DNA of 64,000 bases from Prochlorococcus sp. AG-347-J19. Its GTDB lineage: Bacteria; Cyanobacteriota; Cyanobacteriia; PCC-6307; Cyanobiaceae. The notes beneath the pieces were generated by a model. That model worked only from the letters and a program-made list of their open reading frames with translations, did no database searches and had not been told where the DNA came from. A program made the translations under genes and the position numbers. Below, one piece after another: positions 1 to 64,000 of the stretch (its first letter is position 1; every line of letters starts with the position of its first letter). The stretch covers positions 143,155 to 207,154 of the forward strand of contig QCBV01000002.1 of the NCBI GenBank assembly GCA_003279015.1. The letters are read 5' to 3'.

Positions 1-594
1 GATATTCAGAAGGCTAGAGATCTTAAAGTTAAAGAGGCTGGTAACGATTTGATTTTAAAAGCGAAAATAGAATCCTCCTTTGATCAATTACTTATGGGGA
101 GTTTAAAAGCCAGACAATCAGGAAATGTGAGTTATGAGGCTGTGAGTGCTTCAAAAAAAGAAAAACAAATTAATCAATTTACCAATAATAATTTCCCACT
201 TCTATCAAAGATAAAAAATTTAAATAATAATTCTAAGAACTCAAGTCAGTATAGTCTTCCAAAAATAGCTCCCCCCTCATTTGATAACCTTTCAATAAAA
301 ATATCTTTTGGAATTTTATTTTTGATTTTATTATTTATCAGTCCAGATTCTAATAATAGACTTTTGCTTTCGATCTCAACCTTAATACTTACCTATTCTC
401 AAATTAAATCTGGGAAAAGATTTATAGGCTCTTTAGGATGGAGTGTTACCTTTCTTTCAATAGGATTAATATTTGGTGGATTACTTGAAACTAATTCTTT
501 CATTCAGGAAATTTCAAATAATTCTTTATCAATACAAAAAATTCAAAGTATTCCTGCCATGGTTATTTTATGGCTGGGCGTAATTTTCTTGTGA
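1..594 (+). CDS. CPP1-like (DUF3353) J-like membrane protein, 3' part
   Basis: Partial gene: the frame is open from base 1, so the true start lies before the window. The visible part begins with the end of a J-like helical domain (IQKAR, then IESSFDQLLMGSLKARQSG), a pattern of the CPP1-like/DUF3353 family (chaperone-like protein of protochlorophyllide oxidoreductase and its cyanobacterial relatives). A polar linker follows, then about four hydrophobic segments in the last 100 residues. In plants CPP1 stabilises POR at plastid membranes; the cyanobacterial role is less clear. It ends next to the convergent hslO. Family assignment rests on the J-like motif plus the C-terminal membrane helices. 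Confidence 0.7.
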   Translation, partial: DIQKARDLKVKEAGNDLILKAKIESSFDQLLMGSLKARQSGNVSYEAVSASKKEKQINQFTNNNFPLLSKIKNLNNNSKNSSQYSLPKIAPPSFDNLSIKISFGILFLILLFISPDSNNRLLLSISTLILTYSQIKSGKRFIGSLGWSVTFLSIGLIFGGLLETNSFIQEISNNSLSIQKIQSIPAMVILWLGVIFL

Positions 595-1497
595 TTAATT
601 TCCTATCATCGATTTAATTTCTTCATAATTTATAAGATATTTATTCTTACAAAATTCACAAACTAATTCTGCTTTACCATCTTTCTTTAGGATGTCTTCC
701 AACTCGCTCTTATCAAGCATTTTCATTGCATTTAAACTTCTTTCTTTTGAACACTTGCATTTAAAATTAACTTCTTGGGAACGAGCTTTTTCAGAAATTG
801 ATTTATCGTCAATATCGGGAAATATATTTCTAATTAAAGAAAGAAGATTATCTTTTGACTTAAATAGGTCTTCGCTGAAAGAATTAATTTCTTTACATCT
901 TTCTTCAAGTAGTGAGACAAGTAGAGGGTCAGTATCTTTTTTAGGTAGAACTTGAGCTAATAAGCCACCACTACAAATAACATTTTTATTTTTTATTTTT
1001 TCTCCAATAAATACAGCAGAGGGAGTTTGCTCTGAATGATATAAATATGAAGCTAAGTCTTCAGCAATATTTCCATTTACTAATTCAACAGTGCTTGTAA
1101 AGGGTTCTCCAAATCCACTATCTCTAATTACATTTAAATATCCTGTACCTAATGCTTTTGTAAAATCAAAAGAATATTTATTATTGTCTATTTTGACTAG
1201 GTCTAATTCTAAATTAGGATTCCCTACATAACCCCTAACTTTTCCGTCTCTACCTGCATCAACTAGTAATCCTTTTAAAGGTCCGTCAGATCTAACTCTT
1301 AAAGTAACTCTCCCATGCATTATCTTCATTGAGCTTGCTAAAAGCAGTGAAGCACTAAATGCTCTTCCTATGATAGAGGTGGTTAAATAAGAAAGACCGT
1401 GTCTTTTTTTTGCTTCTAAAGAAGATTCTGTTGTTAAGACTGCAACTAATCTTATTCCTCCATTTGCTGCAGTAGCACGAACTATCCTATCCTGCAT
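595..1497 (-). CDS. hslO: Hsp33 redox-regulated chaperone HslO
   Basis: 300 aa, the usual Hsp33 length. The N-terminal substrate-binding fold (starting [16 protein letters not shown]) is followed by the C-terminal redox switch with a CxC pair (KCKC) and a CxxC pair (CEFC) that bind zinc when reduced. On oxidation plus unfolding stress the zinc is lost and the protein becomes a holdase for unfolding cytosolic proteins. Its ATG lies inside the 3' end of the upstream ABC ATPase gene (11-base overlap), so the two are probably co-translated. It converges with the CPP1-like gene with no spacer. Confidence 0.95.
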
Positions 1498-2134
1498 GAT
1501 TTTCTTTCATAAAATTTTTAATTTTCCCTTTTTCTAAGAATAATATCCTAGAAGAAATTTCCTCAAATAATGCCGGTTCATGAGTAACAATAATAATTGT
1601 ATTTTTATTTTTTAAATCAAGAATTAAATTCTTCACATCATTTCTCATTGAATAGTCTAATCCAGCAGTTGGTTCATCAAGTAAAAGAATTGAGGGGTTT
1701 CTAAGTAGTTGAACTGCAACAGCTAATCGCCTTTGTTGTCCGCCACTTAATTGTTCTGGTGGTTGGGTCAGATTAATTTTTTTCAAACCAACTTTTTTTA
1801 AAACTATTTCTATATTTTTTTCTTTTAAAGATTTATGGCCTATTTTTAATTCTTTCCCAATGGTTGTACCTATAAAGTATCTTTCAGGAAATTGGAATAC
1901 TACACCACAAAACCATCTTCTTTGTCTAGAAGATAAAATTTTATTCTTCCAAGTAATTTTTCCTTTTTGTGGACTTGTTAATCCGCTTATTATTTCGAGT
2001 AGTGTTGTTTTCCCAGAACCACTATTGCCGCAAATTAAAATGATTTCATTTTCATGCACTTTTAAATTTAAATTGTCTATTATTTTTCTTTCACCAGTTT
2101 GGGGTTGATAAGATATTTCTTTTAAATCAAGCAT
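1487..2134 (-). CDS. ABC transporter ATP-binding protein (CbiO/ECF-like)
   Basis: 215 aa, a single nucleotide-binding domain. Walker A is GNSGSGKTT, the signature is [12 protein letters not shown], Walker B is [12 protein letters not shown], and the switch histidine is in VTHEP. It resembles the cobalt/ECF-type ATPases of cyanobacteria and the plastid ABCI11/NAP14 group. No permease or binding protein lies nearby, so the partner and substrate cannot be told from this window. It overlaps the start of hslO by 11 bases and forms a two-gene unit with it. Confidence 0.8.
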
Positions 2135-2217
2135 TATTAATTAAGTTATAGGTACGAATTTTAATCTAGTAATTACTTACTTATAATAGTTGTAGATCTA
2201 AAAAGTTATTAGTCAAT

Positions 2218-2661
2218 ATGAATATTATTTTTAGGGAAGTTGATCCTTTTAATTGTTGGATATGGATTAGGTTTTCAGAATCACCAACTCAAGATGAAAA
2301 AAACTATTTAGATGGTGTTTTTGATAGTTGGTACGTTTTAGGAAGGTTAGGTGGATTTAATTCTGAAAATTTGCAAACTCATGAAGAGGGTTCTGATTTA
2401 AGTTGGATGTCCTATGACAATGACCAAAAAAACGCATCTCTTCCTGCCTTAATGCATAATTTAGGAATTATGGAATATCAAAACCTGTGGGGAAGATGTT
2501 GGGTTGATTTTGGAACTTCAGACTCTATTTCAATAGATATATTAATTAATTCTTTGAATGAGATATCAAATAATTATGTAAAAATTGATGAGTTAATTAT
2601 TGGGGGTGAAAATAATGATTGGGCAATTGAAGAACATGAAGATTTAGTTTTCAAAGATTAA
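2218..2661 (+). CDS. DUF3531 family protein
   Basis: 147 aa. The opening FREVDPFNCWIWIRF and the following DSWYVLGRLGGFN block are the hallmark of DUF3531, a family of cyanobacteria and plastid-bearing plants with no assigned activity. There is no signal peptide or membrane segment, so it is probably soluble. It is followed after 8 bases by rsmE and then a DUF92 gene, in what looks like a three-gene operon. Confidence 0.85.
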   Translation: MNIIFREVDPFNCWIWIRFSESPTQDEKNYLDGVFDSWYVLGRLGGFNSENLQTHEEGSDLSWMSYDNDQKNASLPALMHNLGIMEYQNLWGRCWVDFGTSDSISIDILINSLNEISNNYVKIDELIIGGENNDWAIEEHEDLVFKD

Positions 2662-2669
2662 GTTTTTAG

Positions 2670-3443
2670 ATGGAAGACTTAACAAGATTAATTATTTCTC
2701 ATGAAAGAATTGAAAATATTAGGAACAATAATTTAAAACTTTCTAAAGAAGAGGCTCATTATATAAACAAAGTAATGAGGATAAAAAATGGTAAAAAAAT
2801 ATTTATAGCTAACGGAGAGGGTTCATTATGGAAAGCTATAAAAGTTAAAAATGATTGTTTAGAAATAATTCAATTAAAAAAACCTTACTTATTTCAAAAA
2901 CGAGCAATTAACTTATTAGGCATAGCTGTTGTTATACCAAAAAGTGGTTTTGAAGATATTTTAAAAATGTGTACAGAAATAGGAATTGATTTTATACAGC
3001 CATTATTTTCAGAAAGACAGGTAAACAAAAATTTAAATTTTTCTAGAAAACTTTTGAGATGGAATTCAATTATCAAAGAAGCAGTTGAGCAAAGTGAGAG
3101 ATTATGGAAACCATCAATTTTAAATGGTATTGATATTATTGAATGGCTAAAATGTAGAAATAATCAAGAAAGAGTTTCAATTTCTATAACAAGAGAAGAA
3201 ACATCATATGACTTAAATCAATGGTTAAGAAAACAACAAGAATTTGTAAATAATAAAGGAGGTATTTTTTGGAATGTAATTGGCCCTGAAGGAGGTTGGT
3301 CCTCTAAAGAAATTGATTTTTTTAAAAAAAATAATATTACCTTTGTTAAACTTTCCGAGACTATCTTAAGAACTTCAACGGCTAGTATTAACGCATCATC
3401 AATCCTAAATCAGTGGAGAATTGATTTGAAATTAAGGAATTAG
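2670..3443 (+). CDS. rsmE: 16S rRNA m3U1498 methyltransferase RsmE
   Basis: 257 aa, a SPOUT-class methyltransferase that methylates N3 of U1498 in 16S rRNA using SAM. The N-terminal RNA-binding PUA-like domain (HYINKVMRIKNG) precedes the C-terminal knotted fold with the cofactor loop GPEGGWSSKEIDFF and the terminal LSETILRTSTAS motif, close to the family's LG-x-RILRTETA. It is the second gene of a tight three-gene run; the DUF92 gene starts 5 bases after its stop. Confidence 0.93.
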   Translation: MEDLTRLIISHERIENIRNNNLKLSKEEAHYINKVMRIKNGKKIFIANGEGSLWKAIKVKNDCLEIIQLKKPYLFQKRAINLLGIAVVIPKSGFEDILKMCTEIGIDFIQPLFSERQVNKNLNFSRKLLRWNSIIKEAVEQSERLWKPSILNGIDIIEWLKCRNNQERVSISITREETSYDLNQWLRKQQEFVNNKGGIFWNVIGPEGGWSSKEIDFFKKNNITFVKLSETILRTSTASINASSILNQWRIDLKLRN

Positions 3444-3448
3444 ATAAA

Positions 3449-4192
3449 ATGGATTTAATTAGAAATCATTTTTTTATAGGTTTTTGCATTAATTTTATTT
3501 TGATTTATATATTTTGCAAGATTCCTTTGATGACAAAAAGTGGTTGGATAAGTGCAGGTATTTTAGGCACAATTTTGTGGGGATGTTTGTCATGGCAGGG
3601 ATGGATGTCAGTTGTAATTTATTTATTATTTGGATCTCTCGTTACCAAAATAGGTTTTAAATTTAAAAAAGAAAAGGGAATAGCTGAAAAAAGAGGTGGG
3701 ATAAGAGGTCCTGAGAATGTATGGGGCTCAGCAGCTACAGGATTATTTCTTGCGATTATGACAAAATTTAATGCTGCCAACGTAGTGATATTTAAAGTGG
3801 GTTTTGCTGCAAGTTTCGCCGCAAAGTTGGCGGATACTTTTGGTAGCGAAATTGGAAAGAGATTTGGAAGGGACACATATTTAATTACTTCACTTAAAAA
3901 GGTTGAGAGAGGAACTGAAGGAGGAATAAGTATAGAAGGAACATTAGCTAGTATTTTGGGATCAATATTTATGGCTTTTATAATGCTTCGTCTATCAATT
4001 ATCTCTACAAAATATCATTTTATAGTCGTAATAGTTTCTGGATTCTTGGCAACACTTTCTGAAAGTATTATTGGTGCTAAATTTCAAAACAAATATAAAT
4101 TAAGTAATGAATTCGTAAATGCTATTCAGACAAGTATTGCTTCGGTTTTTGCTATCTTTGCTCTTGTTTTATATTCATATTTTTTAAATTAA
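3449..4192 (+). CDS. DUF92/TIGR00297 membrane protein, VTE6-like prenyl-phosphate kinase candidate
   Basis: 247 aa polytopic membrane protein with about six hydrophobic segments. Conserved loops such as EKRGGIRGPENVWGSAATG and LADTFGSEIGKRFG are typical of DUF92. In plants and Synechocystis this family includes VTE6, the phytyl-phosphate kinase that recycles chlorophyll-derived phytol into phytyl diphosphate for tocopherol and chlorophyll synthesis. That activity is inferred for this copy. It is the last gene of the DUF3531-rsmE run. Confidence 0.8.
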   Translation: MDLIRNHFFIGFCINFILIYIFCKIPLMTKSGWISAGILGTILWGCLSWQGWMSVVIYLLFGSLVTKIGFKFKKEKGIAEKRGGIRGPENVWGSAATGLFLAIMTKFNAANVVIFKVGFAASFAAKLADTFGSEIGKRFGRDTYLITSLKKVERGTEGGISIEGTLASILGSIFMAFIMLRLSIISTKYHFIVVIVSGFLATLSESIIGAKFQNKYKLSNEFVNAIQTSIASVFAIFALVLYSYFLN

Positions 4193-4208
4193 AAATATTT
4201 GGAAAGAA

Positions 4209-4853
4209 CTAGGATTCCTTCCATTTAGTAAGAATCTCCCAGCTCTTCAGTCTTTGGAAAAGCCAGAAATGACCTTCGGAATTTAGATGAATTCCATCAT
4301 GTGTAATCCAATTTTTACTCCTTTTATCAGAGTACATTTCTCTAAAAGTAGGAAGAAATGGGACATTCTGATTGAGGCATACTTCCTCCATTCTCCTTTC
4401 ATAAGAATTACAAAAATCATTTGAGTACCAGAGACATCCTGCGAACGGCATTTTGCTTTCGTCAACTGGTGTCAGGCCAATAACAAAAACATTTGTTTGA
4501 GAGTGCATTTCATTAATTAGTCTCTCTAATCCATATTCAAATCCATCTATATCTAATTGATGTCTTCCGTTTTTCTGACCAATTGCTGCGGTGTCGTTAA
4601 GGCCAACATTTAGCAGGATTGCTTTAGGTTTATTCCTTCTAGTTTCTCCTCTAGATGACCATTCTTTTTCCCATCTAGATGAAACTTTTTCTATCCCATC
4701 TCCTCTAACGCCAAGCTGATAAATAACTGGCCCATTTTGGTTATTGCACCAATCTTTTCTAAGCCTCTCACACCATCCACCACCTTCATTATCTCCCCAT
4801 CCATAAACTGAGCTATCTCCAATAACAATTAACTGTTTTGGTAAACTAATCAC
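4209..4853 (-). CDS. GDSL/SGNH-family hydrolase
   Basis: 214 aa, GTG start. Block I is VIGDSSVYGWG with the nucleophile serine, a GxND-type block III is present (VGLND), and block V is HDGIHLN with the Asp/His pair. So the Ser-Asp-His hydrolase residues are intact and it should act as an esterase or acyl hydrolase. There is no signal peptide, so it is cytosolic. It starts 49 bases after phnE on the same strand and may be the last gene of the aspC-phnDCE transcript. Substrate unknown. Confidence 0.8.
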   Translation of the reverse strand: MISLPKQLIVIGDSSVYGWGDNEGGGWCERLRKDWCNNQNGPVIYQLGVRGDGIEKVSSRWEKEWSSRGETRRNKPKAILLNVGLNDTAAIGQKNGRHQLDIDGFEYGLERLINEMHSQTNVFVIGLTPVDESKMPFAGCLWYSNDFCNSYERRMEEVCLNQNVPFLPTFREMYSDKRSKNWITHDGIHLNSEGHFWLFQRLKSWEILTKWKES

Positions 4854-4902
4854 TATAACCGGAAAAAAATACTACTTCGATTTAACTAATTATTCTTACA
4901 AA

Positions 4903-6405
4903 TCAAGTTAAACTATTCTTAATTTTACCATTTATTAATTCGCCAACTATTGCGATGGAGCTATAAGCTATCAAAACTATGCTAACTTCTTTCCAAGCGA
5001 ATGAACTTAGTGATTCTTGCAATTGCCAACCTAGACCAATACTCCCAATGACTCCAACAATTGCAGTTTCTCTAATAATGATGTCAGATCTATAAGCGCA
5101 ATATGCTAAGTAACTTTTGGCTTGTTGAGAAAATAAACCTAAAAGCCAACTAGTTTTTTTTGAGATTCCTAGGGATTTCATTGCAATATAATTTCTCTTG
5201 TCTTGGCTATCTAGATTTGTAAAAAGTAATTTACTTGTAATGCCAGCGTTGTGAAGACCTAATGTTAATGCTGCTAAAGATAAAGAAGGATTATTAAAAG
5301 TTAATAGAATTAGAAGTACTATAGGTGTAGGTATTAAACGTAATAAAAATGCAAAAATTTTTATAAAAATTTTAGAAGTATTGTTGTTAAAAATTCCTAT
5401 GACTATTGGAGGTAAACTAATTGCGATTCCAGTTGATAAAAGACTTAAAATTATTGTTTCGAATATAAGTTTTAAGAAATCAAATAATCCTAAATCTGAG
5501 CTTGATTTAAAAAGAGAACTAACAGAATTAAAATTTTCAAAATTATTATGAAAAATAAAATAAAGAAAATATGAAAAAGAAAATAAAATTGTTATAAAAA
5601 AAACTGCAAGAAAAATAATATCTATGATTTTATTTGTATTATTAAATTTTATTTTTTTGAATATTAATCCAGACAGAATTATCAAAATTGCTAAGGACCA
5701 TAAATAAGTCCACAACTCTCTAAAGTTTAAAGTTTGGAAAGATAAAAAAATACTAGTACCTATTCCTCCAATCCCAAAAAGTCCCAAAATAACTGTACTT
5801 CTTATTGAACACTCTAATCGATATAAACCAAAGTTTTTAAATGTATTTATTATTGGATTCCATATTAAAGTTAATAAAGAAGAAAATTTAGGTGCATTTA
5901 TTTGATTAATAGATTCAAAACTTTTGTAGTCAATATTTTCTAATTGTTCAGCAAAGACTTTTGAATTTACAGCAATATAAGGAATACATATAGCTATTAT
6001 TCCTATTGAAAAATTTATTCCATATATTTGCATTAATAGTATTCCCCAAATTACTTCATGAATAGATCTAATTATTGTTAGGAGAAACCTTATAATGCTG
6101 TAGAAAAAATTTGGAATATTAAAAAATTTATAAAAAATATTTGAGGATAATATTCCAAAAATTGCCCCAAAAATAATACTTACTAACCAACTAAAAAAAC
6201 CAACTAAGATAGTTTCATTTAATCTATTAATTACGCTAATAATAATTTCATTATCGATCTTGGGATTAAATGCAGAAATTAAGAATTCTTGGAATAATTT
6301 AAATCCTCCAAAATGAATATTGGATATTAATTGATACCCTATAGGTATGCAAACCAAAATTGGAAGAAAAGATAATGAGGTATAGTTTAATTTTAATTTA
6401 TTCAA
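4903..6405 (-). CDS. phnE: Phosphonate/phosphite ABC transporter permease PhnE, two fused permease domains
   Basis: 500 aa, about twice the length of a standard PhnE (260-280 aa). Two successive binding-protein-dependent permease domains are visible: the first has its coupling loop around residues 160-190 and the second ends with a loop carrying AMKSLGISKKTSWLLGL. Together they should form the whole transmembrane pathway, needing no second permease. It starts 4 bases after phnC. Role: moving a phosphonate or phosphite ion across the inner membrane, powered by PhnC. Confidence 0.88.
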   Translation of the reverse strand: MNKLKLNYTSLSFLPILVCIPIGYQLISNIHFGGFKLFQEFLISAFNPKIDNEIIISVINRLNETILVGFFSWLVSIIFGAIFGILSSNIFYKFFNIPNFFYSIIRFLLTIIRSIHEVIWGILLMQIYGINFSIGIIAICIPYIAVNSKVFAEQLENIDYKSFESINQINAPKFSSLLTLIWNPIINTFKNFGLYRLECSIRSTVILGLFGIGGIGTSIFLSFQTLNFRELWTYLWSLAILIILSGLIFKKIKFNNTNKIIDIIFLAVFFITILFSFSYFLYFIFHNNFENFNSVSSLFKSSSDLGLFDFLKLIFETIILSLLSTGIAISLPPIVIGIFNNNTSKIFIKIFAFLLRLIPTPIVLLILLTFNNPSLSLAALTLGLHNAGITSKLLFTNLDSQDKRNYIAMKSLGISKKTSWLLGLFSQQAKSYLAYCAYRSDIIIRETAIVGVIGSIGLGWQLQESLSSFAWKEVSIVLIAYSSIAIVGELINGKIKNSLT

Positions 6406-6409
6406 CTAA

Positions 6410-7150
6410 TTAATATATTTTGTCTAAATGAAGCTTCTTTAAGTTATTTCTTCTAATATTGAAAATAATTTTACCATCCCTTATTCCAAGAACTTTATCG
6501 AAATCGTTCAGCAAATCTAATCTATGCAATGCAACTAATATTGTCTTTGGGGATTTTTTTGTATTATTTTTATCTACATTTTCTAGTAGCAGGTTTTTAA
6601 TTATTGTTATCAATTTAGGATCTAAATTATTAAAAGGCTCATCTGCAAGTAGTATATCTGCGCCTTGAATTAATGACCTAGCTATAGCCACCCTTTGTTT
6701 TTGCCCCCCAGATAGTTTTCTGATATTTTTGTCGTAAGTAGAGTTATGAAGTCTACATAATTGCATATATTTGTGCGCCTTCTTAAAAGAACTTATATTT
6801 AGCAAATTTTTCAAAGCGAAATAAAAATTGTTTTCGGCTAGTAGTCCACAATTAACATTTTGTTCGGCCGAGAGATCTTCTATTAATCTTAAATCTTGCC
6901 AAATAGTTGTTATCTTTCGTTTCTTCTTTCTATCTAGTTCATCGAAACTTTTATTGAATAATTTAACCTCACCATGAGTCGGCTTGATAGTGCCATTAAG
7001 AACTGATATAAGAGTAGTTTTTCCTGAACCGCTTTTACCTAAAAGTGCAATCTTCTCCCCTGAATTTATTTTTAAATTTACTTTATTTAGAATCAGATTA
7101 TTTTTGTATTTATAAGATATATTTTTTAATTCTAAGAGAGTATTATTCAT
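6410..7150 (-). CDS. phnC: Phosphonate/phosphite ABC transporter ATPase PhnC
   Basis: 246 aa ATPase with Walker A GKSGSGKTT, a Q-loop (IWQDLRLI), signature LSGGQKQRVAIA and Walker B DILLADEP. In this context it is the ATPase of the PhnDCE importer. Its ATG overlaps the phnD stop in an ATGA tetramer, and phnE follows after 4 bases, so the three are translated as a unit. Confidence 0.92.
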   Translation of the reverse strand: MNNTLLELKNISYKYKNNLILNKVNLKINSGEKIALLGKSGSGKTTLISVLNGTIKPTHGEVKLFNKSFDELDRKKKRKITTIWQDLRLIEDLSAEQNVNCGLLAENNFYFALKNLLNISSFKKAHKYMQLCRLHNSTYDKNIRKLSGGQKQRVAIARSLIQGADILLADEPFNNLDPKLITIIKNLLLENVDKNNTKKSPKTILVALHRLDLLNDFDKVLGIRDGKIIFNIRRNNLKKLHLDKIY

Positions 7151-8040
7151 CTAATTTTATTTAATTTCCTCCCGATGTTCTCTATATTTTTATACTGTTG
7201 TGATTCTGCATTTATAAATCTTTTTGCATTGAACATATTTAATATCTTTTTATGTGATTTTTGATTTATATCTAAATCTAGAATTACTGATTTAAGTTCT
7301 TTTGTAAACCCCTCCCCGAATCTATTATCAAGATCCCCTTGAGCTACCCAATGATAGTCAGCATATTCTGGGGTTATCCAGAATAATTCTAAATTACTTG
7401 TTCTTTTGGGATTATTTTTAAGATTGTTTTCCCAAACTTGTTTATTTAAAACTCCAGCATCAAATGCTCCACTATTAACTAAAGCTATTGTGGCATCATG
7501 ACTCCCACTAAAACCTGCTTTTTTCCCTTTAAAGTGTTTAATTTTTACCCCTGCTCGATTCAAAAAATATTCTGGCATTAATCTTCCAGAAGTTGAGTTT
7601 TCAGAGCCAAAAGTAAATCTTAAATTCTTAAGTTTTTTAAGTCCTTTAATATTTGAAATTGAGTTAAGTCCTAAATTTTTGTTTACTATAAAAACACTTT
7701 TAAATTCTTTATCGATATCTCTTTGAGCTATGACAATTGAATTAGGAGTTTGTAATCTTGCTTGAACTCCTGATAAACCGCCAAACCAAACTAAATCTAA
7801 ATCTTTAGTTCTAAATCCAGTTACTGCTGCAACATAATTTATAACAGGAATATATTTAACTTCTACATCAAGTTGTTTGGATAATTCTTTTGAAAATAAA
7901 TTAAATCTTTTGTCCAAAACATCTTGGTTTTGATCAGGTATTGCTCCAACTTTTAAAACTTTGGGATTTGAAAATACAGGTGATGAAAAAATAGAAAATA
8001 ATAGAGATGAACTTATTACGAAATTCTTTAGATTAAACAT
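7147..8040 (-). CDS. phnD: Periplasmic phosphonate/phosphite-binding protein PhnD
   Basis: 297 aa with an N-terminal signal peptide (hydrophobic core about residues 8-22, cut near VFS-NP). The mature protein has the PhnD fold: VGAIPDQNQDVL at the start, the ligand loop GSENSTSGRLMPEYFL, and DLVWFGGLSGVQA. Prochlorococcus PhnD1 proteins have been shown to bind phosphite tightly, so phosphite is as likely a ligand as methylphosphonate. No ptxD or C-P lyase gene is visible here. It starts only 10 bases after aspC. Confidence 0.92.
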   Translation of the reverse strand: MFNLKNFVISSSLLFSIFSSPVFSNPKVLKVGAIPDQNQDVLDKRFNLFSKELSKQLDVEVKYIPVINYVAAVTGFRTKDLDLVWFGGLSGVQARLQTPNSIVIAQRDIDKEFKSVFIVNKNLGLNSISNIKGLKKLKNLRFTFGSENSTSGRLMPEYFLNRAGVKIKHFKGKKAGFSGSHDATIALVNSGAFDAGVLNKQVWENNLKNNPKRTSNLELFWITPEYADYHWVAQGDLDNRFGEGFTKELKSVILDLDINQKSHKKILNMFNAKRFINAESQQYKNIENIGRKLNKIR

Positions 8041-8050
8041 TATCTAAAAT

Positions 8051-9229
8051 TTAGTAATTATCGGATATGGCTTTTTCAAGCCTTTCTAGTCCATCCTTTA
8101 TTTTAATCTCTGAAGCTGCACAAGATATCCTGATGCATTGATCATCCCCAAAAGCTTTTCCGGGTACAACAACTAATCCGTAATCTTGAAGAGCTTTATT
8201 GCAGAAATCAATAGAAGTAATTGAGGAGTTAGGTAATCTTGGAAATGCGTAAAATGCTCCATTAGGTTCTTCAATATAAATCCCATTTATATTTTTAAGG
8301 CCCTCATAGAGAAGACTTCTTCTTTGATCGTAATGGATATTTATCATTGAGAAAAACTCATTATTAATTTTTAAAGCCTCTAAAGCACCTTTTTGAACAA
8401 AAGAACAAACATTACTTGTACTTTGACTTTGTAATGCTGAGGATGCCTTGATTACATCTTTCGGACCTACTAAATAACCTATCCTCCAGCCAGTCATAGC
8501 CCATCCTTTCGCAAAACCATTTATTATAAAAATCCTATCTTTTAAGTCATTTGCAAGTGAAGATAAACTATGGTGTTTAAATTCTTTTTTAAGGATTAGT
8601 TCGTAAATCTCATCAGAAAGAATATTGATATTTGGATTTTCTCTGGCTATATCGGCAATTTGCAATAATTCCTCCTTTGACATAACTCTTCCAGTAGGGT
8701 TATTGGGAGAATTGATAATTATAAATTTAGTTTTTGATGAGATTTTAGACTTCAAATCTTCTATATTTATTTTAAATCCATCTTCAGCAGAAGAATTTGT
8801 AAATATTGGCTTTCCACCCGCCAACCTAACCATCTGGGGATAACTTAACCAGTATGGAGATGGGATAATGACTTCATCTCCAGCATTTAAAAAAACTTGA
8901 AAAAGATTATATATTGCTTGTTTGGCACCATTTGTGACCATTACATTTTCAAATTCAATATTTAAATCGTTTTGAATTTGAAGTTTATTTGCAATTGCTT
9001 TTCGGAGATCTAAATTCCCCGCTGCGGGCCCGTACTTTGTAAACCCATCAAATATAGCTTTACTTGTAGCCTCTATTACTTCTTTTGGGGCATCAAAATC
9101 AGGTTCTCCTGCACTTAAATTGCAAATATCTACTCCTTCTGCAGATAATTGATTTGCTTTAGCACTTATCTGCAATGTAAGCGAAGGCTCAATTGAAAGT
9201 GCCCGATCAGATAAATTTACTTGACTCAT
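8051..9229 (-). CDS. aspC: Aspartate aminotransferase, class I PLP enzyme
   Basis: 392 aa from the ATG at 9229. A TTG six codons upstream is possible, but the N-terminus MSQVNLSDRAL fits the family better. Landmarks are SAGEPDFDAP, NSPNNPTGRV, the PLP lysine region NGFAKGWAMTGWRIGYL, and the substrate arginine near CIRISCA. It transfers an amino group between aspartate or prephenate-type acceptors and 2-oxoglutarate. Its stop is 10 bases before phnD, so the phn genes may be read from the aspC promoter. Confidence 0.93.
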   Translation of the reverse strand: MSQVNLSDRALSIEPSLTLQISAKANQLSAEGVDICNLSAGEPDFDAPKEVIEATSKAIFDGFTKYGPAAGNLDLRKAIANKLQIQNDLNIEFENVMVTNGAKQAIYNLFQVFLNAGDEVIIPSPYWLSYPQMVRLAGGKPIFTNSSAEDGFKINIEDLKSKISSKTKFIIINSPNNPTGRVMSKEELLQIADIARENPNINILSDEIYELILKKEFKHHSLSSLANDLKDRIFIINGFAKGWAMTGWRIGYLVGPKDVIKASSALQSQSTSNVCSFVQKGALEALKINNEFFSMINIHYDQRRSLLYEGLKNINGIYIEEPNGAFYAFPRLPNSSITSIDFCNKALQDYGLVVVPGKAFGDDQCIRISCAASEIKIKDGLERLEKAISDNY

Positions 9230-9391
9230 TGACTTATGACTTTTCAAATATGACTTTTAAGAATGACAAATGCATAAATTAAGAATAAATAAAACTATCA
9301 CACAATGGTTTAATTTAGTTCATTTTCTTAATCTATTTTATTTTCATGTTTTGAGTTCTTAAGATAAAACATATTTAAAGTTTTATTTTCG

Positions 9392-9895
9392 GTGAAAAGG
9401 TTAGTTATTGGGAGAGGAAGTGTATTTGCAGATTTGTTAATAATTGGTGAGGCACCAGGAGCACAGGAAGATTTAGAAGGAAAACCTTATGTAGGTAAAT
9501 CTGGTAAGTTATTAAATGAATTATTGAAAAAAGCTGGGATTGATTATAAGAAGGATGTTTATTTTTGTAATGTAATTAAATGTCGTCCACCAAATAATAG
9601 AAAACCCACTGCTAGAGAAATTAATATTCATAAACCATGGTTATTACAGCAAATAAAGCTAATTGATCCAAAATTTATATTACTTACTGGTTCTACTGCT
9701 ATGAGTGCTATTTTAGAAGTTAAAAATCCTATAAGCAACTTGAGAGGTCAATGGATTAAAAAAGATGGGAGAGAAATTATGGTTATTTTTCATCCATCTT
9801 ATTTGTTGAGATTTCCTTCAAAAGAAATCAATAAACCTTACCATCTAACTTTGAAAGACCTAGAGAATGTAAGTGGTAAACTATATGCCGTATAA
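9392..9895 (+). CDS. Uracil-DNA glycosylase, family 4, short N-terminus
   Basis: 167 aa, GTG start. The active-site motif GEAPGAQEDLEGKPYVG (about residues 19-35) and the C-terminal HPSYLLR motif identify a family-4 UDG that removes uracil from DNA. Family-4 enzymes normally carry a 4Fe-4S cluster held by four cysteines. Here the N-terminal CxxC is absent because an in-frame TAA lies 24 bases upstream of the start. Cys64 (IKCRPPNN) is kept, and the fourth ligand position appears to be His80. The enzyme may fold without the cluster. Confidence 0.85.
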   Translation: MKRLVIGRGSVFADLLIIGEAPGAQEDLEGKPYVGKSGKLLNELLKKAGIDYKKDVYFCNVIKCRPPNNRKPTAREINIHKPWLLQQIKLIDPKFILLTGSTAMSAILEVKNPISNLRGQWIKKDGREIMVIFHPSYLLRFPSKEINKPYHLTLKDLENVSGKLYAV

Positions 9896-9930
9896 TTTAG
9901 TGAAATCCTTTTTGAATATCAAGAATTTTA

Positions 9931-11148
9931 ATGTCATTAACTCAATCAAAAGAGGTTAATAGTCTCTCCAAAAGATATTCAACTCATATTGAGAGAAGGA
10001 TAACTAGAACAGTAATGGTTGGTGATGTAGCTATTGGAAGTGATTATCCAGTAAGAGTTCAATCGATGATAAATGAAGATACGATGGATGTCGAAAATGC
10101 TTACTTAGCTATCAAAAGACTCCATGATGTGGGTTGTGAAATAGTAAGGTTAACTGTCCCTTCCTTAGCACATGCTAAAGCAGTTGGAGATATAAAGTCA
10201 AAATTATTAGAAAATAATATCAATACGCCCTTGGTGGCTGATGTTCACCATAATGGTATGAAAATTGCAATGGAAGTTGCAAAACATGTTGACAAAGTAA
10301 GAATTAATCCTGGATTGTTTGTTTTTGAAAAATCAGACCCTACAAGAACTGAATATACAGATGAGGAATTTGAAACTATTAAGCAAACAATACTTAAAAG
10401 ATTTACCCCTTTAGTTGAAGTTTTAAAGGCTGAAAACAAAGCTCTAAGGATTGGAGTTAATCATGGGTCTCTATCTGAGAGGATGCTTTTTACTTATGGA
10501 GATACGCCATTAGGAATGACAGAATCTGCAATGGAGTTTGTCAAAATTTGTGATGAGCTTGATTTTCATAACATAATTATTTCTATGAAAGCTTCTAGGG
10601 CTCCGGTCATGATGGCAGCTTACAGAATGATTGCAGATAGGCTTGACTCAGAAGGATATAACTACCCCTTACATTTGGGAGTCACCGAAGCTGGTGATGG
10701 TGATTATGGAAGGATTAAAAGTACTGCTGGAATTGGAACGCTTTTAGCAGAGGGATTAGGAGATACCATCAGGGTTTCCTTAACAGAAGCTCCAGAAAAG
10801 GAAATACCAGTTTGCTATTCAATTTTGCAATCTTTAGGATTAAGAAAAACAATGGTTGAATACATTAGTTGCCCTAGTTGTGGTAGAACACTTTTCAATC
10901 TAGAAGAAGTTGTAGATAAAGTTAGGAACGCCACTTCACATTTAACGGGTCTAGATATAGCAATAATGGGATGTATTGTTAATGGGCCAGGAGAAATGGC
11001 AGATGCTGATTATGGTTATGTTGGGAAAGGTAAAGGAACTATTGCCTTATATAGAAGGAAAGAAGAGATAAAAAGAGTACCTGAAGATGAGGGGGTTAAT
11101 GCTTTAATCCAACTTATTAAGGATGATGGGAAGTGGATTGATCCTTAA
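9931..11148 (+). CDS. ispG: 4-hydroxy-3-methylbut-2-enyl diphosphate synthase IspG/GcpE
   Basis: 405 aa. It catalyses the reductive ring opening of MEcPP to HMBPP in the MEP isoprenoid pathway, feeding carotenoid and phytol synthesis. The 4Fe-4S ligands are visible in [16 protein letters not shown] and in [16 protein letters not shown]. The N-terminal TIM-barrel motif [17 protein letters not shown] is intact. It is a core plastid/cyanobacterial-type enzyme and lies between the UDG and the processing protease. Confidence 0.96.
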
Positions 11149-11210
11149 GGATTTGTCAAATTTTTGAATTATAAATAAATTCTTTTTATAATAAAAAAAA
11201 ATAAAATTCT

Positions 11211-12545
11211 TTGAAGATAAGAAAATTGCTTAAAAAAAAATTTATAATTCTGTTTGCGACATCCTTTTCTGGGCTATTTTTAAATAATTTTGCAGAGGCA
11301 ACAGTTTTAAATAATAGTTATAAAGAAGTAATTGATCACGTTTGGCAAATTGTATATAGAGATTTTCTTGATTCAAGCGGTAAATTTCAAAAGTCTAATT
11401 GGATTAATCTAAGAAAAGAAGTTTTATCAAAAACATATTCAGACAGTAATGAAGCATATGATGCAATTAGAGATATGCTTTCTAATTTAGATGATTCTTA
11501 TACAAGATTTTTAGAACCTAAGGAATTTAATCAAATGAGAATAGATACCTCTGGTGAATTAACTGGAGTTGGTATCCAAATAGTTAAAGATAAAGAATCT
11601 GATGATTTAATAATTATTTCTCCTATAGAGGGCACCCCTGCATTTGATGCTGGAATTAAAGCTAGAGATAAAATATTGTCTATAGATGATATTTCTACTG
11701 AAGGTATGAATATTGAGGAGGCTGTGAAATTAATAAGAGGACAAAGAGGTACTAAAGTAAAGCTTGAAATTCTTAGAGGTTCTAATTCCTTTTTTAAAAT
11801 TTTATCAAGAGAAAAAATTGAAATTAAATCTGTATCAAGTAAAGTCAATCAAACCAAAAACGGCTTATTAATTGGCTATGTAAGGATTAAACAATTTAAT
11901 GCAAATGCATCAAAAGAGACTAGAGATGCTATTAAGGATTTAGAAACAAAAAAAGTCGCAGGATATGTTCTTGATTTGAGAAGTAATCCAGGAGGTTTAT
12001 TAGAATCAAGTATTGATATCTCAAGGCATTTCATCAACAAAGGAGTAATAGTAAGTACAGTAAGTAAAAATGGTTTAAAAGAAACAAAAAAAGGAAACGG
12101 TCAAGCTCTAACAAAAAAGCCCTTAGTTGTGTTAGTTAATGAGGGCTCTGCTAGTGCTAGTGAAATAGTCTCAGGTGCAATAAAAGATAACAAAAGAGGA
12201 AAATTAGTTGGGAAGAAAACGTTTGGTAAAGGTCTAGTTCAATCTATGAGAACTTTAGTTGATGGTTCAGGTCTAACTGTTACAGTCGCTAAGTATTTAA
12301 CTCCGAACGGTACTGATATAAACAAATCTGGAATTATTCCAGACATAGAAGTAAAAATGAATATAAACCCTATTCTCCAAAGAGAAATTGGAACTAGAAA
12401 AGATAAACAATATAGAGCTGGTGAAAAAGAGCTAGTAAATACAATTAAAAGAAATAATCAGATAAGTGAATTTAATCCAAACACTACAAACCTTGATGCA
12501 TTCCTAAAAATAAATAAGGAAAATAAAGTATTTGCATTAAATTAA
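11211..12545 (+). CDS. ctp: C-terminal processing protease (S41 family)
   Basis: 444 aa, TTG start. A signal peptide covers about residues 1-30. A PDZ domain follows around residues 105-185 (GELTGVGIQIVKD, GTPAFDAGIKARD), then the S41 tail-specific protease core with the Ser/Lys pair in NEGSASASEIVSGA and GKKTFGKG. In cyanobacteria CtpA cleaves the C-terminal extension of precursor D1 in photosystem II, while paralogs have other targets; which one this is cannot be told here. Its stop overlaps that of the convergent nadA by four bases. Confidence 0.92.
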   Translation: MKIRKLLKKKFIILFATSFSGLFLNNFAEATVLNNSYKEVIDHVWQIVYRDFLDSSGKFQKSNWINLRKEVLSKTYSDSNEAYDAIRDMLSNLDDSYTRFLEPKEFNQMRIDTSGELTGVGIQIVKDKESDDLIIISPIEGTPAFDAGIKARDKILSIDDISTEGMNIEEAVKLIRGQRGTKVKLEILRGSNSFFKILSREKIEIKSVSSKVNQTKNGLLIGYVRIKQFNANASKETRDAIKDLETKKVAGYVLDLRSNPGGLLESSIDISRHFINKGVIVSTVSKNGLKETKKGNGQALTKKPLVVLVNEGSASASEIVSGAIKDNKRGKLVGKKTFGKGLVQSMRTLVDGSGLTVTVAKYLTPNGTDINKSGIIPDIEVKMNINPILQREIGTRKDKQYRAGEKELVNTIKRNNQISEFNPNTTNLDAFLKINKENKVFALN

Positions 12546-13456
12546 TTACTCATATCCAGCATTCTCTTTATGGGTACATAGGCTTTTCTTATTATTTCTG
12601 GGTCAAGTTCGATAGATGGTGAATTGTTTTTCAAACAATCTAGAATTTTTTCTAAAGTATTTAATTTCATATATGGACATTCGTTACATTTACAACCCTC
12701 AATGTCGGGGACTTCAATAAAAATTTTGTTAGGTTCTTTCTTTTTCATTTGATGAATTATTCCAGGTTCAGTTAGTACCATGTAAGTTTTAGATGGATCT
12801 TTACTTACGAAATCAAGCAGCTTACTTGTTGATCCAATAAAGTCTGAGAGATTTAGTAAATTTTGACTACATTCAGGATGAGCAATGACTTTTGATCCTG
12901 GATTTTGAAATTTTAGTTTTAGAAGTGCTTCTTCACTAAATGATTCATGAACAATGCAGCTGCCAGGCCATAATTTAAGATCTCTTCCTGAATTTTTCTT
13001 TACCCATCTCCCAAGGTTCTGATCTGGAGCAAATATTATCTTTTTATCTTCAGGTATCTTTTTAATTAATGAGACTGCATTACTGCTTGTACATATCAGA
13101 TCACTTTGAGCTTTTACTTCTGCAGTACAATTTATATAACTCACGACATAGTGATCTGGATTTTCTTCCCTGAACTTTTGAAATTTATCTGAGGGACAAT
13201 CGTCTGCTAATGAGCATCCTGCGTCAATATCCGGTAATAGGACTGTTTTGTTAGGGCTCAGTATTTTTGCGGTTTCGGCCATGAAGTGCACGCCGCAAAA
13301 AATTATTATATCTGCATCATTATTAGCAGCTTTCCTAGATAGATCTAATGAATCGCCAATAAAATCTGCAATTTCCTGAATCTCTGGGGCTTGATAATAG
13401 TGCGCAAGAATAATTGCATTAGCTTTTTTGCAACGCTCCTTTATTTCAGAAATCAA
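12542..13456 (-). CDS. nadA: Quinolinate synthase NadA
   Basis: 304 aa from a TTG; no ATG exists upstream before an in-frame stop. It condenses iminoaspartate with dihydroxyacetone phosphate to give quinolinate, the NAD precursor. Landmarks are ILAHYYQAPEIQEIADFIGDSL, the 4Fe-4S cysteines in IFCGVHFMAETA, PGSCIVHESF and the C-terminal CKCNECPYM, and HPECSQN. The start is slightly uncertain because the family often has a short N-terminal extension. Convergent with ctp, four bases shared. Confidence 0.93.
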   Translation of the reverse strand: MISEIKERCKKANAIILAHYYQAPEIQEIADFIGDSLDLSRKAANNDADIIIFCGVHFMAETAKILSPNKTVLLPDIDAGCSLADDCPSDKFQKFREENPDHYVVSYINCTAEVKAQSDLICTSSNAVSLIKKIPEDKKIIFAPDQNLGRWVKKNSGRDLKLWPGSCIVHESFSEEALLKLKFQNPGSKVIAHPECSQNLLNLSDFIGSTSKLLDFVSKDPSKTYMVLTEPGIIHQMKKKEPNKIFIEVPDIEGCKCNECPYMKLNTLEKILDCLKNNSPSIELDPEIIRKAYVPIKRMLDMSN

Positions 13457-13559
13457 ATCCTCTTCGTTTTGAAATGATTTCTGTTTTGCAGTAGAAGTTA
13501 TACTGGTCAGGATTTAGAATATCTCTAAATAGATTATATGACTTTAAACAGAAAAAATT

Positions 13560-14393
13560 CTGACAAATTTAAAAATTGCTATTGTTGGTGACTGTCATGG
13601 TCAATGGTCTGAATTAGACTTGAAAGTTTTATCGATTATCAAACCAAATATTGTTTTATTTGTTGGTGATATTTCTGATGGGAGTGTCAAAATAATTAAA
13701 AAAATCAATGAGATCAAAATTCCTACTTTTGTGATTTTAGGGAATCATGATAGAGGGAAAGATTCTACAGGCGAAACTCTCTCAAAGCAGATACGTGTTC
13801 TTGGTGAAAAATATTGTGCATGGGATTTAAAGGTTTTTGATAATCAAATAAATTTATTGTCTGCTAGACCATGTAGTTCTGGCGGAGGCTATTATCTTTC
13901 GAAAGAAGTTAAAGGTGTTTATGGACCTATCACCGAACAAGATTCAATAAATAAAATTATCAAATCTTCAGAAGAGAGTGTCCAAGATATACCTTTAATA
14001 ATTATGTCTCATGCTGGCCCCTCGGGTTTAGGCTCAGAACCTAAAAGCATTTGCGGGAAAGACTGGAAATTACCCTCATTAGATTGGGGAGATAGAGATT
14101 TGTCTGTGGCTATTTCTCAAATACAAAAGAGAAGAAAAGTTGATCTTGTGATTTTTGGTCATATGCACAACCGGCTTAAAAGAAATCTAGGTTTAAGAGA
14201 GATGTTTAAAATTGATAGCAAAGGAACAATTTATTTCAACACTGCTGTGGTGCCAAGATATAAAACTGATGAAGACGGAAAATTACTAATTAACTTTTCA
14301 TGGATTGAGTTTAAAAAAAAGAGATTAAATCATGTTTCTCATCGATGGTATTCAGAGTTTGGTGAAATTCGTGAAGAAGAAAAATTTTTTTAG
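13560..14393 (+). CDS. Metallophosphoesterase, TIGR04168-type, with a non-ATG start
   Basis: 277 aa if translated from CTG at 13560. The first ATG/GTG/TTG codon in this frame is the TTG at 13620, but the codons before it spell KIAIVGDCHGQW, the first metal-binding motif (GDxHG) of the calcineurin-like fold, so translation must begin upstream. Only ATT (13557) or CTG (13560) lies between it and an in-frame TAA at 13545. Later motifs FVGDISDG, LGNHDRGKDS, SHAGPSG and FGHMHNR are all present. The substrate is unknown; the family is shared with plants. Confidence 0.82.
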   Translation: MTNLKIAIVGDCHGQWSELDLKVLSIIKPNIVLFVGDISDGSVKIIKKINEIKIPTFVILGNHDRGKDSTGETLSKQIRVLGEKYCAWDLKVFDNQINLLSARPCSSGGGYYLSKEVKGVYGPITEQDSINKIIKSSEESVQDIPLIIMSHAGPSGLGSEPKSICGKDWKLPSLDWGDRDLSVAISQIQKRRKVDLVIFGHMHNRLKRNLGLREMFKIDSKGTIYFNTAVVPRYKTDEDGKLLINFSWIEFKKKRLNHVSHRWYSEFGEIREEEKFF

Positions 14394-14416
14394 GATTAGA
14401 TATTTTTATTCGTATT

Positions 14417-15214
14417 TTAAGTGTTTTTGGGCTTTTCATATCTTGAAAATAATGTTTGAGATAAGATATAACCTGCAATTCCTGCTGCTGTAAAAGCTAA
14501 ACCATTTTTAAATAAAGGTAATAAATCATTTGTTCTGGATATTATCGGTGCCAAACCAAAAATTCCAAATAACATTCCCCATAAAGGAGAAAGAAGAGCT
14601 AAAAATCCAATTGATATGACTTGACCTTCTTTTCTTGGAGCAGATGCGAAACCTGCTACTAAACCTCCAAGAATAGATGTACATAAAGTCCATATATATT
14701 GCTCTTTGGGTAGGCCAGGAACAACTTGACATCCTCCTCTTTCGAGGCAAATCTTTACTGAATCAATTGCATCTAATACTGCACCATCCTCACCGTGATC
14801 TTTAACATAGTATTGGTTGCCAAATCTTGTTTGAAGTTCAACCCAAAATAACCTTGGCATAAAATTAAAATAAGCCTCTCCGACGTTAAAATTCAGCAAA
14901 TTTCCCCCTCTAGGATCCGCAACTATCAACAAACTTGTCTCATCTAAATCCCAATAGTCCTTTATTGCGCTACCAGGAGAACTTTCAAACTGAGATAAAT
15001 ATTTAATTTTCCACCCACTTTCAATTTCTAGATTATTGAGCTTTTCCTCTAAAGATTTTTTCTGATTAGGGCTTAATGTTTTAGCTAAATCAATTACTGG
15101 TGTTTTTTCTTCTGGTAAGAGATTTGGATTATTTATAGCGAAAACGGGTTTATGTGAAATTAAAACTAATATAGATAGAAATATTCCTAATAAATAGTTA
15201 ATCTTTGAAGGCAT
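14417..15214 (-). CDS. psb32: TPM-domain protein, Psb32/TLP18.3-like
   Basis: 265 aa. A signal peptide (about residues 1-26, ending VFA-IN) is followed by a TPM domain (about 35-165: TPVIDLAKTLSPNQKKSLEEKL, LLIVADPRGG) and two C-terminal hydrophobic segments. In plants and Synechocystis this family (TLP18.3/Psb32) sits in the thylakoid lumen and aids photosystem II repair after photodamage. The role is inferred from the family. It is divergent from the MidA-type gene, with 31 bases between the starts. Confidence 0.82.
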   Translation of the reverse strand: MPSKINYLLGIFLSILVLISHKPVFAINNPNLLPEEKTPVIDLAKTLSPNQKKSLEEKLNNLEIESGWKIKYLSQFESSPGSAIKDYWDLDETSLLIVADPRGGNLLNFNVGEAYFNFMPRLFWVELQTRFGNQYYVKDHGEDGAVLDAIDSVKICLERGGCQVVPGLPKEQYIWTLCTSILGGLVAGFASAPRKEGQVISIGFLALLSPLWGMLFGIFGLAPIISRTNDLLPLFKNGLAFTAAGIAGYILSQTLFSRYEKPKNT

Positions 15215-15245
15215 AAATAAGTTCTGTCTTTTTATATTTTCGCCG

Positions 15246-16433
15246 ATGAATAGCTTACCCGCGAATAATCCAGATTGGTTAGTAAAAAAAATAATAAAAA
15301 TGGGTGGGACTATAAGTTTTTATGACTTTATGAATTTTGCATTAAATGATCCTATAAATGGTTATTACGGCAGCGGTAAAGCTGAGATAGGCGTTCGAGG
15401 AGATTTTGTCACATCACCCTCTCTATCTGATGATTTTGCTTTTTTTGTTGGTAAACAAATAGAAGATTGGTTGATTCAGTTCAAAAATAGTTTTTTATCT
15501 AATCAGAAATTAGCTGTAATTGAATTTGGAGCAGGAGATGGAAGCTTTATGAGTGGATTAATTAAGTATTTTTTAGAAAATAACAAGAATTTTTTAGAAG
15601 GAGTTTCTTTTGTAATTATTGAACCTAATGAAGGGATGGTAGAAAAACAAAAAAATAAATTGAAAGAATTTTTAAACTTAGGCATTGATATTTTATGGAA
15701 AGGTTTGGAAGAAGTAGAGGAAAATAATATAAATGGAATAGTTCTTGCAAATGAGGTTTTGGATGCTTTGCCAGTAGAGAGAATAACCTTCTCAGAAGGA
15801 AAATTACTTCGACAAGCAGTTTCTATAGACAAAAAATCTCATAAATTATATTTTGATGAAATGCCAATTACAAGCGAATTGAGAAAAAGGATTGAACTTG
15901 CTAAAAGTGAGTTGGGAATCACTATTCCGCCTGAAGATGCTCTTGAAGGATGGACGACAGAATGGCATATAGATAACTCAAAATGGTTAAAAGCTATCTA
16001 TCAAAAAATTAATAATGGTATTTTATTGATAATTGATTACGCTAAAGAAGCCAAAAAATACTACACCTCTAAGAATTCAGATGGGACGATAGTTTCTTAT
16101 GAAAATCAAAAAATGACGAATAATGTCCTAGATTCTCCTGGAAATTGCGATTTAACATCTCATGTGTGCATAGAAACTTTAATTAATGATGCTGAGACTC
16201 TTGGATTTGATACTGTTGGAATAACTAAACAAGGAGAGGCTTTGTTGGCACTTGGATTGGCAGAGAGACTTTATGGGATTCAGAAAGAAATTAAAGAGGA
16301 TTTATCAAATGCCCTCCTAAGAAGAGAGGCATTACTTAGACTCTGTGATCCCGTTTGTTTAGGTGATTTTAAGTGGTTTGTTTTTAAAAAGTTTAATGAG
16401 AAGATGAATATAAATTCAACCTGTTTGCGTTAG
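15246..16433 (+). CDS. SAM-dependent methyltransferase, MidA/NDUFAF7 (DUF185) family
   Basis: 395 aa. The N-terminal [21 protein letters not shown] motif and the SAM-binding motif [11 protein letters not shown] identify the family. In mitochondria NDUFAF7 dimethylates an arginine of complex I subunit NDUFS2; in cyanobacteria the target is unknown, but the NDH-1 complex is a natural candidate. The [14 protein letters not shown] block is intact. It converges with aroB and shares a TTAG tetramer carrying both stop codons. Confidence 0.88.
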
Positions 16434-17521
16434 GAAAAAAACTTTAAAAATAATGAATCTTCTACGTCATCATATATATCAACATCACCAATTTCTTTCG
16501 GTAATATAAATCTCATTTTGCCATCACGAACTTTTTTATCGCCCATAAGTATCGTTAGAACGTCTTCTTTATTTATTTTGGGGATCTCGGTAGGAAGATC
16601 GTAACTCTTTAAAAGATTCTTCTGTCTCCCTAATTCTTCTTTAGACCATAACCCTTTCGCAATTGCTATTTCCCCCGCAATATTCATACCAATTGATATT
16701 GCCTCACCATGTAGAAATTTGCCGTATCCACATAAATTTTCAATAACGTGACCAAAAGAATGACCATAATTCAATATTGCTCTAACACCATTTTCATGTT
16801 CGTCTTGAGAAACAATGTGAGACTTTGTTTTAATTGAACTATTAATTATTTTAATTAGATATTCATTTTTGAGATTTATAAGTTCATTTTTGTTTTTTTC
16901 AATTTCTAAGTATTCGAAAAGTTCTTTATCTCTTATTACTCCGTATTTTATTACTTCGGCTATGCCTGCACTAAATTCTCTTTTGGGTAAACTTTTTAAA
17001 GTTTCTGGATCAATAAAAACTGCTTTAGGTTGATTGAAAGCTCCAATTAAATTCTTACCTTTTGGATGATTTACTCCTGTTTTTCCTCCCACAGATGAAT
17101 CAACCATTGATAATAATGTTGTTGGAATTTGAATATATTCGATACCTCTCAGCCAAGTCGCAGCTGCAAAACCACTTATATCTCCAACAATTCCTCCTCC
17201 AAGGGCAATAATTATTGAATTTCTATCTAAGCCAAATTCAAATGCTACATCATATATTTCACTTAAGGTTTTTAAGTTTTTATATGATTCTCCAGCCTGG
17301 ATAAGGAACATTTTGGCCTGAAATTTATTATCTTTTAAATTATTTAAAAATTTTTCTCCATACAAATTTGATATTTCTTCATTTGAAATCACAAGTATTT
17401 TTCTATTCTTTGTTATTCCAATTTTTAAAAGTTCTTCGCTGATATTATTCAGTATCCCTGCTTCTAGAGTTACTTCGTATGACTTATCACCTAATGGGAC
17501 TAATATTTTTCTCTTATTCAC
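16430..17521 (-). CDS. aroB: 3-dehydroquinate synthase AroB
   Basis: 363 aa, GTG start. It converts DAHP to 3-dehydroquinate in the shikimate pathway using NAD and a divalent metal. Seen in the sequence: the NAD-binding [16 protein letters not shown], the [18 protein letters not shown] block, and metal ligands in [11 protein letters not shown] and [10 protein letters not shown]. Full length with all catalytic blocks present. Confidence 0.97.
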
Positions 17522-17646
17522 AATTGATTACCTAGTTAAAATTTATAAATATTTGGTATTAAATACTTTATATATTAGCAAAATCTAAGCTCTAGATCCT
17601 TAAAAATTCAGTTGTTAAGAATTACAAATGGTAATAAAATCATTCT

Positions 17647-18837
17647 ATGAGTTTTAAAAAAAATATAAACGATATTAAGAAAAATTATTCCTTAGGAATA
17701 ATTGGAGGTGGTCAACTAGCTTTGATGTTAACCGAGGCAGCAAAAAAAAGAGATCTAGAAGTGTGTGTGCAAACAAAATCTTGTGATGATCCTGCTGGTT
17801 TAAAAGCAGATCATGTCATAGAAGCTGACCCTTTAAAGATAAGAGGTAATAAATCATTAATTAATGAGTGTGAAAAAATAATTTTTGAAAATGAATGGAT
17901 AAAAATTGATAAATTAAATTTAATTGACAATAAAGATATTTTTGTTCCAAGCCTTAATGCAATTAAGCCATTAGTAGATAGGTTTTCTCAAAAAAAATTA
18001 ATAGACAGCATGAATATTCCCTGCCCAAAATGGATAAGTATTGAAGATTTTAAAAATCTCTCGAATGAGGAAATCAATAATTGGACTTTTCCTCTAATGG
18101 CAAAATCAAATAAAGGTGGATATGACGGCAAAGGGAACAGAAAAATAAAGACAAAAGAAGATTTAGATTCTTTTTTAACAGAGAATAGTTCTAATGAATG
18201 GTTAATAGAAGAATGGATAGAGTATGAAAAAGAACTGGCTCTTGTTGGTTCAAGAGATAGGACCGGTAAGATAAGATTCTTTCCAATTGTTGAGACGTTC
18301 CAATCAAACCATGTTTGTGATTGGGTTCTTGCACCTGGAACAAATGAATATGATTTGAATTTATTTGCAATAAATATTTTCTCTTCAATAGTCAATGAAC
18401 TTAATTACGTTGGAGTTTTAGCTATTGAATTCTTCTATGGAGATAATGGTCTTTTAATTAATGAAATAGCTCCTAGAACACATAACTCAGCTCATTTCTC
18501 TATTGAAGCTTGCACTTCAAGTCAGTTTGATCAATATGTTTGCATTTCTTCTGGGATAATGCCACCTGAAATTAAAATGAACTGTGAAGGTGCAATTATG
18601 ATAAATCTACTGGGGTTAAAAAAGAATTTCCCAATCTCAATGGAAACTAGAATTGAGATGTTATCTGAAATTGAGGGTTCTAATATTCACTGTTATGGCA
18701 AATCTCGCGAAATTCTGGGAAGAAAAATGGCTCACATTACTTTTTTATTAAACGGTAAAACGCATTCAGAAAGATATGATGAAGCTCAAATTTTATTAAC
18801 TATGGTAAGAGACATTTGGCCATCTCCAAATGCATAA
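17647..18837 (+). CDS. purK: 5-(carboxyamino)imidazole ribonucleotide synthase PurK
   Basis: 396 aa, an ATP-grasp enzyme making N5-CAIR from AIR, bicarbonate and ATP in purine synthesis. The Rossmann-like GIIGGGQLALML opens the protein, and the ATP-grasp core contains MAKSNKGGYDGKGNR, VGVLAIEFF and NEIAPRTHNSAHFSIEACTS. It sits directly upstream of the 6S RNA gene, an arrangement also known from Synechococcus, where the 6S gene ssaA follows purK and can be co-transcribed with it. Confidence 0.96.
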   Translation: MSFKKNINDIKKNYSLGIIGGGQLALMLTEAAKKRDLEVCVQTKSCDDPAGLKADHVIEADPLKIRGNKSLINECEKIIFENEWIKIDKLNLIDNKDIFVPSLNAIKPLVDRFSQKKLIDSMNIPCPKWISIEDFKNLSNEEINNWTFPLMAKSNKGGYDGKGNRKIKTKEDLDSFLTENSSNEWLIEEWIEYEKELALVGSRDRTGKIRFFPIVETFQSNHVCDWVLAPGTNEYDLNLFAINIFSSIVNELNYVGVLAIEFFYGDNGLLINEIAPRTHNSAHFSIEACTSSQFDQYVCISSGIMPPEIKMNCEGAIMINLLGLKKNFPISMETRIEMLSEIEGSNIHCYGKSREILGRKMAHITFLLNGKTHSERYDEAQILLTMVRDIWPSPNA

Positions 18838-18860
18838 AAAAATAAGGTAGAGTTATATTA

Positions 18861-19036
18861 CTGGATCTTTGGTTAAGTTCTTCTTTATGTGCTCTGATCT
18901 GACTCTCTTTCGACATGAGGAGACTGTCGTGATGCGGTAGTAAACCGATCTTGTAATCGGAAACGAAAGCCCACTTTGAATCCTCTTCTGGCATTTCCAG
19001 GTCGATGCAGCAGAGAACTGACGGGGATCCGGTGTT
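18861..19036 (+). ncRNA. ssrS: 6S RNA (Yfr7/SsaA)
   Basis: No conserved frame lies here on the + strand, and the position directly behind purK matches the cyanobacterial 6S RNA locus (ssaA; Yfr7 in Prochlorococcus). The ends can pair: GGATC at 18863-18867 with GATCC at 19026-19030, and GTTAAGTTCT at 18872-18881 with AGAACTGAC at 19014-19022. Together these close a long rod with a central region, as 6S RNA requires. Its role is to bind the housekeeping RNA polymerase holoenzyme and tune transcription. Ends are estimated from pairing and may be off by several bases. Confidence 0.82.
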
Positions 19037-19085
19037 ACCTATCAAAATGCTTGCTTAAGCAGGCTTTTGTTAGGTATTTTATTTT
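19037..19085 (+). terminator. Long hairpin terminator behind 6S RNA
   Basis: A hairpin runs from ACCTA (19037) to TAGGT (19075), with CAAAA pairing with TTTTG and the GCTTAAGC palindrome at its tip, followed by a T-rich tract. It is unusually long for a terminator and fits the 3' end of the 6S or purK-6S transcript. Confidence 0.75.
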
Positions 19086-19145
19086 TTTGGAATAACTGCC
19101 CTTTTTTGTTCTCTATCATTGTAAATAATTTATTTGCCAAAATAC

Positions 19146-19175
19146 TTGACGATCCATTTCTAATGCATTTATATT
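19146..19175 (+). promoter_or_regulatory. Promoter of the first DUF1651 operon
   Basis: A -35 TTGACG at 19146-19151 and a -10 TATATT at 19170-19175 are separated by 18 bases. The same two boxes, with the same spacing and an identical 11-base AATACTTGACG lead-in, precede the second DUF1651 gene (21595-21624). That makes this the most convincing promoter in the window. Confidence 0.75.
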
Positions 19176-19180
19176 GGTAG

Positions 19181-19190
19181 TACAGATGTA
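19181..19190 (+). promoter_or_regulatory. Palindrome TACA-N2-TGTA at the start site
   Basis: TACAGATGTA lies 6 bases after the -10 box, so it would cover the transcription start. The second DUF1651 promoter carries TACAACTGTA in exactly the same place (21629-21638). Keeping the arms while the centre changes suggests a repressor operator; the protein is unknown. Confidence 0.5.
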
Positions 19191-19200
19191 TTACTATGTA

Positions 19201-19500
19201 ATGACTTTAGGAGGAGCTAATGTTTGGACTAATTTTTCTTACGGTTATCGTAATGAGTCCCCAAGTGGTTGGCTGCTTAGCCCAGACCGCAGCAGATTAA
19301 TTTTATTTATAAGGAATAAAAAATCTCCAAGAAATAGTATGAGAATTTTTGCTCATACATATTATGCAAATGATCTTGGTGAGCCAATGTCAATTAAAAC
19401 ATCCACTCAAATGTATTTGGATAATGCTTGGGATAAATGGCATGACCTTCAATTAGAAGGTTGGACTTTTGAAGAACTTGAATTACCTGAATCTGTATGA
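19201..19500 (+). CDS. DUF1651 family protein (copy 1)
   Basis: 99 aa from the ATG at 19201. This start was chosen because the paralog at 21647 starts at the matching ATG and because the in-frame TTG at 19174 lies inside the promoter. DUF1651 is a small picocyanobacterial family without a known function. Typical features are SPSGWLLSP, a strand-rich middle, THTYYANDLGEP-like residues (AHTYYANDLGEP) and a tryptophan-rich end (WDKWHDLQLEGW). It is the first of three overlapping genes; its stop overlaps the next ATG as ATGA. Confidence 0.85.
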   Translation: MTLGGANVWTNFSYGYRNESPSGWLLSPDRSRLILFIRNKKSPRNSMRIFAHTYYANDLGEPMSIKTSTQMYLDNAWDKWHDLQLEGWTFEELELPESV

Positions 19501-19637
19501 CTAACTTAAATCCAATCAAAAAGAAATTATCAGAAGTAGATAGAAAGTTATCTATGCAAGACCCATCAAAATTATTAGCAGAATTTTTTAATGGTGTTGT
19601 CATTGAACTTGATGAAGAATATAAATATGACTCATAA
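19497..19637 (+). CDS. 46-aa small protein, middle gene of DUF1651 operon 1
   Basis: A 46-aa acidic and lysine-rich soluble peptide (starts MTNLNPIKKKLSEVD, ends EEYKYDS). I do not recognise it. Support comes from position: its ATG overlaps the DUF1651 stop in an ATGA tetramer and its end overlaps the next gene by 11 bases, a pattern of translational coupling. No membrane segment or cysteine. Confidence 0.6.
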   Translation: MTNLNPIKKKLSEVDRKLSMQDPSKLLAEFFNGVVIELDEEYKYDS

Positions 19638-19779
19638 AGAATTGATAGAGCAAGTTTCCGCAAATTTATTTAAACAAAGTGGAAAGTTAGAAAGCAGAAG
19701 ATCTTGGTTGGCAATGAGAAATTATCTTGAACAATTAGATACCGAACAACTTAAATCCATGCTTAAGGACCACGGATGA
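19627..19779 (+). CDS. 50-aa small protein, last gene of DUF1651 operon 1
   Basis: 50 aa from ATG 19627 (MTHKELIEQVSANLF), predicted all-helical and soluble, with RRSWLAMRNYLEQLD in the middle. It overlaps the preceding 46-aa gene by 11 bases in another frame. Function unknown; possibly a partner of the DUF1651 protein. Confidence 0.65.
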   Translation: MTHKELIEQVSANLFKQSGKLESRRSWLAMRNYLEQLDTEQLKSMLKDHG

Positions 19780-19789
19780 TTTATAAACT

Positions 19790-19903
19790 TTATTTAGTTT
19801 TTATTTTTTTCTTAATTCTCAGAAAACCGTAAGTTGCAAAGCCAACTAAAAACATATCCAAGTAAATATGCCAAGTAGGAAAAATTTGGTGTATTAATTC
19901 CAT
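19790..19903 (-). CDS. 37-aa membrane microprotein coupled to the ligase-like gene
   Basis: 37 aa (starts MELIHQIFPTWHIYL) with one hydrophobic segment (about residues 13-28) and a lysine-rich cytosolic-looking tail (RIKKKIKTK). Its ATG shares one base with the TAA of the ligase-like gene (TAATG), a classic coupling arrangement. Not recognised; too short for most gene finders. Confidence 0.6.
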   Translation of the reverse strand: MELIHQIFPTWHIYLDMFLVGFATYGFLRIKKKIKTK

Positions 19904-20652
19904 TAGCGTTTTATTGCCACTTGCCAATAAGGATAATCTAAATTTGATTTTTCTCTAATCAATTGTAATTTTCTAGAATTTATTTTTACTACTATTCCAT
20001 CTGTTGGATATTTACTAAAAAGCTTCCCTTCTAGCCATTGTTTTCTAAATACTCCAACTTGGCTCGTAAAGTTGCATGAAATGTCTTGAGGGATCGTGAA
20101 GCCAAGTTTTGAAAGGCTCTTTTTGGACTCATATTGGTTAAGTAATGAATTAAGTATTTGAAATGCGCAGAAGCTAAGACTTTCAGAAAATCCTTCTTTA
20201 GCTCTTAGAAATCCAGAAGCGATTCTCTGGGAGATATTTGGACTTTGGTTGGGTGCATATAATTCACCTCTAACTTGCAGCACGCCTCGAAGAGGGAGAT
20301 TATTGGGAATGTCTTGGACTTTAATAAGTTTACTAGTAACGTCTGCCCCTTTTCTTGAAATTGCTTTCTCCAAGGTTCCATCCCTATATTGCAAAGCAAC
20401 AGCACAACCATCAATTTTTGGTTCAATTAATAATCTGGTATCTACTAATAATCCTTTCAAAAATTCATCTATTGAATCCTTTTCTAATGAAGGTAAAATT
20501 AGTTTATTTTTCTTTTTAAAGTAATCACAATTAGGGTTTGTTCTTAATAAATTTTTTTCAAGTTGGTCGAACTGCTTATCAGAGATTAAAGCATTACCAT
20601 TTCTATAATTATCGTCATACCATTCAATTCGTTCTTCTAAATAAGTCTTCAT
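19903..20652 (-). CDS. Stand-alone NAD-dependent DNA ligase adenylation domain (LigA-like)
   Basis: 249 aa, about a third of a normal LigA (about 670 aa). It has the end of the Ia region (YDDNYRNGNALISDKQFDQL) and a full set of nucleotidyltransferase motifs: the lysine motif EPKIDGCAVAL, RKGADVT, LQVRGELY, PTDGIVVKIN and the closing YWQVAIKR. It then stops, so the OB fold, zinc finger, HhH and BRCT domains are absent. The active-site lysine is present, so self-adenylation from NAD is plausible, but sealing activity is not. It has a membrane-protein gene immediately on each side. Not a decayed gene: the motifs are intact and the junctions are tight. Confidence 0.85.
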   Translation of the reverse strand: MKTYLEERIEWYDDNYRNGNALISDKQFDQLEKNLLRTNPNCDYFKKKNKLILPSLEKDSIDEFLKGLLVDTRLLIEPKIDGCAVALQYRDGTLEKAISRKGADVTSKLIKVQDIPNNLPLRGVLQVRGELYAPNQSPNISQRIASGFLRAKEGFSESLSFCAFQILNSLLNQYESKKSLSKLGFTIPQDISCNFTSQVGVFRKQWLEGKLFSKYPTDGIVVKINSRKLQLIREKSNLDYPYWQVAIKR

Positions 20653-20859
20653 TTAATAAGATGGCTTAAGTTTTTGGTCAGGCATCCAACTTGGTTTATC
20701 TATAATCCATTTTCCTCTATCTTCATATTTAACAGTCCATAAAAGAAATGAAGAAATTTCTTTTAGAGTTGTGCCAACCAAATATCTTGTTTTTGGACTT
20801 ATTGATATAAATCCAAATAATAATATTAATAAAATAAGTTTAAACATACCTTTAATCAT
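20653..20859 (-). CDS. 68-aa membrane protein upstream of the ligase-like gene
   Basis: 68 aa with an N-terminal hydrophobic segment (about residues 5-20, LILLILLFGFISI), then a soluble tail with two WxxD-like stretches (KWIIDKPSWMPDQ). The stop directly abuts the ATG of the ligase-like gene with no spacer. A second ATG four codons in is an alternative start. Not recognised. Confidence 0.65.
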   Translation of the reverse strand: MIKGMFKLILLILLFGFISISPKTRYLVGTTLKEISSFLLWTVKYEDRGKWIIDKPSWMPDQKLKPSY

Positions 20860-20890
20860 TTAAAAAATCAGCGTAATTGTTGCGAACTTT

Positions 20891-21148
20891 TTAATTAATG
20901 CAATTCTTATAACCTTCAATCTTTGCTAGTTCATCAATATTCAAACCTGTTTCTTCTAGTAGAGTTTCTCCTATATCGTCCTTATTAAATTTAGTTAAAG
21001 CTCCTTTAGTAGAGTACTTAATACATTGGTTTTTGTATTTTGCTTCTTTGATAACAGGAGATAAATAAAAACCAAACAAGATGATAAAAGCCCCATAGGT
21101 TACAACTTTTCTATGGTTTTTCCACCATTCATAAAATTTATTGGACAC
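20891..21148 (-). CDS. 85-aa membrane protein with PVIKxAKxKxxC motif
   Basis: 85 aa, GTG start. One transmembrane segment (about 16-32) is followed by SPVIKEAKYKNQC and a soluble tail ending in KNCIN. The protein at 57722-58159 carries the same membrane-plus-motif layout (YPVIKHAKNKLDC), so the two define a small family. Function unknown. It lies 31 bases upstream of the 68-aa gene and may head the ligase-like operon. Confidence 0.65.
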   Translation of the reverse strand: MSNKFYEWWKNHRKVVTYGAFIILFGFYLSPVIKEAKYKNQCIKYSTKGALTKFNKDDIGETLLEETGLNIDELAKIEGYKNCIN

Positions 21149-21217
21149 GAAAAATAAATGACTATTTTCTATTTTAAATTGACTGTCAACAAATTACTTT
21201 AGAAATTTAAGGATTGG

Positions 21218-21526
21218 TTAATTTATTGTTTTTTCATTAATAGATTTAACCCAAGAATAATATCTTGATTTTCTAATCCTTTGCTCTTTCGAAACTAATC
21301 TATCCGCAGATTCTAGGGGTGATTCTCCTTTCTCAACTTTTGTTGTAATAGAAATACCAAAACCTTTTGCTTCAATTTTTGCAATGCCACCCTCTAGAAA
21401 AAATATAAAAGACCAACCTTTGTTCCATCCTAAATAGAAGGGATTTCGATACATTGCATTCTTTTGGAGATACTCTCTAAATGATATTTTCCTTTTCAGG
21501 GAGTTACTTGTATTCACTATTACCAA
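21218..21526 (-). CDS. Hypothetical protein, 102 aa
   Basis: A basic soluble protein (about residues 10-20 RKISFREYLQKN; centre NKGWSFIFFLEGGIAKIEAKG; end RKSRYYSWVKSIN). TTG start at 21526; a GTG three codons in is equally possible. Not recognised. It lies in the same direction as the ligase-like operon, 69 bases upstream of it. Confidence 0.6.
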   Translation of the reverse strand: MVIVNTSNSLKRKISFREYLQKNAMYRNPFYLGWNKGWSFIFFLEGGIAKIEAKGFGISITTKVEKGESPLESADRLVSKEQRIRKSRYYSWVKSINEKTIN

Positions 21527-21594
21527 ATAAGAAGTTTACGGCTGACTATTTCTGGAAAGTAATTTTAGTATTTAAATAATTACCAGAGGAATAC

Positions 21595-21624
21595 TTGACG
21601 TCTATGAGTAGTACATTTATATTA
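21595..21624 (+). promoter_or_regulatory. Promoter of the second DUF1651 operon
   Basis: -35 TTGACG at 21595-21600, 18-base spacer, -10 TATATT at 21619-21624. The lead-in AATACTTGACG and the sequence after the -10 (AGTACA...GTATT) are shared with the first DUF1651 promoter, although the spacers differ. Confidence 0.75.
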
Positions 21625-21628
21625 ATAG

Positions 21629-21638
21629 TACAACTGTA
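21629..21638 (+). promoter_or_regulatory. Palindrome TACA-N2-TGTA at the start site (copy 2)
   Basis: TACAACTGTA in the same position relative to the -10 box as in the first DUF1651 operon. The two copies differ only in the central two bases, as expected for a dimeric repressor site. Confidence 0.5.
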
Positions 21639-21646
21639 TTATCTTT

Positions 21647-21937
21647 ATGACTTCAGGAGTTGCTAATGTTCGGACTTATTTTTATCATGGCAGTCTTATT
21701 GACCCCCCAACTGGCTGGTTGTTTAACAAAAAAAGTGGTTTATTAATTTTTTTTGAGAGTTATAAGAAATCTGTATCTAATAGCTTAAAAATATATACTC
21801 ATCTTTTCTATGCAAATGAATTAGGTGAACCAGCCCAAATTAAAAATTCAAGACTCCATTCTATTGAGTGTGCTTGTGAAACATGGAATGAATTAATTTC
21901 AGGAGGTTGGCAAATTGTTACTAATAAATTCCAGTAA
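21647..21937 (+). CDS. DUF1651 family protein (copy 2)
   Basis: 96 aa, paralog of the gene at 19201. The shared blocks are the ATGAC-GGAG-GCTAATGTTYGGACT start region, PPTGWLFNK, THLFYANELGEPAQIKNS and the WNELISGGW end. Function unknown. It is followed after two bases by a cysteine-containing gene instead of the two helical peptides of copy 1, so the paralogs have different partners. Confidence 0.85.
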   Translation: MTSGVANVRTYFYHGSLIDPPTGWLFNKKSGLLIFFESYKKSVSNSLKIYTHLFYANELGEPAQIKNSRLHSIECACETWNELISGGWQIVTNKFQ

Positions 21938-21939
21938 TC

Positions 21940-22173
21940 ATGATCAAGGTAAATCCGTCAAAATGGGAATATCTAAAAGAATCTACCCTAAAACGAAAAC
22001 GAACAAAGATTTGTATTACTTGCAATCACTTTCGCTACAGCACTACAGAAACTTTTGCTACTATCTTGATCTGTCCAAAATACGAAAAACGCATACCACA
22101 GGGTGATCATTTACTTAAAGGCTGTGAGTATTGGCAAAAAAATAGGACGATATTTTCACCTGAAGCATCTTAA
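21940..22173 (+). CDS. 77-aa four-cysteine protein, partner of DUF1651 copy 2
   Basis: 77 aa, soluble and basic. Four cysteines are arranged as CITC near residue 25, then Cys in ILICPKY and in LKGCEYW, which could bind zinc or an Fe-S cluster. The block IPQGDHLLKGCEYWQKN looks conserved in style. Start ATG two bases after the DUF1651 stop, so the two are co-translated. Not recognised by name. Confidence 0.7.
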   Translation: MIKVNPSKWEYLKESTLKRKRTKICITCNHFRYSTTETFATILICPKYEKRIPQGDHLLKGCEYWQKNRTIFSPEAS

Positions 22174-22273
22174 TTATTCTCTAATTAAACTTCCCTAGGT
22201 AGAGATATTTAATTATGTAAACAAAGCATTATTTTATACAACTTAAAAAATTCTTTTTAAGTAATTTTGTAGA

Positions 22274-22375
22274 ATGATTCAATTCTACTTTTCCATATTT
22301 TTGTTAGTTGTGCTTACATTTTTTGCACTTTTATTAGATGCACCAGAATTGGCATCTCTAATTCAAACATTTTAG
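22274..22375 (+). CDS. 33-aa membrane microprotein
   Basis: 33 aa (MIQFYFSIFLLVVL...), almost entirely one hydrophobic helix with a short acidic end (LDAPELASLIQTF). Followed 7 bases later by an inverted repeat TAAATCAG/CTGATTTA (22383-22406) that may end the transcript. Function unknown; size and composition resemble the many single-helix proteins of Prochlorococcus thylakoids. Confidence 0.5.
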   Translation: MIQFYFSIFLLVVLTFFALLLDAPELASLIQTF

Positions 22376-22454
22376 AAAATAATAAATCAGCATTTTTACT
22401 GATTTACTTTCTTAATAAGTAAGTCGTAGGTTTAACTTGTTGAATAGGAGGGAT

Positions 22455-22560
22455 CTAATGATTGACAGTCCACCAGAGGAGTTAAATTATAAAATTTAAA
22501 TCTAGATAAAACTAAAGCTAAATCTGGGATGAATCTTCTATTTGAGATTCATTCCTTTTT
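22455..22560 (+). other. Short transcript candidate: 13-codon frame plus terminator
   Basis: ATG at 22458 follows AGGAGG by six bases and opens a 13-codon frame (MIDSPPEELNYKI, stop TAA). A strong hairpin terminator follows at 22526. Such a good Shine-Dalgarno sequence is rare in this genome. It may be a leader peptide, a micropeptide or a small RNA; I cannot separate these. Confidence 0.35.
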
Positions 22561-22562
22561 AA
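22526..22562 (+). terminator. Intrinsic terminator
   Basis: GGGATGAATCT (22526-22536) pairs with AGATTCATTCC (22545-22555) over a short loop, followed by TTTTT. A canonical rho-independent terminator for the short transcript beginning near 22440. Confidence 0.75.
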
Positions 22563-22669
22563 TTTCTTTCTAAAAAATGTAAATTATAAATATTAAATTT
22601 TAAAAGTAAAAAATCTGTTCATATTAAAATGATTTGAGGCCAAAGTCTCTTCTTAGATAGTGGCTAACT

Positions 22670-22852
22670 TTACCTAAATCCAAAACCAGTTTTTTGTTCT
22701 TCTTTTTCTTCCAATTCATTAATAATTAGTTTTAGTAAACTTAAAAGTTCTGAATTCGAAGCATCAGTATCTTTTTGAAGATTTATGCAAATGTTTTTAA
22801 TTTCCTCAAATGCATTATCAATTAATATTGTTTTTTGATCTGGATTAGCCAT
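22670..22852 (-). CDS. 60-aa hypothetical protein
   Basis: A small acidic helical protein (starts MANPDQKTILIDNAFEEIK, ends KTGFGFR), soluble. Not recognised beyond being of the type common in picocyanobacteria. It follows the next small gene (22859) after six bases on the same strand. Confidence 0.6.
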   Translation of the reverse strand: MANPDQKTILIDNAFEEIKNICINLQKDTDASNSELLSLLKLIINELEEKEEQKTGFGFR

Positions 22853-22858
22853 AGAATT

Positions 22859-23056
22859 TTAAAATGCCCCATTACAGTTGAACCCACTGCAGTTAATAAC
22901 CCTGAAAATATTCATTACAAAGTTGTGGAATCTTTCATCATAAAAAAATGCCCAGGTTGTAAATATAGCAAAACCAGAGACGGCAAAAGCAGCATATTGA
23001 AGCCAATGTATTCCATAGCTGTCCAAACCATTTTTATCAAAATCAGAATTACTCAA
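22859..23056 (-). CDS. 65-aa membrane protein
   Basis: 65 aa, TTG start. One membrane helix at about 19-37 (WLQYAAFAVSGFAIFTTWAFF), then a tail ending CSGFNCNGAF with two cysteines. Probably in an operon with the 60-aa gene. Not recognised. Confidence 0.55.
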   Translation of the reverse strand: MSNSDFDKNGLDSYGIHWLQYAAFAVSGFAIFTTWAFFYDERFHNFVMNIFRVINCSGFNCNGAF

Positions 23057-23155
23057 TTGCCTTTTTTTCTTATAATAAAAATTTTTTTTTTAAAAGGAGA
23101 GTTTGTTTTGAACGAGAGATTTATTTTTTCTTTAAGACCTTAATTTATTGATAGT

Positions 23156-23410
23156 TTAAATAAAACCAGGTATTATCCATCCAAATAAACCGTAGTTTAT
23201 TATCAAAGCTAAAAAACCAATCATAGCTAATCTCCCATTTGTTATTTCGGCATTTTTCCAAAACTTACCCATGTAATTTTTATTTTTTTTCGAATTTTTA
23301 TCTATCAAATAATTTGGTTCTAAAGGTTCCTGCAACCTTTTGATGGCGTATAAAGAGAATTGGATTGTAATTGCGATTATAACAACTATAAAACTAGTAA
23401 GTGCATCCAT
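23156..23410 (-). CDS. hli: High-light-inducible protein (Hli/CAB-like)
   Basis: 84 aa. The C-terminal half is the chlorophyll-binding helix motif NAEITNGRLAMIGFLAL, with the conserved E, NGR and MxGF residues that bind chlorophyll in Hlips and LHC proteins, and ends WIIPGFI. Unusually, a second hydrophobic segment opens the protein (residues 6-24), whereas most Hlips have one helix. Hlips quench excess energy and protect newly made chlorophyll proteins. A GTTACATT half-site of the RpaB-type HLR1 element lies upstream but not as a full pair. Confidence 0.88.
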   Translation of the reverse strand: MDALTSFIVVIIAITIQFSLYAIKRLQEPLEPNYLIDKNSKKNKNYMGKFWKNAEITNGRLAMIGFLALIINYGLFGWIIPGFI

Positions 23411-23765
23411 TTTTAGATTTCATATGTGATCAATTAGTAAGCCAAAGAGCAAATGACATTTTTATGTATCAAACATTTCCTTATTTCTGCTTTAATCACA
23501 GAGGAAATCTTAACTTGAATTATTAAAGAATGTAACATATTTTAAAAAAAATTAGTATGAATTCTTACTTTTTCTTTGGATTTGACACTTTTAAAGACTA
23601 AAGTGTTACATTTATGTGTTAGTCATAACCTAAGACTAGTTTTAATTGAATTACAGAATTAGCTTTAAAGTTTTTACTTTAAATCAGATAAAATATTTAA
23701 AAATTTTTATAAGCTATAGATCTTAAATGTGATTTATTTAAAATATTTTTAATAACTATAAATTA
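23411..23765. other. Gene-free stretch upstream of hli
   Basis: No convincing gene on either strand. It holds the likely hli control region. One inverted repeat is visible, ACACTTT (23585-23591) with AAAGTGT (23600-23606) and an 8-base loop, plus two oppositely oriented GTTACATT elements (23529-23536 minus, 23605-23612 plus). Confidence 0.4.
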
Positions 23766-23885
23766 TTATTTTTGTTTGGTTTCCGGAAGGTAGAATTTAT
23801 TGCCTAATGTGTAGCCAATTGACATAAGTACGAACCCAATTAGTTGAGGTAAATGAGAATTTGCTAAAGAGATTTTTTCAATCAT
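23766..23885 (-). CDS. 39-aa membrane microprotein
   Basis: 39 aa (starts MIEKISLANSHLPQLIGF), one helix in the middle (LIGFVLMSIGYTLG), polar ends. Reading frame is clean from ATG 23885 to TAA 23766. Function unknown. Confidence 0.5.
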   Translation of the reverse strand: MIEKISLANSHLPQLIGFVLMSIGYTLGNKFYLPETKQK

Positions 23886-23936
23886 TTCTCAATCTATAAA
23901 TTTATATAATAATAAAAAATTTTAAATACTGTAAGT

Positions 23937-24110
23937 CTATTTTCTTTTTGATTCTTTAATCTCCCCAGATTTTTTTAGTGAATTAACAAGTCTTTCATTT
24001 TCTGTTTTTAAATTTTCTAATGCAGATTTTGTGAATTGTTCTTTAGCCTCAAATTTTGCTGAACTTATAACTTTTTTATTAGGGAGCTTTTTCTTCGGTT
24101 CTGACTTCAT
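23937..24110 (-). CDS. 57-aa lysine-rich hypothetical protein
   Basis: 57 aa from ATG 24110 (MKSEPKKKLPNKK); a TTG four codons upstream also exists. A long charged helix with a coiled-coil look (ALENLKTENERLVNSLKKSG) ends in KRK. Could be DNA- or RNA-associated, but nothing proves it. Confidence 0.55.
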   Translation of the reverse strand: MKSEPKKKLPNKKVISSAKFEAKEQFTKSALENLKTENERLVNSLKKSGEIKESKRK

Positions 24111-24209
24111 ATTAAACAGCAATTTAGAAAATTTTAGAAGTTATTTTTTTTGAGTTAGGTATTATTTTTTACAGTTTTCTGGTTAATAATATTTGTTTAC
24201 ATAGACAAA

Positions 24210-24422
24210 TTAATCTTTATCTTTTGGGAGCCTTAACCATCCAGTAGTCCATTCTGATTTTAGTTTTGCCCATGAGATCCTTTTAATATCTTTTTTATTT
24301 TTGGTAGGAAAAATATCAACCCATCTATCTTCATTTTTCCCTCCATAAGCTTTAACTTGAAAATGCCTATTACCATTAATAGTTTTTGGTGCTGTCCAAC
24401 ACAAGGTAGGAGGCCATTTCAT
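24210..24422 (-). CDS. TIGR02450 family tryptophan-rich protein
   Basis: 70 aa. The opening MKWPPTLCWTAPKTINGNRHF and the RWVDIFP and W-rich end (SEWTTGWLRLP) match the TIGR02450 family of small marine bacterial and cyanobacterial proteins of unknown function. Full length. Confidence 0.8.
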   Translation of the reverse strand: MKWPPTLCWTAPKTINGNRHFQVKAYGGKNEDRWVDIFPTKNKKDIKRISWAKLKSEWTTGWLRLPKDKD

Positions 24423-24446
24423 GAGAAATTTTTAAAAGTTAATAAA

Positions 24447-24533
24447 CTAAAGGTTGCTTTGCCCAGTTAAAACTAAACCATAATATGCAATCGTACCAAG
24501 GATAAGTACGATTCCTAGTATTCTAATAATCAT
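24447..24533 (-). CDS. 28-aa membrane microprotein
   Basis: 28 aa (MIIRILGIVLILGTIAYYG...), a single hydrophobic helix followed by a short polar tail (TGQSNL). Size and shape resemble the tiny subunits of photosynthetic complexes, but it matches none I know. Frame only; moderate support. Confidence 0.45.
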   Translation of the reverse strand: MIIRILGIVLILGTIAYYGLVLTGQSNL

Positions 24534-24603
24534 GATTTAATATTTTTAAATTCAAAATATATTAGAGAAATTTTATAAATTTGCGTTAAAGATTTAATAT
24601 TTT

Positions 24604-24813
24604 CTAATTTTTCCTTTTTTTATTTCTAACTATGGAGTGGCAAGATTCAGGATGCCATTCATTCTGAATCTTGCCAATAAAATCATAAATAAATGAATCG
24701 GGACATCCAGTTTTTATTTGAAGTTCTGCAAGTTCTTCTTTAATGAATTCATATACACTCGTTATTACCCCTAAATTTTCTTCTTGGGAGGGAGCCCATT
24801 TTTTATTCTCCAT
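24604..24813 (-). CDS. 69-aa hypothetical protein
   Basis: Soluble, helical (ITSVYEFIKEELAELQIKTG), then IQNEWHPESCHSIVRNKKRKN. Its ATG overlaps the end of the 63-aa gene upstream by 11 bases. Not recognised. Confidence 0.6.
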   Translation of the reverse strand: MENKKWAPSQEENLGVITSVYEFIKEELAELQIKTGCPDSFIYDFIGKIQNEWHPESCHSIVRNKKRKN

Positions 24814-24994
24814 TAATATCTTTTAAATTATTTTCCACAATATCGTAATAGGTTATGTCCCCATAATCAGCATCTGAACAACATAAATCTCCATATAGTT
24901 CCTCTAACAAATCGTACGCATCTGCATACTTATCAAAACTTTGAGCTGTTAATTCGTCATCTTTCCCATCAATTCTAATTATTTTGTAGGTCAT
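24803..24994 (-). CDS. 63-aa acidic hypothetical protein
   Basis: Soluble, strongly acidic (MTYKIIRIDGKDDEL..., YADAYDLLEELYGDLCCSDADYG). A CC pair sits in the middle. It overlaps the 69-aa gene, so the two are probably made together. Not recognised. Confidence 0.6.
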   Translation of the reverse strand: MTYKIIRIDGKDDELTAQSFDKYADAYDLLEELYGDLCCSDADYGDITYYDIVENNLKDINGE

Positions 24995-25055
24995 ATTTTA
25001 CTTAGATGCAAAAAGTATTTTTTTGATTCATTAAATCATTTTATAAATAAAAATC

Positions 25056-25262
25056 TTATTTAGGAGTATTAGTTGGGTAAAGCTTCTGAATTTTATTTTT
25101 TTGAATTTCTATTTTTCTTCTTTCATATTTTTTTGCCATTATTTTTCTGATAAATAATTGTGGGATAAGCCAAACTAACGCAATAGCTATAGCCATGAAA
25201 GCAGGATTTCTCCAAGTTAACCTAATAATCTCTTGTATAAATTCTTGATTGAAAATTTCCAT
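25056..25262 (-). CDS. 68-aa membrane protein
   Basis: One hydrophobic segment (about 20-38, PAFMAIAIALVWLIPQLFI) between an acidic start and a basic tail (RRKIEIQKNKIQK). Single gene, ATG start. Not recognised. Confidence 0.6.
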   Translation of the reverse strand: MEIFNQEFIQEIIRLTWRNPAFMAIAIALVWLIPQLFIRKIMAKKYERRKIEIQKNKIQKLYPTNTPK

Positions 25263-25436
25263 ACATTAAATTTTGATGATAAAAATATCTTTACTTTCTT
25301 TTATAAAATCTTTTGAATTTCATAACCCATCATAACCTTTAAAAATCTAATGGGGAATTTTATAAATTTTTTCTTTTTCTAGTTCGTTTTCTTTTATATT
25401 TGGATTTAGATTAATTTTTTATTTTATAGTTTAGAG

Positions 25437-26102
25437 ATGTCAACTTATCTAATTACAGGATCAAATAGGGGTATTGGATTAGAACTATGTAGGCAAATTC
25501 ATAAGAGGGGAGATAATGTAATTGCAACGTGTAGGAAAGCTTCAACAGAACTTAGAGATTTAGGAGTGACAATTGAAGAGAATATAGAAATTTCTTCTGA
25601 TGAGTCGATAACAAATTTGTCTAAAAAACTATCTGGAGTTAATTTAGATTGCTTAATTCATAATGCAGGAATTTATGAATTTAATTCTTTCGAAAACTTA
25701 GATAAAAAAAGTATTTTGCGGCAATTTGAAGTCAATGCATTGAGCCCAATATGTATGACTCAATCACTTAAACATTTTTTAAAAAGATCTTCTAAAGTTG
25801 CTTTTATCACAAGTAGAATGGGATCTATTGAAGATAATACATCTGGAAGTTCTTATGGTTACAGGATGTCTAAAGTCGCTTTGTCCATGGCAGCTAAATC
25901 ACTTTCTATAGATTTATCAAGAGAAGATATTTATGTAGCTATTTTGCACCCTGGGTTAGTGAGTACGAGAATGACTGGCTTTACAAGAAATGGAATTAGT
26001 CCTGAAGAATCAGCAAATGGCCTTTTAAAACGTATAGATTCTTTAAATAAAAATAACTCGGGCACGTTTTGGCATGCCAACGGAGAAGTTTTGCCTTGGT
26101 AA
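25437..26102 (+). CDS. Short-chain dehydrogenase/reductase
   Basis: 221 aa, classical SDR fold. The nucleotide loop is TGSNRGIG (TGxxxGxG), followed by NAG (IHNAG) and the catalytic SYGYRMSK (YxxxK). An arginine-containing end of strand 2 (ATCRK) suggests NADP(H). The substrate cannot be read from sequence; C-factor-like SDRs are the nearest type. It is the only obvious enzyme in a region of small unknown genes. Confidence 0.88.
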   Translation: MSTYLITGSNRGIGLELCRQIHKRGDNVIATCRKASTELRDLGVTIEENIEISSDESITNLSKKLSGVNLDCLIHNAGIYEFNSFENLDKKSILRQFEVNALSPICMTQSLKHFLKRSSKVAFITSRMGSIEDNTSGSSYGYRMSKVALSMAAKSLSIDLSREDIYVAILHPGLVSTRMTGFTRNGISPEESANGLLKRIDSLNKNNSGTFWHANGEVLPW

Positions 26103-26221
26103 AATTTATATTTTTATTTTTAAGAGATTTATATCGTTAATTTGTTAAAAAACTTTTAAATTTTTAACGAATTTCTTTCCTTGTTTAATTCTTTTAGTTA
26201 TCTTTAAAAAAACATTAATAA

Positions 26222-26232
26222 AGGAGGTGATT
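26222..26232 (+). promoter_or_regulatory. Near-perfect Shine-Dalgarno element
   Basis: AAAGGAGGTGAT (beginning at 26220) matches the complement of the bacterial 16S rRNA 3' end over 12 bases, three bases before a TTG. Most genes in this window have no clear Shine-Dalgarno sequence, so this one stands out and fixes the start of the 40-codon gene. Confidence 0.7.
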
Positions 26233-26234
26233 CA

Positions 26235-26357
26235 TTGTCGTATCTACCGAAAAATGCGGTTATTAAAGGGGCCGTGAATTCAGTATCTTCATCACATTCA
26301 TCGGTCTCTTTTTCTTTGATTAAGAAAAAGGGTTTTATAATCAACAGATTTATATAA
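26235..26357 (+). CDS. 40-aa serine-rich small protein behind a strong ribosome site
   Basis: 40 aa from TTG 26235 (starts MSYLPKNAVIKGAVNSVSS). A serine/histidine stretch (SVSSSHSSVSFS) is followed by a basic hydrophobic end (KKKGFIINRFI). The start is set by the ribosome site above, and a strong terminator follows at 26377. No known family. A leader peptide or membrane-active peptide is possible but unproven. Confidence 0.6.
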   Translation: MSYLPKNAVIKGAVNSVSSSHSSVSFSLIKKKGFIINRFI

Positions 26358-26376
26358 ATCTTTTACTTAATAATTA

Positions 26377-26415
26377 AAAGCTCTGCATCTCATGAAGTTG
26401 CAGAGCTTTTTTTTG
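26377..26415 (+). terminator. Intrinsic terminator
   Basis: AAGCTCTGCA (26378-26387) pairs with TGCAGAGCTT (26399-26408) around an 11-base loop, followed by a run of T. It ends the transcript of the 40-aa gene. Confidence 0.85.
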
Positions 26416-26442
26416 AATTTAAATAATCTTTCAAAATTTAGG

Positions 26443-26544
26443 CTATCTTTTTTGGCCGAAGTAAATTAAAGCTAAAAAAGATAAAGTGCTTACCAAAGCG
26501 ATTAAGTACCACCCAGTTGAGGAGTTGCTAGTTACTTCGTTCAT
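26443..26544 (-). CDS. 33-aa membrane microprotein, gene 4 of zero-gap operon
   Basis: 33 aa (starts MNEVTSNSSTGWYLIALV), one helix (WYLIALVSTLSFLALIYFG) and a QKR end. The ATG directly follows the stop of the 29-aa gene (TAAATG). Coupled translation with its three upstream neighbours is likely. Not recognised. Confidence 0.6.
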   Translation of the reverse strand: MNEVTSNSSTGWYLIALVSTLSFLALIYFGQKR

Positions 26545-26634
26545 TTATTTTGGTTTATCGGAGGAACTGATTATTTGAGTGAAAATCACAATTGATATCA
26601 TTAAAAAAACCAAAAGGATGTAAGTTACGTTCAT
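26545..26634 (-). CDS. 29-aa membrane microprotein, gene 3 of zero-gap operon
   Basis: 29 aa (MNVTYILLVFLMISIVIF...), one helix and a short polar tail (SSSDKPK). It begins at the base after the stop of the 84-aa gene and ends at the base before the 33-aa gene. No known family. Confidence 0.6.
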   Translation of the reverse strand: MNVTYILLVFLMISIVIFTQIISSSDKPK

Positions 26635-26889
26635 TTATAGAAAAATGCTAATTATTAAAAAGATTATTCCTAGAACTACAGTAACAATTGCTCCATCTAC
26701 TAATAAGTCTTTCCATGTATAACTTTTAAGCATCCTTGTTTTATCTTCTTCACTCATAAGGTTTTTTAACCACGTCCAATCTAAAAGCTGTGTTAATGCA
26801 ACACCAAAAATTAAATGACCAAACAAAATACCAATTAGATCAATTCTAGAAATATCTTTAGTGAGACTCGTAATAATAAAAAAGTCCAC
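26635..26889 (-). CDS. 84-aa membrane protein, gene 2 of zero-gap operon
   Basis: 84 aa, GTG start overlapping the TAG of the preceding gene by one base (TAGTG). Two hydrophobic segments (about 18-36 and 66-84) flank a charged loop (KNLMSEEDKTRMLKSYTWKD). Not recognised. Confidence 0.65.
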   Translation of the reverse strand: MDFFIITSLTKDISRIDLIGILFGHLIFGVALTQLLDWTWLKNLMSEEDKTRMLKSYTWKDLLVDGAIVTVVLGIIFLIISIFL

Positions 26890-27116
26890 TAGCTTTTTTC
26901 TTTATTAGATAAGGCACCACCTTCTTCTTTGTATTTTTTCCAAGCTTCACTTATTTTCGCTTTAGAGAAATTTTGTTTTCCCTCAGAGAATTTATTTTTG
27001 AGGTTATAAAAACTATTAGTAAGTTCTTTTTTTGTTGGTTCATCAAGAAAGTTTGATGTTAATTTCCATAAATACCAGCTACTAGCTAGAAGAAGAATCA
27101 ATCCGAGTAATTGCAT
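26889..27116 (-). CDS. 75-aa membrane-anchored protein, gene 1 of zero-gap operon
   Basis: 75 aa. An N-terminal helix (MQLLGLILLLASSWYLWKL) is followed by a charged coiled-coil-like tail (KKELTNSFYNLKNKFSEG) that ends KEKS. First gene of a run of four without intergenic bases. Not recognised. Confidence 0.65.
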   Translation of the reverse strand: MQLLGLILLLASSWYLWKLTSNFLDEPTKKELTNSFYNLKNKFSEGKQNFSKAKISEAWKKYKEEGGALSNKEKS

Positions 27117-27207
27117 ATTAGTTTTTTCACATCCTACAACTTTTCAAATGGTTTCGATAAATTAATTTATTTAATACATCTAGAATTTTTTTTGACCTAA
27201 ATAAAAA

Positions 27208-27363
27208 TTAAAACTTTAACCAGTGGAAAAATATTCTATCCAGCAGCCATATAGTTAGACCCCCTTCCAGGAAAGCCAACCAATACATCCCATAATCAGA
27301 AAATCCCATTTGCTCTTTTACTGTTTTAATTAATTTTTTGTGAGCTTGAATGAGATCTTTCAT
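27208..27363 (-). CDS. 51-aa small membrane protein
   Basis: 51 aa (starts MKDLIQAHKKLIKTVKEQM). An amphipathic charged first half is followed by a hydrophobic stretch (WLAFLEGGLTIWLLDRIFF). ATG 27363 to TAA 27208. It lies 14 bases after the zinc-ribbon gene (27378) on the same strand. Not recognised. Confidence 0.6.
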   Translation of the reverse strand: MKDLIQAHKKLIKTVKEQMGFSDYGMYWLAFLEGGLTIWLLDRIFFHWLKF

Positions 27364-27377
27364 GAAGAATAAAAATT

Positions 27378-27629
27378 TTAAACCTGCTGATTTTCTTTTA
27401 TTAAAAACCCCTTACCGTAACAAGATAAACAGGTTTTAGTTTCATCTAATGAAATTCTTAGAAAACCTGCTCCATTACATCTAAGGCAATTTACTTTAGA
27501 AGTTGAGTAAAGTTTTGATTTGATTTTAGCAGCACGGTTTAAGTAGGAAACGGTTTCTTTACGACCGTTAGCTTGAGCAGCTTTATTTAAAAGCTTTTTA
27601 TAACTGACTTTTAGTTCTTGGGTATTCAT
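27378..27629 (-). CDS. 83-aa zinc-ribbon protein, DnaJ cysteine-repeat type
   Basis: 83 aa. The C-terminal half carries two CxxCxGxG repeats (CLRCNGAGF and CLSCYGKGF), the zinc-binding unit of DnaJ and of small plastid disulfide isomerases such as BSD2. The N-terminal half is basic and helical (KKLLNKAAQANGRKETVSYL). No J domain is present. A small chaperone or thiol-oxidoreductase role is a fair inference. Confidence 0.75.
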   Translation of the reverse strand: MNTQELKVSYKKLLNKAAQANGRKETVSYLNRAAKIKSKLYSTSKVNCLRCNGAGFLRISLDETKTCLSCYGKGFLIKENQQV

Positions 27630-27921
27630 CTTTTGAAAGAAACAAGGATTCGAATACAGGGAAAATAATTGTTTATATAATTAAAAAACTAGGAATTTTC
27701 CGTTTATATTTCTGATCAGATCTCTTATGGAGATTAGAATAATATAACTAGAATTTGCTTTATGTGTTTAGTCTCTGGAGTATTCACTTGTATATTTAAT
27801 AGAAATTTTATATTTGACAAATTAAAAATATTTTGGGTAATCATCCAAGAAGTAATTATATCGTTCTAGAAAGGAATTTTTGAAAATTTTGTTGTTTAAA
27901 AAATTTTTTAACTCTAGTAAA

Positions 27922-28047
27922 TCATCCAGCTTTTTTGAGGTTTTTTACTAAAAAATCATTTTCATTAGTAAGAACTTTGAGCTTATATTTTTTCACCTCT
28001 TTTCTCGTTTCGAGGTTTAAATCCTTTTTTGTCTCATTTAGATTCAT
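27922..28047 (-). CDS. 41-aa charged small protein
   Basis: 41 aa (starts MNLNETKKDLNLETRKEVK), soluble, lysine-rich, helical; the end is LVKNLKKAG. Similar in style to the coiled-coil protein at 23937 (both have a TENE/TNEN-D/R-LVxxLKK-x-G stretch), so they may be distant paralogs. Confidence 0.5.
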   Translation of the reverse strand: MNLNETKKDLNLETRKEVKKYKLKVLTNENDFLVKNLKKAG

Positions 28048-28108
28048 AAGATTTGTTCTTAAAATTATTTAAAGACAATTGAAATCATAGTGATCCCAAA
28101 AAAAATTT

Positions 28109-28219
28109 GTGGATATTTTTTTCTTAAAAGAAGATAATATTTTATTTTGCACATAGAAATTCAAATTTAATCAACATATTGTGGAAAACCCTGTTGAAAA
28201 ACGCTTAAAAAGTGGATAA
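28109..28219. other. Cluster of three DnaA-box-like 9-mers
   Basis: TGTGGATAT (28109-28117), TGTGGAAAA (28180-28188) and AGTGGATAA (28211-28219) lie in the same orientation in a gene-free stretch. Each is one or two bases from TGTGGATAA, the complement of the DnaA box TTATCCACA. No replication gene is nearby, so this is a binding-site cluster candidate, not a proven origin. Confidence 0.3.
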
Positions 28220-28332
28220 CTCTTCGGGAGCATTATCAAAACAAGCTTTTCTGGAAAAAATTTTAAGTATTAATACTTCATCAAAAAAAATAAAATATAG
28301 TTTAAAAAGTAACATAATCTCTTGTTACAACT

Positions 28333-28431
28333 ATGGGATCATTACTTTTTAAAAAAGATAAATTTTCTATACCAGAAGCTCATGTTGATAAAAAATTCAA
28401 AAAGATTTTTCTTCATGATGTATCAAATTGA
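28333..28431 (+). CDS. 32-aa possible small protein
   Basis: 32 aa (starts MGSLLFKKDKFSIPEAHVD), soluble and basic, clean frame to TGA. No other support, so it may be a chance frame. Confidence 0.35.
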   Translation: MGSLLFKKDKFSIPEAHVDKKFKKIFLHDVSN

Positions 28432-28579
28432 AAATTAAAGTGAAGAAAAATCAATCTAAACTTGAAATTTTTAATTTTTGTCATAGCTGATTAAAAATTT
28501 TTTAATTCGGTTTTCTCTATGGCAACAATTCCCAAACGCAAGATTAATCAAATAGGTTTGTATAAATTAAATATTTAAA

Positions 28580-28816
28580 ATGACAGAAGAAAAAAAGGAT
28601 TCAAAAAAGTGTTCTGGAAAGAAAAACATTATGTTTGCCTATGGTTTTATACAACTTGGTTCTAGTTTCGTATCGGCAATAGCTTTAGCTGCAATTGCTT
28701 TTGGATTCTGTTCAGTAAAAAAGGAATCTAAACTTTTTAATAAATGTGTTGCAGAAATAATTGAAGATGGTGGCACCAATTCTGAGGCCGTAAGGTATTG
28801 CAATGGGGGCAATTAA
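28580..28816 (+). CDS. 78-aa membrane protein with cysteine tail
   Basis: 78 aa. A charged start (MTEEKKDSKKCSGKK) is followed by a helix at about 20-43 (GFIQLGSSFVSAIALAAIAFGFC) and a tail with cysteines (FNKCVAEIIEDGGTNSEAVRYCNGG). The layout of a helix followed by a basic segment and spaced cysteines recalls the 20891 and 57722 proteins. A hairpin (28804-28823) covers its stop codon. Confidence 0.65.
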   Translation: MTEEKKDSKKCSGKKNIMFAYGFIQLGSSFVSAIALAAIAFGFCSVKKESKLFNKCVAEIIEDGGTNSEAVRYCNGGN

Positions 28817-28823
28817 ACCCCCA
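28804..28823 (+). terminator. GC hairpin over a stop codon
   Basis: TGGGGG (28804-28809) pairs with CCCCCA (28818-28823) and the loop contains the TAA stop of the 78-aa gene. There is no T-tract, so it may act on mRNA stability or on coupling to the gene at 28838 rather than as a terminator. Confidence 0.45.
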
Positions 28824-28837
28824 CTCAAATTAATTAA

Positions 28838-29080
28838 ATGGATTCAACTTGTGATTTGATTATTGATTCTTTAAAAGAAGAGCCAATTGGAGAAACTGAT
28901 CATTTTATTTGGTTCATAACAGATATTGGCATTGTTGCCCTATTTAAAAGAGAGGAAAACTTTGAAACTTATAGCTCGAATGTGGAAATTGAGGCAAATA
29001 AAATTGCTTTGGATATAACTAAAGAAGAGAAAGAGTACCTCAAAATAAAGGAGAGACAGCTTTTCTTGTTTTATTCATAA
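28838..29080 (+). CDS. 80-aa hypothetical protein
   Basis: Soluble, acidic (starts MDSTCDLIIDSLKEEPIGE; HFIWFITDIGIVALFKRE in the middle; KIKERQLFLFYS end). It follows the 78-aa gene by 21 bases. Not recognised. Confidence 0.6.
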   Translation: MDSTCDLIIDSLKEEPIGETDHFIWFITDIGIVALFKREENFETYSSNVEIEANKIALDITKEEKEYLKIKERQLFLFYS

Positions 29081-29100
29081 TCTAGGATTTAGTTCTTGAT

Positions 29101-29295
29101 TTAGTATGATGGCTCAAGGTTAAAGGCCGGCTCCAAAGTATTGTTTTCGCTAATTAATTCGTAGGTAAGCTCTTTATTTAGGGCATTTATATAAGATGTA
29201 TAAAGTTTTCCCCAAACGAATTCAAATTCATCTTTACTTAAATTCTTGAAAAGAATTTCTCCTTTGAAGTAAATGTGATAAGAATCATTCATCAT
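29101..29295 (-). CDS. 64-aa hypothetical protein
   Basis: Starts MMNDSYHIYFKGEILFKNL and contains FEFVWGKLYTSYIN; soluble, aromatic-rich. It looks like a conserved picocyanobacterial orphan, but I cannot name the family. The second ATG is an alternative start. Confidence 0.6.
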   Translation of the reverse strand: MMNDSYHIYFKGEILFKNLSKDEFEFVWGKLYTSYINALNKELTYELISENNTLEPAFNLEPSY

Positions 29296-29388
29296 GGAAA
29301 ATTAATCTTATCCTTTTTAACGCAGTGAAATATGTATGTAGTATTAGGTGCTACTAAAAAGAAATTTATATTTGGATGTCAAATACTT

Positions 29389-29700
29389 TTAGACTATCCG
29401 TGTATTCATTTTTTGTTTTTTGAATAATCCGACTGTCTCATCAAGATCCATGCACGGCTGAATACTTATATCCATTAACCTTCTCCAAGGATGCCATTGC
29501 TTCCAAATTGTCTCAAGAGAATCTGCACTCACTACAGAATGTCCAATCCCATTTTGAACCATAAAAATCCAAGAATGAACCTCATAGTTTTCAGGTCTGT
29601 TTTGGGGACCACCTGATTCATACCAATTAATTAGCATTTCTGCCCCTTCTTCTTGATCCTCGCCATCAGTAAATTCGTAGGAAATCAAATACCTTTGCAT
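29389..29700 (-). CDS. DUF3303-like protein
   Basis: 103 aa. The pattern of a short strand-rich start (RYLISYEFTDG), GPQNRPENYEVHSWIFM and a central VSADSLETIWKQWHPWRRLMDI resembles DUF3303, small ferredoxin-like-fold proteins of unknown function found in marine bacteria. Soluble, single gene. Confidence 0.65.
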   Translation of the reverse strand: MQRYLISYEFTDGEDQEEGAEMLINWYESGGPQNRPENYEVHSWIFMVQNGIGHSVVSADSLETIWKQWHPWRRLMDISIQPCMDLDETVGLFKKQKMNTRIV

Positions 29701-29801
29701 ATAGATTATTATTAAAATCTCTAAACTATTTTAACTCTAGATTTAGATATTGCCTCCCAATTTAATTAATGCTATCAAGTTTATAGAAGTGATTTTTTTA
29801 A

Positions 29802-29906
29802 ATGACCGAAAGATTTTGGAAAATTAAAAAGAATATTTTGACTAATTTATCTTTTATAAATAAGACAATCTTGAAGTATTTTCAAAACCATGATCTGTTC
29901 GTATAG
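29802..29906 (+). CDS. 34-aa possible small protein
   Basis: 34 aa (starts MTERFWKIKKNILTNLS), basic and amphipathic, ATG to TAG. Supported only by the clean frame in an otherwise gene-free stretch. Confidence 0.3.
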   Translation: MTERFWKIKKNILTNLSFINKTILKYFQNHDLFV

Positions 29907-29983
29907 CTCCAGTTAACAGATAAAATTTGATACTTTTGAAAATACCTTAAATTAGTTACCATATTTGTACTGTATTGATACCA

Positions 29984-30367
29984 ATGATAAATAAAAAGGA
30001 TAGTAGTGATCCAATTGATAATTTAGAGTATGAAAAAGTTCTAGAAGAAGAAATAATTAATTCGTACGAAAGTAAATTTCAAAAAGATACTGAAGAAGAT
30101 AGTAAAAAGATTAAATTTTACAGACTTAAAAGAACTCCATTAGAAATATTAAATAGGTCATTTTTCTTTTTCTTTATTGGAAGTTTTCTTTTCTCTTTGT
30201 TTTTAGCTTATTCAGAAAGTAAGTTATGGTTCATACTTTATGTAATAAGTGCATTTTCATGTGTTTTCTATACTCCTAATAGAAAAGCACTTAAAGAATT
30301 AATAGCAGCTTGGCCGAATATAGAGGATCTCATGAAAGGTAGGAGTATGTGGAGAAAAGGAAAATAA
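29984..30367 (+). CDS. 127-aa protein with two membrane segments
   Basis: 127 aa from ATG 29984; a TTG three codons upstream is less likely. An acidic cytosolic half (about 1-50) is followed by two adjacent hydrophobic segments (about 58-98: FFFFFIGSFLFSLFLAYS and LWFILYVISAFSCVFY) and a tail with ELIAAWPNIEDLMKGRSMWRKGK. It heads a run with the two microprotein genes at 30375 and 30464. Not recognised. Confidence 0.65.
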   Translation: MINKKDSSDPIDNLEYEKVLEEEIINSYESKFQKDTEEDSKKIKFYRLKRTPLEILNRSFFFFFIGSFLFSLFLAYSESKLWFILYVISAFSCVFYTPNRKALKELIAAWPNIEDLMKGRSMWRKGK

Positions 30368-30374
30368 ATAGATT

Positions 30375-30467
30375 ATGAAACCGTTTAGTTCATTTAAAAA
30401 ATGGTTATTAAATATCCTTGTGCCATACATTGAGGGCACCAACAAGAAGAAAGAGGATAAAAAATGA
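30375..30467 (+). CDS. 30-aa microprotein
   Basis: 30 aa (starts MKPFSSFKKWLLNILVPYI), amphipathic first half, basic tail (NKKKEDKK). Starts 7 bases after the 127-aa gene; its TGA overlaps the next ATG (ATGA). Likely part of the same operon. Confidence 0.5.
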   Translation: MKPFSSFKKWLLNILVPYIEGTNKKKEDKK

Positions 30468-30601
30468 GTTTAATAAAAGTTGGAATTATTGTTGAAATAT
30501 TTTTGTTTGTAGGAGTTTTTTTATGGGTTAGTAAACTAAATAGAAAACAAGCTAGGCAACCATCTCTATCAAAAAAAATAATTAAAAATCTCAAATTTTA
30601 G
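30464..30601 (+). CDS. 45-aa membrane microprotein
   Basis: 45 aa (starts MSLIKVGIIVEIFLFVGVF), one helix, then a basic tail (KLNRKQARQPSLSKKIIKN). Coupled to the 30-aa gene by an ATGA overlap. Not recognised. Confidence 0.6.
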   Translation: MSLIKVGIIVEIFLFVGVFLWVSKLNRKQARQPSLSKKIIKNLKF

Positions 30602-30722
30602 AATTTTGATCAAAAAATAAGGAATCTTTATAAAGAGATTAAATTTTTGGGGAATATATTTACTTTTTTTCTCTCACTTTGTGTATGAAATCGGTTAGAA
30701 CATCTATATCTTTCTTAAAAAT

Positions 30723-31076
30723 ATGGTTTCCTCCATTCAAGGTCTTGCTCCAATAACTAATCCATTAAATAGTGTCTTAGTAGAAAAGAAACTAATAAAT
30801 GTTGACCAAAAGTTTATTCAACTTGTTTCTCTGGCAGAAGGGTTACCTCGTACAGAAGTTATTGAAAGTGGTAGAAATTATTGGAGAGGCGTTTGTAGAA
30901 GCTTAATTTTTAGATTTCCAGACGACCTCGAAATTTTAAAGCTTGATGTAAGAAGTTATGTAGACAGATCAAAAGGAATTATTCAGATAAGATCTGCGGC
31001 AAGATTAGGTCAATCAGATTTAGGCGTAAATCTTAGAAGAGTGGAATACTTGTTTAATCAATTAGAGAAATTTTAA
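30723..31076 (+). CDS. DUF1499 family protein
   Basis: 117 aa. The C-terminal half (VCRSLIFRFPDDLEILKLD, IIQIRSAARLGQSDLGVNLRRVEYL) is the DUF1499 signature of cyanobacteria and algae; the family has no established activity. No signal peptide is present here. Single gene with ATG start. Confidence 0.82.
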   Translation: MVSSIQGLAPITNPLNSVLVEKKLINVDQKFIQLVSLAEGLPRTEVIESGRNYWRGVCRSLIFRFPDDLEILKLDVRSYVDRSKGIIQIRSAARLGQSDLGVNLRRVEYLFNQLEKF

Positions 31077-31153
31077 TTAATCTATTTTTTATAAATTTAA
31101 GGTTCTTTTTACTAAATAGTTGTGCTTTAATTCATAAGGATATTTGAATTGCC

Positions 31154-31285
31154 ATGGTAAAGATAATCTTAGTTGGAATCATTGTGGCGCTTGTATATTC
31201 TCAACCTGACCTCCGTCTTACAGTCGCTGATTGGTTAAAAGCAGCTTCTGATTTTCTTATTGAATCAGTACAAGTAAAACCTTGA
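31154..31285 (+). CDS. 43-aa small membrane-associated protein
   Basis: 43 aa (starts MVKIILVGIIVALVYSQPDLR). A short helix is followed by an amphipathic stretch (LTVADWLKAASDFLIESVQ). Frame is clean ATG to TGA. Resembles other cyanobacterial single-helix proteins but is not identified. Confidence 0.55.
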   Translation: MVKIILVGIIVALVYSQPDLRLTVADWLKAASDFLIESVQVKP

Positions 31286-31304
31286 ATTAATTTTTAATGA
31301 AGAA

Positions 31305-31391
31305 TTAAAAAAGACCTGAGACAGTAATCATTTGTTTAATGCATACCGCTACGAAAATAAATATTATTATCCTGCTTAATATGTATTTCAC
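31305..31391 (-). CDS. 28-aa membrane microprotein
   Basis: 28 aa from GTG 31391 (KYILSRIIIFIFVAVCIKQ...), one hydrophobic helix with a single cysteine. Convergent with the 43-aa gene. Supported by composition only. Confidence 0.4.
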   Translation of the reverse strand: MKYILSRIIIFIFVAVCIKQMITVSGLF

Positions 31392-31468
31392 TTAAACAAA
31401 TAAATAGTTTTAGGAACATAATAGAAAATTTTTTTGAAATTTTTGAATAGTTAACGATAATAAGGGAT

Positions 31469-32524
31469 ATGAAGCTTAGATTATTTGAGTTCTATTTTAT
31501 TAAAGACTATTTAAGGCCTTGGTTTGGTCTTATTTATTCTTTATTCTTTCTGTTTTTTTTAGGTGCAATTGGCTATCGAATAACAGAGGGGTGGGAATGG
31601 AGTGATTGCTTATGGATGGTTCTGATCACAATAACCACTATTGGTTTTGGAGAAGTTCAACCTTTAAGTCCTGAAGGCAGAATCGTTACTGTTTTAGTAA
31701 TCGTTGGCGGATTGATCTTTATTCAATTTACCTTTCAAAAAGCTGTTAGATTATTCGAATCCGGCTATTTTCAAAGAGTAAACGAATTACGTTTTAAAAG
31801 ACTTCTTAGAAAAATGGAAAATCATGTAATTTTGTGCGGATATGGGAGGGTTGGTCAGGAAATATCTAACCAAATAAAAACGCAAAATATTCCAATTATT
31901 GTTGTTGAGAGTGATGAAGATAGAAAAAAGATTGCTGAAGAAAATGGTTTAGAAGTGCTTTGTGCTGATGCGACTCTTGATGAGACTTTAAAACTGGCAG
32001 GGTTAGAAAAATGTAAGAGTTTGGTTGTTACTTTGCCTAATGACGCTGCAAATTTATATGTGGTTTTAAGTGCTAAGGGGATAAGAAGTTCTATAAGAGT
32101 AATAGCAAGAGCGGGAACTGAAGAAGCCGCAAGTAAGTTGAGATTAGCCGGGGCAAGTATAGTTGTAAGCCCTTATATAGCTGCAGGTAGAGCAATGGCC
32201 TCAATGGCTTTAAGACCAATAGCCATTGATTTTCTAGATCTTTTAGCAGGAAGTGAATGTGAAATTGAAGAATTTGAATTAAGTAATGATATTAGTCTTT
32301 TTGAAACTGCGGAGAAAAGATCACTTTCGGAACTTGGAATAGGCAAAAAGAGTGGTGCAAAAATATTAGCCATTAAAGAAAATGAAAAATTGTTCACTAA
32401 TCCTGGAGGTAATTTCATACTTCAACCAGGTCAGGTTTTAATAGCGTTTGGTAGTAAAGAACAACTAAATATTTTGAACGGATTATTAGGAAATCTTGTT
32501 GTAGCAGTAGAACTATTAAAATAG
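31469..32524 (+). CDS. Two-TM potassium channel with RCK (TrkA-N/TrkA-C) domains
   Basis: 351 aa. TM1 (about 19-40), a pore loop with the filter-like TTIGFGE (residues 53-59), TM2 (about 70-88), then a cytosolic TrkA-N/RCK domain starting HVILCGYGRVGQEIS and a TrkA-C domain near the end (NPGGNFILQPGQVLIAFG). The architecture is that of MthK-type channels gated by ligand binding to the RCK ring. The filter differs from the usual TVGYGD, with F for Y and E for D. Role: potassium homeostasis at the inner membrane. Confidence 0.88.
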   Translation: MKLRLFEFYFIKDYLRPWFGLIYSLFFLFFLGAIGYRITEGWEWSDCLWMVLITITTIGFGEVQPLSPEGRIVTVLVIVGGLIFIQFTFQKAVRLFESGYFQRVNELRFKRLLRKMENHVILCGYGRVGQEISNQIKTQNIPIIVVESDEDRKKIAEENGLEVLCADATLDETLKLAGLEKCKSLVVTLPNDAANLYVVLSAKGIRSSIRVIARAGTEEAASKLRLAGASIVVSPYIAAGRAMASMALRPIAIDFLDLLAGSECEIEEFELSNDISLFETAEKRSLSELGIGKKSGAKILAIKENEKLFTNPGGNFILQPGQVLIAFGSKEQLNILNGLLGNLVVAVELLK

Positions 32525-32578
32525 ATGTATCTTGAGTGAGAATTAATAGTTAAATTAGTTTTAAGTGAAATAAATAAA

Positions 32579-32932
32579 ATGAAAATATTCAAATATCTAC
32601 TTGTAATTCCTGTAATAACTTTAATAATTATTTTTCAAACCTCTTTGCAAAATAGATATCTAATGGCTTCTGATATTAGAGATGGAGAAACAATTTTTAG
32701 AAATGTTTGTGCAGGCTGCCATGTAAGAGGTGGATCAGTCGTTCTTAAAGGATCCAAATCATTAAAACTTTCCGACCTTGAAAAAAGAGGAATAGCAGAT
32801 GTAAATTCAATAACAATAATTGCTAATAATGGGATTGGTTTTATGAAGGGCTTCAAAAATAAATTGAGGGATGGAGAGGATAAGGTTCTTGCACAATGGA
32901 TTATTCAAAATGCAGAAAAGGGTTGGGAGTAA
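32579..32932 (+). CDS. c6-like cytochrome c
   Basis: 117 aa. A hydrophobic signal or anchor (about 5-20) precedes a single heme site CAGCH (Cys44, Cys47, His48) and a likely axial Met89 in GIGFMKGF. Cytochrome c6-type proteins carry electrons in the thylakoid lumen from cytochrome b6f to photosystem I or an oxidase. Sequence alone does not say whether this is the main PetJ or a c6-like paralog. The next gene's ATG follows its stop without a gap. Confidence 0.85.
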   Translation: MKIFKYLLVIPVITLIIIFQTSLQNRYLMASDIRDGETIFRNVCAGCHVRGGSVVLKGSKSLKLSDLEKRGIADVNSITIIANNGIGFMKGFKNKLRDGEDKVLAQWIIQNAEKGWE

Positions 32933-33301
32933 ATGAAAAGCTTATTTTTTGCATCGTTTTTATTTTTATTAGCTGAATTTTCTTTTGCTGAGGAATTAAT
33001 TAATTACACAATTACATCTGATTCTCAAGTAAATACTTTAGAAGGTGATTTAGAGGCTATTGGAAATGTAGTTATTAAAAGCAATAGTGGTAATTTTGAG
33101 GCTTATTCTGACAAGCTTTCTTTTGACAAGGATGATAAATCTCTAAAACTTATTGGTAATGTATATGTTAAAAATTTAGAGTCTGAGGGAATTGCAATTG
33201 AAGAAACATTTGGAGATGAGCTGACCATATTTACTGATACAGGACTTTTTGAATTCAAATCTCAAAATAAAAACAGAGTAACAACAAAAATTAAATTTTA
33301 A
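32933..33301 (+). CDS. LptA/OstA-like periplasmic protein
   Basis: 122 aa. A signal peptide (about 1-19, ending SFA-EE) is followed by an OstA-type repeat-strand domain (LEGDLEAIGNVVIKSNSGNFEAYSD, KLIGNVYVKNLESEG). In other bacteria LptA bridges lipopolysaccharide across the periplasm; cyanobacteria have an Lpt pathway too. It abuts the cytochrome gene. Short for LptA but a complete unit. Confidence 0.75.
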   Translation: MKSLFFASFLFLLAEFSFAEELINYTITSDSQVNTLEGDLEAIGNVVIKSNSGNFEAYSDKLSFDKDDKSLKLIGNVYVKNLESEGIAIEETFGDELTIFTDTGLFEFKSQNKNRVTTKIKF

Positions 33302-33318
33302 ATAAAGGCTTGCTTTTG

Positions 33319-33346
33319 AAATAAAAAAATATATATTTTTTTATTT
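33319..33346. repeat. 28-bp perfect AT-only palindrome
   Basis: Arms AAAT-A7-TAT and ATA-T7-ATTT meet at a TATATA centre with no mismatch, 18 bases after the LptA-like gene. It could serve as a bidirectional terminator-like element or extrude a cruciform. Confidence 0.45.
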
Positions 33347-33421
33347 GTAGAAATTTTAAATGGATTTTAAATATAAGTTAAACTAAATTTCCTAGAAGAC
33401 ATAGTAGAAGTAATTTTTATT

Positions 33422-33589
33422 ATGCATCCAAGCAAAGTAATCAAACATCCAATAATCAATGACACTTATTACGATCCAGATGTTGATAAGCTTTATCAAT
33501 ATGTAAAAATTGGTGACTTTCCTCCAGAATGGGTAGTGACAAATATAGATGAAGATGACGATTATTATTACGCATCGATGGGATATTAA
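33422..33589 (+). CDS. 55-aa acidic small protein
   Basis: 55 aa (starts MHPSKVIKHPIINDTYYDP), soluble, aromatic and acidic, ending in a run of D and Y (EDDDYYYASMGY). Clean frame from ATG 33422. Not recognised; possibly a small conserved cyanobacterial protein. Confidence 0.6.
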   Translation: MHPSKVIKHPIINDTYYDPDVDKLYQYVKIGDFPPEWVVTNIDEDDDYYYASMGY

Positions 33590-33805
33590 ATTACATGACT
33601 TTCTTTAAAAGTAAATAAATTTGCTTCTTTAATATGTTTGTGTGAGGAAAATTAAAGAAGCATTTTTATATTAAATAAACAGGTTTAAGGACAAATTAAA
33701 AAGCAAATAAGAACAAATAAAAAATAAGCATTGAATGTAAAGTAAATATGAAATAATTACATCAAATAAATTTGATTATATAAAATTAATTTGTTGGGTT
33801 TTCAA

Positions 33806-34534
33806 ATGGCTATTAAAGATCATAAAAGTTTGCAAGACTCAAAAATTCTTCTTGTAGAGGATGACAAGAGTATTAGGTTGACAGTCAGTGAGACGTTGAA
33901 TAGCGAAGGTTTTAGAGTATTAAGTTTCAAAGATGGTTTAACTGCATTAGATTTCATTACTAATCATTCTAAAAATGATGTTGACTTAATAATTCTCGAT
34001 TTAATGTTGCCAGGGTTAAATGGATTAGAGTTATGCAGAAAAATAAGAAATGAAGAAAATTATACACCCATACTAATTTTGAGTGCTAAAGATAATGAAT
34101 CAGACAGGGTTCTTGGTTTAGAGGTTGGTGCAGATGATTATTTAACAAAACCTTTTGGTTTAAATGAATTAATTGCTAGATCGAGAGCCTTAATAAGAAG
34201 ATCTAAACGTAATAAAAAAAATATAGAAAACTCAAAAACCGTCATAGAGTTTAATCATATAAAAATGTTTCTGGAAGAATGTAGGGTAACTTCTTTCGAT
34301 AGAGAAATAACATTATCTCCAAAAGAATTTAAATTATTAGAATTATTTATGAAAAATCCTAAAAGGGTATGGTCAAGAGATTTAATACTTGAAAAAATAT
34401 GGGAAATTGACTTCGTCGGTGATACTAAAACTGTAGATGTTCATGTTAGGTGGCTCAGAGAGAAATTAGAAGAAGATCCCTCAGCTCCAAAGTTTCTTAA
34501 AACTGTTAGAGGCTTTGGATATAAGTTTGGATGA
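33806..34534 (+). CDS. phoB: Response regulator PhoB (phosphate, OmpR family)
   Basis: 242 aa from ATG 33806; the frame extends five codons upstream to a TTG, but the ATG is the better start. Receiver domain 10-125: acidic pair in LLVEDDKSIR, phospho-Asp in IILDLMLPGLNG, Lys in DYLTKPFG. OmpR winged helix at about 145-240 (KEFKLLELFMKNPKRVWSRDL, VDVHVRWLREKLEEDP). It should bind PHO boxes and activate phosphate-uptake genes. Its TGA overlaps the phoR ATG. Confidence 0.92.
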   Translation: MAIKDHKSLQDSKILLVEDDKSIRLTVSETLNSEGFRVLSFKDGLTALDFITNHSKNDVDLIILDLMLPGLNGLELCRKIRNEENYTPILILSAKDNESDRVLGLEVGADDYLTKPFGLNELIARSRALIRRSKRNKKNIENSKTVIEFNHIKMFLEECRVTSFDREITLSPKEFKLLELFMKNPKRVWSRDLILEKIWEIDFVGDTKTVDVHVRWLREKLEEDPSAPKFLKTVRGFGYKFG

Positions 34535-35688
34535 AAATGAAAACGCTACAAGAGGTATTAACTTTCTTTTATGAGAAATGGAAAACCAAGGTTAAAGGAT
34601 TTTCAAGAAATAATAAAAATATTGAATTAACTAAAAATAAGAACCAACAAATTTTTGACTTTCCATTTGATAAAGTTAAACCACAGCAACTTTTATCTTG
34701 GTTAGATTACTCATCTCAAGGATGGATGATTTTGTCATCTGATCTAACAATAAAATTTATCAATCAGAAAGGTTTATCTCTCATTAAGTTTATTAAATAC
34801 AAAGATGTTATTGGAAAAGCAATTAATGATATTAATGAGCTCGAAGTACTAAGAAATAAGATTTTATATTCAAGAAAAAAAGATTTCCCAATCAGCCTAG
34901 ATTGCACTATTTCGGGGGAACCCATTTCTGTAAATATTGTTAGAGCAAGGAAAAAAAATTATTTAATATTGTTGGAGAGTAAATTATCAATTGAATCCAT
35001 AAAAAAAAGACAGAATCAATTAATCAATGATGTATCTCATGAACTGAAAACACCTCTTACATCTCTTATTTTGATAGGCGAAAGACTGGAATCAGTAGTA
35101 TCAAAGAAAGATAGATATCTTGTTAAAAGACTTAAGAAAGAATCTAAAAGATTAAGAAAAATGGTCGAAGAAACTTTAGAACTTTCTAAGCTTGAAAGTA
35201 GCAAGGCTTTTAATAAAAATAAAAAAATATCTATTTCAGATTTAGTGATGGAATCTTGGCAAACCTTAAAACCACTTGCAGAAAAAAAAGATATAAAAAT
35301 AAATCTACTGATACCAACAAAATATTTTATATCTGCAGATATTGAAAATTTAAAAAGAGCTTTTATAAATATTTTGGATAATGCTATTCGTTATTCCCCA
35401 GCTAATGAAGAAATTCAAATTGAAATTTTTAAAAGAGATAGCTCGGTTGTTATGAGAGTTAGAGATAAAGGTGTTGGATTAGAAGAAAATGAATTTAATG
35501 ATATTTTTTCTCGTTTTTATAGAGGTGATCCATCAAGGACTAAATTTAAGAAAAGTGGAAGTGGTTTAGGTCTTTCAATAACAAAAAAAATAATCAATAA
35601 CAATAAAGGTTTTATAAAGGCTTTTAATCATAAGGACGGCGGAGCAATTTTTGAAACTATCTTTCCTTGTCTTAATACAGATTTATAG
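34531..35688 (+). CDS. phoR: Histidine kinase PhoR
   Basis: 385 aa. A PAS-like sensor (about 50-150, including GWMILSSDLTIKFIN) precedes the dimerisation helix with the phospho-His in NDVSHELKTPLTSL and an HATPase domain with N box (NILDNAIRYSP), G1 (RDKGVGL) and G2 (GSGLGLSITKKI). No convincing transmembrane helix is seen before the PAS domain, so it appears soluble or peripherally attached, unlike E. coli PhoR. It is translationally coupled to phoB. Confidence 0.9.
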   Translation: MKMKTLQEVLTFFYEKWKTKVKGFSRNNKNIELTKNKNQQIFDFPFDKVKPQQLLSWLDYSSQGWMILSSDLTIKFINQKGLSLIKFIKYKDVIGKAINDINELEVLRNKILYSRKKDFPISLDCTISGEPISVNIVRARKKNYLILLESKLSIESIKKRQNQLINDVSHELKTPLTSLILIGERLESVVSKKDRYLVKRLKKESKRLRKMVEETLELSKLESSKAFNKNKKISISDLVMESWQTLKPLAEKKDIKINLLIPTKYFISADIENLKRAFINILDNAIRYSPANEEIQIEIFKRDSSVVMRVRDKGVGLEENEFNDIFSRFYRGDPSRTKFKKSGSGLGLSITKKIINNNKGFIKAFNHKDGGAIFETIFPCLNTDL

Positions 35689-35694
35689 GATGGT

Positions 35695-35735
35695 AAGAAA
35701 AAAGGGCACCATTATGGAGCCCAATGTTTTTACTC
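35695..35735. terminator. Bidirectional terminator between phoR and porin
   Basis: GGGC(A)CCAT (35704-35712) pairs with ATGG(A)GCCC (35714-35722). Read from the minus strand it is followed by a run of T (the A-run at 35698-35703), a strong end for the porin mRNA; on the plus strand a weaker T-rich tract follows for phoR. Confidence 0.7.
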
Positions 35736-35756
35736 TTCTAGGAATTTTGTAAATAA

Positions 35757-37082
35757 TTAGAAAGAGAATGATACGAATGCACCAGCTCCAGTTGTGTCGT
35801 CAGTTCCACTTACTGTTTCAGCAATGTATACAAAAGGAGTAATACTCATGCCGTCATTTATTGGATATTCGTAAGAAAGATCATATGCATAAATTTCTTC
35901 TGCATCATCTACGATTGCTCCATTTGTTCCAGCATTAAGACTTAGAGTACCTTCGCCCAATTCTGTACTAACACCTAATGCCCATTGCGATTTATCTTTG
36001 TCCCCTGAATCTTCAGGATTAGTTAATTCAAAACCGCCGCTTAGAGTCACGGGCATACTTTCGGGACTATAGAAAGCAGTTAGACCAGTATAAGTCGCTG
36101 ACTCTTTGTCAGAATAAGCGACTGTAATACCATAGTTATCTGCTTCGTAACCAAGCGCAACACCATAGTAATCAGCACCCTCTTCAGTAAATATACCTTT
36201 ACTAGTTTCACCATCGTTTGCAGATACACCTAGACCGACTTCCCATCCCTCTGCAAATTCTCTTGAAGTACTAAATGAAACATCACCACTTAAGTCAACA
36301 GAGTTAGCTGCACCACAATCTCCAAGGTTGTCAACCATGTTGTTCATTGAACAAGCATTAGGCCAAGTCTTAGATGCATCCATTGAATCGCCAACTGCAA
36401 CCTTCCATTTGCCTAGTGGAAAAGTGTAGTTAACGTCAGAGACCTTAAGGAAGTCACCGTTATCTGAACCCCAGTCTAAACCAACCTTATCTTCACCAAC
36501 TCCAACACCAGGATGGTTACCTGTCTCAATTTCGATGTTTAATTTATCTTCACCTGTGAAACTAGTGTTTAGGTCTACTTCGTAGAAGTATTCCATCATA
36601 ACTTTATCGTTAGCAGGAGTTGCAGAATCAGTTGCACCAATTAGGAATCCTACTGAACCGCTCATAGTAGTGGTTTCAGAAAAACTACCAGCTTCTATTT
36701 TATTTACACGAGCTTCAAGGCCATCCACTCTTCCTTTAATTATTGCCAACTCAGAACCAAGCTCATCACTTAACCTGTTTATTGCAGCTCCGTTCATTAA
36801 GCCCTCACCACCTGCAATTAGATTGTTTAATTCAGCGGCAGCCTCTAAACGAGAGACTGAGTTTCCATTGAATTTTGGACTATTTGTAAGATCCTTTAAT
36901 GAATCGTAAGCCCAATCTCCTGGGAATAAAGTATCTGATTTAAAATCATTTAAAGATACTAAATTATTAGAGTTTGAATAATCACTAAGATCTGTTGAAT
37001 TGATCTCAGCTGCGTTTATTGCGAAACCTGATGCCAAAGAAATTAAGGCAGGAGCAGCAATTAATTTTTGAAAAAGTTTCAT
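35757..37082 (-). CDS. Outer-membrane porin (Som/phosphate-locus porin), SLH-type
   Basis: 441 aa from ATG 37082 (a GTG four codons upstream is less likely). Signal peptide of about 25 residues ending NAA-E; an SLH-like segment at about 45-110 (FPGDWAYDSLKDLTNSP, SRLEAAAELNNLI) anchors it to the wall; a short coiled coil (LEARVNKIEAGSF) precedes a 16-18 strand beta-barrel ending in aromatic F (FVSFSF), the outer-membrane insertion signal. In Prochlorococcus this porin of the pho cluster is induced in phosphate starvation. A PHO-box-like pair lies 54 bases upstream. Confidence 0.9.
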   Translation of the reverse strand: MKLFQKLIAAPALISLASGFAINAAEINSTDLSDYSNSNNLVSLNDFKSDTLFPGDWAYDSLKDLTNSPKFNGNSVSRLEAAAELNNLIAGGEGLMNGAAINRLSDELGSELAIIKGRVDGLEARVNKIEAGSFSETTTMSGSVGFLIGATDSATPANDKVMMEYFYEVDLNTSFTGEDKLNIEIETGNHPGVGVGEDKVGLDWGSDNGDFLKVSDVNYTFPLGKWKVAVGDSMDASKTWPNACSMNNMVDNLGDCGAANSVDLSGDVSFSTSREFAEGWEVGLGVSANDGETSKGIFTEEGADYYGVALGYEADNYGITVAYSDKESATYTGLTAFYSPESMPVTLSGGFELTNPEDSGDKDKSQWALGVSTELGEGTLSLNAGTNGAIVDDAEEIYAYDLSYEYPINDGMSITPFVYIAETVSGTDDTTGAGAFVSFSF

Positions 37083-37135
37083 AAACCTCAACACGTAAAA
37101 ATGGATTAATATCCAATATTTATTTCAGCGGTTTT

Positions 37136-37154
37136 AGGTTAAGAAATGAATAAG
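37136..37154 (-). promoter_or_regulatory. PHO-box-like pair upstream of the porin
   Basis: On the minus strand CTTAACCT (complement of 37136-37143) is preceded, at the 11-base period of cyanobacterial PHO boxes, by CTTATTCA. The first matches the published consensus YTTAAYYW exactly, the second weakly. Likely PhoB binding site for the porin. Confidence 0.5.
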
Positions 37155-37321
37155 GATCAAAAGTAAATAGAAAAATTTAAAGAGAACTTAAACTTCTCTT
37201 AAAAAAATTAGAAATTGCAGTCAAATTTCAAAAAATTTTTTTTAATAAAAGTTAAAAACTATACTATGTTTATTCTCAAATATTTTTAAAACCAAACGAA
37301 AAAAGCTCTAATCATGATTTA

Positions 37322-37353
37322 GTTTAAGAGAGGGTTAAGAACTAATTAATTAA
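37322..37353 (-). promoter_or_regulatory. PHO-box-like triplet in the pstS-porin region
   Basis: Read on the minus strand it shows CTTAAAC, CTTAACCC and ATTAATTA with an 11-base period; two of three fit the consensus YTTAAYYW. Its position about 75-100 bases before pstS suggests it controls pstS, the porin or both. Confidence 0.5.
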
Positions 37354-37425
37354 AAGATAAACTTTAATTTAAAGAGTATTTGTGTTCAAATTAAGTGCTA
37401 TAAAGGTGGTGTCTTTCGTTAATTC

Positions 37426-38406
37426 ATGAAATCAATGAACATAGCTAAGAAAGCTTTGGTCTTTACTTCTTTAGTTGCCATTGCTGCTGGCACAAGTGTT
37501 TCGGCAAAAACAAGATTAAGTGGTGCAGGAGCATCATTTCCTGCCAAAATCTATACTCGATGGTTTTTTGATCTAGCAAAATCTGGCGGCCCAAGAGTTA
37601 ATTATCAAGCTGTTGGTTCGGGTTCTGGAAGAAAAGCATTTATTGATCAGACTGTAAATTTTGGTGCGTCTGATGATCCCATGAAAGATAAAGATATAGC
37701 AAAAGTTACTAGAGGATTAGTTCAGATACCTATGGTTGGAGGTACTATTGCATTTGGTTATAACTACGACTGTGATTTGAAACTTTCCCAAGAGAAAGCA
37801 GTACAAGTTGCTATGGGAATGATTAAGGATTGGAAAGAATTAGGTTGTAAACCAGGGAAATTGACTTGGACCCATCGTTCTGATGGATCAGGGACAACTA
37901 AAGCCTTTACAAACTCTATGGAAGCGTTTTCAAAAACCTGGACATTAGGGACAGGTAAGTCTGTAAAATGGCCGGCAGGTGTTGGTGCTAAAGGTAATTC
38001 TGGAGTTGCAGGTGTTATTCAAAATACTCCTGGTGCAATTGGTTATGTTAATCAGTCTTATATAAAAGGAAATGTGAAAGCCGCTGCACTTCAGAATCTT
38101 TCTGGAGAATATGTAAAGCCTACTGTTGAGGCAGGAGCCAAAGCTCTCAATGGTATTACTTTAGATGAAAATCTTGCGGGTAAAAATCCTAATCCAACGG
38201 CAAAAGGAGCATATCCTATAGCTTCATTAACATGGATACTTGCTTATGAAGAAGGTAATGGTAGAAACACTAAAGCTATTAAACAAGCCTTTAATACATT
38301 GTTAAGTGATGAGTATCAAGATAAAGCTCCATCACTTGGATTTGTCCCCTTAAAAGGAGATATTCTTGAGAAGTCAAGAGCTGCGGTAAAAAGAATCGGT
38401 AAATAA
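37426..38406 (+). CDS. pstS: Phosphate-binding periplasmic protein PstS
   Basis: 326 aa with a signal peptide of about 27 residues (ending SVSA-KT). The mature start LSGAGASFPAKIYTRWF, the loop GSGSGRKAFI, the DDPM and HRSDGSGTTKAF loops are the phosphate-binding elements. It captures phosphate for PstCAB, whose genes lie 4.4 kb downstream rather than beside it. A second ATG three codons in is an alternative start. A strong terminator follows. Confidence 0.96.
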   Translation: MKSMNIAKKALVFTSLVAIAAGTSVSAKTRLSGAGASFPAKIYTRWFFDLAKSGGPRVNYQAVGSGSGRKAFIDQTVNFGASDDPMKDKDIAKVTRGLVQIPMVGGTIAFGYNYDCDLKLSQEKAVQVAMGMIKDWKELGCKPGKLTWTHRSDGSGTTKAFTNSMEAFSKTWTLGTGKSVKWPAGVGAKGNSGVAGVIQNTPGAIGYVNQSYIKGNVKAAALQNLSGEYVKPTVEAGAKALNGITLDENLAGKNPNPTAKGAYPIASLTWILAYEEGNGRNTKAIKQAFNTLLSDEYQDKAPSLGFVPLKGDILEKSRAAVKRIGK

Positions 38407-38423
38407 ACCGTAAGACATATTTA

Positions 38424-38455
38424 AAAGGAGGAATTTATTTCCTCCTTTTTTTATG
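38424..38455 (+). terminator. pstS terminator
   Basis: AAAGGAGGAA pairs with TTTCCTCCTTT over a four-base loop, followed by T's. It overlaps the last codons of the convergent chrA. Confidence 0.9.
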
Positions 38456-39677
38456 CGAACAAATATTTTGATAAACCTAATATTAAAGAAAAAAGAATAA
38501 GTATGTAGGTTGGAACTATTTTTAAAAAAGATAATAGTGTGGAGATTAAAACTATAAAAATAGAGCTAATTAAAAAGAATTTTGATGAAAAACTATCTTC
38601 AATTAAATTAAAGCCAGAGAAAATAACTGCTCCTGGAATTGTATTGATTACTCCTTCGATAAAGTAATTAATCGATTTAATTCTGTTTTTTATGAAGGCT
38701 TTTCCAAAAACAAAAATCAAAATAAAACTTGGTAAAAATATTGCAAACGTTGATATAAATGAATATTTTAAAGCTTCATTAATCCCTCCAATTGAAAAAC
38801 CTGCTTTATATCCAATAAAACTTGTAGTTAATAAGACAGGACCAGGTGTTATTTGGCCAATCATTATCGCATCTATAAATTCATTATTTGTTAACCATCC
38901 TTGCGAGACAACATAATCACTCATTAAAGGAATAATTACTAATCCGCCTCCAAAAATAAAAAGTCCCGATTTGAAAAAGAAAAAAAATAGATTAAAATCG
39001 TTTATTAAAAACTTTGAGTTTGTAGAGTGTTTCAAAAAATTATTAAACTTGGCAATATCCAAAAAGATTGAGCTAGTTAAAAATGAGTTTGCTGAAAATA
39101 TAGATAAAGGTACCAAGCTATAAAAGATATTTTTCCATTTCTGTAAGAAAATATTTATCAAACCCGAAATAGTAAGTATTGTAATGAGTGGAAATTGAAT
39201 ACTATTATATTTTGCAAATATAAGTAGAAATAAGATTGAGCTAGAGAATAATACTCGATCTAACTTTAATCTTTTTTTTAAAAGAACTAATGAAAATGAA
39301 AAAATTATTCCTGCAATAATAGGAGGATTAAAATAAATTAAATCATTTAGAAATTTTGATCCAGAATAAATTTGCCAAAAAAAGCTAAGAACTAATACCG
39401 AAATGAATCCTGGGATAATGAAACTTATACCGGATACCAATCCACCAAGATAACCATTAATTTTAAGACCAATATATATTGCTAATTGAGTGGATATTGG
39501 CCCTGGAAGCAATTGACATAATCCAATACCTTTTTCAAAAGATTGGGTTGAGATCAATTTTTTATTATTTATAAGTTCATCTTCGAATAAAGAAATATGA
39601 GCATATGGTCCTCCAAAACTGAAAATTCCAATTTTTAGAAAAATTTTTGCAAGTTCAATTAAGGATATTTTGGCCAT
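38451..39677 (-). CDS. chrA: Chromate transporter ChrA family
   Basis: 408 aa, two CHR domains in tandem, each opening with [15 protein letters not shown] and [16 protein letters not shown] glycine motifs and carrying a [24 protein letters not shown] motif. The family exports chromate, an oxyanion that also enters through sulfate or phosphate-type carriers. Location in the phosphate cluster is a standard feature of Prochlorococcus; its actual substrate is unproven. About 10-12 membrane helices. Confidence 0.9.
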
Positions 39678-39707
39678 TTAAACATTCTAATTTCTAAAAA
39701 TTAGTTT

Positions 39708-40967
39708 TTATGGTGATGATAAGCTTTGTTTGATTGATGGTAATTTAAGACTCGAAATCCAAGATAATAATATTAGAAGTGATGAAAAATAAAGACAATA
39801 TTGAAGACCAATACTCGGATTTCTCCCAATCATAAATAGTAAGCCAGATAGTAATGTTCCAACTAGTCTTCCAGCGGCATTTGCCATGTAATAGAAGCCA
39901 ACATTTAAACTGACTTTTTCATTATCAGAGTAGGCCAAAATCATATAAGAATGTGTAGAGGAATTCATTGCAAAAACAAATCCAAAAATAGTGAGTCCTA
40001 AAATTATTGCTATCGATGGAGAACTTTCTCTCCATAATGCGACTCCTATCAAAGATGGTATGACCATTAATACGGCACTCCAAAATTGGATAGCTTTACG
40101 ATCTGGACTTTCTTTCTGACCCCACATCTTTCTAATTCCTGGGGCCGAAGCCTGAACAATTCCATAAGCTATTACCCAGGTCCCAAGAAATAATCCTATT
40201 TCCATGTAGTCCCAACCAAATGCCATATCTAGAAATACTGGAAGAGCTACAACAAACCAAACATCTCTTGCTCCAAAAAGAAAAAATCTTGCCGCTGAAA
40301 GAATATTTATTGCATTAGATTTTGAAAAAAGATCATTAAAAGCTGGTTTGGTTTTCATCTTGCCAATTTCTCCAGGCAAAATTAATGTCAATAAAAAGGC
40401 TAAGCAGAGTCCAAAACCCATAATTCCTACAGCATTATTGAATCCAAATAACTTATATAAAAGTCCACCTAAGAAAAAGCCAACTCCCTTAAGAGCATTT
40501 TTAGATCCAGTTAAAATAGCAACCCATTTAAAAAGTTGTGTTTGGCCAATATCATTGCCATCATTTGTCTCTGGAACTACTGTCTTAACAGCACTTTTAG
40601 CACTCATTTTGTTTAAATCTTTTGCTATCCCACTAACTGCTTGAGCAACCATAACGTATGCGACACTAAAAATTACTGGCCAATCATCCTTAACTGGAAT
40701 AAGCATAAAAAGAGCGATGATTTGCAGGATAGTCCCAATCCATAAAGTAAGCCTTAATCCATATCTTGCTCCTATCCAACCACCATAAAGATTAGTAATT
40801 ATTCCAAAAAACTCATAAAAAAGGAAAAGTAAAGCAATTTGTAGAGTTGTGTAACCTAGCTCATGAAAGTGACCAACAACTAATAATCTTAATGCGCCGT
40901 CAGTAAGCGTGAACGCCCAATAGTTTACTGTTACAACACTATATTGTTGGATATTAGATAACTTCAT
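39708..40967 (-). CDS. arsJ: ArsJ, organoarsenical (1-arseno-3-phosphoglycerate) efflux MFS transporter
   Basis: 419 aa, 12 predicted helices. The start (NIQQYSVVTVNYWAFTLTDGALRLL) is diagnostic for ArsJ. In Pseudomonas, ArsJ exports 1-arseno-3-phosphoglycerate that an adjacent GAPDH makes from arsenate. Here the partner gene lies 11 bases upstream and arsR is divergent, which makes the assignment strong. It removes arsenate that enters through phosphate carriers. Confidence 0.93.
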   Translation of the reverse strand: MKLSNIQQYSVVTVNYWAFTLTDGALRLLVVGHFHELGYTTLQIALLFLFYEFFGIITNLYGGWIGARYGLRLTLWIGTILQIIALFMLIPVKDDWPVIFSVAYVMVAQAVSGIAKDLNKMSAKSAVKTVVPETNDGNDIGQTQLFKWVAILTGSKNALKGVGFFLGGLLYKLFGFNNAVGIMGFGLCLAFLLTLILPGEIGKMKTKPAFNDLFSKSNAINILSAARFFLFGARDVWFVVALPVFLDMAFGWDYMEIGLFLGTWVIAYGIVQASAPGIRKMWGQKESPDRKAIQFWSAVLMVIPSLIGVALWRESSPSIAIILGLTIFGFVFAMNSSTHSYMILAYSDNEKVSLNVGFYYMANAAGRLVGTLLSGLLFMIGRNPSIGLQYCLYFSSLLILLSWISSLKLPSIKQSLSSP

Positions 40968-40978
40968 AAAGACATAAA

Positions 40979-42001
40979 TTAAATCTCTTGTTTGATTACA
41001 TATTCAGTAAGATCTGCAAGTCTGCAGCTGTATCCCCACTCGTTGTCATACCAAGCGTATATCTTTAATAAATTTGAATTGACAACCATCGTTGATAAAC
41101 TATCAACTATTGAACTTCTAGAGTCATTTACATAATCTGCAGAAACTAAAGGTCTTTCTTCGTAGCCAAGAATTCCTTTTAAATAAGTTTCTGAAGCTTC
41201 CTTAAGTGCCAGATTTACTTGTTCAGTTGTCACTTCTTTATTTAATTCAAAAACTGCATCTGTTAAAGAACCATTAAGTAGAGGAACTCTTACTGCATGT
41301 CCATTTAATTTTCCTTTTAATTCTGGAAAGATCTCAGCGATAGCTTTAGCAGACCCAGTGGTAGTAGGTATTAAACTTTGCATACATCCTCTTGCTCTCC
41401 TCAAATCACTTTTATAAAAATCTACAGGAACTTGAGTGTTCGTGACATCGTGAATAGTTGTAATAGCACCGTGTTTAATTGAAAAATTTTCATTAATTAC
41501 CTTTACTATCGGAGCTAAACAATTTGTAGTGCAGGATGCTGCAGTTACTAATTTATGTTTGGAAGGGTCATAAAGACTTTGATTTATGCCATAAACAACA
41601 TTAAGTGATTCAGCTTCTGCAACAATTCCTTTGACTGGACAAGCTACTATTACTCTTTTCATACCTAGAGAATCAAAATAGGGATTTAGTTTGTCTGGCT
41701 TTTTATTCTTTCCTGTACATTCCAAAATAATATCTACAGAAGATTTTTCCCAAGGAACATCAAGGTAATTTTTAAAAGATGTGTAGGTTAATTTCTTTCC
41801 ATCAATTATTATTTCTTCTTCTTTAACCTTTATATCTTTCCCCCATCTGCCATGGGCTGAATCGAATTCGAGTAGATGCGCAGCGGCATTCGAATCTCCT
41901 GCTATCTCATTAATGTGAGTTATTTCTATATCAGCTCTATCCCATAATGCTCTGAAAACTAATCTGCCAATTCTTCCAAAACCATTAATTCCAATTTTCA
42001 T
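40979..42001 (-). CDS. gap: ArsJ-partner glyceraldehyde-3-phosphate dehydrogenase
   Basis: 340 aa from ATG 42001 (a GTG precedes it by one codon). Complete type I GAPDH: NAD fold [15 protein letters not shown], catalytic cysteine in [22 protein letters not shown] at the end. It makes 1,3-bisphosphoglycerate, or with arsenate 1-arseno-3-phosphoglycerate for ArsJ. Placement beside arsJ and behind the ArsR operator shows this is the arsenic-detoxification copy, separate from the housekeeping Calvin-cycle enzyme expected elsewhere. Confidence 0.94.
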
Positions 42002-42026
42002 CACTTTGAAATTTCCTGTTGAAATT

Positions 42027-42050
42027 ATACATCAAAATATTTTGATGTAT
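42027..42050. promoter_or_regulatory. ArsR operator, 24-bp perfect palindrome
   Basis: The arms ATACATCAAAAT and ATTTTGATGTAT are perfectly complementary; the core ATCAA-N6-TTGAT matches the ArsR-family consensus. It sits between the divergent gap and arsR, so one repressor dimer can control both arsJ-gap and arsR. Confidence 0.85.
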
Positions 42051-42118
42051 CAAGATATTTTTATTAATGAAATCTTTTTTATTTAAGCTATATTTAAAAG
42101 AATTTAATATCTTCAAAA

Positions 42119-42439
42119 GTGTTAGAAGAGATTAGCAAAGTAAAAAAAGAAAATATATCTAAGTTGATGGTTTCATTTTCTGATCCTTTTAGGCTAGAAA
42201 TAATTGACCTAATGATGGATGGAGAAGTTTGTGTTTGCGATATTATGAAATTAACTAATTTATCTCAATCAAGAATTTCATATCACATAAAAATTTTGAA
42301 GGAAGCTGGTCTTATCTCAGACAGACAAGAAGGTAGATGGGTGTATTACTGTCTAAATAAAGAATCTCTATTTTTGATCAAGGAATGGATAACTTCTTTG
42401 ACAGATTATTCCTCAAATAGAAAACGTTGCTGCGAATAA
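42119..42439 (+). CDS. arsR: ArsR-family arsenic-sensing repressor
   Basis: 106 aa, GTG start. A winged helix with VCVCDIMKLTNLSQSRISYHIKILKEAGL: the CVCD cysteine pair is the As(III) sensor of classical ArsR, and the tail ends RKRCCE with two more cysteines that could bind metalloid. It should leave the operator at 42027 when arsenic binds, turning on gap-arsJ. Confidence 0.92.
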   Translation: MLEEISKVKKENISKLMVSFSDPFRLEIIDLMMDGEVCVCDIMKLTNLSQSRISYHIKILKEAGLISDRQEGRWVYYCLNKESLFLIKEWITSLTDYSSNRKRCCE

Positions 42440-42450
42440 GTTATATTTTA

Positions 42451-42657
42451 TTAATTAACTTCTGATTCCCTGTCATATGTCATTCCTGATTGTTCCATCC
42501 ATTCAGCTTTAGTTTTGCAATTTTGTTTGTGATTAAATATGTGAAAACCTTCAATAATAATCATTATGGATAGAAGCAAAACAGGAATAAAATATACAGG
42601 GGAAGATACTACTTCTTTATATTTGATTTGAGCAATGAATTCCTTGTATTTAAACAT
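42451..42657 (-). CDS. 68-aa membrane protein in the pho cluster
   Basis: One hydrophobic helix (about 22-38, YFIPVLLLSIMIIIEGF) and a soluble tail ending QSGMTYDRESEVN. Its start lies about 40 bases from a PHO-box-like pair, so it may be phosphate-regulated. Convergent with arsR. Not recognised. Confidence 0.65.
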   Translation of the reverse strand: MFKYKEFIAQIKYKEVVSSPVYFIPVLLLSIMIIIEGFHIFNHKQNCKTKAEWMEQSGMTYDRESEVN

Positions 42658-42693
42658 TCCCTCAGTTGTTATTCAGTAAATAATATTCACCTA

Positions 42694-42712
42694 TGGTTAA
42701 GTAAAGTTAAAG
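42694..42712 (-). promoter_or_regulatory. PHO-box-like pair
   Basis: Read on the minus strand, CTTTAACT and CTTAACCA lie at an 11-base period, matching the YTTAAYYW type. It is upstream of the 68-aa gene and within the pstC control region. Confidence 0.5.
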
Positions 42713-42759
42713 AAAAAATTTTTGAAGAAATTAAGCTGAAGGATGTTTACTTTTCATGA

Positions 42760-42789
42760 CTTTCTTATACCTTTAACCCCTCTTAAAGT
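42760..42789 (+). promoter_or_regulatory. PHO-box-like triplet upstream of pstC
   Basis: CTTTCTTA, CTTTAACC and CTTAAAGT start 11 bases apart (42760, 42771, 42782), the spacing of cyanobacterial PHO boxes. They end 46 bases before the pstC ATG. Supports PhoB control of pstCAB. Confidence 0.55.
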
Positions 42790-42835
42790 CTTTTACAACA
42801 TTTAGTAGTAGATTTATAGAGATATTCTTTTTTTA

Positions 42836-43783
42836 ATGGAAGAGAAATTAACTCTTTTCAAGAATCGTAAAAGATTCGGTATCGAAAAAAATATAGATAT
42901 TATCTTCAAGAATACTGCTCTAGTCTTGTCTAGTTTCGTTGCAATAATACTTTTAGGAATTATTTTAGTAGTCTTTTTTCAGTCATTCGAATCCTTTTCA
43001 AGGTATGGCTTGAAGTTTCTAGTAACCTCTGAATGGAATCCTGTAAAAGATGAATACGGAGCTTTTACTGCAATATATGGCACATTAGTAACTTCATTTC
43101 TTTCGCTATTAATAACTATCCCTCTAGGCGTTGGAACTGCAATATTTATTACCGAGGACTTTGTACCGAAAGTTTTTAGAGAAATAATAGGTTCTTTTGT
43201 TGAATTATTAGCAGCTATTCCATCAGTTGTATTGGGTCTTTGGGCAATATTTGTAATGGAACCTTTTTTTAGAGCCTTTTTTGTCTTTTTACATAATTTC
43301 TTTGGTTGGATTCCTTTATTCAGTACAGAACCCACAGGTAGGAATTCTTTGTTAGCAATATTGATTTTAGTAGTAATGCTTTTGCCAATAGTGACTTCCA
43401 TTGCAAGGGATTCACTTAATCAGGTTCCTAAAAAGCTTAGAAATGCAGCCTACGGAATTGGAGCAAGTAGATGGAAAACAATATTTTCAGTGATTTTACC
43501 GGCAGCATTATCAGGAATTATGGCAGGTGTTCTTCTTGCTTTAGGTAGAGCAATGGGAGAAACGATGGCTGTCACAATGATAATTGGTAATTCAAATGCA
43601 TTTAGTTGGTCTCTCTTATCTCCTGGATATACTATTTCCTCAATGCTTGCAAATCAGTTCGGTGAAGCTGATGGAAGTCAGGTCTCATCACTCTTTTATG
43701 CGGCTTTTGTATTGATGATCCTGTCATTAGTGGTCAATATCTTTGCACAGTGGCTGGTTAAGAAATTCAGTCTCAAATACTAG
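42836..43783 (+). CDS. pstC: Phosphate ABC transporter permease PstC
   Basis: 315 aa, six helices. The coupling loop is RNAAYGIGASRWKTIFSVILP, the start FFQSFESFSRYGLKFL is standard PstC, and GRAMGETMAVTMIIGNS is the conserved C-terminal motif. With PstA it forms the phosphate channel. First gene of pstCAB, with pstA six bases downstream. Confidence 0.95.
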   Translation: MEEKLTLFKNRKRFGIEKNIDIIFKNTALVLSSFVAIILLGIILVVFFQSFESFSRYGLKFLVTSEWNPVKDEYGAFTAIYGTLVTSFLSLLITIPLGVGTAIFITEDFVPKVFREIIGSFVELLAAIPSVVLGLWAIFVMEPFFRAFFVFLHNFFGWIPLFSTEPTGRNSLLAILILVVMLLPIVTSIARDSLNQVPKKLRNAAYGIGASRWKTIFSVILPAALSGIMAGVLLALGRAMGETMAVTMIIGNSNAFSWSLLSPGYTISSMLANQFGEADGSQVSSLFYAAFVLMILSLVVNIFAQWLVKKFSLKY

Positions 43784-43789
43784 ATAATT

Positions 43790-44683
43790 ATGAATTCACT
43801 TTATTACCAGAAAAGATTATCAAGAAATATAGGAGATAAATTCTTTACTTCTTTATCCGTAATTTGTGCATTGATTGCAATACTTCCTTTGATTTTTTTG
43901 GTTACTTATATTCTTATTAAAGGTGGTTCTCAAATTACACCAGAACTATTTACTTTAGAACCAAACCCACCTGGAGATGATTTAGATGCAGGAGGGATTA
44001 ATCCTGCATTGATCGGGACATTAATAATTACTACCATTGCTTCAATTATTGCCATACCAGTGGGTGTCGGCGGTGGTATTTATTTAGCTGAATATTCTAA
44101 AGGTGGTGCTTTTTCAAGATTTATTAGATTTGGGGTAAATGTTCTGGCGGGAGTCCCTTCAATTATTGCCGGTGTATTTATTTATGCCTTGATTGTCTCG
44201 ACAAAAATTTTGTTTGGAAGTATGTATAGCGGTTTGGCAGGAGGTATGGCTCTTTCAATATTGATGTTACCTACTGTGATAAAGACGACTGATGAAGGTT
44301 TAAAGTTAGTCCCGAACGAATTAAGATATGCGTCTCTTGGTGTTGGAGCAAGTATGTATACAACTATATTGAAAGTTACTTTGCCCTCTGCCTTTAGGTC
44401 TATTGCTACTGGCGTTGTACTTGGAATCGCAAGAGCTGCAGGTGAAACAGCACCTTTGATATTTACGGCTTTATTCTCTTACTACTACATAACAGGCTTT
44501 GGAGACTTGTTTTATGAGATGGGTTCTTTGGCTGTATTGATATACAACTTTGCACTTGAACCTTATGATGCACAGAATAAATTAGCCTGGGCAGCTTCCT
44601 TTATTCTTGTTTTGTCGATACTATCAGTAAATATATTTTCAAGGATATTAGCCGCTTTTACTGAGAAAACTAAGAGAGTATAA
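43790..44683 (+). CDS. pstA: Phosphate ABC transporter permease PstA
   Basis: 297 aa, six helices. Its coupling loop RYASLGVGASMYTTILKVTLP and the conserved GIARAAGETAPLIFTALF identify PstA. Next gene pstB starts directly at its stop. Confidence 0.95.
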   Translation: MNSLYYQKRLSRNIGDKFFTSLSVICALIAILPLIFLVTYILIKGGSQITPELFTLEPNPPGDDLDAGGINPALIGTLIITTIASIIAIPVGVGGGIYLAEYSKGGAFSRFIRFGVNVLAGVPSIIAGVFIYALIVSTKILFGSMYSGLAGGMALSILMLPTVIKTTDEGLKLVPNELRYASLGVGASMYTTILKVTLPSAFRSIATGVVLGIARAAGETAPLIFTALFSYYYITGFGDLFYEMGSLAVLIYNFALEPYDAQNKLAWAASFILVLSILSVNIFSRILAAFTEKTKRV

Positions 44684-45493
44684 ATGATTAAAACTAATAA
44701 AAAAATACCAAAGAATATCATTTTATCTCTTGAGAATGTATCTATTAGTTATGGAACATTTGAAGCTGTAAGAAATGTTTTTTGTAACTTTAAAAAAGGA
44801 AATATAACCTCCCTTATTGGCCCTTCAGGTTGTGGTAAATCAACTGTTCTTAGATCATTAAATAGGATGAATGATCTGATTCCGAACTGTTCCTTGAAAG
44901 GAACAGTTCTGTTTGATGGAACTAATATTTACGATAAAAGAGTAGATCCAGTTGAAGTGAGAAGAAGAATTGGGATGGTTTTTCAGCAACCAAATCCTTT
45001 CCCGAAATCTATTTACGAAAATATTGCATTTGGGGCAAGAATTAATGGCTTTACTGGAGATATGGATGTATTAGTGGAAAGTTCACTTAGAAAAGCTGCC
45101 TTGTGGGACGAATGTAAGGATAAATTAAATGATAGTGGTTACTCTTTATCTGGCGGACAACAACAAAGACTATGTATAGCAAGGACCATCGCAATTGAAC
45201 CTGAAATAATTCTGATGGATGAACCATGCTCAGCGTTAGATCCAATTTCTACTTTAAAAATAGAAGAGACTATGCACGAACTTAAGAAGAATTACACAAT
45301 AATAATCGTTACTCATAATATGCAGCAGGCATTAAGAGTTAGTGATATGACTGCATTTTTTAATGCTATTGAATATGAAGATGGTGATGGAGGGAAAGTT
45401 GGTTATCTTGCAGAATTTAATTCCACTAAGAAAATTTTTAATTCTCCAAAAGAAAAAACTACTCAGGAATACATATCAGGTAAATTTGGTTGA
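44684..45493 (+). CDS. pstB: Phosphate ABC transporter ATPase PstB
   Basis: 269 aa. Walker A is GPSGCGKST, the PstB signature [16 protein letters not shown] and Walker [14 protein letters not shown]. The [15 protein letters not shown] tail is as in other PstB proteins, though slightly extended. Powers PstCA; in other bacteria PstB also takes part in signalling to PhoR. It abuts pstA, so the operon is fully packed. Confidence 0.96.
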
Positions 45494-45499
45494 TGTTAA

Positions 45500-45535
45500 A
45501 TTTTTACCTTTAAAAAGAAAGATTTTTACCTTTAA
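45500..45535. repeat. 14-base direct repeat with 22-base period
   Basis: ATTTTTACCTTTAA occurs at 45500-45513 and 45522-45535, exactly 22 bases (two helix turns) apart, directly after pstB. CTTTAA is a PHO-box-like core, so PhoB binding is possible; chance in AT-rich DNA cannot be excluded. Confidence 0.4.
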
Positions 45536-45548
45536 CAAAGGCAAGGGG

Positions 45549-45577
45549 TAGACAAACAGTATAAATACCTATATAGT
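45549..45577 (+). promoter_or_regulatory. Sigma-70-type promoter
   Basis: -35 TAGACA at 45549-45554, 17-base spacer, -10 TATAGT at 45572-45577. It would drive the 29-aa gene starting at 45602 and possibly the genes after it. Confidence 0.5.
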
Positions 45578-45601
45578 TATCTCGAATTAGTAAGTTTATC
45601 T

Positions 45602-45691
45602 TTGAAAAACTACCCTTTTCTACCTTTCTTGATTTTTGCAGGGGCTCTAATAACAACTGCAACAATAGGATTGCCCGTATTTACTTCATAA
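45602..45691 (+). CDS. 29-aa membrane microprotein
   Basis: 29 aa from TTG 45602 (KNYPFLPFLIFAGALITTA...), one hydrophobic helix, TAA at 45689. A promoter fits 25 bases upstream. Resembles tiny photosynthetic subunits in size but matches none I know. Confidence 0.45.
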   Translation: MKNYPFLPFLIFAGALITTATIGLPVFTS

Positions 45692-45721
45692 TTTAAGAGT
45701 ATTTCTATTTCAGGTAATCTT

Positions 45722-45877
45722 ATGGTTTCAATATTAAATAAAGAATTAATTGGAAGTCCTCATAAAACCTTAATAAAGGGAAATTTATTTGACTTTATAA
45801 AAAAAAGAGAGAATATGAATCTGTGTGGGAGTGAAAAATCTGTATTAAAACCATTTTTAAAAGTGGTTAATTTCTAA
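45722..45877 (+). CDS. 51-aa hypothetical protein
   Basis: 51 aa (starts MVSILNKELIGSPHKTLIKGN), soluble and basic, one cysteine. Clean frame ATG to TAA. Not recognised. Confidence 0.45.
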   Translation: MVSILNKELIGSPHKTLIKGNLFDFIKKRENMNLCGSEKSVLKPFLKVVNF

Positions 45878-45887
45878 TTTATTTATC

Positions 45888-46034
45888 ATGGATAAAACTA
45901 AAGAACAGTTAGAAAAATTAAGAGAAGTAGCAGAAGCATCTCTTACAAAAACGGATGAACTTCAAAAAGTTCTTGCTCAAATTGAAGCTTTAATGTCTAG
46001 AGAAGAATCACAAACATTATCAAAGAAGAAATAA
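45888..46034 (+). CDS. 48-aa helical small protein
   Basis: 48 aa (starts MDKTKEQLEKLREVAEAS), a charged amphipathic helix with coiled-coil character and a KKK end. It follows the 51-aa gene by 10 bases. Not recognised. Confidence 0.6.
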   Translation: MDKTKEQLEKLREVAEASLTKTDELQKVLAQIEALMSREESQTLSKKK

Positions 46035-46103
46035 TTATTTAAAAAATAATTTTAGGTTTTGTACTTTTAATTACACCTATACGATTTCATTGTAGTTATT
46101 AAT

Positions 46104-46190
46104 TAGGTATGCAGAACCCGTTCCAAAGTTTTCTGTTAGGTCTCGAGGTCTTACCTTCTTTAAGTAAAAGACCTCTTTAATTTGTTTGTT
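46104..46190 (+). ncRNA. Candidate small RNA with terminator
   Basis: A non-coding-looking stretch with a GC-richer patch (GCAGAACCCGTTCC) ends in a hairpin, GAGGTCTT (46145-46152) with AAGACCTC (46168-46175), and a T-rich tail. A 23-codon frame (ATG 46110) overlaps it, so a micropeptide is the alternative. Its 5' end is estimated. Confidence 0.35.
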
Positions 46191-46192
46191 TT
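46145..46192 (+). terminator. Intrinsic terminator
   Basis: GAGGTCTT/AAGACCTC hairpin with a 15-base loop followed by TTTAATTTGTTTG. Ends the candidate small RNA or the upstream small-gene transcript. Confidence 0.65.
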
Positions 46193-46217
46193 TATTATAT
46201 TTTTATAACCTGCTTAT

Positions 46218-46520
46218 TTAGTTGATTACTTTATAGATTTCTTTCAAGCAGACATTTACATCAAAAGATTCAGTATTTACAACCTCTAATCCTGTTTTTT
46301 CTGTAACTTCAACAGTTGCATTACATTCGTCTTGTCTAAGAGCCATATAACTTGGCTTTATGTCTTCAATATCTAGTTCAACACTTGATTCAGTATCTTC
46401 CTTATATTGTTCCATGACTAATGTAAGTGCCTCTATCTCAACCGAAAAATTATCATTTGCTTTTGCTCCAAATGAAATTACAAGAAATGGAAATAAAATC
46501 AAGGATATTAATTTTTTCAT
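46218..46520 (-). CDS. 100-aa secreted hypothetical protein
   Basis: A signal peptide (MKKLISLILFPFLVISFGAKA) of about 21 residues is followed by a small acidic domain with two cysteines (DECNATVEV and NVCLKEIYK). Probably periplasmic. Not recognised. Confidence 0.7.
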   Translation of the reverse strand: MKKLISLILFPFLVISFGAKANDNFSVEIEALTLVMEQYKEDTESSVELDIEDIKPSYMALRQDECNATVEVTEKTGLEVVNTESFDVNVCLKEIYKVIN

Positions 46521-46723
46521 TTCTATAAAATGTGTTTATTTTTTTTATAACGTGGATTGTCTGCTAAGGAAAGGGTCATTAGCTATAAAAATTTTTTTTC
46601 TATTTCTACTAGTAGAGATTGATTTATAGCAATAAAATAATTGATAAAAAAAATAATCGAGACTTTTAAGTATAAATTGGCATATCTAAATGAAAAATTT
46701 AAGTCACTTCAATAGGATTTTTC

Positions 46724-47374
46724 TTAAGATTTTATTTCGATAATTTCTTCCTCAGAAACTATTGCCCATTTTTTAAATGATTTTTTGCATGGATATCCTC
46801 CAGTTAAGTCTCCAAATGCAGGTAAAAATAAAGTATTTTTAGTCTTATCCATTGCAAAGCACCTAAAAGATAATTTATCTCCATTGTTTTTTAAATGGAT
46901 TTTTGGATGATAATGTCCACAAATATTCAATGTTTTATTATTTTCTAAATTAACTGGTTCATGGCTAAAAGTAATTTTTTTAGTTTTTCTAATATCAACA
47001 ATTTTTATATTTTTAATATCACAACCTACATCGTGATTACCGAGGATGAGTTCAACATTAGTTTTTAGTAGCTCAGGAAGATCCTCAACTTTTTTTTGAA
47101 GAGTTTTATCTATTGAATATTTGCTGTGGAATAAATCTCCCAATATTATTAACTTTTCAGGACTATATTTTTTTACTATTTTTTTTATTCTTGCGAAGTT
47201 GTTTTCATCTGAATTATTAGTAAGAGGTATACCATTTTGCTGAAAATACTCAGCTTTCCCAAGATGAATATCGCATATTAACAACTCTTTTGTTCCTGGT
47301 AGAAATAACGCTCTTGAAGGAAGCATCTCTAACAATGTATCTTCCCAACAAAATTTAAAAGAACTTTTTTTCAT
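46724..47374 (-). CDS. pdeM: Ligase-associated metallophosphoesterase PdeM
   Basis: 216 aa. The metal-binding motifs LICDIHLGKAEYFQ, LGDLFHSK, LGNHDVG, SHEPVN and CGHYHPK are all present. PdeM belongs to the ligase-associated DNA repair cassette (with Lhr, an ATP-dependent ligase and an exonuclease); it is predicted to trim DNA ends. It abuts the lhr gene with no spacer. Confidence 0.92.
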   Translation of the reverse strand: MKKSSFKFCWEDTLLEMLPSRALFLPGTKELLICDIHLGKAEYFQQNGIPLTNNSDENNFARIKKIVKKYSPEKLIILGDLFHSKYSIDKTLQKKVEDLPELLKTNVELILGNHDVGCDIKNIKIVDIRKTKKITFSHEPVNLENNKTLNICGHYHPKIHLKNNGDKLSFRCFAMDKTKNTLFLPAFGDLTGGYPCKKSFKKWAIVSEEEIIEIKS

Positions 47375-49861
47375 TTAATCACTATATTTTTTTATAAGTT
47401 TTTCTACTCTTTTTTCTATTGGTTCATTGCTTAAAGTATTTTTAAGTCTTTCAACTAATAAAGGGAAAGCAAAAGGCGTTGGAGTTTTTATCTCGTTTAA
47501 TATAATTTTTAAATTTTTTAATCTTTCTAATGATCTAGATATTCTTTTATTTTCTAATTGATATTCTTTAACTTCTTGATGCGATTGTTTTATCAAAAGA
47601 TGGCCTTCTTCATATTTAGTAAAGACATCGTAGAAAAGACTTGAACTTATTTGAAGTTGAGAGGAGGTTTTTGTTTTGGTTGGATTATTTTGATTTACAA
47701 GTCCACTTATTTGGGCAATATTTTTAAATCTACGTTTTGTTAATTCTGAAAAATTAATTGCATTTTCTAGATCTTCTTCTAATTTTTTGTTATTCAAAAA
47801 GTAATCAGCTTCTTTTTTTATTATGGAAAAATCATAATCTTCTGCGGTAGTTAAGCTGAATCCAAAATCATTAGCAGTAATACTAAATGTAGATTGTTTT
47901 AATTTTGCCAATCTCAAAGCCCATAAAAATGCAATTCCTTCATTTACAAATTTGCCATCAAGTGTAAAAACAAAAAGATTTGATAAATCTTTGGTTTTAT
48001 ATATTTCTATGAGGAATTCATCTTTCTTTGGAATATTTGAAAGAACTTTTTGTTTATTCAATATTGGTCGTAATGAATTGAGTTCAGGATTTAAGTAATC
48101 ATAATTTTCTAGTTCGTTGCATATATCTATTTCATTTCTCAAACTCTCACAAAGTAGATCAGAAATTGCCATTTGACCTCCAACCCATGCAGGAATTAGA
48201 GAACTTTTTTTTGTTGATTTCTTAACGTATAAGATCATATCTCTTATTCTTACAAATTGAAGCATTTTGCCAGCAAAGTAAAATGTATCTCCAGGATTTA
48301 ATTTTGAAGCAAAATTCTCCTCTAAATTACCTAAAGATTTACCTTTCATATATTTGACATTCACAAATTTGTCACTTGTAATTGTCCCAATATTGAACTT
48401 ATGCATTCTTATTAAAGATTTGTCTTTTACAAAATATTTAAAGTTTTCATTATTATTTTGTGATTCCTCTTTAATTATCTTTTTATATTTTGGGTATGCT
48501 TTAAGACATTTTCCTCCATATTCTAAAAAGTCAAGACACCAATTCCAATCTTGATCTTTTAATTTTCTATAACTCCAGCAATTTTTAATTCTTTCTTTCT
48601 CAATTTTTGGATCAAAGCCATTTCCGCATGCCAGACTTATTAGATGTTGTAGAAGCACATCATAAGATAATTCGGGAAGTCTAATTTCCTCAGATATACC
48701 ACTTTTTATTATTCTTCTCATTGCACTAATCTCTAATAACTCTAAAGAATTAGTAGGCATAAAAATTATTTTTGATTTTCCACCTGGTCTATGAGCACTT
48801 CTTCCAGCTCTTTGTATGAGTCTAGCTAAATTCTTTGCACTACCAATTTGAACTATTTGATCTACAGGTTGGAAGTCAACTCCTAAATCTAACGAGCTGG
48901 TGCAGACTACCCATTTTATTAGTCCGTCTTTAACACCTTCTTCAACTCTTTTTCTATCTTCTTTATCCAGGGAGCCGTGATGAAGTGCAATTTTGTCTTG
49001 CATCTCTGGGAGAAAAAATTTAAGACATTGATACCATCTTTCAGATTGATTTCTCGTATTGGTGAATAATAAGGTGCTTTTATTTTTATCCAGGATTTTT
49101 AATAGTGAAGAATGACTTCTAATGCCAAGATGCCCACTCCATGGAAAGGTAGTTTCCTCCTCTGGTAAAACACTTATAATTTCGATCTCTTTTTGAATAT
49201 TTGTACTTATAATTTTGGGTTTAATAGCGCTCATTCCAACTATTGCTCTTGCTGCTTCTTCAATATTTCCAATAGTTGCAGACATTGCCCAAATTTGTAA
49301 ATTTTTTATATTACCTCTTAGCCAACTTAAAGATAACTCGCACTGGTTTCCTCTTTTACTACCCATTAATTCATGCCATTCGTCAATAATTATTGATGAC
49401 AACTCCTTGAACAGATTATTAGATTCTTTATTAGAAAGTAAAAGAGATAAAGACTCTGGAGTTGTAATAAGAATATTGGGTGGTTTAGCAAGTTGCTTTT
49501 TCTTTTCATATGGGGTTGTATCCCCATTCCTAATTTCAACAGTGATTTCTTTATTAAAATGCAAAGCTGCTAATTGTATGGAATTTTTTAGATCTCTACT
49601 TAGTGCTTTTAAAGGGGTTATTAATAATATATTCACACTTTTATTATTTTTGGGATCATCTATCTTTGATAGAGGTCCCATTAATGCAGCATAAGTTTTG
49701 CCGCATCCAGTAGGAACTTGTATTATTCCACTTTCTCCATTTAAAAATGCTTCCCAAGATTCGATCTGATAAGGTAGTGGCTCCCATCCATTTGTGAAGA
49801 AAAACTGTTTAATTTTAGAAATTAAATTATTTTGCTTATTATTTTTCGTAATATTTTTCAT
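47375..49861 (-). CDS. lhr: Ligase-associated Lhr-type DNA helicase
   Basis: 828 aa, full length for the ligase-associated branch. Helicase motif I GCGKTYAALM, motif II DEWHELMG, SATIGN (motif III), motif VI QRAGRSAHRPGG; the middle has an Lhr winged-helix region and a long C-terminal DUF4175-like core. It would unwind DNA or DNA/RNA duplexes at breaks. It overlaps the ligase stop by four bases. Confidence 0.94.
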   Translation of the reverse strand: MKNITKNNKQNNLISKIKQFFFTNGWEPLPYQIESWEAFLNGESGIIQVPTGCGKTYAALMGPLSKIDDPKNNKSVNILLITPLKALSRDLKNSIQLAALHFNKEITVEIRNGDTTPYEKKKQLAKPPNILITTPESLSLLLSNKESNNLFKELSSIIIDEWHELMGSKRGNQCELSLSWLRGNIKNLQIWAMSATIGNIEEAARAIVGMSAIKPKIISTNIQKEIEIISVLPEEETTFPWSGHLGIRSHSSLLKILDKNKSTLLFTNTRNQSERWYQCLKFFLPEMQDKIALHHGSLDKEDRKRVEEGVKDGLIKWVVCTSSLDLGVDFQPVDQIVQIGSAKNLARLIQRAGRSAHRPGGKSKIIFMPTNSLELLEISAMRRIIKSGISEEIRLPELSYDVLLQHLISLACGNGFDPKIEKERIKNCWSYRKLKDQDWNWCLDFLEYGGKCLKAYPKYKKIIKEESQNNNENFKYFVKDKSLIRMHKFNIGTITSDKFVNVKYMKGKSLGNLEENFASKLNPGDTFYFAGKMLQFVRIRDMILYVKKSTKKSSLIPAWVGGQMAISDLLCESLRNEIDICNELENYDYLNPELNSLRPILNKQKVLSNIPKKDEFLIEIYKTKDLSNLFVFTLDGKFVNEGIAFLWALRLAKLKQSTFSITANDFGFSLTTAEDYDFSIIKKEADYFLNNKKLEEDLENAINFSELTKRRFKNIAQISGLVNQNNPTKTKTSSQLQISSSLFYDVFTKYEEGHLLIKQSHQEVKEYQLENKRISRSLERLKNLKIILNEIKTPTPFAFPLLVERLKNTLSNEPIEKRVEKLIKKYSD

Positions 49862-51498
49862 GATATTTTTTTCATTAGTTCATAAGCATTCTCTAGGCTA
49901 TCTGCATCATTAATTTTTTTATCTTTTCTCCATTTCGTTATTCTTGGGAATCGTACTGCTATGCCTGACTTATGACGTTTAGAAATTTGTATTTTCTCAA
50001 AAGATATTTCGAATACCATTTCTGGTTTTAAAGAACGAACAGGACCAAATTTTTCTATTGTATTTTTTCTTATCCATTTATCTAGCTCCTTAATCTCAAT
50101 ATTCGTTAAACCAGAATATGCACTTGCAAATTTAATTAATTCTTTGTCTTTCCATAATGCAAAACTGTAATCTGTGTACAGACCAGCTCTTCTACCGCTA
50201 CCGCCCTTAGCGTAAATTAGAACAGCATCCAGTTGCATAGGATCAACTTTATATTTCCACCAAATACCTTTCTTTCTACCGGATGAGTATATAGAAGACT
50301 TTTTCTTAATTATTAATCCTTCAGTATTATTTTCTCGAGATTTTTCTTTATAAGTTAAAGCATCAGGCCAATCTTTAGGAAAAATTAAATCACATATTTT
50401 GAAAATATCAGAGATATTATTCTCAGTTTTAATTTGCCATTTTGAAAAATATTTTTCTAACTTAATTCTTCTATTTTCTAATTTAATTTCTCTTATATCT
50501 CTCCCATTAATCTCTAAAAGATCATAAGCAATAAAAATAATTGGATATTTTATTTGGATTGATCTAGTAGGAGACTTTCTATTTATTCTTTTTTGAAGTA
50601 AAGAAAAATCAAAGGGAATTTGTTCTTTAAAATTCCAAACTAATAATTCCCCATCAAGAACAAAATTATCTTTTATATGAAACATTTTCTCTGCTAATTC
50701 TGGGAAAGACTCATTTACTAATTCTTGCCCTCTTGTCCATAACGAAATATTGCCTGACCTTTTAATTAATTGCATCCTTATACCGTCGTATTTCCATTCA
50801 AATTGAAAATCATTTATTGAATTTTTGAAGATTTTATCTTCAATAGTATTTGCTAGAAGAAATGGAAATGGTTTGGAATTTAACTCTTGAAGATTGATAT
50901 TCTTGTTAATTAAAAATTCATATGATTCAATTGAAGGTTTAAAATCACCCATCAACCTATGAGAAATAATCTCTTCCTCAATATTAATTAGTTTTGATAT
51001 TGATTTTGTGATTAATCCGATAGAGACTCCTACTCTAAAAGTTCCTGTAAGAATTTTATTAAAAATTAGATGGTTATCTTCAGGTAATGTTTCCCAAAGA
51101 TTTTTAATTTCTAAATTTTTCTCCTCCTCATTAAGTTTTGATAATGCAGGTATCGTTTCGCTTAGTAATTCATTGAGACTTATATTTGATAATTTCTTTT
51201 TTCTGGAATTAGTTTTATTTTTAAGTAATAAAGTTATCACCTCAGCAGAATCACCAACTTTTAAATAACATGTATCAATTAACCATTGAGGATATTCATA
51301 TATTTGAGAAAAAAGATTTTTTAGATATCTTCCACTAATAAATCTCTTATTACTTTTTCCAGTTAGTAAGTATATTGCCCATGAATTATCTATTGGATCA
51401 TTAGATAAAAAATAATTCCTTAAAACTTCAATTTTATTATTTGTACTATTAATTGAATCTAGATCACCAAATAATTCTGAAAACTTTTTTAAGCTCAT
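49858..51498 (-). CDS. lig: ATP-dependent DNA ligase, repair cassette
   Basis: 546 aa. N-terminal DNA-binding domain, adenylation domain with the lysine motif FEWKYDGIRMQLI (KxDG), LDGELLVW, and the OB domain with the terminal motif RFPRITKWRKDK. It is separate from the NAD-type replicative LigA of cyanobacteria and from the LigA-like fragment at 19903. In the cassette it seals breaks processed by PdeM, Lhr and the exonuclease. Confidence 0.95.
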   Translation of the reverse strand: MSLKKFSELFGDLDSINSTNNKIEVLRNYFLSNDPIDNSWAIYLLTGKSNKRFISGRYLKNLFSQIYEYPQWLIDTCYLKVGDSAEVITLLLKNKTNSRKKKLSNISLNELLSETIPALSKLNEEEKNLEIKNLWETLPEDNHLIFNKILTGTFRVGVSIGLITKSISKLINIEEEIISHRLMGDFKPSIESYEFLINKNINLQELNSKPFPFLLANTIEDKIFKNSINDFQFEWKYDGIRMQLIKRSGNISLWTRGQELVNESFPELAEKMFHIKDNFVLDGELLVWNFKEQIPFDFSLLQKRINRKSPTRSIQIKYPIIFIAYDLLEINGRDIREIKLENRRIKLEKYFSKWQIKTENNISDIFKICDLIFPKDWPDALTYKEKSRENNTEGLIIKKKSSIYSSGRKKGIWWKYKVDPMQLDAVLIYAKGGSGRRAGLYTDYSFALWKDKELIKFASAYSGLTNIEIKELDKWIRKNTIEKFGPVRSLKPEMVFEISFEKIQISKRHKSGIAVRFPRITKWRKDKKINDADSLENAYELMKKIS

Positions 51499-51500
51499 AT

Positions 51501-52487
51501 TTATTTACCGAATGAAAGGACATTTATTGATTCCTTTTCAACTAAATATTTACTTAAGGCTTCACTATCTCCATGATGAAAAAATACATTTTTTGCTTCA
51601 GACTTTTTTACTACTTCCAGAATTCCATCCCAATCCGCATGATCAGAGATTGCGAATCCTTTATCATATCCTGATCTTTTTCTTAGAGCTCTTATTGACA
51701 TCCAACCACTCGCGAAAGCTGTTTGAATGTTTTTGAAATTTTTTAAATAAGAACCCTTACTTAAAGATGGTGGTAATAATATTAGACTTCCTTTAAGTTC
51801 ATCTATCTTTTTTTTATTTTCAATTTTTATAGTATCTTTAATATCAATTCCAAGTTCCCTATAACTATTGTTCATTTTGTGAATACTGCCATGGGAATAA
51901 ATATTGCCTTTAAAACTTGTTTGACTAATTTCGTTTAACAATCTCTGAGCTTTTCCAAGTGAATAGCAGAAAAGTAAAGAAGTTTTTTCTGGTGAATTAG
52001 TTATCCATTTTGAAATATCATTTGCTATTTTATTTGATTCATCCCACTTAAATATTGGCAAACCAAAAGTACATTCGCTTATTAAATAATCAGTTTTTAC
52101 TATTTCATATTGTTTGCAAGTTTGATCTTTTTGAAGCTTAAAGTCACCTGAAATTAGCCATTTTTCTTCAGCAAAAATAAACCTTATTTGACTAGATCCA
52201 AGGATGTGACCGGATGGATGAAAAGAAATATTAATGCCATTTATCTTAAATTCTTCTCCATATTCAAAAGTCTTAATTTTTATATTATCTCTAACTCTTT
52301 CTTTAAGAAGTATCGCAGTTTCCTTAGTAGAAATGTATTCTTCACAGCCAAATGTAAAGTGATCAAAATGAGCATGAGTTATTAATGCCTTTTTTACTGG
52401 CTTATTTGGATCAATCCAAATATCAGCAAGTTCACAATAAAGATTCCCATCTTCATATCTAATTAAATATTCTTGTTTAGTTCTCAA
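51501..52487 (-). CDS. exo: Ligase-associated MBL-fold exonuclease
   Basis: 328 aa, TTG start (no nearby ATG). The metallo-beta-lactamase metal site is THAHFDHFTFG, with HPSGHILGSSQI, ISGDFKL and FFHHGD completing the fold; the LISECTFGLP and DHADWDG motifs match the mRNA 3'-end-processing-factor-like exonuclease of the ligase cassette. First gene of the four-gene cassette; two bases before lig. Confidence 0.9.
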   Translation of the reverse strand: MRTKQEYLIRYEDGNLYCELADIWIDPNKPVKKALITHAHFDHFTFGCEEYISTKETAILLKERVRDNIKIKTFEYGEEFKINGINISFHPSGHILGSSQIRFIFAEEKWLISGDFKLQKDQTCKQYEIVKTDYLISECTFGLPIFKWDESNKIANDISKWITNSPEKTSLLFCYSLGKAQRLLNEISQTSFKGNIYSHGSIHKMNNSYRELGIDIKDTIKIENKKKIDELKGSLILLPPSLSKGSYLKNFKNIQTAFASGWMSIRALRKRSGYDKGFAISDHADWDGILEVVKKSEAKNVFFHHGDSEALSKYLVEKESINVLSFGK

Positions 52488-52522
52488 AACTACATCTCTT
52501 ACAATGAAGTTAATTTAGCTAA

Positions 52523-52936
52523 TTATGCCCACGCTTGTTTTGATAAAGCTATGGCTGAAATTGTTAGTAAAGCAATAACTACAAATTTGTTACTCCAATT
52601 AATCATGAATGAACTAATTTTGTTAAAAGAAACTCTATTAGATTGCATAATCTTTTTTTTATTCATAATGTGATTATTTTCATTATTTTTTAAATAATTT
52701 AAATTATTAATCTCATTTATTAATTTAGATTCGCAAGTTGAGAGTTTTTCTACTTGATTTAATAATTCAATATCTTCTGGCCTTAATAAAGAATTTAATT
52801 CTTTAATTTGTCTTTCGTTATTTATAAGAAATTCATTAACTATCTCATCTGTCCCTAAACCTTTCTTTATATTTAAAAGAATTTCATCTCTTTCCCAGGA
52901 TTTTTCAAGAGAATTTAAAATTTTACTTATGCTCAT
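52523..52936 (-). CDS. 137-aa coiled-coil protein with C-terminal membrane helix
   Basis: Charged helices over about residues 1-105 (NERQIKELNSLLRPEDIELLNQVEKL) are followed by one hydrophobic segment near the C-terminus (NKFVVIALLTISAIALS). It lies 35 bases upstream of the exonuclease, so it could be transcribed with the repair cassette. Not recognised. Confidence 0.65.
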   Translation of the reverse strand: MSISKILNSLEKSWERDEILLNIKKGLGTDEIVNEFLINNERQIKELNSLLRPEDIELLNQVEKLSTCESKLINEINNLNYLKNNENNHIMNKKKIMQSNRVSFNKISSFMINWSNKFVVIALLTISAIALSKQAWA

Positions 52937-53020
52937 TTTAAGTATTTTTACTTATGATAAATTATTATTTTTTTCTTCTGTGGCTTTTTCCTTTAAGTAA
53001 TTAAAAAAAATTATTTTTAT

Positions 53021-53302
53021 TTAAGATTTACGAATAAGTCTGTTAGCAAAATATTTTATCTTTACCTTTTCTACAATTTTTTTAGAACTACTTTTAGTTT
53101 TAACTTTATTTAAATTAATCACTTCATCTGACACATTTTTGCCAGTTTCAAAATAACTTTTAATTTTTTCTAATTCTTCTTTATTTAATCTTTTTGTGGC
53201 ACCTTTTGCGTTGATTCCAAGTTTCTTGCAGGCTAATAATATTCTATTACTTTCGATATTAAGATCTTTGGCAATACTGAAAATAGGAGTGTTGATAGAC
53301 AT
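53021..53302 (-). CDS. Small protein with IF-2 N-terminal-like helix domain
   Basis: 93 aa. The first 50 residues (SIAKDLNIESNRILLACKKLGINAKGATKRL) match the IF2_N module found at the start of translation initiation factor IF-2, a nucleic-acid-binding helical unit. The rest is lysine-rich. No GTPase domain follows, so it is a free-standing IF2_N-type protein. Function unknown. Confidence 0.7.
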   Translation of the reverse strand: MSINTPIFSIAKDLNIESNRILLACKKLGINAKGATKRLNKEELEKIKSYFETGKNVSDEVINLNKVKTKSSSKKIVEKVKIKYFANRLIRKS

Positions 53303-53399
53303 TATTTTTTTTACTATGAAATTTATTATTTATAGTATATTTATAAGTTAGAAATTAAATATATTTTTAATTATTATTAATTTTAAAACTTTATTTTAA

Positions 53400-54719
53400 T
53401 TAAGCTACTTCATCTTCAAAATTATTTAAATCATTAAACCTCTTCTTCATGGTTGGATTATTTCTAGTTAATTTCTTTACTGTCAAATCTTGAGATTTGC
53501 TGTCAGCAGATAAAAGATGTTTTTTTGAGAGAACTAAAGCCTCTTTAGTTTTTTGTAAATGGGTTATTGATTTATCAATTTCAGAAATTGCATCATTAAA
53601 TCTATCCTGAGCAAGTGAAACATTTTTACCAACTGCATTTTTGAATTGCTCAAGAGTACTTTCAAAATTTGTTATGTCAAAATTCTCACGTTTCATTAAA
53701 TCAATTTGTGATTTGTATTTTAAGGTTTCCATAGATGCATTTCTTAGCAGAGAAATAATGGGCAAGAAAAATTGAGGTCTTATGACATACATTTTTGGGA
53801 ATCTATGAGAAACATCTACTATGCCAGCATTATATAGTTCACTATCTGGTTCTAGAAGGGTTACGAGAACTGCATATTCACAAGATTTTTGTCTTCTATC
53901 TTTATCTAATTCTTTTAAAAAATCTTCGTTTTTTCTTTTATTAGTTCCATTTAAACTTTGATTCTTCATCTCAAACATTATAGATACGACTTCGTTTTTA
54001 TTTTCATCAAATTCTCTAAATATATAGTCACCTTTACTTCCTGAAGTGGCATCATTATCCTTTTCGAAATATGAGTTTTTAAATGCAGAGGCACGATTCA
54101 GATTAAATTGAGTTTCGCAATGGATTTCTAATGTTTCTCCTATCATCTTTGTAGATAATCTAGATTTCATTTCTCTTAACTCCTGAATAGTCAGGTCCCT
54201 TTCACTTATTTTGCTTTTAAACTTTTCTTCAATTAATTTTTCATTAATTGAATGTTCAAGCTTCATCTTTTCAATGGAATTTGTTAAAGATGAGTTTTCT
54301 TTTTCTAAATTAGTAACAGCTTCACTAATTTTGTTTTTTAAAGATAATTCTGAAATTAAAGACTGGTTTTTAATTTCGTCTTTCAACTTGATTAATTCAT
54401 TATTCAATGAATTAATTTTATTTGTTGCTTGATTTTTTAAATCATTAAGGGCATTTGTTTTCTTCTCTTCAGCTATTTTTAATCTAGATTCAAGAGTTTG
54501 GATCTCAGACTCTTTAATCCGATTCTGCTCTATTAACTGTATTTTTAACTCACGTTTTAAAATTTCCAAAGCTTTTTTATTATCTTCTTCAGCCAAGATA
54601 AGTCTTTCTTTTATTTGTTTATTAAATTCTTCGTCTTTTATCTGATGAAGTATTTCTTCAAAGCTGCTGGGATCAATTCGGAAAGTTTTGCCGCATGAAG
54701 GACATTTAATATCTTTCAT
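53400..54719 (-). CDS. DUF2130 protein with zinc motif, coiled coil and nuclease-like domain
   Basis: 439 aa. A CPSC zinc-like motif (KCPSCGKTFRID) begins the protein, a long coiled coil covers about 30-185, and the C-terminal half (VSIMFEMKNQSLNGTNKRK, FLKELDKDRRQKSCEYAVLVTLLE) is DUF2130, a PD-(D/E)xK nuclease-related fold. The D..E.K core is visible around GDYIF-FEMK. Known from mobile-element-associated and host proteins; target unknown. Single gene. Confidence 0.85.
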   Translation of the reverse strand: MKDIKCPSCGKTFRIDPSSFEEILHQIKDEEFNKQIKERLILAEEDNKKALEILKRELKIQLIEQNRIKESEIQTLESRLKIAEEKKTNALNDLKNQATNKINSLNNELIKLKDEIKNQSLISELSLKNKISEAVTNLEKENSSLTNSIEKMKLEHSINEKLIEEKFKSKISERDLTIQELREMKSRLSTKMIGETLEIHCETQFNLNRASAFKNSYFEKDNDATSGSKGDYIFREFDENKNEVVSIMFEMKNQSLNGTNKRKNEDFLKELDKDRRQKSCEYAVLVTLLEPDSELYNAGIVDVSHRFPKMYVIRPQFFLPIISLLRNASMETLKYKSQIDLMKRENFDITNFESTLEQFKNAVGKNVSLAQDRFNDAISEIDKSITHLQKTKEALVLSKKHLLSADSKSQDLTVKKLTRNNPTMKKRFNDLNNFEDEVA

Positions 54720-54849
54720 TTTTTAATTAAAAATTAATATTAGAAAGGATTTAATATTCGAATTATGTAAAAAGAATATTATTCTTGATTAAGAATAAAC
54801 AATGAATCAATATTATGCATTAAAAAATAAAGTAATTACTCAATAAAAG

Positions 54850-55218
54850 TTATATTAATCCTGATTCCTTAAGAATATTTATTTTATTTGCTAATTCTAT
54901 ATCTGCAGAAGATATTGAGCGGTCTAAAGTTTTGTGAGATGAAACTGTGTAACCACTGTCATCAACAAATTCGTCTTCCCCATCTTTTAAGTGGGCATTT
55001 TCATTTTGGAGATCTTTAAAATTATCCGACTTGAATATATTTGATTTGCTGATATTACTATATCCAAAATTCGCAATTCCTCTGGCATCTAATGCTTCCT
55101 CAACTAATATTCCAACTACTTTAGATCTACTTATAGATTCGCTCTTGGATATTTCATCAATAATTTCAAGTACTCTTTTTCTAGGAAGATATCCTATCCT
55201 TTTAACTTTATTTTCCAT
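54850..55218 (-). CDS. Ribbon-helix-helix-like protein
   Basis: 122 aa. Residues 1-47 (RIGYLPRKRVLEIIDEISKSESISRSKVVGILVEEAL) look like a ribbon-helix-helix DNA-binding domain, with the ISRSKVV turn. The rest is low-complexity and polar with short helices. Could be a regulator; DNA binding is inferred. Confidence 0.6.
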   Translation of the reverse strand: MENKVKRIGYLPRKRVLEIIDEISKSESISRSKVVGILVEEALDARGIANFGYSNISKSNIFKSDNFKDLQNENAHLKDGEDEFVDDSGYTVSSHKTLDRSISSADIELANKINILKESGLI

Positions 55219-55447
55219 AAGTCTTTACATATGTCAATATTGTAACACTTCTGTCAAATCAACTCTGTTTTTGATTAATAGCACTTATGTATAAATTTAA
55301 ATAGTAGGATTAAAGTATAATTTTAAAGAACACTCATTCAAAGTTATTTCTCAAATACTCATGGGGATAGTTTTAAATGCTTCTTCTAATTACTTTTTAA
55401 GTTTGGTGCTGATTTTTGAAATTTTCTAAATTTAAATTCCAAATATT

Positions 55448-55651
55448 ATGAAAGACAAACTATATGATAATGCTGATAGCTTTGCAATGTCATTTGATGA
55501 GGAATGGGAAAATGTTGATTGTGATGATATACGATTAAAGATAGATAAGGTATTAGAACTTTTATCAGATCACCCTTTTTTGATATCTAATCCCGAAAAT
55601 GCAAGAAAAATGGCAGAATTTAGGATATTTTCATTAAAAAAATTTCAATAA
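55448..55651 (+). CDS. 67-aa acidic hypothetical protein
   Basis: 67 aa (starts MKDKLYDNADSFAMSF), soluble; acidic first part (DEEWENVDCDD) and a basic end. Not recognised. Confidence 0.6.
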   Translation: MKDKLYDNADSFAMSFDEEWENVDCDDIRLKIDKVLELLSDHPFLISNPENARKMAEFRIFSLKKFQ

Positions 55652-55708
55652 TTATTTTTAAATTTTTTAAAGTTAATTATTTTATAGTTAATTTTAATTA
55701 CTTAAGAT

Positions 55709-55882
55709 TTATATTGTTGGTGAATTAAAAAATCCCTTACTGTATAAAAATATTAATATGCCAATAATTGGACCTATCCCAAAAACAAAAAGTACTAATT
55801 TTGCAGAATTTTTGGTTTGACCTAATTTTTGATCTTTTAAATTTGAATTAGGTTGTTTTTTTTTAGATTTTTTCTTTTTCAT
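55709..55882 (-). CDS. 57-aa lysine-rich membrane protein
   Basis: 57 aa (starts MKKKKSKKKQPNSNL). A very basic half is followed by one helix (LVLFVFGIGPIIGILIFLY) and SKGFFNSPTI. Clean ATG to TAA frame on the minus strand. The layout is seen in several small cyanobacterial membrane proteins; family unknown. Confidence 0.6.
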   Translation of the reverse strand: MKKKKSKKKQPNSNLKDQKLGQTKNSAKLVLFVFGIGPIIGILIFLYSKGFFNSPTI

Positions 55883-56018
55883 GAAGGATATATTACTACA
55901 ATTCGACTTTAAAAGATTTTGATATGTTATTAGGTTTTAAAAATTTTTTCAAATTGACAAAACTTACATGGGAGTCGAAAAAGATCGTATTGTATAATGT
56001 AAAGAATATAAAGGAAAT

Positions 56019-56216
56019 ATGAGTGCAACTAAGAGAGAGGAAGTTTGTTCTCACCTTAGATATATAAGGTTAGAGCTTAGAGAGATGCATCAAATGCTCA
56101 TCAAAGAAGATTTGTTGCCAGATCTTAATGAAGCAAAGGAAGTACATGCTCAGCTTGATGCTTTGTTGGATTTATTATCAGAAAAAAAAGTAACCAAGAT
56201 AAAAAGCCAATTTTGA
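56019..56216 (+). CDS. 65-aa helical hypothetical protein
   Basis: 65 aa, soluble (starts MSATKREEVCSHLRYIRLE). AAGGAA lies just before the ATG. An amphipathic helical pair (LREMHQMLIKEDLLPDL, VHAQLDALLDLL) suggests a small bundle. Not recognised. Confidence 0.65.
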   Translation: MSATKREEVCSHLRYIRLELREMHQMLIKEDLLPDLNEAKEVHAQLDALLDLLSEKKVTKIKSQF

Positions 56217-56240
56217 GAGCTTTCAGTTAAACTTATTGTA

Positions 56241-56435
56241 TTAAAGATAATTTGTAGCTGATTCTATTTTTTTTCTATTGTCGTGCATCTGTTCTAATTT
56301 ATTGTAAATTTCTTTAATTTGGATTTGTATTAGATCGGTCGAATGTATATTACCTAGCGCATCTAATGCTGATAGAAGGCTTTCTTTGGCTTCAATTAAA
56401 TGTCTACATTCTTTACTGCCTGCTTCGTAGGACAT
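56241..56435 (-). CDS. 64-aa helical hypothetical protein
   Basis: 64 aa (starts MSYEAGSKECRHLIEAKES), soluble helical. Its pattern of a cysteine, a helical ALDALG stretch and charged tail recalls the 65-aa gene next door (both have EC/VC-xHL near the start and a LLxALDAL-type helix), so they may be distant paralogs facing each other. Confidence 0.6.
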   Translation of the reverse strand: MSYEAGSKECRHLIEAKESLLSALDALGNIHSTDLIQIQIKEIYNKLEQMHDNRKKIESATNYL

Positions 56436-56578
56436 AAGATTATTATAAAGAAAACTATTATCCTAAATATATTAAAAATTCTTCCGTATTGCTTGATACT
56501 CTTATTAAATCAACGCTTATTATTGTAATTTTCTATACAGAATAAGAAATTATTTTTACTAAGATTCAATAAAAACAA

Positions 56579-56761
56579 ATGCAAGAAAACTCCAAGGATT
56601 ATAAATTCTGTATTAATTTGGCACTAGATAATGCAAAAAAAAGAATTAATTTATTAGACGATTTTGATAAAAAGTGTGTTCTAGAAGAATATAAAGAATG
56701 GATTAATGATGGTTTAAATAAGCATACGGTTTTACTACTAAGAGATGATCCGATCATCTAG
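56579..56761 (+). CDS. 60-aa hypothetical protein
   Basis: 60 aa (starts MQENSKDYKFCINLALDNA), soluble, charged, two cysteines. Not recognised. Confidence 0.6.
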   Translation: MQENSKDYKFCINLALDNAKKRINLLDDFDKKCVLEEYKEWINDGLNKHTVLLLRDDPII

Positions 56762-56780
56762 GAAAGATGTGAAAATATTT

Positions 56781-56876
56781 TTAATTCTTTGTACTAGAAG
56801 TAACCCTAAATAAAAAATAAAGACTTACGATAAAAATTGCTGTCAGAATAAAAGTTAATGATGAAAAATTATCCAT
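56781..56876 (-). CDS. 31-aa membrane microprotein
   Basis: 31 aa (starts MDNFSSLTFILTAIFIVSL), one helix with a short basic tail (RVTSSTKN). Clean frame. Family unknown. Confidence 0.5.
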   Translation of the reverse strand: MDNFSSLTFILTAIFIVSLYFLFRVTSSTKN

Positions 56877-56935
56877 ATCTATATTAATTAAAATATTTAT
56901 TTAACTATAGCAGTTGAGTTAAATAAGTCCTGCAT

Positions 56936-57064
56936 TTAGTTTTCTTTGAAAAGTGAAAGAATAAATTTATTCAAACTTTCTTTTTCTAAAAATATTTTTT
57001 TCTTCTTATATGTCTTTAATTTCTTAAAAATTAAATCAACTAAGTGTTCTGATTTTGGAGTCAT
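56936..57064 (-). CDS. 42-aa basic small protein
   Basis: 42 aa (starts MTPKSEHLVDLIFKKLKTY), lysine-rich and helical (KKKKIFLEKESLNKFILSLF). Lies 9 bases after the lipoprotein gene on the same strand. Not recognised. Confidence 0.45.
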   Translation of the reverse strand: MTPKSEHLVDLIFKKLKTYKKKKIFLEKESLNKFILSLFKEN

Positions 57065-57073
57065 ATATTAAAT

Positions 57074-57424
57074 TTATTTTTCCAACAAATAAATTTTCTC
57101 TTCACCTATTTTATCTGGCTTTGTTATTTTACATCCTTTATCTTTTTCCATATTGCAACTTTTTGTGGCAGGAACAGATTTCCAGGTACAAATTTTTTCT
57201 TGGGATTCTTCTTTTAAAATATTCCATCCATCATCTAAATATTCTGAAATTCTATCCTCTCCACAAGAAAACTTTATTTCCATTCTTTTCTTTTCTGAAT
57301 TAGGATTATCCTCAATATTTTTTCCCAAATTATTTATGGGATTCTCTTTTTTAGTGGATGTCTTACAAGAAATTAAGAAAATTGCGATTAGAATTAAAAT
57401 AGGAGTCTGTTTTATTATTTTCAT
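57074..57424 (-). CDS. 116-aa putative lipoprotein
   Basis: A lipoprotein signal with lipobox-like LISC at residues 17-20 is followed by a charged, cysteine-containing domain (about 45-116; KFSCGEDRISEYLDDGW, ICTWKSVPATKSCNMEKDKGC) with five further cysteines. Probably membrane-anchored through Cys20. Function unknown. Confidence 0.7.
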   Translation of the reverse strand: MKIIKQTPILILIAIFLISCKTSTKKENPINNLGKNIEDNPNSEKKRMEIKFSCGEDRISEYLDDGWNILKEESQEKICTWKSVPATKSCNMEKDKGCKITKPDKIGEEKIYLLEK

Positions 57425-57463
57425 TTTTTACGTTTGATGATTCTAAATTATTTAAATTATAGT

Positions 57464-57640
57464 TTATTTTGATTCTATTAATTTTAATAGTTTATCCATT
57501 TTATCCATCAAGTCTTTTACATCACCTGGCTTCGGTAAAATTAATTCTTCCGTAACTTGTAAATGCATTTTCTTTAAGTTCTGCCTCAAATCTTTTAAAT
57601 GCATTTTTACGTTTTCTTTCTTTTGTTTTATATCAGTCAT
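57464..57640 (-). CDS. 58-aa helical small protein
   Basis: 58 aa (starts MTDIKQKKENVKMHLKDLR), charged and soluble, with a proline break (LILPKPGD) between two helices. Not recognised. Confidence 0.5.
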   Translation of the reverse strand: MTDIKQKKENVKMHLKDLRQNLKKMHLQVTEELILPKPGDVKDLMDKMDKLLKLIESK

Positions 57641-57721
57641 AGGAAAAAAATTTAAACTTTATTAAACTTAAAATTACTATCATAATATTGAGATGTTTAT
57701 TTATAGAGAATAATTCAAAAT

Positions 57722-58159
57722 TTAATTTTTTAAATTTTCTATTTCATAGATTTCTTCGCCACCATAACAAAGATTTGTAGATAACATTTTTATTTCTCTA
57801 TTATTAATTCCGGTTGTATTTTTATTTTTAATAATATAATTTTTAGCAATCGCTTCACAATCTAATTTATTTTTTGCATGTTTAATAACTGGATAAAAAT
57901 ATGCCAATGTAGTAATTACAAACAAAAATATTATTATTGATTTTTTTTCATTTTTTATAAATTCTTTAGATGTTTTTTTGGCTTTTAATATTTTTATTAG
58001 TAATTTATCTGGTAATCCTATTTGAACAAATAATAACTCTATCCACCATGGAAGCTCCTTATCTTTCTTTTTCTTTAAGTTTGAGGAAGTATTCATTTTC
58101 TTGGCTTCATAGTTTTGGTTTTTCAGTTCTTTAGGATTAGTTGTTTCTTTTTTATTCAT
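57722..58159 (-). CDS. 145-aa membrane protein with PVIKxAKxKxxC motif
   Basis: 145 aa from ATG 58159 (a TTG three codons upstream is less likely). A polar, lysine-rich N-terminus, an amphipathic segment (LPWWIELLFVQIG) and one membrane helix (about 79-95) precede YPVIKHAKNKLDC. The tail has one further cysteine. The motif after the helix is shared with the protein at 20891. Function unknown. Confidence 0.65.
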   Translation of the reverse strand: MNKKETTNPKELKNQNYEAKKMNTSSNLKKKKDKELPWWIELLFVQIGLPDKLLIKILKAKKTSKEFIKNEKKSIIIFLFVITTLAYFYPVIKHAKNKLDCEAIAKNYIIKNKNTTGINNREIKMLSTNLCYGGEEIYEIENLKN

Positions 58160-58286
58160 ATCATCCAATGATTTATTTGGAATGTAGAGGTTTTATTTTG
58201 ATTTGGAAACTATATCTTTATTTTATAAGTTTTAATTTAATTTATCTATGAATTTGAGTATTGTTAAACTGTATTTAAAATTTTAA

Positions 58287-58556
58287 ATGGCAAAAAAAAG
58301 AAGGAAGTTAAATAAAGAATTTGAGAGAAAAATATATTCATCAAAAAAAAATGTCGAATTGGTACTGGCAAAAATCTATGATATTGATGATGAAGACATA
58401 CAAAAAGAATATATGAGCGCCTTTAACAAAGTGGTTTATTTATATGATGAGTTAAAGGAAGATTACGAACGACAAGGATTTTCTGATAATTCTGAAGAAC
58501 TTTTCACAAGCTATAAAAATGCATTTAATCTTTTCGAATTAGAATTTGAAATTTAA
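58287..58556 (+). CDS. 89-aa hypothetical protein
   Basis: 89 aa (starts MAKKRRKLNKEFERKIYSS). A basic start is followed by an acidic helical region (IYDIDDEDIQKEYMSAFNK, ELKEDYERQGFSD). Not recognised. Confidence 0.6.
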   Translation: MAKKRRKLNKEFERKIYSSKKNVELVLAKIYDIDDEDIQKEYMSAFNKVVYLYDELKEDYERQGFSDNSEELFTSYKNAFNLFELEFEI

Positions 58557-58563
58557 ATTCTAA

Positions 58564-58770
58564 TTACATTTTGTAAGGGGTTACAGTTATTTCAATTAGT
58601 TTTCCTTTTTGGAGATTAGATCTTTTCTCTCGTAAATTTTTGATACATAAAGATACTCTTTTCTCCTTTGCGCAAAATCTTTTTATTTGGTAATCAGTAA
58701 GTGATAATGACTTATTGCTAAAGGAAAAAAAGGCCAATAAAAAGATAGAAAAATTTAATACCAATTTCAT
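58564..58770 (-). CDS. 68-aa secreted hypothetical protein
   Basis: A signal peptide (about 1-23, LNFSIFLLAFFSFSNKSLS) is followed by a short basic domain with two cysteines (RFCAKEKRVSLCIKNLREKR). Probably periplasmic. Not recognised. Confidence 0.6.
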   Translation of the reverse strand: MKLVLNFSIFLLAFFSFSNKSLSLTDYQIKRFCAKEKRVSLCIKNLREKRSNLQKGKLIEITVTPYKM

Positions 58771-58810
58771 TTGTTCTCTCCTAACTATTTTCTAATACCC
58801 TTTAATTTAA

Positions 58811-59089
58811 TTACTTTTTATTATAGTGATCTATAATTTCTTTTAATTCATCTTTACTTAACTCTGTTGAAATAAAAACTTCTTGTGCTGTATTACCCTT
58901 TCTTGCGATTGCTTTATATCCGTTTATAGTTTTCACTGACAATCTAATTATCAATTTAGAGGATCTTCCCCTTGCTCTTGAAATAACAGCTGGAGTTATT
59001 GTCTTGATATTATTTTCAAGTGCTAATTTTTGAAGTATTGGAATTAGACCTTCTATATTTGTACTATGATTTAAAACTAACCTTCCCAA
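58811..59089 (-). CDS. DUF2103 family protein
   Basis: 92 aa, TTG start. The opening GRLVLNHSTNIEGLIPILQKLA, ITPAVISRARGRSSKLIIRL and the final helix match DUF2103, a small cyanobacterial family (annotated in places as predicted metal-binding). Soluble, complete. Divergent from petN. Confidence 0.8.
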   Translation of the reverse strand: MGRLVLNHSTNIEGLIPILQKLALENNIKTITPAVISRARGRSSKLIIRLSVKTINGYKAIARKGNTAQEVFISTELSKDELKEIIDHYNKK

Positions 59090-59205
59090 TTTAATTTTAT
59101 TACGATTCTATTGGGAAAATTTTGTTTCTGAGAAATTAACTTTAGCTTTAAAATGATTAAAAAATTTTGAAGTTCTGTTATATTTATAAAAACAATTCAA
59201 TTCTA

Positions 59206-59307
59206 ATGATCTTTCAAATAGGCTGGGCAGCATTGGCTGCTATTTTTACTTTTTCAATTGCTATGGTTGTTTGGGGAAGAAATGGGGACGGATCCATTGA
59301 CATATGA
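59206..59307 (+). CDS. petN: Cytochrome b6-f complex subunit VIII PetN
   Basis: 33 aa. [22 protein letters not shown] is the diagnostic PetN helix, nearly identical to other cyanobacteria and plastids; a short GSIDI extension follows. PetN is a single-helix subunit needed to keep the cytochrome b6-f dimer stable. Its TGA overlaps the next ATG (ATGA). Confidence 0.93.
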
Positions 59308-59444
59308 TTTCATTTTTAACTTATGAAGTCTATTTAAGTAAATTTCTTATCTTAACATCGTTTGTTTTGCTCATATTCATAACATTAGCTGTAATTTATA
59401 TATCCTATGTCTCTTGGAAAGATAAAAAAAGATTAAAAAAATAG
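59304..59444 (+). CDS. 46-aa membrane microprotein coupled to petN
   Basis: 46 aa (starts [19 protein letters not shown]). One helix ([20 protein letters not shown]) is followed by a basic end (WKDKKRLKK). Its ATG overlaps the petN stop by four bases, so it is made together with a b6-f subunit. Not recognised; a b6-f accessory role is an inference from coupling alone. Confidence 0.65.
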
Positions 59445-59447
59445 TTA

Positions 59448-60059
59448 TTATTTTTTTTGTTTTTTTCTCTTATCCTTAATTCTTAGCTCTTCAATTAATT
59501 CTTTTGCTTGTTTCATTTTTGATATGCTGCTTTTGTAGATTCCAATATCTTTTTCTGCTTTATTAGCAGATAAGCTTAACTTCTCAAAAATATCAGAGGT
59601 CATTTTATTTTTATCTGATTCATTTTTCTCTTTGAAATCTTGGGAGTTTGTAATTAATATATATATCCCTAAGTTCAAAATCCTTGAAGGATAAAGTTTA
59701 GAATTACTTTTTTCTACCAATAATTTTAAAGTATCTTTAGATGTTTTATCCTTGAATTCTTTTTGAGACTTAATAGATATTTCATTAATTTCCTTCGCCT
59801 CAAAATTTGAAGAACTGCATAAAGATTCAAAAAGTAGATCCAAGTGCTTTTCAGGTTGATATCCTTTCATTAATTCTTTGAATGTTTCGGTGAGGCCGAC
59901 ACAAAAGAGATAATCTTGTGTAAATTCATTTTGATGGTTCAAAAGATTTAGTTCGACAAGCATTTCATCAACTATTCTTTTATATAAACCTGGAATGACG
60001 TAAGGAAATTTTTCATGAAATAACTTTTTGCTATCTGAAACAGTCAATTTTTCTTTCAA
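59448..60059 (-). CDS. thf1: Thylakoid formation protein Thf1/Psb29
   Basis: 203 aa from the TTG at 60059 (KEKLTVSDSKKLFHE). A TTG at 60104 would add 15 residues but leave only 35 bases to the divergent clpP; the internal start matches the family better. Typical blocks are TVSDSKKLFHEKFPYVIPGLYKRIVDE, LFCVGLTETFKELMKGYQP and a long C-terminal helix. Thf1 assists photosystem II assembly and FtsH-dependent thylakoid maintenance; ftsH and clpP lie just downstream. Confidence 0.9.
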   Translation of the reverse strand: MKEKLTVSDSKKLFHEKFPYVIPGLYKRIVDEMLVELNLLNHQNEFTQDYLFCVGLTETFKELMKGYQPEKHLDLLFESLCSSSNFEAKEINEISIKSQKEFKDKTSKDTLKLLVEKSNSKLYPSRILNLGIYILITNSQDFKEKNESDKNKMTSDIFEKLSLSANKAEKDIGIYKSSISKMKQAKELIEELRIKDKRKKQKK

Positions 60060-60139
60060 TTTTTTATATGTAAACCTTAATAAGGTTAGCGTATGTTGAC
60101 TCAATATAGTTAATATCTAATAAACAGATAAATATTATT

Positions 60140-60727
60140 ATGATCCCTTTAGTTTTAGAAGAATCGGGCGGTAGTGAAAGAGTCTTTGATATTTATTCGA
60201 GACTATTAAGAGAGAGAATAATCTTTTTGGGAGAACAAGTTACTAGTGAAACTGCTAATAGAATTGTTGCTCAATTATTGTTCCTCGAGGCAGAGGATCC
60301 AGATAAGGATATTTATATGTACATAAATTCACCTGGTGGATCAGTATATGACGGATTGGGTATCTTTGACACAATGCAACATGTAAAGCCTGATATTCAT
60401 ACAGTTTGTGTAGGCTTAGCAGCTAGTATGGGTGCATTTTTGCTTGCGGCAGGTACTAAAGGTAAAAGAAGCAGCCTTAGACATTCAAGAATAATGATTC
60501 ATCAACCACTTGGAGGTGCTAGAGGACAAGCCAGTGATATAAGAATTCAAGCAGATGAAATTTTGTTCTTAAAAGAACGACTAAATACAGAATTATCAGA
60601 GAGAACTGGAAAGGATTATGACACTATCAAAGAAGATACTGATAGAGATTTTTATATGTCACCAAAGGAAGCTGTTGAGTACGGTTTAATTGATCTAGTG
60701 TTAGATAAGAAACCAATAAAAGTTTAG
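60140..60727 (+). CDS. clpP: ATP-dependent Clp protease proteolytic subunit ClpP
   Basis: 195 aa. Catalytic Ser in [11 protein letters not shown], His in MIHQPLGGA and the later Asp in the [11 protein letters not shown] region complete the triad; [18 protein letters not shown] is intact, so it is an active ClpP and not a ClpR. Convergent with ftsH, sharing a TTAG tetramer. Confidence 0.95.
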
Positions 60728-62637
60728 CTTAATAACTGAGGTGTTCTATCTTTCTCAGGAATTTCGGTGAATTTGGAGAGAATACTTAAAAATTCATCAC
60801 CATCTAATGTTTCTTTTTCGATTAATAGGTCAACTATCTTATCCATAGCTTCTCTATTTTTGCTTACTATATCGTAGGTTTCTTTATAACATTCTTTGAC
60901 CATTATTCTTACACTTTCATCTATTTGTTTAGAGATTGAATCGGAAACTTCACTTCTAGTCATTAAATCTCTACCAACGAAAACTTCTTGATTACCACTT
61001 TCTAAAGCTATTGGACCTAAATTACTCATTCCAAATCTAGTAACCATTTGGCGAGCCATTGAAGCAACTTGTTGGAAATCACCTCCAGCTCCTGTTGTAA
61101 TCTCACCTTCTCCAAAAACTACATCTTCAGCAGCTCTTCCTCCTAAAGCACCCATTATCCTAGCTTTTAATTGCGCCCTGCTAACAAGGGTTTGTTCATC
61201 ATCTGGGGTAAACCAAGTTAATCCCTTAGCTTGACCTCTTGGAATGACGGTAACTTTTTGAACAGGATCATGGGCTTTGACAAGTGAACCTATGAGAGCA
61301 TGGCCAACTTCATGATAAGCAATTAATCTCTTGCTTCTACCATCTGTTAATGGAGAACCTTCCATTCCGGCGACAATCCTATCTACAGAGTCATCAATTT
61401 CTGAGATACTTATAGAGTCTTTTCTTCTCCTGGCAGTTAATATAGCAGCCTCATTTAATAAATTTGCTAAATCTGCTCCAGTAAAACCTGGTGTTCTTCT
61501 CGCAATGCTTTCAAGAGTTAAATCCGCTTGAAGTTTCTTATTCCTTGCATGAACTTCCAATATTGATAGTCTGCCCTTGATATCAGGTGCATCTACAGTT
61601 ACCTGTCTATCAAATCTGCCTGGTCTCATTAGCGCTGAGTCTAGAACATCGGGCCTGTTTGTAGCTGCAATTATTATTATGCCACTATTACCTTCGAAAC
61701 CATCCATTTCAGTAAGCAATTGATTGAGAGTTTGTTCTCTCTCATCATTACCTCCACCAATACCTGCACCTCTTTGCCTTCCGACTGCATCTATTTCATC
61801 AATAAAAATTAAACAAGGACTATTCTCTTTAGCTCTTTTGAAAAGATCTCTAACTCTACTAGCGCCAACACCAACAAACATTTCAACAAATTCAGAACCT
61901 GATAATGAGAAGAATGGTACACCAGCTTCACCTGCAATTGCTTTAGCTAAAAGGGTTTTACCAGTACCAGGAGGTCCTACTAATAGAACTCCTTTGGGAA
62001 TTCTTGCTCCTACAGAGGTAAATTTTTCTGGTTTTTTCAGAAAAGTGACAACTTCTTGCAAATCCTGTTTAGCTTCATTAACGCCTGCAACATCATCGAA
62101 TACAACTCCTGTTTCAGCTTCCATTGCAAATCTAGCTTTAGTTTTTCCAAACTGCATTGCTTGGCCAGGACCTCCGGGCATACCATTTGACCTCCTCGCT
62201 AACAAAATTAAACCTCCAATTAAGATAGCCGGGAAGAGTAAATTACCTAAAATTCCTAATGCAGGAGGAGCTGTTTTTATTGGATGAACATCAAAACTAA
62301 TTCCCTCATTTTTTAAAACATTTATAAGTTCTGGTGTTAAGCCGGGAAGATCTACACGCAACCTTTGAACTTTATTATCTAAATCTGAATCTATTGTCTC
62401 TATAACGGCATTTCTGCCTCCCTCAAAAATATCAACAGATGTGACCCTTCCTGAATTAATGTAATCTAAAAATCTACCGTAACTAACTCTTGCTACCGCT
62501 GAATTTCTTGGTGCAACAGTAGTCCCATTGGATTTAAGGGAATCAACGTTGCTTGAAGATAAAAATTGGTAGGAAAGTGCTATTACTAAAAGTATAGGTA
62601 AAGCCCATAAAATTAATGTTTTAAATTTTTGATTCAT
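60724..62637 (-). CDS. ftsH: FtsH membrane metalloprotease
   Basis: 637 aa from ATG 62637 (six codons after a TTG). Two N-terminal membrane helices (about 5-22 and 130-150) flank a lumenal domain; the AAA+ domain has [17 protein letters not shown] and the SRH ([19 protein letters not shown]), and the protease has HEVGH zinc motif. It degrades damaged membrane proteins, in cyanobacteria chiefly photodamaged D1. Divergent from sipA. Confidence 0.97.
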
Positions 62638-62744
62638 TAATTTGCAGAAAGTCAATTCTTGGATTCTAGAATGAATCAGTTCATTTCGTTGATATTTTCT
62701 CTATTTTTATGCTTATACTACTCTTTAATGTATCTAATTTATAA

Positions 62745-62954
62745 ATGAAATTTGAGGTCAATGATAAGGTTAAGTTGATTGCTCCAGTCTCTTACTTGAA
62801 GACTTCAGATAATATGCCGATGTTAAGACCACCAGATCTAGTGGCAATTGATGAAATTGGTGAAATCCTTTCAATTAAATCTCCAGATACTGTTGAAGTA
62901 AAGTTTAGGAGAGGTTCGTTTTTAATAGATATTGATAAGATTGAGAAAAACTAA
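62745..62954 (+). CDS. sipA: SipA, NblS-interacting protein (DUF3148)
   Basis: 69 aa. An SH3-like fold with the diagnostic VSYLKTSDNMPMLRPPDLVAIDEIG block of SipA. In Synechococcus SipA binds and modulates the histidine kinase NblS (Hik33), which with RpaB governs high-light genes such as hli. Complete, convergent with the M16 gene two bases away. Confidence 0.88.
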   Translation: MKFEVNDKVKLIAPVSYLKTSDNMPMLRPPDLVAIDEIGEILSIKSPDTVEVKFRRGSFLIDIDKIEKN

Positions 62955-62955
62955 T

Positions 62956-64000
62956 CTAAAAGTTTTTCTTCCATCTATTAGAAATTTCTAAACATATATT
63001 TTTATTTCCAGAAATACTCAGAAAAGGTTTTGAAAAATACTTATTAGTTAATTTCAAAATATCTAACGAAGAAATTTCCTCTATTTTTGAATTTAAATCG
63101 TTCTCAGCAATTGGTGAAATACCATAACTAACTAACTGTATCTTTCTCTGTAAAATTTCATCTAGTGATTGATTTCCTAATAAAAAAGAACCTTTTAGTT
63201 TTTCTTTTGCTAAAAATATTTCAGCATTAGTCAGCGGATTTAAAAGAAAATTTTTCCATAGTGTTGATAAAAGTTCAAAAGCAAAAAGTGCTTGATCATT
63301 AGATACGGATAAATAAATTAAAAATGGGGCATTTCCACTCCTAATAGGATAATAAACACCTAAATCGTAAGTGATACCATGTTTTTCTCTAAAAAGTTTA
63401 AATAAAGCAGCACTCATTCCATAAGATAAATATGATTCCAAAACCTTAAGAGGAAAATATTCACTACTTCTTCGCGAGCAAGTTTGGTCCCCCATCATTA
63501 TTATTGTTTGATTTGAATCATTATTAATGTAATCAAATCTATTCGTAGTATCTAAATTATGATTAAAAGGATCTGATTTCTCTTTTAAGATTTTTTTTTC
63601 AAGTGTTCCAAAATTTTCTCCATTTATTTCGGGATTATTTGAAATTAAATATTTTTCTCTATTTTTAAAACTTTTAAACTCATGCAAAACATCTTCATAG
63701 GTAATCTTTGAGACATCATTAGCATTGCCTATTGTGTTAAAAGCATAAGGATGATTTGAGTAAACAATTTTTCTCCATTTTTCAAAACAGATATTGAATG
63801 GATTCTCTTTATCTTTTTTAATGTGATCAATAGAAGATTTTTTTACTTTTTTAAATTCAGTTTCCGAGAGGATTGGCTTATTAACTATTAAGTCTAATAA
63901 AGGGAATAATTTGCTGAAATGTTCATTTAGGGATTTAATACTTATTGAAATACCATCTTCAAATATTTCTTGATTTAATTCTGCTCCATAGGACTCGATA
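62956..64000 (-). CDS. M16 zinc peptidase, C-terminal part
   Basis: Partial: the frame stays open to the window edge at 64000, so the N-terminus, including the HxxEH zinc site if present, lies outside. About 347 residues are visible. They include NHPYAFNTIG, the M16 C-terminal substrate-chamber region (LSYGMSAALFKLFREKHGITYDLG) and LKGSFLLGNQSLDEILQRK. Members of this family are processing proteases of the pitrilysin type; without the N-terminal half, activity cannot be judged. Confidence 0.8.
   Translation of the reverse strand, partial: IESYGAELNQEIFEDGISISIKSLNEHFSKLFPLLDLIVNKPILSETEFKKVKKSSIDHIKKDKENPFNICFEKWRKIVYSNHPYAFNTIGNANDVSKITYEDVLHEFKSFKNREKYLISNNPEINGENFGTLEKKILKEKSDPFNHNLDTTNRFDYINNDSNQTIIMMGDQTCSRRSSEYFPLKVLESYLSYGMSAALFKLFREKHGITYDLGVYYPIRSGNAPFLIYLSVSNDQALFAFELLSTLWKNFLLNPLTNAEIFLAKEKLKGSFLLGNQSLDEILQRKIQLVSYGISPIAENDLNSKIEEISSLDILKLTNKYFSKPFLSISGNKNICLEISNRWKKNF

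Follow-up and report, generated by a model that had tools for sequence, protein, structure and literature searches.

The closest described relative of the protein considered here is the NAD-dependent DNA ligase LigA, in which PF01653 is joined by PF03120 and by zinc, HhH and BRCT parts. LigA has its domain Ia plus nucleotidyltransferase (NTase) fold and its motifs I, III, IV and V in common with a stand-alone NTase that we analyzed in a stretch of 64,000 nucleotides from Prochlorococcus sp. AG-347-J19 (the window), whereas the latter lacks the OB, zinc, HhH and BRCT parts, carries a shortened domain Ia and a Gln (Q142) in place of an Arg, and falls in a separate clade. The heterodimeric NAD ligases of T5-type phages and PR1 likewise have a phage-borne NTase in a gene of its own, and the PR1 structures 9hu3 and 9i5i match the model of the window NTase. 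However, subunit A of these enzymes carries the OB domain (PF03120), with HhH and BRCT in subunit B, and the OB domain was not found in the window family, so the T5 split ligase was rejected as a precedent for an OB-less enzyme. Jumbo phages of the cyanophage type provide another single ligase domain with a gene of its own, the alpha-helical DNA-binding domain of ATP ligases, which PMC7824862 proposes to recruit a host ligase; that domain is the DNA-binding part of ATP ligases, whereas the window NTase is the catalytic part of NAD ligases. Tycheposons and phage-satellite-like elements have a tyrosine recombinase and, in part, a tRNA context in common with the mobile relatives of the NTase, and HK97-type capsid-protease, VapE, DUF3987 and excisionase-like HTH genes stand near single NTase copies, whereas the window copy has no adjacent recombinase or tRNA. 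In the open-licence PMC literature, this NTase was not found listed as part of a tycheposon or satellite, and no description was found of an OB-less NTase family or of its coupling to recombinases. The adenylation domain itself is known; what appears to be new is an OB-less, virus- and element-borne family that is kept in a free-living bacterium. A known anti-phage defence system was also considered and received no support: PADLOC (2023 model library) returned no match for nine proteins.

The window NTase has PF01653 as its single Pfam match (E 1.7e-18; 67.5 bits versus a cut-off of 27), and the motif alignment located K79, D81, G82, E130, D218, K223, W243 and K248 (Table 1). Its domain Ia is shortened to approximately residues 1–50, in which Y16, D25 and D29 are kept and R17 and F28 replace the Tyr of LigA in the rows compared. 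The Arg that is invariant in LigA is Gln (Q142) in nearly all members of the stand-alone family. Consistent with these assignments, the best structural matches of the AlphaFold model (pLDDT 87.6) were LigA adenylation domains. The first-pass annotation of a 249-aa LigA-type NTase with intact motifs that ends at the last of them therefore stands, with the correction that the protein comprises the shortened domain Ia as well as the NTase and that the catalytic lysine is residue 79. Also upheld was its claim that the remaining ligase parts are missing: zinc, HhH and BRCT parts were not found among the Pfam matches to the 249 residues, none of the ten window ORFs scanned with Pfam matched HhH or BRCT, an OB profile found no LigA-type OB domain in the window, and a genome-wide search found no PF03120 in the genome from which the window derives. 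As controls, the OB profile scored three held-out LigAs at 146, 145 and 90 bits (one of these was almost identical to rows used in training) and a T5-type subunit A at 63 bits. By sequence, the window NTase falls in an OB-less family of NAD-ligase adenylation domains that is distinct from LigA. The tight packing first noted with the 68-, 37- and 85-aa genes was evident in the ORF coordinates, with the NTase ATG directly abutting the TAA of the 68-aa ORF and the stop overlap reading TAATGG. Two tyrosine-recombinase profiles matched nothing in the window or in 58 loci with a copy of the same type, and the window contains no tRNA gene.

Table 1. Positions in the window of the NTase gene, its motifs and the small genes beside it
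Feature	Position	Strand	Basis
Small gene of 37 aa, its ATG overlapping the NTase stop by one base (TAATGG)	19790..19903	-	dN/dS 0.09
NAD-ligase adenylation protein of 249 aa, stand-alone (shortened domain Ia and nucleotidyltransferase)	19903..20652	-	PF01653, model, motif alignment
Motif V, W243 to K248; frame stops 1 residue later, then no OB domain	19909..19926	-	Alignment, OB profile
Motif IV, D218-G-I-V-V-K223	19984..20001	-	Motif alignment
Motif I, K79-I-D-G82, adenylation lysine	20407..20418	-	Codons 79-82 of 249-aa ORF
68-aa small membrane-protein gene, abutting NTase start	20653..20859	-	ORF list; dN/dS 0.40
85-aa small membrane-protein gene, GTG start, upstream of 68-aa gene	20891..21148	-	ORF list; dN/dS 0.13

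The relationship of this family to LigA was assessed in a midpoint-rooted tree of 90 rows, some with long end branches, in which the T5 row was represented by its first 250 residues and from which one viral copy cut by a contig end (L188) was left out. LigA formed one clade (100/96), and LigA together with the T5 row stood apart from the stand-alone NTases (95/90). Window-type copies formed a five-row clade (100/97) inside a 22-row group (99/94) that also includes five viruses, recombinase-coupled copies and the MED4 copy. The nearest row outside the window-type clade was L283, which is recombinase-coupled at a tRNA-Ser, but this join was weak (80/33). Because the tree was midpoint-rooted and some of its end branches are long, the direction of transfer is one that we infer. 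The window-type NTase is under purifying selection, with a dN/dS of 0.196 (39 rows) relative to 0.117 for purK (40 rows) and, with 40 rows each, 0.131, 0.40 and 0.088 for the 85-, 68- and 37-aa genes; rows of unequal length were dropped from these sets and at most 40 rows were used. K79, D81, E130, D218, K223 and K248 were kept in all 59 window-type copies, and since the search pattern favoured K79 and D81, the other four provide the fairer test of conservation. Given this conservation, a dN/dS of ~0.2 and the placement of LigA elsewhere in the tree, the view of the OB-less domain as intact and conserved held, and its acceptor may be something other than a classic nick. On the proposed check for loss of the lysine, the residue was retained in 59/59 window-type copies; several LL copies had lost the Asp of KxDG, and not the Lys.

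The genus of the window is largely without LigA. PF01653 was matched in 93 of 101 sampled genomes of the genus, full-length LigA in four, and PF03120 in the same four of the 101 and in none of the 30 with a completeness of 90% or higher. A search with the window protein gave a match in 86 of the 87 near-complete genus genomes, and the window-type copy, at 83% identity or more, was open in 69 of the 87, with no internal stops as counted by eye. Across the family search 147 of 151 genomes gave a match, and in genera other than that of the window full LigA was present in nearly all rows among the matches listed. Additional stand-alone copies were identified in g35, two g32 genomes, one g9 genome and two g27 genomes, and extra matches in G155 and G176. 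LigA and stand-alone copies occur together in the g35 genomes and in G078 and G089, which are two of the four LigA-bearing genomes of the genus. The g35 genomes are probably LLI, and their lengths and positions fit NATL2A. PMC6102989 lists two short "DNA ligase" genes for NATL2A at matching places. The database entry "NAD-dependent DNA ligase" in MIT 9312 is a 249-aa relative of the window NTase. All PF01653 matches in G185, which we take to be MIT 9312, are short, and the OB-less family explains the database name despite this.

An ATP-dependent ligase was matched in 96 of the 101 genomes, with two types (~546 and 440–450 aa) among the matches listed. The 442-aa enzyme of the window's own genome (L078:4651-5979 (-)) matches the solved Pmar-Lig (6rau) over residues 2–442 at 961.6 bits, and a 546-aa ATP-dependent ligase is encoded in the window itself (49858-51498 (-)), with helicase-like and nuclease-like genes next to it (47375-49861 and 51501-52487, by eye). 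Among the matches listed, G042 shows only the former type, at 445 aa. In PMC6698739, Pmar-Lig is called additional to a replicative NAD enzyme; the 442-aa Pmar-Lig type is a candidate for the replicative ligase of the genus, and the sealing of Okazaki fragments in LigA-free Prochlorococcus cells becomes directly testable with it.

A second stand-alone copy of similar size was identified in the window's own genome (G000:C3:97883-98629), and among the matches listed, most near-complete genomes of the genus have such a second-type copy, with an identity of ~50%. In two of the three rows scored, the second type had lost the motif IV Asp (D218) and the motif V Lys (K248); in the copies read, the former was replaced by Asn and the latter by Gln or Glu, with L095 intact at both. 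K223 is Thr or Gln in the NTase copies of VapE elements and of the Synechococcus type. Outside the degenerate LL group, K, D and G of motif I were present in every row scored, and the remaining motifs and the shortened domain Ia in most. The losses in the second, VapE-element, Synechococcus-type and LL copies imply that not every retained member of the family needs full catalysis. The neighbours of the second copy (L089:4884-5633 (+)) are an FAD gene of the photolyase type (PF03441) and a gene that by eye is SDR-like.

Coupling of the NTase to a recombinase was apparent in 18 of 83 rows, in which the stop of a tyrosine-recombinase gene and the start of the NTase overlap by 1–4 nt. These represent 14 distinct picocyanobacterial loci once repeats of the same place were removed and a mirror-image pair on one contig was counted once. 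Two types of recombinase are found among them, and the recombinase ORFs are 381–422 aa in 12 loci and pieces in two (L087 and L291). Three of the 14 are at tRNA-Ser; L098, with a recombinase piece, is at tRNA-Pro, and a tRNA gene lies at the edge of L093, L098, L283 and others. The MED4 copy of the NTase is at tRNA-Ser without a recombinase. Among the matches listed, five of the 18 strongest recombinase matches in the genus had an NTase match beside them.

Viral relatives were obtained by scanning IMG/VR with a 15-row alignment, which identified 57, whereas a scan with the single window protein gave no matches. Forty-seven were kept as stand-alone (46 ORFs of 239–289 aa and one cut by a contig end). 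The ten that were dropped comprise L217 and L221-L225, with ORFs of at least 664 aa, L218-L220, with 308-aa ORFs at 29% identity, and L226, in which no ORF matched. In INPHARED, all 143 and 67 matching records had less than 60% identity, the best being 31.1% and 28.4% among the matches listed. In 40 of the 47 loci, the viral NTase is directly preceded on the same strand by one gene family (gap -17 to 125 nt), and 45 of the 47 maps contain this family. It corresponds to PHROG 1924, annotated as a minor tail protein, and its genes at L175-L214 (e.g. L178:7176-7949 (+)) stand in a DNA-metabolism neighbourhood; the tail label may be wrong. The model of this neighbour protein was of medium confidence (pLDDT 76.9) and had no PDB match at E<=0.001. 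Among the 47 maps, a VapE-type helicase is found in 31, VRR-NUC in 28 and helicase genes in 23, and a tyrosine recombinase in a single locus (L174), 4.9 kb from the NTase. The OB profile was negative in the fetched flanks of the 47 viral loci and of the Prochlorococcus-group loci, and an OB partner encoded nearby was accordingly rejected.

All 59 rows examined (58 loci and the window) have the 85-aa, 68-aa, NTase and 37-aa genes in the same order, and the 85-aa gene adjoins the NTase in all 69 genomes with a window-type copy, by reading of the match lists. Window-type copies therefore have conserved neighbours, whereas a search of the 47 viral loci found no relatives of the 85-, 68- or 37-aa genes. 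A 70% relative of the 68-aa gene is found in the syntenic island of a genome that we take to be MED4, where the NTase is absent. In eight genomes that lack a window-type NTase (G025, G095, G258, G266, G268, G270 and two that are presumably MED4 and MIT 9515), relatives of the 85-aa gene lie apart from all listed NTases. Outside the window type, the 85-aa gene was found in one other of the Prochlorococcus-group loci searched (L105), 0.8 kb from the NTase. The 37-aa gene is missing behind the 81–83% NTase copies L281 and L282, but in the loci searched it was found only behind NTases. In particular, a relative with 72% identity over 32 aa (L315:5190-5303 (+)) starts on the last base (TAATG) of an NTase (L315:4438-5190) that is 62% identical to that of the window and lies outside the window-type clade. 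Hydrophobic small ORFs overlap or abut the NTase stops in L088, L097 and L108. Across 73 NTases, 30 have a next ORF within 60 nt behind them, and six of these score as a membrane segment. The membrane-protein label of the 37-aa product is itself uncertain, because the best 19-residue mean among its relatives was 1.13, which is weakly hydrophobic.

Taken together, we favour, with a probability of roughly 0.47, the reading that the window NTase is a minimal adenylyltransferase of phage or satellite origin that is expected to take its charge from NAD+ and to adenylylate nucleic-acid ends. The OB-less family is found in viral contigs and behind integrase genes, and this Prochlorococcus lineage probably acquired one copy from such an element. 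In vivo, the protein is predicted to be active and to take AMP onto Lys79, presumably from NAD+ rather than ATP. According to PMC6698739, NAD-type ligases orient the leaving group of step 1 through domain Ia and not through OB, and the missing OB domain should therefore not bar charging. The AMP would then pass to 5' ends of nucleic acids that the protein encounters in recombination or repair, an acceptor suggested by the recombinases, nucleases and helicases that keep the NTase company, and the DNA clamp would either be supplied by a partner or be dispensable. Against this reading are the weak join of L283 to the window type, the midpoint rooting of the tree and the finding of a recombinase in none of the 58 window-type loci; in addition, Q142, R17 and F28 could indicate a changed or lost reaction. 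The catalytic losses in other copies, the low share of strong recombinase matches with a listed NTase match at their side (five of 18) and the single viral locus with a recombinase also count against it. More doubtful is the fuller proposal that the OB-less NTase is a phage or satellite recombination enzyme that uses NAD+-derived AMP to cap or join the 5' ends of DNA or RNA alongside a site-specific recombinase and became a core gene in LigA-free high-light Prochlorococcus. The window NTase would then be a ligase-type nucleic-acid enzyme that works without the OB clamp that is held necessary for sealing, and viruses and integrative elements would have passed it on to a dominant photosynthetic lineage of the sea that has retained it.

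Several alternatives were weighed against the favoured adenylyltransferase. We consider it unlikely that the protein is the catalytic half of a split ligase that seals nicks with a separate DNA-binding partner differing by setting: in viruses the protein encoded by the neighbouring PHROG 1924 gene, and in the host another protein. The near-constant upstream family of the viral loci and the T5-type phages and PR1 heterodimer (9hu3), which show that NAD ligases can be split, are consistent with such a division; however, T5 subunit A retains its OB domain, the viral neighbour is annotated as a tail protein and its model lacks a PDB match at E<=0.001, and no gene of that family was noticed next to the Prochlorococcus copies. 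Less probable again is that the NTase uses NAD+ to adenylylate an integrase or att-site DNA and so controls the excision of an element, with resident copies as leftovers under host control. The start/stop overlaps with two recombinase types and the tRNA-Ser and tRNA-Pro contexts suggest such a role, but the NTase accompanies only a minority of the strong recombinase matches listed and such a recombinase occurs in 1/47 viral loci, and tyrosine recombinases are not known to need a ligase or adenylyl donor. Finally, the protein being a decaying fragment of a lost LigA is scarcely credible: the loss of LigA from most of the genus and the LigA-like domain would fit, but decay is contradicted by the separate tree position, the purifying selection and the absence of internal stops in 69 genomes, and the g35 genomes, G078 and G089 hold LigA and stand-alone copies side by side.

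The first-pass annotation had tentatively placed the NTase in a system with the three small genes, the products of which would serve in adenylylating a membrane-linked target. We now judge this to be rather improbable, marginally more so than the control of excision, even though the fixed four-gene order and the constraint on the 85- and 37-aa genes (dN/dS 0.13 and 0.09) speak for it. The 68- and 85-aa genes have relatives in places that lack the window-type NTase, which weakens the membrane reading; the empty viral loci, the lack of the 37-aa gene behind L281 and L282 and the six membrane-scoring ORFs among 73 NTases also count against it. Conversely, the 37-aa product may have a role with the NTase, given the relative that overlaps the L315 NTase stop and the small hydrophobic ORFs at other copies. 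These observations led us to raise the standing of the membrane reading slightly and to lower that of the favoured adenylyltransferase from 0.50 to the value given above. It is more improbable still that the domain merely binds NAD+ or AMP, as a sensor or decoy with no transfer step. The paralogue without the motif IV Asp and motif V Lys in the same genome, its counterparts in most listed genomes and the LL copies without the KxDG Asp would suit such a reader, but all scored catalytic residues are kept in 59/59 window-type copies.

Some further features of the element-borne copies are of note. On G096:C15 (L086, L296 and L297), two equal-scoring recombinase-NTase copies lie at both ends of an 18-kb contig in mirror orientation, with tRNA-Ser, and are either a real inverted repeat or an assembly effect. 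Directly behind an integrase match, G039:C1:1000188-1000367 contains a 79-aa ORF matching residues 1–60 of the NTase only, and the same short match is found in G262, G260 and G234. SRAP genes were identified near the NTase at L105:4229-4867 and L106:5675-6313 (PF02586 in both) and, by similarity, at L107:3179-3823. In L283:4557-8230 (+), tRNA-Ser, recombinase and NTase are followed by a 484-aa ORF that by eye resembles a type I DNA methylase, and this element may carry restriction-modification cargo. In a Prochlorococcus-genus genome, a fused gene for an HK97-type prohead protease and capsid (L080:2596-4227 (+)) adjoins an NTase-integrase pair (L080:4882-6869 (-)), which suggests that this locus is a capsid-encoding satellite or prophage.
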